Shown: one piece after another, positions 1 through 24,186 of the stretch
Numbering within the stretch: position 1 is the stretch's first letter
Layout: every line of letters begins with the position of its first letter
Virus record (IMG/VR): IMGVR_UViG_3300002851_000032
Span: 1-24,186 of that record
Source: a virus
Strand: one strand, 5' to 3'
DNA length: 24,186 nt
Notes under the pieces: model-generated
Databases searched by the model: none
What the model saw: only the letters and a program-made list of their open reading frames with translations
What the model was told of the DNA's origin: nothing
Program-made: the position numbers and the translations under genes

Positions 1-447
1 ATGACCCCCGATGAGGCCAGAACCGCCCTTCAGGAGCGCATTCCTCAGCGCATCCCCCCGCCGCCGCAGGTGCCGGGCGAGATGGTGCGGGAACTGCGGG
101 AGGCTGGGCTCTGGGAGCGGTTTAGCGCTCTCCGGCGCTATGCCCGCGACACCCGGGCATGGCACGAGTGGCTGGCCGGCCCCGTGGCAGCCCAATGGCG
201 GCGGCTAGGTAGCGGGTTTGCCCCGGCCCTCCGGGGGGCCCTCGAGGGTATGGCCTCCCGCCCTGACCTGGCCCGCCCACTCATCTGGCTGGAGCGGCAG
301 CTGGAGCGGGCCACTCCTCCCCCACCGCCCCCGCCGCCGAAGACGCGGGAGGAGGAGCTGGTGGACCAGGTGGTGCGGGCTCCGACCCTGGAGGAGGCCG
401 TCGATGCGTTCCTGGAGTGGGCGCGGGAGGTGAACGCCAATGAGTGA
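1..447 (+). CDS. Hypothetical protein with polyproline linker
   Basis: I do not recognise this 148-residue protein. The window begins exactly at its ATG, so the ribosome site is not visible and a longer upstream form cannot be excluded. A basic, helix-rich N-terminal part (roughly residues 1-105) is followed by eight consecutive prolines (about residues 106-113) and a short acidic C-terminal helix containing LEEAVDAFLEWAREV. The layout suggests two small helical domains joined by a rigid linker, perhaps an adaptor or replication-associated factor, but that is a guess. Its end overlaps the next gene by 8 bases, so the two are probably translationally coupled. G/C-rich third codon positions support real coding. 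Confidence 0.6.
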   Translation: MTPDEARTALQERIPQRIPPPPQVPGEMVRELREAGLWERFSALRRYARDTRAWHEWLAGPVAAQWRRLGSGFAPALRGALEGMASRPDLARPLIWLERQLERATPPPPPPPPKTREEELVDQVVRAPTLEEAVDAFLEWAREVNANE

Positions 448-823
448 CCGGTGGCATGACGGGCTGGGGCTAGCTGAGGACGCCATCCTTATCGACCTAG
501 GCGCTTGCCCCTGGTGTGGGGAGTACGTGGTGGAGGTGGCCCGGAACGGCCGGGCGGCGGGGCGCAAGCCGCCGGATAGGTGTTGCTTGCGCGGGACCCT
601 GGCCGGGGTGGCCCGCATCCGGGCTGGCATCGAGACCACCCGCAATCCGGAAGAACGCCGGGGGTTAGAGATGGCCCTTTCCGAAGCCATGCGGCATTTA
701 GCTGGAGCGGTCGGGGCGGTGAGCCGGGAGCAGGTGGTGTCTGCGGCCCGGGAAGTGGAGGGGCGCTACGCCCTTCGGGCAGACTGGACCGCCATCCTGG
801 CGAGTATCGGCAAGGGGAGGTAG
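440..823 (+). CDS. Hypothetical protein with putative zinc-binding cysteines
   Basis: This is a 127-residue protein of unknown function. Near the N terminus is a CPWC pair (C23/C26) followed about 20 residues later by adjacent cysteines (C48, C49), an arrangement that could bind one zinc ion. The rest is predicted helical and charged. The ATG lies inside the end of the preceding gene (8-base overlap), typical of coupled phage genes. It ends 8 bases before the next zinc-ribbon gene, so two small putative zinc proteins stand side by side just before the methyltransferase. They could be DNA- or RNA-binding accessory proteins; nothing in the sequence fixes the role. Confidence 0.6.
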   Translation: MSDRWHDGLGLAEDAILIDLGACPWCGEYVVEVARNGRAAGRKPPDRCCLRGTLAGVARIRAGIETTRNPEERRGLEMALSEAMRHLAGAVGAVSREQVVSAAREVEGRYALRADWTAILASIGKGR

Positions 824-831
824 CCGTAGCC

Positions 832-1116
832 ATGCGGTGCGTGAAGTGCGGCAAGGTGGTCAACTACTGGCGGCGCTCTGGTCTCTGCAACGGATGCGGC
901 CCCTTTTCGCCAGAACGCAGGCAGCGCATCCGCGAGAGTTTGGTCCGGTACTATGCCGAACACACCTACGCCAGCGTGGGCCACGGGGAGCCCATGAGTC
1001 CTGTTGAGCGGGAGCGCCTTCTGCGCAATGTGGCCCGGCTGAACCCGGGGCTCCTCCCGCGGCTAATGGAAGCGATGGAGCGCTGGGAGCAGTACCGCTA
1101 CGGGAGGCGGGCATGA
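832..1116 (+). CDS. Small zinc-ribbon protein
   Basis: This is a 94-residue protein starting at the ATG of MRCVKCGK, preceded by AGGGGAGG (813-820) at a reasonable distance. The open frame extends far upstream, but that part is out-of-frame reading of the previous gene. The N terminus carries two CxxC pairs (C3/C6 and C19/C22), a classical zinc ribbon. The C-terminal two thirds is helical and basic, with MSPVERERLLRNVARLNPGL and a tyrosine/arginine-rich end. Zinc ribbons of this kind usually bind nucleic acid or act as protein docking modules; the specific function is unknown. The last four bases (ATGA) overlap the start of the ParB-methyltransferase gene, so translation of the two is probably linked. 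Confidence 0.65.
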   Translation: MRCVKCGKVVNYWRRSGLCNGCGPFSPERRQRIRESLVRYYAEHTYASVGHGEPMSPVERERLLRNVARLNPGLLPRLMEAMERWEQYRYGRRA

Positions 1117-2516
1117 GGACGGAACGCTGGCCCTTGGAGCGCGTCCGTGCCCAGCCCCGGCGGGCGGTGCGGGACGTGGACGCCCTGGCCCGTTCTATCG
1201 CCGAAGTGGGGCTCCTCCAGCCCTTGGTGGTGGCCGAGGACGGCACGCTGCTGGCGGGCTACCACCGCTACCTGGCCCTGCGGGAGCTCGGATGGCAGGA
1301 GGCCCCCGTGGTGGTCCTGGACCTGGACGCCCTCCGGCGTGAGCTCGCCACGTTGGAAGAGAACCTGGTGCGCCACGAGCTCACCGAGCTGGAGCGGGCG
1401 GAACACCTCCGGCGGCAGAAGGAGATCTACGAGCTCCTCTACCCCTGGACCCGGGACGGGGTGCGGCAGAACCTCGCTCTCACCAAAGTTGAGTCTGGCG
1501 ATGAAGACCCAGCGGTCATCGTGTCCGCTGGGTATAAGGGCAATGAGGAAGAAGACCTTAGCCCGATAGACTCAACCCCACCCTTTGCCCGGCATGTGGA
1601 GCGGGTGGCGGGGGTGGACGAGCGCACGGTTCGGCGGCTCGTGCGCATCGCGGAGCGGCTGACCCCAGAGACGAAGGGCATCGTGCGGGGGACGAAGGTG
1701 GAGGACAACCAGAAGGCCCTCCTCTACCTGGCGAAGCTCCCTCCCGAGGTCCAGCCCCGCGCCGCCCGGCTCATGGTGGAGGGCGTGCCGCCCCGGTTGG
1801 CGGCGGCCAGGGCGGAGCGGGAGATGAGGGAAAGCGCCCCCATCCCTGCGGGAGCAGACCCCCTCCTTCCCCCGGAGATCGTCTACATCCACGGTGATTT
1901 TCGGGAGGGCATGGCCAACCTGGTGGACGGCGCCGCTGCCCTGGTCCTCACCGACCCGCCCTATGCCGAGGACGCCGTGGGGCTCTACGGGGACGTGGCC
2001 CGCCACGCCGCCCGGGTGCTGGCGGAGGGCGGCTCCCTCCTGGCGTACGCCGGGCAGTCCCACTTGCGGGAGGTGATGGAGGAGCTGGGACGCCACCTCC
2101 GCTACTGGTGGACCCTGGCCTTGCTGCACCGCCACGGGGGGCAGACCATCTTTGGCAAGGACGTCTGGATCCGGTGGAAGCCCGTCCTGTGGTACGTGCG
2201 GAGCGGAAGGGGTACGGCAGAAATCGTCCCCGACCTGGTGGAGGGTTCCTCCCCGGAGAAGGGCGCCCACCCCTGGGCCCAGGGTGCCGAGGAGGTTCGC
2301 CCCCTCATCCGCGCCCTCACCCTGCCCGGCGACCTGGTGCTGGACCCCATGGCCGGGAGCGGGGCGTTCCTCTGGGCGGCGTACCTGGAGGGCCGCCGAG
2401 CGGTGGGGTGGGAAGTGGACCCCGAGCGCTACGAGCAGGGCCGGGCGTGGCTCATGGAGCAGTACGCCCGCTGGCAGGAGGGGCGGGAGGAGGAGGTTTA
2501 TGCCGCGGTTGACTGA
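1113..2516 (+). CDS. ParB-like domain fused to DNA methyltransferase
   Basis: This 467-residue two-part protein has an N-terminal segment (about 1-110) with ParB/sulfiredoxin-like features: GLLQPLVVAEDGTLLAGYHR, an LGW...PVVV strand, then ENLVRHELTELERAEHLRR. The C-terminal part (about 255-460) is an S-adenosylmethionine-dependent DNA amino-methyltransferase. It has catalytic DPPY at residues 281-284 and the cofactor loop DPMAGSG at 411-417, so the catalytic motif precedes the cofactor motif, the beta-class order. DPPY fits N6-adenine or N4-cytosine methylation. Such ParB-methyltransferase fusions are known in phages, where they mark phage DNA against host restriction or act as orphan enzymes. 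The start overlaps the upstream gene by 4 bases. The end overlaps a PD-(D/E)XK nuclease gene by 17 bases, raising the possibility of a restriction-modification pair. Target sequence unknown. Confidence 0.88.
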   Translation: MRTERWPLERVRAQPRRAVRDVDALARSIAEVGLLQPLVVAEDGTLLAGYHRYLALRELGWQEAPVVVLDLDALRRELATLEENLVRHELTELERAEHLRRQKEIYELLYPWTRDGVRQNLALTKVESGDEDPAVIVSAGYKGNEEEDLSPIDSTPPFARHVERVAGVDERTVRRLVRIAERLTPETKGIVRGTKVEDNQKALLYLAKLPPEVQPRAARLMVEGVPPRLAAARAEREMRESAPIPAGADPLLPPEIVYIHGDFREGMANLVDGAAALVLTDPPYAEDAVGLYGDVARHAARVLAEGGSLLAYAGQSHLREVMEELGRHLRYWWTLALLHRHGGQTIFGKDVWIRWKPVLWYVRSGRGTAEIVPDLVEGSSPEKGAHPWAQGAEEVRPLIRALTLPGDLVLDPMAGSGAFLWAAYLEGRRAVGWEVDPERYEQGRAWLMEQYARWQEGREEEVYAAVD

Positions 2517-3150
2517 CCTCAACGGCCACCACGAGGACCTCCTGGACCGGGTGGTGAGGTACGCGGAGCACCTGGGCTGGCGGGCTGTGCCCGTGGTCTA
2601 CCACGGGGCGCCGGGTGGGGACGTCCTCAGGCTGGTGGACGACCCCACGGCCCTCTACATCCGCACCCTGCCGGACGTGGTCCTCACCAATGGGCGTGAG
2701 TCCATCCTTGTTGAGGTAAAGACCCACGTCAGCGCCCGCTACGCCGACGCCACCCCTGAGCTATTGCCCATCGTGGCCAGCACTGCCCTGTACCGGGTAG
2801 TGGGGGTGCGCACCCTCTACGTCTACGAAGACCCTCACGCCGGAATATCCGGGGCGTGGTGGGCGCACGCGGTCTTCCATGACGTCCCGGTGCGAGCCAT
2901 TTACGTGGGCGCTCAGCGCACTCAGGCATTGGAGCATCTGGCCCGCATCCGCTACTGGCAGCGGATGGGGCTGGTCCCGAGCGAGGTGGAGGTGATAACC
3001 ACGCGCACCAGGGGCTCCGGGGACCCCTACGTGGCCATCCCCGAATCCTACCTTCGCACCCTGCTCCCCTGGCACTACGCCCTCGAGGAGGTCCTGACCC
3101 GGCAGGAGGTGGCCCGTGATAGAGATAGCATGGTGCACAGTGTCCGGTAG
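2500..3150 (+). CDS. PD-(D/E)XK family nuclease, possible restriction enzyme partner
   Basis: This 216-residue protein starts at the ATG of MPRLTDLNGH, preceded by GGAGGAGG (2488-2495). The open frame continues upstream only as a shadow of the methyltransferase. It contains a clear PD-(D/E)XK nuclease core: P58-D59, then after 12 residues E72-V73-K74 (motifs LPDVVL and LVEVKTH), with a preceding helix holding an HEDLLDRVVRYAEHLGW segment. That fold is shared by type II restriction enzymes, Holliday junction resolvases, VRR-NUC and RecB-like nucleases. The 17-base overlap with the methyltransferase gene implies coupled synthesis and favours a joint function. A restriction enzyme matched to the methyltransferase, or a host-DNA degrading or replication nuclease, are both possible. 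The C-terminal half shows no further motif I recognise. Confidence 0.72.
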   Translation: MPRLTDLNGHHEDLLDRVVRYAEHLGWRAVPVVYHGAPGGDVLRLVDDPTALYIRTLPDVVLTNGRESILVEVKTHVSARYADATPELLPIVASTALYRVVGVRTLYVYEDPHAGISGAWWAHAVFHDVPVRAIYVGAQRTQALEHLARIRYWQRMGLVPSEVEVITTRTRGSGDPYVAIPESYLRTLLPWHYALEEVLTRQEVARDRDSMVHSVR

Positions 3151-3181
3151 GTGGTAGGCCGTGGTCCTCCAGGAGGGGCGC

Positions 3182-3355
3182 ATGGCCGGGTACGGGTGGG
3201 GGCGGACCCGCGCTCTCGCAGTAGAGCGGGCCCTGCAAGAGGCTGTACGGAGGGGCTACCGGGTGCCCCTGCGGGCGTACCTGGCCTGGGCAGGAGCCGC
3301 CCTTTCAGACGCACTGGATCACGTCCTGGCAGCGATCCGGGGGCTGGAGAGGTGA
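3182..3355 (+). CDS. Small hypothetical basic protein
   Basis: This is a 57-residue protein starting at the ATG of MAGYGWGR, with AGGAGGGG at 3171-3178 placed well for ribosome binding. An upstream in-frame GTG at 3161 would add seven residues but would put the Shine-Dalgarno sequence inside the gene, so the ATG is preferred. The sequence is mostly alpha-helical (RTRALAVERALQEAVRRGYR and AALSDALDHVLAAIRGLER) with no cysteine and no known motif. It lies between the nuclease and a zinc-binding protein gene with short spacings. Function unknown; a small DNA-binding or accessory helical protein is possible. Confidence 0.5.
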   Translation: MAGYGWGRTRALAVERALQEAVRRGYRVPLRAYLAWAGAALSDALDHVLAAIRGLER

Positions 3356-3360
3356 AGGCT

Positions 3361-3840
3361 ATGAGGGCTAACGTCTTCATCGCCTCAAAACGAAGTGAGG
3401 AGGGGGCCAGGCTCCTCTGGCGCGACGTCCCGGTGGAGACGGCGAAGAGGCTCTGCTCCCTGGAAGAGACCTGCTGGGCGCAGTCCATGCTCGTCTGGGC
3501 CCACTGCGACTCCCTCGGCCTCCACCCCGGAGACCCCGTGGTGGACAACGGGTCCTTGGACCATCTTTTGACCGAGGAGGAGCCTGTGCTGGAACGGGCG
3601 CGGGTGGGTGCCCGTGGCGGAAAGGAGGAAGGGATGAAGCTGGACGAGTTCTACACCGTCCCCTGCCCTGTGGAGGGGTGCGAGAAGAAGGCCACGGTGC
3701 ACAGGAGCATGCCTGACGGGTACACGGGCCTGTGCTCGTGCCAGGCGGCGTGGCTCCGGCTGGGCTGGTCCACCACCGCCCACCGCATCCCCTATTTGGT
3801 GGTCCCGGAGGAGCCGAAGAGGCGGAGGAGGAGGGGATGA
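3361..3840 (+). CDS. Two-part hypothetical protein with C-terminal zinc-binding segment
   Basis: This is a 159-residue protein starting at the ATG of MRANVFIASK, five bases after the previous stop and with only a weak purine stretch (AGAGG) upstream. The first half (1-91) is unlike anything I recognise; it contains SLEETCWAQSMLVWAHCDS and an LTEEEP segment. The second half (92-159) has CPVEGC, then C-x-C about 18 residues later (CSC), a likely zinc site, and a basic arginine-rich end. A strong Shine-Dalgarno sequence and an in-frame ATG lie at the junction (3621-3636). The gene may therefore make both a full-length protein and a separate C-terminal protein, or may be a recent fusion of two genes. 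Its TGA overlaps the next ATG. Confidence 0.6.
   Translation: MRANVFIASKRSEEGARLLWRDVPVETAKRLCSLEETCWAQSMLVWAHCDSLGLHPGDPVVDNGSLDHLLTEEEPVLERARVGARGGKEEGMKLDEFYTVPCPVEGCEKKATVHRSMPDGYTGLCSCQAAWLRLGWSTTAHRIPYLVVPEEPKRRRRRG
3621..3629 (+). promoter_or_regulatory. Internal Shine-Dalgarno sequence inside 3361-3840
   Basis: AAAGGAGGA stands four bases before an in-frame ATG (3634). It is stronger than the ribosome site in front of the full-length start at 3361. Such a site in mid-gene at a domain boundary suggests independent translation of the C-terminal half. Confidence 0.5.
3634..3840 (+). CDS. Possible internally started zinc-binding protein (68 residues)
   Basis: This is the in-frame C-terminal product of the 3361-3840 gene, read from the ATG of MKLDEFYTV. 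It has its own strong Shine-Dalgarno (3621-3629). It would be a 68-residue protein with C11 and C16, then C34 and C36, in the range of small zinc-binding folds, and a terminal KRRRRRG tail that could contact nucleic acid. It is a complete-looking small domain, which favours either dual products or a fused pair of genes. Whether it is made separately cannot be decided from the sequence alone. Confidence 0.4.
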   Translation: MKLDEFYTVPCPVEGCEKKATVHRSMPDGYTGLCSCQAAWLRLGWSTTAHRIPYLVVPEEPKRRRRRG

Positions 3841-4085
3841 AGACCCTCGGGCGGGCGGAGGAGGCCATCCGGCGGCTCGCGGAGGCGGTGGGGTACTACT
3901 GCCCGCCCGAGCTGGTCCTGGAGGCTGAGAAGTGGCTGGACGACCTGCGGGAGGCGCTCAGGGAGGGCGCGGAAGCGAGCCGGGCGCTAGAGGCGTGCCG
4001 CGCCCGGGAGCGCCTGTCATCCCAGGAGCGGTTGCGGCTCAAGGAGGCCATTGCCAGAGCGTGGGAGATTCTGGAGCGGGCATGA
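3837..4085 (+). CDS. Small helical hypothetical protein
   Basis: This is an 82-residue protein starting at an ATG that overlaps the previous TGA (ATGA), with GGAGGAGGAGG just upstream. It is almost entirely predicted alpha helix (EEAIRRLAEAVGYY, EKWLDDLREALREGAEASRA, RLRLKEAIARAWEILERA) and highly charged, consistent with a helical bundle or coiled coil. Two cysteines lie far apart (CPP and ACRA). No family is recognised. The stop again overlaps the start of the following membrane protein gene by four bases, so it belongs to a tightly coupled run of small genes leading to the RusA resolvase. Confidence 0.55.
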   Translation: MKTLGRAEEAIRRLAEAVGYYCPPELVLEAEKWLDDLREALREGAEASRALEACRARERLSSQERLRLKEAIARAWEILERA

Positions 4086-4252
4086 CCCTGGCGGACCTGC
4101 TTTTGGCCTACGTTCTCGCCATGCTCACGGGGCTCGCCGTCCTGCTTCGCCCTCGCCGCGAGCCCCTGCCGGAGGGGGCGAGCGTGGGGTTTCTGGTGTT
4201 GGTGGGGTTGCTATGGGCGTTGTTTCTCCTCGTACTGAGCCTATGGCGCTAG
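4082..4252 (+). CDS. Small two-helix membrane protein
   Basis: This is a 56-residue protein starting at an ATG overlapping the previous stop. It has two strongly hydrophobic segments, LADLLLAYVLAMLTGLAVLL (about residues 3-22) and VGFLVLVGLLWALFLLVLSL (about 35-54). They are separated by a short basic/acidic loop (RPRREPLPEGAS), so a hairpin in the cytoplasmic membrane is likely. It sits among DNA-metabolism genes, not the lysis genes, and overlaps the likely RusA start by 10 bases. A role in superinfection exclusion, membrane anchoring of replication, or as a toxic peptide is possible but not shown by the sequence. Confidence 0.6.
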   Translation: MTLADLLLAYVLAMLTGLAVLLRPRREPLPEGASVGFLVLVGLLWALFLLVLSLWR

Positions 4253-4593
4253 AGGCCACCCTTCCCTGGCCCCCGAGCGTGAACCACTACTGGGCGACCA
4301 GGGGTAAGAGCCGCTACCTCTCCCCCCACGCCCAGCGGTGGCACAAGGAGGCGTGGGCCATCCTGCGCGCCACGTGGCGGGGGAAGCCCATGCGGGGGGA
4401 GGTGGCGGTGCTCGTCGTCCTTCATCCCCCGGACCGGAGGAGGCGGGACATGGACAATCTCCTCAAGGCCATCCTGGACGCGCTCGTGCACGCGGGGGTG
4501 CTCCAGGACGACTCCCAGGTGGCGGAGCTTCACGCCGTGCGGCGAGAGGCGCGCCGTCCTGGGAGCGTTTGCGTGCGGGTGGAGGCGTTATGA
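4243..4593 (+). CDS. rusA: RusA-type Holliday junction resolvase
   Basis: This 116-residue protein matches the RusA family, dimeric magnesium-dependent endonucleases that cut four-way DNA junctions before packaging or during recombination. The N terminus LPWPPSVNHYW is the family signature. The acidic active site is present as RRRDMDNLLKAILDAL followed by LQDDSQV: D69, D71, K75 and D89/D90, one residue away from the E. coli numbering. This agreement supports the ATG of MALEATLP as the start. An ATG at 4213 with a weak GGTGGGG site would add ten residues. Length is normal for the family (about 120). It overlaps the membrane protein gene upstream and the next gene downstream, so it is co-translated with the small-gene cluster. 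Confidence 0.93.
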   Translation: MALEATLPWPPSVNHYWATRGKSRYLSPHAQRWHKEAWAILRATWRGKPMRGEVAVLVVLHPPDRRRRDMDNLLKAILDALVHAGVLQDDSQVAELHAVRREARRPGSVCVRVEAL

Positions 4594-5096
4594 CCCCGAA
4601 AGAGGCTATAGAGAGGCTGAAACATTGGCCGGAGATGACGGAGCTGGAGAAGCTCCACTGGCTCCGGGTGGCGGTGCAAATCAAGGAGGCCATGATCGTC
4701 AGCGGGCTGGCTGGCCGCCCTCTCCCTTGGGAGGATAGTGAGGACTACATCAGGCTCTACGAGGAAATCCTCGCCATTGTCCATGTGGAGGAGCCCGCAC
4801 TCGTCTTTCGGGCCAGCGGCAATCTCACCCCCGCTGACGGCGAGCTCTGGGAGGTTTGGCGCGAGCTTTCTGCTGACCCTCACGGACTGGGAGGTCCAAC
4901 CCCTCCCGGCACCGAGGTACCGGCCCAATCGGCGGTTTCCGGTGCCGCCTCACCAAAACCGGGCCCCCAAAAATCAACATCTTGGGGCGATACCGCCCCC
5001 ACGGGCGCTCGATGGGCCGGGGGTGCCCGGAGAGGGGCGGGAGAGGGAGGTGGTAGTGCCCAGAAGGTGCACCATCAGGTGCCTTGGCGGGAGTGA
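4590..5096 (+). CDS. Hypothetical protein with doubtful C-terminal half
   Basis: The open frame encodes 168 residues from the ATG of MTPKEAIERL, overlapping the RusA stop by four bases. Residues 1-92 look like a genuine helical acidic protein with strong G/C third positions. From about base 4866 the third-position G/C drops (my hand count is about half), while the +1 frame becomes the better-looking one (about 70%). The remaining residues are a low-complexity Gly/Ala/Pro mix and the DNA contains several hairpins. The natural gene may therefore end or shift frame near 4855-4870, and the annotated 3' part may be accidental reading of a control region. Function unknown; it is the last gene before the packaging genes. 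Confidence 0.45.
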   Translation: MTPKEAIERLKHWPEMTELEKLHWLRVAVQIKEAMIVSGLAGRPLPWEDSEDYIRLYEEILAIVHVEEPALVFRASGNLTPADGELWEVWRELSADPHGLGGPTPPGTEVPAQSAVSGAASPKPGPQKSTSWGDTAPTGARWAGGARRGAGEGGGSAQKVHHQVPWRE

Positions 5097-5110
5097 TACC
5101 CTGGGGGTAT
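4907..5110. other. Cluster of short inverted repeats before the terminase genes
   Basis: Four perfect short inverted repeats lie close together: CGGCACCG/CGGTGCCG (4907-4914 with 4940-4947), GGGGCG-ATAC-CGCCCC (4984-4999), CCGGG-GGTG-CCCGG (5017-5030) and ATACCC-TGG-GGGTAT (5096-5110). CCCCAA (4965-4970) can also pair with TTGGGG (4982-4987), competing with the second hairpin. Phage cos or pac sites and late-gene regulators often sit beside the small terminase gene, so this is a candidate packaging or control region. In GC-rich DNA short repeats arise by chance, so the assignment is tentative. Confidence 0.35.
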
Positions 5111-5121
5111 GGAGTGGGGGC

Positions 5122-5150
5122 TTGACTCCAACCGGGGAAGGTGGTATTGC
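5122..5150 (+). promoter_or_regulatory. Candidate sigma-70 type promoter
   Basis: TTGACT (5122-5127) matches five of six bases of the -35 consensus and is followed after 17 bases by TATTGC (5145-5150), a weaker -10 with the key first TAT. Transcription would begin near 5157. An inverted repeat ATACCC-TGG-GGGTAT lies just upstream (5096-5110) and could be an operator. The predicted transcript meets an intrinsic terminator about 30 bases later, so it would be a short RNA or an attenuated leader unless antitermination occurs. Confidence 0.4.
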
Positions 5151-5184
5151 GCTTGCTCAGTCCTCGCATGTTTTGCCCCTTGCA

Positions 5185-5225
5185 CCCCACCTTGGCTTGG
5201 GCCGGCCAAGGTGGGGCTTTTATTT
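5185..5225 (+). terminator. Strong intrinsic terminator before small terminase gene
   Basis: A perfect 12-base-pair stem, CCCCACCTTGGC (5185-5196) with GCCAAGGTGGGG (5205-5216), encloses an 8-base loop and is followed directly by CTTTTATTT. This is a textbook factor-independent terminator. It would close the early/middle transcription unit or regulate readthrough into the late genes. Confidence 0.88.
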
Positions 5226-5249
5226 GGGGGAAACCCCTGGGCCTGATAG

Positions 5250-5255
5250 TATAAG
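5250..5255 (+). promoter_or_regulatory. Possible -10 element for late genes
   Basis: TATAAG stands about 20 bases before the small terminase start and just after the terminator, where a late promoter would be expected. No good -35 hexamer is seen at 16-18 bases upstream. If real it may need an activator. Weak evidence. Confidence 0.25.
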
Positions 5256-5270
5256 GTAGAGGGGAACGAT

Positions 5271-5825
5271 ATGGCCCACGAGCCCAGGGCACCGGAGACC
5301 GAACGCCCACCCCCCTGGGAGCGCCAACCCGGGGAGCCGCCCCGGGCCTATGCGGCCTTTTGCATTTACCGGGACCTCCCGCCAGCCGAGCGGTCCGTGC
5401 GGGCCGTGGCCGAGCGGTTGGGCATAAAGGGGGCAGCAAAGGGGCAGGTCCCGGGCCACATGCTCCGCTGGAGCACCCGCTGGCGCTGGGTGGAGCGGGC
5501 ACGGGCTTGGGATGCTGAGCTGGACCGCCAGGCACGGGAGGCCCGGGTGCTGGCGGTTAAGGAGATGCAGGCCCGCCACGCCGCGCAGGCCAGGAAGCTC
5601 CAGGAGAAGGCCTTGAAGCGCCTGGAGGGGATGGACCTTAGCGAGATGGGGCCCATGGATGTGCTCCGGTTCATCATCGAGGCCGCAAAACTCGAGCGGC
5701 TGGCCCTGGGTGAGCCGGAGACCGTTGGGGCCCAGGAGGTCCGGGCAACGGGCAACGTAATCATCTACTTGCCCGATAACGGGAGGAGACGGAGTGACGG
5801 CGGAAGCGAAAGCGATCCGGCCTAA
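5271..5825 (+). CDS. terS: Terminase small subunit
   Basis: This 184-residue protein lies immediately before the large terminase gene and overlaps it by 32 bases. The N-terminal part has a helix-turn-helix-like region, ERSVRAVAERLGIKG, followed by LRWSTRWRWVERARAWDAEL. The ordered W/RA..WD pattern is common in phage small terminase subunits that recognise the packaging site. The middle is a long charged helix (about residues 88-125), consistent with the oligomerisation core that forms a ring. The C-terminal tail would bind the large subunit. The start ATG is preceded by AGAGGGG (5258-5264). It is the first gene after a strong terminator and probably the first gene of the late operon. Confidence 0.85.
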   Translation: MAHEPRAPETERPPPWERQPGEPPRAYAAFCIYRDLPPAERSVRAVAERLGIKGAAKGQVPGHMLRWSTRWRWVERARAWDAELDRQAREARVLAVKEMQARHAAQARKLQEKALKRLEGMDLSEMGPMDVLRFIIEAAKLERLALGEPETVGAQEVRATGNVIIYLPDNGRRRSDGGSESDPA

Positions 5826-7128
5826 CCCTGGACCCCAGGAGGCCTTCCTCTCCTCCCCCGCCGATATTGCCATCTACGGAGGGGCCGCAGGGTCGGGGAA
5901 AACGTGGGCCCTCCTTGTGGAGCCCTTGCGGTGGGTCCACCTCCCCAACTTCCGGGCCGTCTTTTTCCGGCGGACCTTCCCCCAGATCACGGAGGCCGGT
6001 GGCCCCTGGGACCAGGCCGCCGAGCTCTACCCGCCCACCGGCGCGAGGAGCCGCTACATGGAATGGATATGGCCCTCGGGGGCCCGGGTGGAGTTTCATC
6101 ACCTCCAGCTGGAAAGCGACGTTCACTCCTACGACGGCGCCCAGATCGCCCTTGAGCTGTGGGATGAGCTGTCACACTTCACCGAGCGCCAGTTTTGGTA
6201 CCTGCAGAGCCGATTGAGGACCCTGGCCCCGGTGAAGCCGTACCTGAGGGCCACCACCAACCCCACGGACCCGGAGCATTGGCTTTACCGGCTGATCCGG
6301 TGGTGGATCGCCGATGACGGCTTCCCCGACCCCTCGAGGGCCGGGAAGATACGGTGGTTTGTGAGGCACGGGGATGAGCTTTTGTGGGCGGACACGCCGG
6401 AGGAACTGGAGCGCTACGGGAAGCCCCTTTCTCTGGCCTTTTACCCGGCTCGGCTAGAGCATAACCCCCGCCTTCTTGAGCGTGACCCGGACTACCTCCA
6501 CCGCCTGCAAAACCTGCCCAGGGTGGAGCGGGAGCGTCTCCTCCTGGGGAACTGGCATGTGCGCCCCGTTTCGGGCCAGTACTTCCGCCGGGAATGGATC
6601 CGCTACGGCCCACCCCCTCCGCGGGAAACCCTCCGGATTTACCAGGGGGTGGACCTGGCCATATCCTCACGGCAGGAGGCCGACGCTACGGCCATCGTGA
6701 CCGTGGGAAGGGACCACGAGGGGCGTGTGTGGGTGCTGGACGCCGTGACTCTACGGGGTCCCTTCCACCAGGTCCTGGAGGCCATCAAGAGCGCCGCGGC
6801 CAAGTGGGGCCCTACCCGCATCGCCATTGAGGCCGTGCAGTACCAGGCTGCGGTGGTGCAGGAGCTCATGAGAACTACGTCGTTGCCCGTGTTCCCGGTG
6901 AGGCCCGATAAGGACAAGGTTACCCGGGCTTTGCCTCTCTCGGCCCGGTACGAGCAGGGGTTTGTATGGCACTCGCCGAATCTCCCCATGGAGCTAGAGG
7001 CCCAGCTTGTAGCCTTCCCTCACGGGACGCATGACGATCTCGTGGACGCCCTTGTGTACGCCTTTATGGCCGAGGCTATGGCCGTTGGACTCAGCCCCGA
7101 GGACCAGAGGAGGTTCGCCGCGATATGA
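5794..7128 (+). CDS. terL: Terminase large subunit (ATPase and nuclease)
   Basis: This 444-residue DNA packaging motor drives DNA through the portal using ATP and cuts concatemers. The ATPase domain has the Walker A loop GGAAGSGKT (residues 29-37) and Walker B IALELWDE with D124/E125. The C-terminal RNase H-like nuclease has the three acidic sites: D287 in GVDLAIS, E346 in IAIEAVQ, and the D414/D415/D418 cluster in HDDLVDAL. Length is typical. It starts at a GTG (5794) with GGGAGGAG ten bases upstream, inside the end of the small subunit gene. The TGA overlaps the ATG of the next gene. All expected motifs are intact. Confidence 0.97.
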   Translation: MTAEAKAIRPNPGPQEAFLSSPADIAIYGGAAGSGKTWALLVEPLRWVHLPNFRAVFFRRTFPQITEAGGPWDQAAELYPPTGARSRYMEWIWPSGARVEFHHLQLESDVHSYDGAQIALELWDELSHFTERQFWYLQSRLRTLAPVKPYLRATTNPTDPEHWLYRLIRWWIADDGFPDPSRAGKIRWFVRHGDELLWADTPEELERYGKPLSLAFYPARLEHNPRLLERDPDYLHRLQNLPRVERERLLLGNWHVRPVSGQYFRREWIRYGPPPPRETLRIYQGVDLAISSRQEADATAIVTVGRDHEGRVWVLDAVTLRGPFHQVLEAIKSAAAKWGPTRIAIEAVQYQAAVVQELMRTTSLPVFPVRPDKDKVTRALPLSARYEQGFVWHSPNLPMELEAQLVAFPHGTHDDLVDALVYAFMAEAMAVGLSPEDQRRFAAI

Positions 7129-7691
7129 TGGGGGCGATGGCCAAAACCGCCGAGGAGTGGTTTCAGGCGCTCAGACGTTGGGAAACCCGCACCGTGCGCC
7201 TTCCCCGCCCGAGGCCGTGGGCGCCGCGCTCCACCGCCCCCGTCCGCCGCACGGGCATCTGCCCCCTGTGCAGGTCGCCCAAGGCCGAGGAGCATGAAGC
7301 GCGCCTAGAGCAGGCCATGCTGGAAGGGGGCGGCGTGCGGCGGGTCATCCGGGAGATCGCCCAGGAGCTCAGGACCACCGTCCGCTGGGTGGAGCGGCAC
7401 TGGGCGAAGCACATGACGCACGAGCCTCCCACCCCTCTCGTGGGTGAGTGGGTCTATGGCGGCGCGGAGTACGTGCGCACGCCCGTCGGGTGGCTCCCTT
7501 CGGGCCGCGTCATGCGGGCCATCCGGGAGAGCCCGCACGCTGACCTCCTCCTGGCTGTGGTCCGGAAAAAGGTGCGGCGGAGAACGCTCCTTGACCGGGG
7601 CTACTACCGGGACCAGGAGGCCAGGCGCATCGGTGAGGCGGTGCTGGAGCTGGCCTCGAGGCTCGGGGCACTTGCATCTTCCCGCGGTTAG
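7125..7691 (+). CDS. Zinc-finger/helix-turn-helix protein of unknown role
   Basis: This 188-residue protein has a CPLC motif (C46/C49) followed by EEHEARLEQAMLEGGGVRRV and then IAQELRTTVRWVERHWAKH. The pattern Cys-x2-Cys, short helices and a sequence like IA..L....V.RH...H resembles small zinc-finger/HTH DNA-binding proteins, with the histidines perhaps completing the zinc site. The C-terminal 90 residues are basic and have no known motif. It sits between the large terminase and portal genes, an unusual place for a regulator. It may bind the packaging site or the terminase, or act as a late regulator. The first ATG overlaps the terL stop; starts at 7128 or 7137 are equally possible. Confidence 0.6.
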   Translation: MMGAMAKTAEEWFQALRRWETRTVRLPRPRPWAPRSTAPVRRTGICPLCRSPKAEEHEARLEQAMLEGGGVRRVIREIAQELRTTVRWVERHWAKHMTHEPPTPLVGEWVYGGAEYVRTPVGWLPSGRVMRAIRESPHADLLLAVVRKKVRRRTLLDRGYYRDQEARRIGEAVLELASRLGALASSRG

Positions 7692-7726
7692 TGCTAGGTT
7701 GGAGCTACAGTAGGCCATTCTGTCTA

Positions 7727-7747
7727 GGGAGGGGGTGAACCCCTCCC
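7727..7747 (+). promoter_or_regulatory. Hairpin directly upstream of portal start
   Basis: GGGAGGGG (7727-7734) pairs perfectly with CCCCTCCC (7740-7747) around a five-base loop. It is followed by GGAGCTTTT and the portal ATG at 7757. It may act as a weak terminator (four T residues follow five bases later), as an RNA stability element, or as a translational control next to the Shine-Dalgarno GGAG. Confidence 0.55.
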
Positions 7748-7756
7748 GGAGCTTTT

Positions 7757-9052
7757 ATGCTGACTATTCCAACCGAACTGAGCGTCCCCCTGGAGGTCGT
7801 CAGGGCCCAGCTCCAGGCCGTGGGCGAGCGCTTGCGGGAAACGGAGCTGGCCTGGGACATCGCCCTTGGGCTCTATCGCCCCAGCCCGGGGGACATCACG
7901 CCCATGCCCACCAGTGAGGTGGGCTTGGAGGCCTTCCGGCGCGCGGTAAAGCGCGTGGGCTCCTACGGCCCGCGCGTCCTGGCGACAATCGTGAACGCCG
8001 CCGTGGGAGACGTGAACTGGGGCGGGGACTCCAGGCGCTTGGACCACTACCTCTCCCTGCAGTCCCTCCACACCCTGGCCCGCGCTCTGGCCGAGGACTA
8101 CCTGGTGGCCGGCGTGGCGGCGGGCTACGTCTACTCCCCGGACGGCGAACGCCCCCGCATCGGGCGCATACGGGGCTACGTGCAGGCGTACCTGGACCCT
8201 GACGACTCGGACCGGGTCCTCGGCCTCTACCAGGCGGCCCGGGCGGTGGAGGCGACCCCGAGGCCCACGCCCGTCTACAGGGTGCGGGTGTGGGACCTTG
8301 AGGCTCGCGAGGCCCTAGTCTGGACCCGGCTCAATGACCCCACGGCGCTCGCCCGGTCCCCTGACCGGGTTGTGCAGGGGGTGCGTCCCCGCTTCCGCTT
8401 CTATGCTCACGAGGACGGCATTCCGCTCTCGCCGTTCATCCAGAACCTCCCTCTCTTCCTGGATCTCGTCGCCTCTGACCTCTACCTCGCCAGAGTAGAG
8501 GAGCTCGCCGCGTACCCGATCCCGGTGTTTGACCGCGAGACCAAACCCCAGCACATCGGCCCCGGCCTCCCCATTCAGGGTGAGTTCCGGTGGGAGCGCC
8601 CTGGGGATTTGGGGGAGCTCCGCGCCCAGCGGCAGGTGAAGCTGGAACGCCTTCGTGACGCCTTCGCCCTCCCCGGCGGCTTCCTCGGGAACGACTCCCC
8701 GAGCGGCGAGGCTCTTCGGGAAGCCAACGTGCGCTTCTACCAGCAGGCCCAGGGCATCGCGGCCACTCTCTCCGAACTCCTCACCGAGCTCGTGGCCGAT
8801 TTTGCCCGAGCTCTAGGAGAGGAGCCCGTGCCCGTGGTGGTGAGCCCGAGCCAGGCCGGGAAAGACGCGGAAAAGCTCCAGACCATCACCCTCCTCTACG
8901 AAAAGGGGCTCATCCCTCTCAGGGTGGCCGCGCGGGAGCTCCAGCCTCTCCTCCCCACCTGGTCGGACGAGGAGCTGGAGGAATGGGTGCGCCGTCAGGA
9001 GGGCATCGCCACACCTCAGGTGGTGGCCCGGCTCCTGGGGGGTGAAGCATGA
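7757..9052 (+). CDS. Portal protein
   Basis: This 431-residue protein is placed right after the terminase genes and before the minor head protein, the usual portal position. It would form the dodecameric ring at one capsid vertex through which DNA enters. Sequence features fit SPP1/gp6-like portals: a helical N terminus, a beta-rich middle, and the conserved stretch GGFLGNDSPSGEALREANVR (about residues 311-330), where selection of the S-G-E-A-L-R type is typical of the stem/wing region. A charged helical C terminus (LPTWSDEELEEWVRRQEG) follows. The start ATG has GGAG seven bases upstream. The gene overlaps the next by four bases. Length is at the short end for the family. Confidence 0.85.
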   Translation: MLTIPTELSVPLEVVRAQLQAVGERLRETELAWDIALGLYRPSPGDITPMPTSEVGLEAFRRAVKRVGSYGPRVLATIVNAAVGDVNWGGDSRRLDHYLSLQSLHTLARALAEDYLVAGVAAGYVYSPDGERPRIGRIRGYVQAYLDPDDSDRVLGLYQAARAVEATPRPTPVYRVRVWDLEAREALVWTRLNDPTALARSPDRVVQGVRPRFRFYAHEDGIPLSPFIQNLPLFLDLVASDLYLARVEELAAYPIPVFDRETKPQHIGPGLPIQGEFRWERPGDLGELRAQRQVKLERLRDAFALPGGFLGNDSPSGEALREANVRFYQQAQGIAATLSELLTELVADFARALGEEPVPVVVSPSQAGKDAEKLQTITLLYEKGLIPLRVAARELQPLLPTWSDEELEEWVRRQEGIATPQVVARLLGGEA

Positions 9053-9696
9053 CCCTGGAAAAGCTCGGCAAAATCCTGGACCGGGAGATAGAGCGCCTTC
9101 GCCGGAAGGGGCGAGTCAAAGTGGCCGAACGTCTACTGGACATGGTCCGCAAAGGCGAGTTCCAGGCGCTTCGCTCCTGGGCCGCCTCTGGCCACCTCGG
9201 GGCCCAGCTCAAGGCGTGGGCGCTCCACGCCACCTGGCTGGACCTCCCCATCCTCCCGCCCCTCGAGGTCCAGGGCCTCATCACCGAGCGCGCCGTGGCC
9301 TTCGCGGAGGACGTGGTGGCCAGGGTCAGCGCCGTCTACGGCTCTGGTCAGCCCCCCCTCTCCCCGAGGCTCTACGTGGACCTCGTGGCGGACGTGGCCG
9401 TGAGGCGTGGATGGGGCGAGGGAGCTGAGACCGCTGCGAAGGAAGCGGGGGCCCGGTGGAAAACATGGGTGCGCGTGTACCCCGTCAGGCACCCTAGGGA
9501 CTGGCACACTGCTCTGGAGGGCAAGACCATCCCCGAGAAGGCTAAGTTCGTCCTCCCTGGCGGCCCCAACGTGGGGAGAAAGGTGGACGCGCCCCACGAC
9601 TGGGACAGCGTGCCCGACCCCGCCGAGTGGATAAATTGTGGCCACGCCGTCATCTACACGCCCCACGCCACGTGGAAGGAGGTGCTCCGTGGCTGA
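9049..9696 (+). CDS. Minor head protein, MuF/SPP1 gp7-like
   Basis: This 215-residue protein follows the portal with a four-base overlap. The N-terminal half is helical (KLGKILDREIERLRRKGRVK). The C-terminal part contains WKTWVRVYPVRHPRDWHTAL, a glycine/proline stretch, and the ending PDPAEWINCGHAVIYTP. This resembles the family signature in which a proline-rich segment precedes an N-C-x-C/H type motif near the C terminus of Mu F-like minor capsid proteins. Such proteins sit inside or near the portal vertex and may be ejected with the DNA. The motif is a loose match: only one cysteine is present and a histidine could take the place of the second. Confidence 0.7.
   Translation: MTLEKLGKILDREIERLRRKGRVKVAERLLDMVRKGEFQALRSWAASGHLGAQLKAWALHATWLDLPILPPLEVQGLITERAVAFAEDVVARVSAVYGSGQPPLSPRLYVDLVADVAVRRGWGEGAETAAKEAGARWKTWVRVYPVRHPRDWHTALEGKTIPEKAKFVLPGGPNVGRKVDAPHDWDSVPDPAEWINCGHAVIYTPHATWKEVLRG
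9676..9684 (+). promoter_or_regulatory. Shine-Dalgarno deciding a GTG start
   Basis: AAGGAGGTG lies inside the end of the minor head gene and six bases before the GTG at 9689. It fixes the start of the following small gene at this GTG. Confidence 0.7.
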
Positions 9697-9931
9697 GCCT
9701 AAGGTCAAAGTCCCCGCCACCGCCACCCGGAAAGAGCGCGAGGAGGTTCCGGCGCACGTCTTCCTCCTCCCCTCCGAACGTAAGTTCCCTTACAAGCGCT
9801 ACAAGAACGGGGAGTGGGTCATCTCCTGCGCTGACCTTCGGGACGCCATCCGGCTAGCGGCTATCCACGGCTACAAGAGCGTGGAGGCGAAAGCTAGGAA
9901 GCTCTACGAGGAGCACTGCAAGGGTGAGTAG
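9689..9931 (+). CDS. Small head-region protein, DUF6582-like
   Basis: This is an 80-residue protein starting at GTG 9689 (VAEPKVKV), chosen because of the strong AAGGAGGTG at 9676-9684. A longer open frame upstream is a shadow of the minor head gene. The sequence FLLPSERKFPYKRY...DLRDAIRLAAIHGYK..EAKARKLYEEHCK has the order of a small phage domain often joined to prohead protease or MuF-like proteins (a 'P-x(R/K)-x-Y/F-P' strand, then a helix with D..A...A, then a final helix). I base the match on pattern memory only. Here it stands alone between the minor head protein and the scaffold, ending before a pair of hairpins. Confidence 0.6.
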   Translation: MAEPKVKVPATATRKEREEVPAHVFLLPSERKFPYKRYKNGEWVISCADLRDAIRLAAIHGYKSVEAKARKLYEEHCKGE

Positions 9932-9935
9932 CTAG

Positions 9936-9963
9936 GCCACAACGGGGCCAGGAGCCCTGTGGC
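9936..9963 (+). repeat. Imperfect hairpin upstream of scaffold gene
   Basis: GCCACA (9936-9941) pairs with TGTGGC (9958-9963), and inside it GGGC (9945-9948) pairs with GCCC (9954-9957), leaving a three-base bulge. It stands directly before a second terminator-like hairpin, making a tandem structure in the 73-base gap between genes. Confidence 0.5.
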
Positions 9964-9968
9964 AATGA

Positions 9969-9995
9969 CCCCCGGGGAACCGGGGGTTTCGCTTT
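9969..9995 (+). terminator. Intrinsic terminator-like hairpin before scaffold gene
   Basis: CCCCCGG (9969-9975) and CCGGGGG (9980-9986) form a perfect seven-pair stem with a GGAA loop, followed by TTTCGCTTT. This looks like a short intrinsic terminator or attenuator inside the late operon. No promoter is obvious downstream, so partial readthrough is likely needed for scaffold and capsid expression; RNA stabilisation is an alternative role. Confidence 0.6.
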
Positions 9996-10004
9996 GGAGG
10001 GAGC

Positions 10005-10541
10005 ATGAACGAGGAGAAGGACCCCATCCAGGAGATGGGAGCGCAGGTGGCCCAAGCTGGAGCCGCGCCTCAGAAAGGCGCAGTCCAGCAGGGCGAGGCC
10101 AGTCCGAAGCAGGAGCTTCCTCAGGACCCCACCCAGGAGGTGGAGCGCCTGCGGAAGGAGCTGGAGCGTGTCCGCAAAGAGGCCGCCGAGCGTCGCGTGG
10201 CCTCCAAAACCCTGGAGGAGCGCCTGGCCGAGCTGGAGCGGGCGTGGCGGCAGGCCCAGGAGCGGGCCATGCTCGCCGAGGCCAGGGTGGTCCTGAGCGC
10301 GAAGCTCGGGGACCCCGTGGCCGCCGAGGCCGCTCTGAAGCTCGCCCGGACGGACGGCCTTCTCCGGGAGACGGAGGACGGCGTGGAGGTGGATGTAGAC
10401 GCGCTTCTCCAGCGCTACCCCATCCTGCGGAAGACGAGCGCGCCCCAGGACTCTGGGGCGAACCCAGCCGGCCTCAGGCGAGAGGTTGAGCCGAGGACCC
10501 TGGCTGAGGCCATCAAGCAAAAGCTGCAAGGAGGTAGGTAA
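10005..10541 (+). CDS. Capsid scaffold protein
   Basis: This 178-residue protein has the hallmarks of a phage scaffold: position immediately before the major capsid gene, a Gln/Glu/Ala-rich disordered N terminus (about 1-45), a long coiled-coil region (about 46-95; EVERLRKELERVRKEAAERR, LEERLAELERAWRQAQERA), and a basic C-terminal helix (LAEAIKQKLQGGR) that in such proteins contacts the capsid subunits. It would fill the procapsid during assembly and then leave. No protease gene is seen nearby, so exit without cleavage as in SPP1 or P22 is likely. A good Shine-Dalgarno (GGAGGGAGC) precedes the ATG. Its TAA overlaps the capsid ATG by one base. Confidence 0.82.
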   Translation: MNEEKDPIQEMGAQVAQAGAAPQKGAVQQGEASPKQELPQDPTQEVERLRKELERVRKEAAERRVASKTLEERLAELERAWRQAQERAMLAEARVVLSAKLGDPVAAEAALKLARTDGLLRETEDGVEVDVDALLQRYPILRKTSAPQDSGANPAGLRREVEPRTLAEAIKQKLQGGR

Positions 10542-11521
10542 TGCCGCTGACTCTAGCTGAATACAAGTCGGAGATGGTGGACGTGGTCTCCAAGGCGGTG
10601 GTGGACGAGATCCGCAGGTCTAGCTACATCCTGGACAACCTCCCCTTTGACGACACCGCTTACCCGGACGCTAGCGGGTACGGTTGGGTTTACCGCTACC
10701 ACCGCATCGTCACCCCGGCCACCGCGTCCACCCGCGCGGTCAACACGGAGTACACCCCTCAGGAGGCCAAGACCCGGGCGTTCTTCGTCCAGCTCGCTAT
10801 CTTAGGGGGGGCCTTTGAGGTAGACCGCACGCAGATCAACACCAGCGTCTTTGGGGACCGCCTGGCTTTCCAGCTGGAGCAGAAGATCAAGGCGGTCCGC
10901 GACCTCTTCAATCGCCTCTTCATTAAGGGCGATATCGGAGTAGACGCCAACGCCTTTGACGGCCTTGACAAGGCGCTGGTGGGGACTGCTACTGAGCACA
11001 GGGCAGGCAGTGTAGTGGACCTCTCCACTTCCACGGCTCTAGACAACAACTACAAGACCTTTCTGGACGAGTTTGAGCTGTGGCTGTCGTCCCTGAACGG
11101 CAGGCCGTCCGCCATCCTGGGCAACCGCCTCTCCATCGCCAAAATCCGTGCGGTGGCCCGCCGCTCTGGGTACCACTCCCTGTCCGAGGACGCGTTTGGC
11201 CGACCGGTGGACACCTACGCAGGCATCCCCCTCATTGACCTCGGGGAGTACGGGGCCGTGAACAGCTACGTCATCCCCGTGCAGACCCGCACCATCGGGG
11301 GTACCCCCACGAGCGGCCTGACGGACATCTACGCCGTGCGCTTCGGCATGGACGGCGTGCATGGCATCGCTCCTCAGGACCGCCAGGTGTTTATCCGCGC
11401 TTACCTCCCGGACCTCACCCAGCCGGGGGCCGTGAAAAAGGGCGAGGTGGAGATGTTAGCCGCCATCGCCTTAAAGACGACCAGGGCCGCCGGGGTGTTC
11501 CGCAACGTGAAGGTCCTCTAA
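10541..11521 (+). CDS. Major capsid protein
   Basis: This 326-residue protein directly follows the scaffold gene, starting in a TAATG overlap with AGGAGG upstream. Length and order match HK97-fold capsid subunits of the SPP1 gp13/P22-like groups. Visible segments include an N-terminal helix (LAEYKSEMVDVVSKAVVDEI), a beta-rich strand region with TEYTPQEAKTRAFFVQLAIL, the spine-helix-like stretch FGDRLAFQLEQKIKAVRDLF, and a later domain with AGIPLIDLGEYGAVNSYVIP. C-terminal strands EVEMLAAIALKTTRAAGVFR close the fold. No N-terminal delta domain or cleavage site is evident. It should be the most abundant protein of the phage; codon use is strongly GC-biased. Confidence 0.88.
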   Translation: MPLTLAEYKSEMVDVVSKAVVDEIRRSSYILDNLPFDDTAYPDASGYGWVYRYHRIVTPATASTRAVNTEYTPQEAKTRAFFVQLAILGGAFEVDRTQINTSVFGDRLAFQLEQKIKAVRDLFNRLFIKGDIGVDANAFDGLDKALVGTATEHRAGSVVDLSTSTALDNNYKTFLDEFELWLSSLNGRPSAILGNRLSIAKIRAVARRSGYHSLSEDAFGRPVDTYAGIPLIDLGEYGAVNSYVIPVQTRTIGGTPTSGLTDIYAVRFGMDGVHGIAPQDRQVFIRAYLPDLTQPGAVKKGEVEMLAAIALKTTRAAGVFRNVKVL

Positions 11522-11539
11522 GGTCCCCTAGGAGGTGCC

Positions 11540-11737
11540 ATGAAGATCCTCGCGCCGAATAGAGAGTACTCGGGGGTTACAGCGGGGCTCACCTTCGTTG
11601 ACGGTGTGGCCGTGGCGGACGAGCTTCCCGAGCACATCGTGGACTGGTTCCGCAATAACGGCTACGAGGTCCTGGAGGACGAGGAGCCCGAGGAGGAGCC
11701 CGAGGAGAAGCTCGAGGAGAAGCGCAAGCGGAGGTAG
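11540..11737 (+). CDS. Small acidic head-region protein
   Basis: This is a 65-residue protein starting at ATG 11540 with a good AGGAGG (11530-11535) upstream, 18 bases after the capsid gene. The N-terminal half is a mixed beta/alpha segment (SGVTAGLTFVDGVAVADELPEHIVDWFRNNGYEV when read through, with an LPE..VDW helix). The end is a run of acidic repeats (EEPEEEPEE) and then a basic tail (KRKRR). Small proteins of this kind after capsid genes are often head decoration or assembly factors. A second gene at 13224-13400 encodes a similarly built protein, suggesting duplication. The exact function is unknown. Confidence 0.6.
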   Translation: MKILAPNREYSGVTAGLTFVDGVAVADELPEHIVDWFRNNGYEVLEDEEPEEEPEEKLEEKRKRR

Positions 11738-11739
11738 CC

Positions 11740-12138
11740 ATGGCCCGCACCTACACCCCGGCGGACCTCATCCCCCATGACCCCACCTCCCTGACCTGGG
11801 CGCTCGCCTGGGCGAGGAGGTTCGCCGGGGACGTCCCCACCGAGGGCGGGGCGTGGGCGCCCTCCTCCTTGGAGGACGAGGAGTGGGCGGCCTGGCTGGC
11901 GGCCACCGCCGCGAGCGTGGACGGCACCACCTACTACCGCCCCCACGAGGCCGCCGCCCGAGCGGTGGAGTCCGACCCGCGCCGCCTCCTCTCCCTCTCC
12001 CTGGCCGGTGTCTCCCAGCAGTACCGGGACCCCTCCGTTGTGGCGGCCCAGATCCGCGCCGCCGGAGGGTGGGTGGACGAGCTCATCCGCAAGGCGAGCG
12101 GGGCTAGCCCCGTGGAGGAGCTGTGGCCGGTGTTCTAG
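11740..12138 (+). CDS. Head-tail connector/adaptor protein (gp15-like)
   Basis: This 132-residue protein starts at the ATG of MARTYTPADLI, two bases after the previous stop. It is mainly alpha-helical with DPTSLTWALAWARRFAG near the N terminus and a C-terminal helix ending in SPVEELWPVF. Size and position, first after the capsid genes and followed by a stopper-sized and an HK97 gp10-sized protein, match the SPP1 gp15/HK97 gp6 adaptor that binds below the portal. The identification rests mostly on gene order and length. The last 16 bases overlap the next gene. Confidence 0.6.
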   Translation: MARTYTPADLIPHDPTSLTWALAWARRFAGDVPTEGGAWAPSSLEDEEWAAWLAATAASVDGTTYYRPHEAAARAVESDPRRLLSLSLAGVSQQYRDPSVVAAQIRAAGGWVDELIRKASGASPVEELWPVF

Positions 12139-12362
12139 CTCGGCTCAATGGTCCCCGAGGCCCGGTGAGCGGCCTCCTCTCCGAGCCCCGTCCTGGCCTG
12201 GCCGAGGCCATGTTGGGCCTGGCTCCGAGGATGCGCCTGGTCACGAACGGGGACGTGCGGGAGGGGGACCTTCTCACCGGACCCGCCGGGGAGCAGTACC
12301 AGGTGGCTCGGGTCTGGCCCACAGAGGCGGGGCTCGTGGTGGAGCTCGCGAGGACGGCATGA
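12123..12362 (+). CDS. Probable head completion/stopper protein (gp16-like)
   Basis: This 79-residue protein starts at a GTG (12123) inside the end of the adaptor gene, with GGAGG (12114-12118) just upstream. A later GTG (12171) would remove about 16 residues. The C-terminal half is beta-rich (DVREGDLLTGPAGEQYQVARVW, VVELARTA), like small beta-barrel stopper proteins such as SPP1 gp16 that close the DNA channel. Size and order support this, but no exact motif fixes it. It ends with a four-base overlap into the following gene. Confidence 0.55.
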   Translation: MAGVLARLNGPRGPVSGLLSEPRPGLAEAMLGLAPRMRLVTNGDVREGDLLTGPAGEQYQVARVWPTEAGLVVELARTA

Positions 12363-12826
12363 AAGAGTTTGACCTCTTCACCCAAATCCCGGAGAACCTC
12401 TACGCCGCGGCCAACGCCGCCTTTCGGCGCATGGTGGACGATGTAGTGGCCCGGGCAAAAGAGAACGTGAGCCTGGGCCGTCCTGGACTCATCCCGAGGA
12501 CCGGGAAGCTCCGGGAGTCCATCAAGAAGGGCCCCTACAAGCAGCTCACCCCCGGCTCCTACGGCGAGCAACGCGTCTACTCCAACCTCATCTACGCCCC
12601 CGTGCACGAGTACGGGGCGGTCATCCGGCCCAAGCGCGGGCCCTACCTGGTCTTCCGCCTGTGGAACTTCTCCGACACCGACGCTCCCACCGGTCCCTGG
12701 AGGAGGGCTCGCCAGGTGGTCATCCCCGCTCGCCCCTATCTCGGGCCCGCCGCCAGAGACACCGCCGCCCACTGGCCCCAGTACCTGGAGGAGGCTATGC
12801 GCTACATCCTGGAGAGGCTTAAATGA
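12359..12826 (+). CDS. HK97 gp10-like head-tail joining protein
   Basis: This 155-residue protein starts at an ATG overlapping the stopper gene stop. The sequence shows the gp10 family pattern: an N-terminal helix region (ANAAFRRMVDDVVARAKENV), then PRTGKLRESIKKGP with the typical TG.L..SI step, a YAPVHEYGAVIRPKRGPYL segment (the conserved Y...E.G...P), and the C-terminal RPYLGPAARDTAAHWPQYLE. These proteins sit at the head-tail interface or tail terminator area in siphoviruses. The open frame extends upstream as a shadow; the overlapping ATG and the family pattern fix the start. Confidence 0.8.
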   Translation: MKEFDLFTQIPENLYAAANAAFRRMVDDVVARAKENVSLGRPGLIPRTGKLRESIKKGPYKQLTPGSYGEQRVYSNLIYAPVHEYGAVIRPKRGPYLVFRLWNFSDTDAPTGPWRRARQVVIPARPYLGPAARDTAAHWPQYLEEAMRYILERLK

Positions 12827-13227
12827 CCACCCGCCAGATGCTGGAGACCCTTCAGGCTAGCCTCGGGGCTCGCCTCCCCGGCTGGACCGTCTACCCCTAC
12901 CCCGTCCCCACCGCCGCCCATCGCCAGGCCACCCTCGCCGTTCTTCAGGCCACGGCTACCCCGTTCCGCCTCGCCGGGCCTGGTGTGCAAGGAAGCGTCC
13001 TTGCTGTCCTCACCGTCTCCACTACGGACGGAGCCTACTACGAGCTCATGGACGCTCTGGACGCCGCTATCCTCGCCGTCTACGACGCCCACCCTCTTCT
13101 TCTTGCGGGCGGCGTGGAACTCATGGAGCCCGGCGTGCCAGAGGTGAGCGTTCGGGTCCACGGCGAGGAGACGGGGGCCAGCTACTGGCGGCTGGATTTC
13201 TCCATCCCGTACAGGAGGAAGTTGTGA
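12823..13227 (+). CDS. Tail completion/terminator protein (gp17-like)
   Basis: This 134-residue protein starts at ATG 12823, overlapping the previous stop by four bases. It has an N-terminal helix (MLETLQASLGARLPGWTVYP) followed by several beta strands and a central helix (YELMDALDAAILAVYD). The end is a strand with GASYWRLDFSIPYRRKL. This alpha/beta design, size and position just before the major tail protein match tail terminator proteins (lambda gpU, SPP1 gp17), which cap the tail tube and join it to the head. Assigned mainly from order, size and fold pattern. The TGA overlaps the GTG start of a small gene. Confidence 0.62.
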   Translation: MTTRQMLETLQASLGARLPGWTVYPYPVPTAAHRQATLAVLQATATPFRLAGPGVQGSVLAVLTVSTTDGAYYELMDALDAAILAVYDAHPLLLAGGVELMEPGVPEVSVRVHGEETGASYWRLDFSIPYRRKL

Positions 13228-13400
13228 AAAAGGTGAAGGTCATCATACTGGCTCCCGTCTACGTCCCGGGCTACGGGTGCGTGGACGTTGGAGAGCACGC
13301 TCTCCCCGAGGAGGTGGCCCGCCTCCTGGTGGAGCGGGAGTTCGCCGTCTACCCCGATGAGGAGGAAGGCGGCAAGAAGGGCGAGAAAGGAGAGAAGTAA
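13224..13400 (+). CDS. Small tail-region protein, similar in design to 11540-11737
   Basis: This is a 58-residue protein starting at GTG 13224 (overlapping the previous TGA), with AGGAGG (13212-13217) at a good distance. It encodes a beta strand VKVIILAPVYVPGYG, then LPEEVARLLVEREFAVYPDE, an acidic run and a lysine-rich tail (KKGEKGEK). Strand, LPE helix, VYPDE strand and charged end recall the 65-residue protein after the capsid gene, so the two may be diverged copies. It is placed between the tail terminator and the major tail protein, with TAA overlapping the next ATG. The role is unknown. Confidence 0.6.
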   Translation: MKKVKVIILAPVYVPGYGCVDVGEHALPEEVARLLVEREFAVYPDEEEGGKKGEKGEK

Positions 13401-14320
13401 TGCCACTGAACCTCGGATATGCAGGACTTGGGAAGGAGACTACTGCCGGAACCGGTGTGGCCCCGACCATCTTCTTCCTGCTCCAAGAGGTCCCCCAGGT
13501 GCGGGCCGTGGCCTCGTTCGCCGAAGTCCCCGCCCTGGACGCCCTAGGCACGGCCATCGTGGTGCCCACCCAGCGCTACGCGGAGGCAGACCTCAGCGTG
13601 GTGGTGACGCCCAGGGCCATCGGAGCGCTCCTGGCGGCGCTTCTTGGCGCTCCAGCCACTACCGGGAGCGCCCCCAACTATACCCACACCTTCACCCCGA
13701 AGACCAGCTACCCCAGCTACACCCTGGAAGTCCAGGACGGCGTAGCGGTCCACCGAGCCGTGGGCGCGCAGGTGACGGAGCTCACCCTTCGCCACTCCAC
13801 GGATGGATACCTCCAGGCCCAGGCTCGCCTTGTGGGCATGGACCGCACTACCACGGGGACGCCCGCCACGCCTACCTACGAGTCTCAGGTGTTCACCGTG
13901 GGCCAGGTGACCGTGAGCGTGGGCGGATCTCCCGTAACCGCGAGAGCCACCAACGTGGAGGCCACTATCTCTGTCCCTAAAGATCCGTTCCAGGCACTGG
14001 ACAAGATTCCCGCAAGCGCCGTCTACCCCCAGGGAACCGCTGAAGTCACGGCTCAACTGGAACTTCTCTTTGACACTGCGTTGGACGCAAACCGTCTGGC
14101 CGATTTTCTCGCGGCCACCACGCGGGCAGTGAGCCTGGCCTGGGCGATTGACGCGAACACCTCTCTCACCCTGGCGTTTAATGCGTATCTCACCGAGGAT
14201 CCCTTTGTGAAAGCCAATAGGGATACGGGCATGGCTAGGACCCGCCTCGCCCTCAAGGCCATCAGGACTGGTTCTAACCTCCTCACCGTCACTCTGAAGA
14301 ACTCCCAAGCGAGCTACTGA
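13400..14320 (+). CDS. Major tail tube protein
   Basis: This 306-residue protein starts at the ATG of MPLNLGYAGL in a TAATG overlap, with AAAGGAGAG upstream. It is beta-rich and Thr/Ala/Val-rich, with the pattern GKETTAGTGVAPT near the N terminus that is common in major tail proteins of siphoviruses. Many alternating strands follow (HTFTPKTSYPSYTLEVQDG, VFTVGQVTVSVGGSPVTARA). It ends RLALKAIRTGSNLLTVTLKN. The position before the tail chaperone and tape measure genes supports the call. It would polymerise as stacked hexameric rings around the tape measure. Confidence 0.83.
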   Translation: MPLNLGYAGLGKETTAGTGVAPTIFFLLQEVPQVRAVASFAEVPALDALGTAIVVPTQRYAEADLSVVVTPRAIGALLAALLGAPATTGSAPNYTHTFTPKTSYPSYTLEVQDGVAVHRAVGAQVTELTLRHSTDGYLQAQARLVGMDRTTTGTPATPTYESQVFTVGQVTVSVGGSPVTARATNVEATISVPKDPFQALDKIPASAVYPQGTAEVTAQLELLFDTALDANRLADFLAATTRAVSLAWAIDANTSLTLAFNAYLTEDPFVKANRDTGMARTRLALKAIRTGSNLLTVTLKNSQASY

Positions 14321-14321
14321 G

Positions 14322-14747
14322 GTGGAACGCGCGACCATCACACTACAACGAAAGGGGCAGGAGATCCTCGTGGACATCCGCCCCGTTACCCAGGCGGCGC
14401 TGGCCGAGGTCCTTGCGACCTCGGCCACGCCTTCGGTTTTCGCGGAGAGCGTGACCCGCGACAGCCCCCAAGCCATTGCGCAGGGCATCCAGTTCCTCAG
14501 GGGCTTCGTGGTGGCGGGGACGGTGCGTGTCCGAGCGAACGGGCGCACCTACCGACTGGCCTTGGAGGTGGACCCAGACCGGGACGACGTGCTCACTCCC
14601 GAGGACCTGGAGGAGCCCGGTCTGGCTGGCGGGAACCCCTTCAAGAACACCATGACCCTAGCCCGGGCTATCGCTGAGTTGAGCGGTATGCCCGAACTGT
14701 TTCGCTCCTCCGGAGAAGAAGGCTCAACATCGGAAAACAGTAACTGA
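14322..14747 (+). CDS. Tail assembly chaperone G-like protein
   Basis: This 141-residue protein starts at GTG 14322 right after the tail tube gene and ends at TGA 14747. Its place between the major tail protein and the tape measure, its size, and the existence of a second open frame overlapping its 3' end identify the G/T chaperone pair that coats the tape measure before tube assembly. Sequence features include an N-terminal ATITLQRKGQEILVDIRPVT and a C-terminal NPFKNTMTLARAIAELSG. The downstream T frame (14704-14913) is reached by a +1 shift, most likely at UUU-C (14700-14703). The full G-T fusion would be about 196 residues. Confidence 0.82.
   Translation: MERATITLQRKGQEILVDIRPVTQAALAEVLATSATPSVFAESVTRDSPQAIAQGIQFLRGFVVAGTVRVRANGRTYRLALEVDPDRDDVLTPEDLEEPGLAGGNPFKNTMTLARAIAELSGMPELFRSSGEEGSTSENSN
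14700..14703 (+). other. Candidate +1 frameshift site (UUU C)
   Basis: In the G frame the codons are CTG TTT CGC. Phe-tRNA (anticodon GAA) on UUU can slip forward one base to UUC, a better match, and then continue with GCT in the T frame. The T frame is closed upstream by TGA at 14680-14682, so the shift must occur between there and the G stop at 14745. The precise site is inferred. Confidence 0.5.
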
Positions 14748-14913
14748 GCTGGCTCCAGCTCTGCATTACCTGGCAAAGACCTACGGCGTGGACCCCTGGA
14801 CTATCTACCACGAGTGGCCTGTGGGGCGGCTGGACTTCAACCTATACGTCTTACGAGTCGGGCTGGAGGAGGAGCGGAGAGCGCACGAACAGGCCATGAG
14901 GAGGGCTAAGTGA
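14704..14913 (+). CDS. Tail assembly chaperone T extension (+1 frame)
   Basis: This open frame continues from the G gene by a +1 shift and encodes about 69 further residues (APPEKKAQHRKTVTELAPAL, then HYLAKTYGVDPWTIYHEWPV and GRLDFNLYVLRVGLEEERRA). The helical, basic/aromatic content and its end overlapping the tape measure start are typical of T segments. There is no ATG near its beginning (the first is at 14896), and the only early GTG (14788) would cut the protein in half, so a G-T fusion is the likely product. Codon usage is GC-biased and consistent with coding throughout. A single-base sequencing error in the G gene would also explain this arrangement. Confidence 0.72.
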   Translation, partial: APPEKKAQHRKTVTELAPALHYLAKTYGVDPWTIYHEWPVGRLDFNLYVLRVGLEEERRAHEQAMRRAK

Positions 14914-17900
14914 GCGGGAATCTGGTCGAGGTTATCCTTCGTCTACGGGACGAAGCCAGCGGGGCCTTGCGTCAGGTGGCTCAGTCCGCCGAAGAAGCCC
15001 GGGCGCGCATCGGCTCCCTCAGCGACGGCCTCAGCCAGATTTCCCGTGGGCTCACGGGTCTCGGCAACTCCCTGGGGGCCATCCTAGGAAGCGCCGGGCT
15101 TACCTACGCGCTCAAAAGCGCCGCGGACGCGGCCTTTGAGGCGCAGACGGGGATGCAGGTCTTGGCCCGCACCGCCGCCATGGCGGGCGTGGACTTCAAC
15201 GAGCTCCGCTCCATCCTAGATCCACTTCTTAAGAGCCTCGGAGTGCTCCCGGAGCAGGCGACTCAGGCCACAGCCCAGCTCCTCCGGGCGGGGTTCAGCG
15301 TGGAGCAGATAGCCGCCGCGTTCCAGGCCGGTGCCGCCTCCGCCCTGTTAGCGGGCAGATCGGCTGCCGAGGGCATCAACAATGTCGCCATGGCCCTCGC
15401 CACGGGCCAGTCTATCTACCTGAACTACATCGGAATCGCCGAGAACATTGGGCCCGTCCTCCAGGAAGTAGCCTCTTCCATGCAGGGGGCTTCGGAGGAG
15501 GCTATCCGCCAGGCTCAGAATCAGGCCGCCCTAAACGTAATCCTGAATGCCACCAAGAACGAAGTCGCCTCCTTGCCAGACCTCCTCGGGGGCTACGCCG
15601 GAGCGCAGAACCGCCTGAATCAGTCCCTCTACGAAGCCCAGAAGGCCATTGGCGAGGCGGTTCTGCCGTACCTCACAGCTCTCATAGAGCTGGTGAACGA
15701 GGCGGTTCAGGCTTTCAACGACTTGGACCCGGAGATCAAGCGCCTCATCAGCACCGGGGCGGTAGCCGCTGGAGGCGTCCTGGGTCTCGCCACGGCTATC
15801 GGGCTTCTCCTTCCCGTCATCAACAACGTTAAGCTGGTCCTGGGGGGGCTGAAGACCTCTCTCCTCGCCCTCGCCACCAACCCCATCACCCTAGTCGTCG
15901 CCGGAGCCGCCGCCATCGCCGTAGCGTGGGCTCGCTCCGCGGACACGGCGGACGAGACCCGCAGACGCTGGGCTCTTCTCGCCCAGGCCGCCATCGGCCT
16001 CTACGACATCCTCAAGGGCGTGGTCCAGTCTATCGCCGGACTTTTCTCCAGTGTGGGCCAGCTATTCTCCACCATCGCCGCCGCGTTCTCCAAGGTTCTC
16101 AAGGGCGACTTCGTGGGGGCCTGGCAGGAGGTCCAGCGCGGTATCAACCTAGAGGTCTTCGCCGCCAAGTTTGAAGCGGCGAACCGCTCGCTTACCGAGG
16201 GCTGGCGGAACCTCTCCAGTACCGTGCGCGGAGAGGTCCTAGACAGCACAAATCAGGTTCTGGAGAAGTTCCAGGGCTTCGTGGACCGGGTCCAGGGAAC
16301 GGCCAAAGCCACGGAGAGTCTAACAGCCAAGCTTTTTGATTACTCCCGCGCTGTGGGCCAAGCGGCGGGTACCAGCGAGAAAAAAGAGAAGGTCACCAAG
16401 AGCCTCACGGACGCCCTGGACGTCCTCAAGAAGCGCTATGAGCTGGGCCAGCTCTCTCTGGACCAGTACCTGGCTGGCCTCCGTGGCCTCTTGGGCCAAT
16501 GGGAGATCCACCTGCAGGGGCTCAAGGAAGGCACGGATGAGTGGAAGCGCTACGCGGATGCTGTCCTCGCCGCCAGACGGGCCATAGCGGACGCTACCGC
16601 CGCCGCCTCCCGCATGACTCGCACCGAGCAGGAGCGGCGGGCCCCCAGGGACTGGTCCAGCGTTATGACCGGGCCCGAGGTAGTAGGCGTGGAAGGGTGG
16701 CGGGACGCCATCCTGGACACCCTCCGTCTGGGCTCCACGGCCTACGGCCAGCTCATGGACCAAATCTCTGTCCTGGAAGCCCGCCTTGCCCGCGGCGGCC
16801 TCTCTCAGTGGGCGGAGAGGGAGCTTCGGGCTCTTCTGGATATCGCTAAGAAGACGGCGGAAGATTGGAAAGGTGAGATTGAAGCCGCCATAGAGCGGGA
16901 GCAGGATGACATGGTGGCCAAGGCTCGGGCCCTCGGTGAAAGCGTAGGCGAGGCGATAGCTGAGGGCATAGCCGAGGGCTTCTCCTCCACCCAAAACGCC
17001 CTCGCCCAGCGCATCCAGGAGGAGTTGGAGTCCCTGAAGCTGGACATCCCTGGTGGCCTCCTCAGCCAGCTGGAGGAGGACCTCGCGGCGGTCCGAGCCG
17101 CCGTACTCACGGGAGTTGTCCCCAAGTCCGACCTCCCACAGCTCCTCTCCGACATCGCCGACCGGGCAGAAACGATGGCCCGGAGCCTCTACGAGGCCGG
17201 GGAGCTGAGCGCCTCGGCTTTCTTGCAAGTCTGGGAGCGGATAAAGCGCGTGCGGGAGGAGGTGGGGGCACTCTCCCAATCCCCCGCCCTGCCAGAGTCG
17301 GAGACCTCCTCTGGCTTTCTCCTCTTTCTCCAGGGCATCCCCAGCGAGGCCGAGGCGGCCCTTCAGACGGTGCGGGATCTGACCTATGTGATGGGGCCAA
17401 ACGAGCTAGGAGAGGTCATAGAGGCCAACATCACCTACCTGCAAGAGCTCCAGGCCCAGGTGCCCCCTACCACCCGGGAGTATCAAATCCTCTCCGATGC
17501 CATCGGCGAGCTCCGGGTGATGTACCTGAACCTCTTCCCTACCGTCCAAAGCGCCGGGGAGGAGATACAGGCCCAGGCCGAGGACTACTACGACGTGGTG
17601 GGCGGGGCCAGCGCCTACGCCGAGGAGGTTCGCAACCTCCTAGACCAGCTTCGGGAAGGGACGCTCTCTCAGGAGCAGTTCAACGAGGCCCTGGCCCGGC
17701 TGAGAGAGGACCTGGCAATCATCCTCCCAGTGTGGGAGGCCTGGCTCAAATCCCAGGAGGAGGCCGGGGTCAACACGGAGGAGGCGCGCAAGGCTCTAGC
17801 CCAGCTCCAGAAGGTCCTGGCAAATGTGGGGGTGGAGGTTCAGGAGGCCTCCCGCCAACGGCTGAGCGCGTGGGCGAGCGGTCTGGCTCGGGATATTCAG

Positions 17901-18797
17901 ACCGCCGCCGATGCCATATTCGGCCTTATGGGCGCTTTCTCGGCTCCAAGCTTCGGGCAAGGTCTAGCCACATTTGCCAGAGGAGTGTGGGGGATCGTCT
18001 CCCTCATCCCCGGGCTCGGGCCCGCAGTCGGAAGCCTCGTGTCCACCGTGGGAGGAATACTTGGGTCCGTGGTGGACGGCATCCTGAACATGTTTGACTC
18101 CGGCTGGGGGAAGGTCCAGGAGCGCATCCGCCAGGCCGCCGGCCGCTTCAAGCTCATCTCCAGTGAGGCTTTCCAGGGCGCTGTGGAGGCTTATCAGGAG
18201 TCCTACCTATTTGGCCTCATCCGAGTCACGAAATACCGCATTAACGAGGCCCTGATAGAGTCCATGCAGGCCATCGCGGGAGCGCTGGAAGGAGGGGTCC
18301 TCTCCGGAGTTCGGAACGCCGCCCGGGCTTTCATGGAGGGAGCAGCGAACTGGGCTGAAGCGCTCAGGACGGGCATCCGTGAGGCCATCGCGAACGCCGT
18401 CATAGAGGCAGTAATCCAGGGTGCCGTCATCAAGGGGGCCCTCGGCAAACTGCTGGACGAACTTACTGCCCTCCTGGCAGAGGGGGACTACGCGGGAGCC
18501 CGGGCAGTAGCCGAGCGCATCATGGCGGCCATCCCTGCGGTACAAGCGGGCCTTGAGAACGTGCTGGCCCCGTTCCGCGGATTCCTGGGCGGTGGGGGTG
18601 GTGTGGCTGGAGGAGGGACCCAGGCTATCCGCTACGAACTCCCCACGGTCACCATGGCTTCTCCTTCCTGGGTGAGCGAAATGGGGGACCACGTGGCCGA
18701 GTTTGGAGCGTGGGTGAGGGAGCTGACAGAGCGAGGCGTGCGAGTACGCGTGGAGCGCGAGTCCTGGTCTGTCCTCGCGGCGGCCATAGGAGGTTAG
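14910..18797 (+). CDS. Tape measure protein
   Basis: This 1295-residue protein is by far the longest in the window. It starts at a GTG that overlaps the T frame stop, with GAGGAGGG upstream. It is almost entirely helical with long heptad-like stretches, the standard tape measure design; length sets tail length, and at about 0.15 nm per residue a tail near 190 nm is expected. Hydrophobic regions lie around residues 278-345 (VAAGGVLGLATAIGLLLPV and LVVAGAAAIAVAW) and 1023-1060 (IVSLIPGLGPAVGSLVSTVG), which in this family help DNA cross the cell membrane. A glycine-rich segment (GGGGGVAGGG) occurs near residue 1230. The N-terminal part (LRLRDEASGALRQVAQSAEE) is typical of the family. No lysin domain is recognised. 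Confidence 0.95.
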   Translation: MSGNLVEVILRLRDEASGALRQVAQSAEEARARIGSLSDGLSQISRGLTGLGNSLGAILGSAGLTYALKSAADAAFEAQTGMQVLARTAAMAGVDFNELRSILDPLLKSLGVLPEQATQATAQLLRAGFSVEQIAAAFQAGAASALLAGRSAAEGINNVAMALATGQSIYLNYIGIAENIGPVLQEVASSMQGASEEAIRQAQNQAALNVILNATKNEVASLPDLLGGYAGAQNRLNQSLYEAQKAIGEAVLPYLTALIELVNEAVQAFNDLDPEIKRLISTGAVAAGGVLGLATAIGLLLPVINNVKLVLGGLKTSLLALATNPITLVVAGAAAIAVAWARSADTADETRRRWALLAQAAIGLYDILKGVVQSIAGLFSSVGQLFSTIAAAFSKVLKGDFVGAWQEVQRGINLEVFAAKFEAANRSLTEGWRNLSSTVRGEVLDSTNQVLEKFQGFVDRVQGTAKATESLTAKLFDYSRAVGQAAGTSEKKEKVTKSLTDALDVLKKRYELGQLSLDQYLAGLRGLLGQWEIHLQGLKEGTDEWKRYADAVLAARRAIADATAAASRMTRTEQERRAPRDWSSVMTGPEVVGVEGWRDAILDTLRLGSTAYGQLMDQISVLEARLARGGLSQWAERELRALLDIAKKTAEDWKGEIEAAIEREQDDMVAKARALGESVGEAIAEGIAEGFSSTQNALAQRIQEELESLKLDIPGGLLSQLEEDLAAVRAAVLTGVVPKSDLPQLLSDIADRAETMARSLYEAGELSASAFLQVWERIKRVREEVGALSQSPALPESETSSGFLLFLQGIPSEAEAALQTVRDLTYVMGPNELGEVIEANITYLQELQAQVPPTTREYQILSDAIGELRVMYLNLFPTVQSAGEEIQAQAEDYYDVVGGASAYAEEVRNLLDQLREGTLSQEQFNEALARLREDLAIILPVWEAWLKSQEEAGVNTEEARKALAQLQKVLANVGVEVQEASRQRLSAWASGLARDIQTAADAIFGLMGAFSAPSFGQGLATFARGVWGIVSLIPGLGPAVGSLVSTVGGILGSVVDGILNMFDSGWGKVQERIRQAAGRFKLISSEAFQGAVEAYQESYLFGLIRVTKYRINEALIESMQAIAGALEGGVLSGVRNAARAFMEGAANWAEALRTGIREAIANAVIEAVIQGAVIKGALGKLLDELTALLAEGDYAGARAVAERIMAAIPAVQAGLENVLAPFRGFLGGGGGVAGGGTQAIRYELPTVTMASPSWVSEMGDHVAEFGAWVRELTERGVRVRVERESWSVLAAAIGG

Positions 18798-18798
18798 C

Positions 18799-20286
18799 AT
18801 GGGCTGGACCCTTCGCATCTACACCCCCACCGGAGGCCCGCACGTGAGTGGGTCCCTCATCGCCGAGTACACGGAGTACTCCCCAGGGGGCATCGTGGAT
18901 GGATTTCGTTGGTCCCGCGCCCCACACGGGGACTGCCTCCAGATGGAGTTCGCCGCCGTCCCCAAGCTCGTGAACATCCCGCCCAGGGCCATCGTCCACT
19001 TTCTGGTGGATGGGGCGTCAGCATTCTATGGGTTCGTGGCCCGCGGCTGGCCGGCGGGGGATAGCCGAGTGCGGCGCTATCTGGTCATGGGGGCTAGCTA
19101 CCTCCTGCGATACCGCGTGGGGTCAGCCATTTATAATGCCGCAGCAGATACTGGAGCTATCGTCAGGGACCTCATTTCGCAATACAGGCACCCCGCTATC
19201 CGATATGACCCTGGTCTAATCCCTAAAACGGGGTATGTGCTACAGAAGCTGGAGGCCCGGTGGATAGATCTGCACAAACTCTTCTCGGACCTGGCCGCTG
19301 CCACACCGGGCATATCGTGGGGCGTGGACGCCGACGGGCGCTTCTACTTCCGGTCCGTATCGTCCGTGGCTGCCGTCCGATATGAAGATGGGATACATGA
19401 TGCGCTTCCCATAGAGGCCATGGAGGTTTGGGATGAGGTCATCCTGCTAGCCCCACCCGAACTAGCTATCGGATCGTACAAGTACAATACAGGAGCTGGG
19501 TATGGTGCCCAGAAGGTCTTCCTAGTCGGCGCAGAGCTGATGAGTGATAGTAGCTACGGCATAGCTGAAACGGATCTGGTGCAACTAGAGAACTCGCCCC
19601 TGTGTACAACAAACCGAGGGGGATCATGGTTCTCCTGCACGCAAGTCACCGCCAGAGGGTACATCAACGACAGGAACCCCAACACCGGCGTCAGGAAAAG
19701 CTGGGCCGTTGTTCGGAGCTACCCCATCCCACAGAGAGTGCCTGCGGCCTACCTGGACGCCGTAGTGGTGAGCGGGTGCGGTCTGCTGGCATCAGTTGTG
19801 AAGGTGGATGGGGCTGTAGAGATTGTGAATCTCGGGAATCAACACCAGGGGTGGGTGCAATGGCCTCAATCCCTGAAAGATGTGCTCATCACAAAAGTGT
19901 TTTTGCAACCCAACTATTGTTATGGGGGGGGCTCAAACGACTATGCGCTCTATGAGGCAGGCTTTACCTACTGGGACACCGCAGCAGCCTCGCGAGTAGC
20001 GCAAGCCCTGACTCGCACTCCTTACATTTCCCCGAGCCAGGTGGAGGTGGCCGGGTACGTGGCTCCGGCCACCACCCTCACCCTCCTGGGCGCCCCGGGC
20101 GGGGACGTAAGCGCCCCGGTAGCCGAACTGGAGTATGGGTACACCATTGAGCGGGGACTCAGGACGATCATCCGCATAGGGACCACGCTGGGAGAGGCGG
20201 ACCCTACCAGTAGCGCCATCCGCATTGCCGCCTCTTTGCTGGATAACGCGACGGTAACAAGCGTGAGGAAATATGTAGGAGGTTGA
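18799..20286 (+). CDS. Baseplate hub/tail tip protein (gp27-like)
   Basis: This 495-residue protein comes one base after the tape measure stop, with AGGAGG upstream. The N-terminal half has the pattern of tail hub proteins: ASAFYGFVARGWP, RRYLVMGASYLLRYRVGSAI, IVRDLISQYRHPAIRYDPGL and GISWGVDADGRFYFRS, resembling gp27/late-control-D type hubs. The C-terminal end (about 420-495) has TLTLLGAPGGDVSAPVAELE and a repeated threonine/isoleucine strand pattern. Bases about 19100-20000 are visibly less GC-rich with A/T third positions, unlike the flanks, suggesting that the middle was exchanged. An eight-G run (19924-19931) lies in it. The protein probably forms the trimeric hub at the tail tip. Confidence 0.75.
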   Translation: MGWTLRIYTPTGGPHVSGSLIAEYTEYSPGGIVDGFRWSRAPHGDCLQMEFAAVPKLVNIPPRAIVHFLVDGASAFYGFVARGWPAGDSRVRRYLVMGASYLLRYRVGSAIYNAAADTGAIVRDLISQYRHPAIRYDPGLIPKTGYVLQKLEARWIDLHKLFSDLAAATPGISWGVDADGRFYFRSVSSVAAVRYEDGIHDALPIEAMEVWDEVILLAPPELAIGSYKYNTGAGYGAQKVFLVGAELMSDSSYGIAETDLVQLENSPLCTTNRGGSWFSCTQVTARGYINDRNPNTGVRKSWAVVRSYPIPQRVPAAYLDAVVVSGCGLLASVVKVDGAVEIVNLGNQHQGWVQWPQSLKDVLITKVFLQPNYCYGGGSNDYALYEAGFTYWDTAAASRVAQALTRTPYISPSQVEVAGYVAPATTLTLLGAPGGDVSAPVAELEYGYTIERGLRTIIRIGTTLGEADPTSSAIRIAASLLDNATVTSVRKYVGG

Positions 20287-20287
20287 G

Positions 20288-20698
20288 GTGCTGACCCTGG
20301 TCTACTCTGGCGGCTCTATGCCCCTCACGCCGAAGGCCGAGCCCACCATGGCGCAGGAGTGGGCGCTGACTCTTGAGGGCCGCGCCGTAGTGGGGGACCG
20401 AAACTGGAAGCCCACCAACCTGCGAGTGCCGTGCGTCTACGTTGCCACGAGCCCCGACCCCACCGCGGCGCACGAAGAGCTCCAGGCTCACCTCCTTTCG
20501 CTTTACCCCGCTATCCGCCAGGCGGTGCGGCTGGACATGGTGGTGGGCGGGAACACGTACACACGCGTCCTGCGTCCGGGCGGAGCTCTTCTGGTGAAGA
20601 GGTACGCAGTCAACCGGGTGGAGTACGACTTGGAACTCCTCCCGGCGGAGGACTGTTGGAGAGATTCCGGGAACAGCCCGGTTTGGGGGTGGTTCTGA
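20288..20698 (+). CDS. Tail tip protein, possibly distal-tail (Dit)-like
   Basis: This 136-residue protein starts at GTG 20288, one base after the hub stop, with AGGAGG (20277-20282) upstream. It is beta-rich (WKPTNLRVPCVYVATS, LDMVVGGNTYTRVLRPGGAL, RYAVNRVEYDLELLPAEDCW) with little helix. Lengths and strands are suggestive of a distal tail protein domain or a baseplate component, but no motif is decisive. The TGA shares bases with the ATG of the next gene, so the two are coupled. Confidence 0.5.
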   Translation: MLTLVYSGGSMPLTPKAEPTMAQEWALTLEGRAVVGDRNWKPTNLRVPCVYVATSPDPTAAHEELQAHLLSLYPAIRQAVRLDMVVGGNTYTRVLRPGGALLVKRYAVNRVEYDLELLPAEDCWRDSGNSPVWGWF

Positions 20699-21186
20699 TG
20701 CCGTATTACTTTCGGAGAACAGACGGGAGCCAGGTTTACGCCTCTTTCACCGAGCTGGGCGAAGTTCTTTCTTACCGGGTGGACGCCCATCTCATGCGGG
20801 GGCCAGACACTACCACATGGGTAGCAGTTGGAGACGGTCTCCCGATGCCCGTGGAGGCGAACATCAGCCGCTTTTACACCGCTTCCACCGCCCCAGAGGT
20901 CCTCTCGGCTCTCTCCTCACTGAGGGTTGAACTAGGCGTGAACTCGGACGGCGTAGTGGGGGTAGGCTACGAAAGCCCCTTGGGGGCGTCTGGCACCCTG
21001 GAGTGGGAGCGCCCTGTCCTGGCGGTGCGGGCGCTGGAAGTGCGGGAGGGAGGTGCCCGGTACGTCGTTGTGCGGATGCGGTTTGTGGTAGGAGGGCAGA
21101 TCATCCGGTTATCCCGGTGGTCCACAGGGAGTGATGAGATTGTGGACGACACGGGAGCCCATATAGTTTTTGCGGAGGAGGCTTGA
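20698..21186 (+). CDS. Hypothetical tail tip protein
   Basis: This 162-residue protein starts at the ATG of MPYYFRRTDG, overlapping the previous stop by one base. An upstream extension of the frame is a shadow of the previous gene. It is rich in beta strands and in short repeats of Val/Gly/Thr (VELGVNSDGVVGVGYESPLG, ALEVREGGARYVVVRMRFVV). No family is recognised. Its position between the Dit-like protein and the tail fibre suggests a baseplate or fibre-attachment protein. Confidence 0.5.
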   Translation: MPYYFRRTDGSQVYASFTELGEVLSYRVDAHLMRGPDTTTWVAVGDGLPMPVEANISRFYTASTAPEVLSALSSLRVELGVNSDGVVGVGYESPLGASGTLEWERPVLAVRALEVREGGARYVVVRMRFVVGGQIIRLSRWSTGSDEIVDDTGAHIVFAEEA

Positions 21187-21187
21187 C

Positions 21188-21907
21188 ATGGCGACGAAGC
21201 GGATTAGAGACTTGCCGAGCAACACGCCCACGCCCGGCGATGTTGTGGCCGTGGACCGCCCCGGTGGTGGGACGTTTCGGATTCCGTTGGGGCAGGCAGG
21301 CGGCATCCCCTTCCTGGACGTCGCTGGGGCGCTCGCTGCCAGCGACGCGCACCTAAATAGGGGGTCTGTGACCAGCGCCGTAGACTGGAACACCCTCACC
21401 AATGCGGGTACATATGAGATAGCGAGCGGGGCCTTCGGCACCGGCAGCGCCAACACGCCGCCCGCCGTGACCAAGCAGGGGCACCTGCTGGTTCTCAAAA
21501 CATCGGGGGCCACCACCCAGGTGTACGTCCCCAAGGGCAACGACCCTGGCATCTATTGGCGGCAGTACGCCGGGGGCACCTGGTCTTCCTGGGCCACGGC
21601 CGGTGTGATGTATGGGTCCAACTCTAACGGCTCCTACATTCGGTTTGCGGATGGGTCCCAAATCTGCTGGGGGGTAAACGTTGGCGCTGGTCCAGACCCT
21701 CAGACCATCATCTACCCTGCGGCGTTTGTGTCGCCCCCGGCGGTGGTGGTAAACCTATCTGAATGGCCACCTGGGCATATCTCCGTGGATTCCCAATGGG
21801 GGTATGGCACTACCCAACAGAGGTTCCGGAAATACTACGCAGACGGGACTGTGTACGCCAGTACTGCGTACCGGTTCAACTACATCGCCATCGGGAGGTG
21901 GAAATGA
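21188..21907 (+). CDS. Tail fibre protein with pyocin-knob-like segment
   Basis: This 239-residue protein starts at ATG 21188 with GGAGGAGG upstream. The N terminus (KRIRDLPSNTPTPGDVVAVD) fits the common attachment segment of short tail fibres. Residues about 55-140 (SAVDWNTLTNAGTYEIASGA, KQGHLLVLKTSGATTQVYV, IYWRQYAGGTWSSWATAG) match a pyocin-knob-like receptor-binding segment. The C-terminal 100 residues (YIRFADGSQICWG; VSPPAVVVN; ending RFNYIAIGRWK) resemble the receptor-binding tip of gp37/H-type lectin-like fibres. The fibre would bind a host surface structure, perhaps a glycan. Assigned with good confidence as a fibre; the exact receptor is unknown. Confidence 0.8.
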   Translation: MATKRIRDLPSNTPTPGDVVAVDRPGGGTFRIPLGQAGGIPFLDVAGALAASDAHLNRGSVTSAVDWNTLTNAGTYEIASGAFGTGSANTPPAVTKQGHLLVLKTSGATTQVYVPKGNDPGIYWRQYAGGTWSSWATAGVMYGSNSNGSYIRFADGSQICWGVNVGAGPDPQTIIYPAAFVSPPAVVVNLSEWPPGHISVDSQWGYGTTQQRFRKYYADGTVYASTAYRFNYIAIGRWK

Positions 21908-22206
21908 TTCGGGTTCGGTACATCCCACAGGTAGGGCTGCCCGGCCATACCCTGCGCTATAGCTGGACCGGGAGGGTCCTCACCACCACCCTATACCGGG
22001 GTGAGGAGGAGGTGGGCCAGGAGGTCTACGACCTCTCTGCCCTCCAGCCTGGGGACGAGGTGGCAGGGGTGGAGCCTGAGACGCTCCAGTTCTCCCCTCT
22101 CATCTCTGCCCGGTGCGCCGAGGACAGGACGCTGGAGGTGGTCCTCCTCCGCTGGTATGAGGGGGTTGAGCCCCCTGAGTTGGGCGAGGAGGTGCTGGAT
22201 GGCTAG
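21904..22206 (+). CDS. Hypothetical fibre-associated protein
   Basis: This 100-residue protein starts at an ATG overlapping the fibre stop (ATGA), preceded by GGGAGG. The frame extends upstream into the fibre gene as a shadow. It is mixed alpha/beta with RVRYIPQVGLPGHTLRYSWT and a pattern of acidic residues. Following a fibre gene, small proteins like this are often fibre assembly chaperones. No recognisable motif; the role is inferred from position only. Its end overlaps the next gene by 8 bases. Confidence 0.5.
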   Translation: MIRVRYIPQVGLPGHTLRYSWTGRVLTTTLYRGEEEVGQEVYDLSALQPGDEVAGVEPETLQFSPLISARCAEDRTLEVVLLRWYEGVEPPELGEEVLDG

Positions 22207-22450
22207 ACTAAAAATCAAAACCCACCAGGACCGCATCCGGGAGGCCTGGGCGGCCTTTCGGACCGAGCGGGACCGCCGCCTGGCGGAGACGGACTGGGTG
22301 GTGGCCAGGGCCTACGAGCGGGGCGAGCCCGTGCCAGAGGCCTGGGCGGCCTACCGGCAAGCCCTCCGGGACCTCCCGGCACACCTCACGGACGAGCAGG
22401 TTCTGGCCGGGGATATCCTGTGGCCGGAGCCTCCTGGGGGGGCTTCATGA
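22199..22450 (+). CDS. Tail assembly chaperone-like small protein (Phage_tail_APC-type)
   Basis: This 83-residue protein starts at the ATG of MARLKIKTHQ, inside the end of the previous gene (8-base overlap). It carries the family pattern RDRRLAETDWVVAR followed by PEAWAAYRQALRDLPAHLT and ends with WPEPP. The R..LAETDW, W..YRQALRDLP and W-P-x-P steps are the signature of small proteins next to tail fibre genes that are described as tail assembly chaperones. Such proteins are thought to help fibre folding or attachment. The stop overlaps the endolysin start. Confidence 0.75.
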   Translation: MARLKIKTHQDRIREAWAAFRTERDRRLAETDWVVARAYERGEPVPEAWAAYRQALRDLPAHLTDEQVLAGDILWPEPPGGAS

Positions 22451-23040
22451 GCTTCCAGACCGCCCTCGCCCACATCCTCCGCTGGGAGGGTGGATATTCC
22501 GAGCACCCCGCCGACCCCGGGGGTGCCACCAACTACGGCATCACCCAGGCCACCTATGACGCCTGGAGGCGCTCCCGGGGCCTCCCCACCCGCTCGGTGC
22601 GGGAGATTGCCCGGGAGGAGGTGGAGGCCATCTATCTGGAGCGGTACTGGACCCCCTCGGGGGCTCTGGAATGGGACCAGAGGGGCCACCCCGGCATCGC
22701 CCTCTATGTGTTTGACTCCGCGGTCCAGCACGGGGTGCGGCGGGCCAAGGACCTCGTGAAGGCCGTAGGGGAGGGGGTTCTGGATAACTACCCCATTCAA
22801 GGCCTCGGGTTCCTCCATCGGGAGCGGGTGGAGTTTTACCTCAGGCTGGAGACCTTCCCCACGTTTGGCCGCGGCTGGATGCGCCGGGTAGCCGACATCC
22901 TGGCCCAGGCTCTTTTGGCGGAGATAGCTAACGGGCAGCTGGGGGTCAAAAGGCTCGACCTGAACGGGCAAAACTACGAGGTGGAAATCGCCCGGATGGT
23001 GGGTGATAAGCTGTTCGTCAGGACGAATGGGGAAAAATGA
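22447..23040 (+). CDS. Endolysin, GH108-type N-acetylmuramidase
   Basis: This 197-residue cell-wall hydrolase, made late, breaks peptidoglycan glycan strands. The N terminus has the GH108 signature ILRWEGGYSEHPADPGGATN followed by YGIT, in which E14 is the likely catalytic acid. The rest of the catalytic domain continues to about residue 90 (YLERYWTPSGALEW; ALYVFDSAVQHGV), and the C-terminal part (about 95-185) fits the peptidoglycan-binding domain usually joined to GH108 enzymes. Length is normal. No signal peptide is seen, so export needs the holin. The start ATG overlaps the previous stop by four bases; a frame extension to 22420 is only a shadow. It is followed by a holin gene with a four-base overlap. 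Confidence 0.92.
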   Translation: MSFQTALAHILRWEGGYSEHPADPGGATNYGITQATYDAWRRSRGLPTRSVREIAREEVEAIYLERYWTPSGALEWDQRGHPGIALYVFDSAVQHGVRRAKDLVKAVGEGVLDNYPIQGLGFLHRERVEFYLRLETFPTFGRGWMRRVADILAQALLAEIANGQLGVKRLDLNGQNYEVEIARMVGDKLFVRTNGEK

Positions 23041-23417
23041 GGACCATAGTAGCGGTGACGGCGGTTCTTGGGGTGGCTCTGGCTCAGGAGGGGAGCATCC
23101 CCACGGACATTAGACAGTGGTTTGCCTCCACGGCGTCCCTGGCGGCGGTGGTGGCCGCCCTGGTAGCCCTGGTGAGGAAGCACATCCTGCGGACGCTGGA
23201 CGGGCTCGCCGTGGTGGTACTGAGCCTCGTGCTGGGCGTGGGGCTGGCCTATGTGGGGAAACTGATGGGCTACCTGGGCGGGGACTGGCTCCTGTTTGGC
23301 CTCTCTGCCGGGCTCATGGCCTCCGGGGGGTTAGACCTCCTCCGGAGCGTGGCACGGGGGAGCGGCGATGCGAAGGGCGATACTGGTACTGACGCTAGCC
23401 GTAGCCGTCTCCGGTAG
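23037..23417 (+). CDS. Holin-like membrane protein
   Basis: This 126-residue protein directly follows the endolysin gene with an ATGA overlap, the standard place of a holin. Hydrophobic segments occur at about 3-16 (IVAVTAVLGVALA, could be a signal sequence or first helix), 32-46 (TASLAAVVAALVALV), 57-77 (LAVVVLSLVLGVGLAYVGKL) and 85-100 (LLFGLSAGLMASGGLD). The C-terminal tail is charged. Three or four membrane helices and a charged C terminus fit holins that open the cytoplasmic membrane for the endolysin. Its last 50 bases overlap the next gene in another frame. Confidence 0.72.
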   Translation: MRTIVAVTAVLGVALAQEGSIPTDIRQWFASTASLAAVVAALVALVRKHILRTLDGLAVVVLSLVLGVGLAYVGKLMGYLGGDWLLFGLSAGLMASGGLDLLRSVARGSGDAKGDTGTDASRSRLR

Positions 23418-23685
23418 CGCCCTGGCGGGTGGCCGTGCGGCGTGCCGGGTGGTCTACGGGCCGCCCCTCTGGGCGGTCTGCTACACCGAGCAGGTCGTCT
23501 GGGCTCAGGGCCCGCTGGAGGTTGCTTTGGGGGTGGAAGGCCGCACCTGGCCTGAAGCGCAGGTAGCCCCGTACACCCTCCTAGGGCTCTACCTGGAGAG
23601 GTGGTGGGCCACGCTAGAGGTGGCCCGCCCCCTCCTCGGGGCCTCGCCATGGCGGTGGGCCATCGGCGTGGGGACGCGCTGGTAA
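23368..23685 (+). CDS. Exported protein, candidate outer-membrane lysis factor
   Basis: This 105-residue protein starts at ATG 23368 inside the holin gene (50-base overlap, different frame), with GGGGGAG upstream. It has a clear signal peptide (MRRAILVLTLAVAVSGSALA, cleavage probably after ALA at residue 20) and no lipobox. The mature part has two cysteines (C26 and C38) that could form a disulfide. It contains alternating hydrophobic/polar stretches (LEVALGVEGRTW; LLGLYLERWWATLEVA; WRWAIGVGTRW) like short beta strands and ends in an aromatic residue, as outer-membrane proteins do. Thermus-type hosts have an outer membrane, so a lysis or surface role is plausible. Inference only; no family match known to me. 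Confidence 0.6.
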   Translation: MRRAILVLTLAVAVSGSALAGGRAACRVVYGPPLWAVCYTEQVVWAQGPLEVALGVEGRTWPEAQVAPYTLLGLYLERWWATLEVARPLLGASPWRWAIGVGTRW

Positions 23686-23695
23686 GAGGGCACAT

Positions 23696-23884
23696 GTGGA
23701 AAAGGAGAAATACACGGAGTACGTCCTACTTAGCTTCACCACCCTGGCCGGGGTGGGGTTTTTCATCCGGTCCCTCCTCACCGGGGAGGACATTCCGCAG
23801 GGCTGGGCGCTTCTCATCGGGAGTGTGTGGGGGGCTCTCCTCGGGGTGCGCGAGATCCTCAAGCGGAAAGGAGGTGAGGGATGA
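23696..23884 (+). CDS. Small two-helix membrane protein in lysis region
   Basis: This is a 62-residue protein starting at GTG 23696, with a weak AAGAGGG (23684-23690) upstream. It has hydrophobic stretches YVLLSFTTLAGVGFFIRSLL (about residues 9-28) and WALLIGSVWGALLGV (about 37-51), then the basic end REILKRKGGEG. This size and arrangement resemble small holins or antiholins. It ends with a four-base overlap into the next membrane protein gene. Confidence 0.55.
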   Translation: MEKEKYTEYVLLSFTTLAGVGFFIRSLLTGEDIPQGWALLIGSVWGALLGVREILKRKGGEG

Positions 23885-24186
23885 GCGAGGTTGACGCCCT
23901 CCTCCTCCTCGGGGTGGAGCTCTCCCGCGCCATCATCACCGCTTACTCCGTCTACGCCATCGTGCTCATCCTGGGCGGTTTTCTGGCCCGCCTCCCCACC
24001 CGGTGGGAAGAGCGGGTGGAGGCGCTGGGGGGGAGCTTCTACCTGGCCGGGGTCATCCTCTGGCGGTACTACGCAGGTGGAGACGCGTATGACCTGGACC
24101 TCTTCCTTCGCGCCTCAGGCATGGCCCTATTGGTCCTCCCCAGGCTGGTCCGGGTAGTCCTCAGAGAGTACGGAGGTGGGAGATGA
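23881..24186 (+). CDS. Membrane protein near end of window
   Basis: This 101-residue protein starts at ATG 23881, overlapping the previous stop, with GGAGGTGAG upstream. Predicted membrane segments are around 18-36 (AIITAYSVYAIVLILGGFL), 49-64 (GGSFYLAGVILWRYY) and 78-92 (ASGMALLVLPRLVRV). It carries no known motif. With the preceding genes it makes a run of three or four small membrane proteins after the endolysin. The TGA is the last codon of the window and overlaps a possible ATG at 24183 of a further gene, so the cassette probably continues. Confidence 0.55.
   Translation: MSEVDALLLLGVELSRAIITAYSVYAIVLILGGFLARLPTRWEERVEALGGSFYLAGVILWRYYAGGDAYDLDLFLRASGMALLVLPRLVRVVLREYGGGR

Follow-up and report, generated by a model that had tools for sequence, protein, structure and literature searches.

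The window analysed here, a virus contig of 24,186 bases from IMG/VR, encodes a nuclease of a new family within a conserved phage methylase-nuclease module, in which the gene of a ParB-methyltransferase fusion is overlapped by that of a predicted PD-(D/E)XK nuclease. The same gene pair recurs in very different viruses and may therefore be a viral version of restriction-modification. A restriction-modification-like phage module is the most likely reading, and about half of our confidence rests with it.

Restriction-modification lets bacteria distinguish their own DNA from DNA of foreign origin. The usual reading of phage ParB-methyltransferases is that of orphan anti-restriction enzymes, an alternative that the first-pass annotation of the window had also raised. 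The recurrent linked nuclease, which may be its cognate partner, would set the present enzyme apart from this usual kind. Should a clade of ParB-methyltransferases be accompanied by a dedicated nuclease, these phages would carry an offensive or exclusion system and not a means of protection, a role of the kind proposed for marseilleviruses.

The ParB-methyltransferase gene

The putative ParB-N6-adenine methyltransferase (467 aa) is encoded at 1113..2516 on the plus strand. Pfam ParB_N and N6_N4_Mtase both match above cut-off, the latter with E 6.8e-11 and 43 bits against a cut-off of 26.7, and PHROGs 3264 (ParB) and 67 (methyltransferase) match as well. The ParB N-terminal domain (residues 8-85, 1134..1367, plus strand; ParB_N E 4.5e-9) is related to the CTPase domain of Noc and Spo0J and matches Noc (7ng0, E 1.1e-10). 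Of the CTP-binding motifs, GERRxRA appears as GYHRYLA and ENxQR/ENLQR as ENLVR, i.e. the key arginines are kept and GERR is changed; judged from these motifs, a CTP-gated ParB clamp is possible. Besides the ParB_N and methyltransferase parts the protein contains an HTH-like linker region. The catalytic DPPY motif (residues 281-284, 1953..1964, plus strand) precedes the SAM-binding motif DPMAGSG (residues 411-417, 2343..2363, plus strand), the order of class beta methyltransferases. Pfam domains and both motifs bear out the initial description of a DNA amino-methyltransferase with an N-terminal ParB-like domain.

Its product is probably N6-methyladenine, judging from the family and from BCE_0392, a ParB-methyltransferase of a Bacillus cereus prophage with m6A activity (PMC3459991). 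Like the window protein, BCE_0392 has a ParB domain fused to a phage m6A methyltransferase (PMC3459991, PMC5512222). The passages cited report no PD-(D/E)XK partner for BCE_0392, whereas the methyltransferase gene of the window is overlapped by the nuclease gene.

The nuclease gene and its family

The predicted PD-(D/E)XK nuclease (216 aa, unnamed family) lies at 2500..3150 on the plus strand and overlaps the methyltransferase gene by 17 bases. A Shine-Dalgarno run, GGAGGAGGAGG, is read at about 2486-2496 on the plus strand, inside the methyltransferase gene and just 5' of the ATG at 2500; together with the overlap this strong ribosome-binding site suggests translational coupling of the two genes. 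The overlapping arrangement exceeds chance: 211 codons stay open past the methyltransferase stop, which occurs in only one of 1000 dinucleotide shuffles, and the nuclease frame is common to the homologues, with dN/dS of about 0.23-0.30 (NG86; approximate, since dS of 0.7-1.4 is partly saturated). Overlap, coordinates and the catalytic residues D59, E72 and K74 are all as first annotated.

Nine distinct members of the nuclease family were collected, via methyltransferase loci and then via the nuclease itself. The catalytic segment D59 ... E72-V-K74 is located at 2674..2721 (plus strand), and a C-terminal GSGDP motif (residues 172-176, 3013..3027, plus strand) is the signature of the family. Y34, R55, D59, K74, E87 and GSGDP are invariant in the alignment of all nine; at position 72, eight of them have E or D, and L089 has C (ECK) as aligned. 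The window nuclease resembles a member from a freshwater phage weakly but genuinely (pairwise E 6e-6 at the N-terminus), and GSGDP forms a separate second match.

The window nuclease has no above-threshold family in Pfam, PHROGs, NCBIfam, PADLOC or PDB sequences, so its family is an addition to these libraries. In tblastn searches the nuclease had no match among 50,697 phage records or 72,556 plasmid records, P0007 has no match among phage records, and a single scan of GTDB genomes, which reaches close relatives only, found no close relative. L002, the sole hit when viral and genome contigs were scanned with a single sequence, was rejected as a spurious match of 39 residues with no matching gene.

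Predicted fold of the nuclease

The AlphaFold2 model of the nuclease (pLDDT 74) adopts a PD-(D/E)XK fold with D, E and K intact, so the predicted structure agrees with the nuclease class first assigned from motifs. Foldseek places an archaeal Hjc on top (2wcw, E 5.5e-5), and the SPARDA nuclease, R.SwaI and HincII lower. VIA-align gives Z 9.9 for Hjc 2eo0 (rmsd 3.8 over 124 residues), 9.2 for fusellovirus D212, about 8.5 for RecU and 6.5 for EcoRV. Since restriction enzymes stand further down in these comparisons, the matches favour the main rival explanation: the nuclease would be a structure-specific enzyme similar to Hjc or RecU, one that trims or resolves branched intermediates of replication and packaging, and the methyltransferase a separate anti-restriction enzyme co-transcribed by happenstance. 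We consider this unlikely on balance, and it is the best-surviving of the alternatives. A predicted PD-(D/E)XK fold as such cannot separate a resolvase from a restriction enzyme.

Pfam Hjc (PF01870) is the nearest library match, which lends some weight to a resolvase, but its scores of 12.7, 17.0 and 15.0 bits stay below the cut-off of 21.1. With archaeal-type Hjc, including Hjc_15-6 of a Thermus phage (PMC8805305), the window nuclease shares the predicted fold and the D-EVK motif. It differs from Hjc in its greater length, the additional C-terminal GSGDP, the coupling to a methyltransferase and the lack of a detectable sequence match to PDB chains. Moreover, Hjc motif I, written (G/P)X4EX9-11G(F/Y) or GX4EX9-11G(F/Y) (PMC8805305), is absent by inspection from the N-terminal helix, and E12 is not invariant in the family. 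Because motif I is missing and the scores are sub-threshold, the nuclease is not filed as Hjc. A resolvase would also leave both the GSGDP motif and the recurrent methyltransferase partner unexplained.

Recurrence of the gene pair

The adjacency that the first-pass annotation proposed to look for in other genomes is recurrent. The same methyltransferase is located directly upstream of a nuclease of the window type in six other lineages and 231 bases away in a seventh (L046), in unrelated phages. When the methyltransferase alone is used as query, this nuclease is the next gene in L016-L020 (gap of 2 bases), in L021/L022 and in L041 (overlap of 4 bases). The 231 bases in L046 hold a disrupted small HTH ORF; it is HTH-like, at L046 3714-3835, and an in-frame TGA interrupts it. 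The search with the nuclease reaches L086, L087 and L089, each with this methyltransferase immediately upstream and overlapping, and L085, which has none, so that the methyltransferase is present in three of the four lineages reached independently through the nuclease. L085 is the only lineage found in which the two are not linked.

ParB_N is recognised by Pfam in the pair-carrying methyltransferases of L046, L086 and L087 and only by our own profile in those of L016 and L041; no ParB was seen in the L089 methyltransferase. Four of the seven ParB-positive methyltransferases have the window-type nuclease, compared with none of the 29 ParB-negative ones (non-redundant set found via the methyltransferase, with L046 added; hypergeometric probability about 6e-4, calculated by hand).

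Both genes are under purifying selection, and over eight pairs the divergence of the methyltransferase is correlated with that of the nuclease (Mantel r 0.68, p 0.0008; without close pairs 0.64, p 0.03). The correlated distances indicate long joint inheritance, which by itself does not imply joint function; shared phage ancestry can be another source of such co-divergence. Chance neighbourhood in a mosaic accessory region, i.e. an orphan anti-restriction methyltransferase beside an unrelated nuclease moron, would be in keeping with the accessory position, with Riverbug lacking the pair and Meiothermus phage MMP7 carrying a different one near its terminase, and with L085 having one gene without the other, but it is very improbable, weakened as it is by the correlated divergence and by the presence of the pair in at least seven further lineages.

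A nuclease without methyltransferase

The L085 nuclease is about 60% identical to that of the window, its motifs are intact, and the locus is syntenic with L046. At the DNA level L085 and L046 align through the upstream gene to about 12 bases past the methyltransferase start, and the alignment resumes in the nuclease; the junction of the missing L046-type methyltransferase lies at L085 3900-4010. Next comes a gene for the DNA polymerase III beta clamp; only 0.5 kb of contig is left downstream. No ParB-methyltransferase, N6_N4_Mtase or D12 methyltransferase was found elsewhere in this 31.7-kb record, an incomplete contig. As the pair is common to distant lineages, loss of the methyltransferase in L085 is the simpler reading.

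The L085 nuclease may be harmless alone, act on other substrates, need the methyltransferase to cut or enjoy host-supplied protection. Its occurrence where no methyltransferase was found speaks against a restriction enzyme that is obligatorily toxic, and a nuclease kept without methyltransferase beside a sliding-clamp gene suits a resolvase similar to Hjc or RecU. Tested branch by branch for relaxed constraint, L085 shows 15 replacements and 10 synonymous changes, and L046 shows 11 and 14 (p 0.40); these changes are too few to tell. The first-pass annotation had taken nuclease homologues without a neighbouring methyltransferase as evidence against a restriction-modification pair; L085 is such a case, in one lineage and on an incomplete contig. 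The first-pass reading of the genes as a restriction-modification pair stands in part: the recurrent pairing and the predicted nuclease fold favour it, and the archaeal Hjc as best structural match and the solitary L085 nuclease count against it.

Source virus, host and flanking genes

The pair is phage-borne, as first suggested: the IMG/VR contig carries RusA and large terminase genes recognised by Pfam. Short segments of the window match the Thermus phages Riverbug and phiKo and the Meiothermus phages MMP7 and MMP17 in megablast searches. Further matches of 34-43 bases, with 95-100% identity, occur in Thermus plasmids; in the seven plasmids examined they fall within CRISPR arrays of several repeat types, the repeats recurring at intervals of 60-78 bases, and one of these arrays is near cas2. 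The matched segments include window 3459-3499, 3533-3570, 4347-4383, 4685-4718 and 11308-11341, among others, and none was found inside the methyltransferase and nuclease genes. The phage group is targeted by CRISPR arrays of T. thermophilus and T. parvatiensis. These spacer matches assign the host to Thermus, a bacterium of hot springs, and the host range accordingly includes T. thermophilus and relatives.

Upstream, window 1-823 resembles by inspection the C-terminus of Riverbug gp39 followed by gp38. The gp38 homologue (440..823, plus strand; by inspection and from the DNA alignment of L046 and L085) is found directly 5' of the methyltransferase in L046 and directly 5' of the nuclease in L085. 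Downstream, a small ORF resembling Riverbug gp44 (3161..3355, plus strand) is followed by genes similar to gp43, and the window from 3161 onward corresponds by inspection to gp44-gp40. Riverbug lacks the nuclease, and this methyltransferase is absent among the annotated genes of the region. As Riverbug possesses homologues of the flanking genes but neither the nuclease nor, among its annotated genes, this methyltransferase, the two genes seem to form an accessory cassette.

The RusA Holliday-junction resolvase of the window is encoded at 4165..4593 (plus strand; Pfam RusA 67.8 bits). The Riverbug record has two RusA-like matches, 20971-21288 and 23279-23542, the second largely outside annotated genes.

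Proposed function of the module

The most likely mechanism would involve both genes as one translationally coupled phage module. The ParB-methyltransferase would mark phage DNA with N6-methyladenine at sites set by its target-recognition region, with the ParB and HTH parts probably helping through DNA binding. The metal-dependent PD-(D/E)XK endonuclease would cut unmarked DNA, be it the host chromosome, a competing phage or a plasmid, and the phage would spare itself. The genes, their overlap, the catalytic motifs, the predicted nuclease fold and the long joint inheritance are the basis of this explanation; that the genes are translationally coupled, that the nuclease is active and sensitive to methylation, which DNA it targets and whether ParB has a loading role are matters of inference. 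The pair is small, derived from a thermophile and easy to express, which makes the role of ParB and the sensitivity to methylation directly testable.

A resolvase similar to Hjc or RecU would fit the position of the genes between replication genes and terminase. RusA, however, exceeds its cut-off in five of the eight records tested (those of the window, L046, L085, L020 and L022, but not of L086, L087 and L089), and a second resolvase would be redundant in these five.

Rather improbable, and clearly behind a resolvase, is a joint action of ParB, methyltransferase and nuclease on the phage's own DNA, e.g. by marking or nicking sites for replication or packaging. The BCE_0392 papers offer a parallel, with m6A activity, reported nicking-associated concatenation and a suggested role in replication or packaging (PMC3459991, PMC5512222); the genes are also near the terminase, and methyltransferases of phrog_67 can adjoin sliding clamps. 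Such an action is disfavoured by the nature of the recurrent partner, a dedicated PD-(D/E)XK protein, and by Riverbug, which packages its DNA without the nuclease.

The restriction-modification-like module has a precedent in chloroviruses and marseilleviruses, which possess complete restriction-modification systems; for their restriction endonuclease, degradation of host DNA or exclusion of other viruses has been reported or proposed (PMC7253447). As in the window, an adenine methyltransferase and an endonuclease are adjacent in these viral genomes (mel_015/mel_016 in marseillevirus), and self-marking is proposed for those pairs as it is here (PMC7253447). The window shares with type II systems a methyltransferase with DPPY-type and SAM motifs and a linked gene with a predicted nuclease fold; unlike the viral type II systems it has a ParB-HTH module on the methyltransferase, a nuclease without sequence match to solved restriction endonucleases, and tailed phages as carriers. 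The pair is not filed as type II restriction-modification, since a common specificity of the two enzymes and protection by methylation are hypothetical here. An exact-phrase paper search for phage-encoded restriction-modification gave no match.

Other downstream partners

The remaining ParB-methyltransferases are overlapped or abutted by other small proteins (L042; L044/L045/L047; gp53 of a Methanoculleus virus with L054), and L048 has a small downstream protein beside a methyltransferase without ParB. EVK motifs are present in the L042 and L048 proteins. The pattern D...hhh(E/D)hK occurs in 3 of 218 other ORFs, and in the downstream ORFs of L041, L044, L047 and L048. Homology of these other downstream proteins to the window nuclease was not found; a profile comparison of the other downstream families (A7, A8 and A9) with each other is uninformative, with 2-3 sequences each. 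The small proteins are a lead towards interchangeable nucleases. On a wider view, the module may represent a widespread, so far undescribed class of phage self/non-self systems, in which ParB would load the adenine methyltransferase and a partner nuclease from one of several interchangeable families would destroy unmarked host or rival DNA; we regard this extension as speculative, with a chance of somewhat over one in five.

Small proteins follow the methyltransferase in L042, L044, L045, L047, L048, L054 and L003; some are PD-(D/E)XK-like, and none has a convincing Pfam or PHROG match. For the downstream protein of L044/L045/L047 a nuclease is not claimed, the AlphaFold model being too poor (pLDDT 57) and Foldseek returning nothing significant. 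In Methanoculleus virus Blf4/L4768, gp52 is a homologue of the ParB-methyltransferase (31% identity) whose gene, as in the window, overlaps a downstream gene, here by 11 bases and encoding 189 aa (gp53). Unlike the window nuclease, gp53 is a nuclease only putatively, and no homology between the two is detectable. The genes of L014, a contig labelled as a Pseudomonadota MAG, are nearly identical to gp52-gp53; it is probably a misbinned virus contig.

Two other candidates were set aside: the ParB neighbours of the Mu-like phages POA1180 and Aussie are by inspection unrelated to the nuclease, and the "restriction endonuclease" beside ParB in a bajarodcaudo virus looks small and HNH-like and is located upstream, not downstream.

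In the related Meiothermus phage MMP7 (L013 29912-31211) the gene of a D12 adenine methyltransferase shares 11 bases with a DUF559-like gene, and the two lie immediately 5' of the terminase. The DUF559-like protein is of PD-(D/E)XK type by a sub-threshold match, and this methyltransferase-nuclease pair is unrelated to that of the window, which suggests that the pairing of methylase and nuclease arose more than once in these phages. A DUF559/MTES_1575-like protein, by eye similar to the one of MMP7, is encoded just 3' of the window-type nuclease in L041 (2262-2594).
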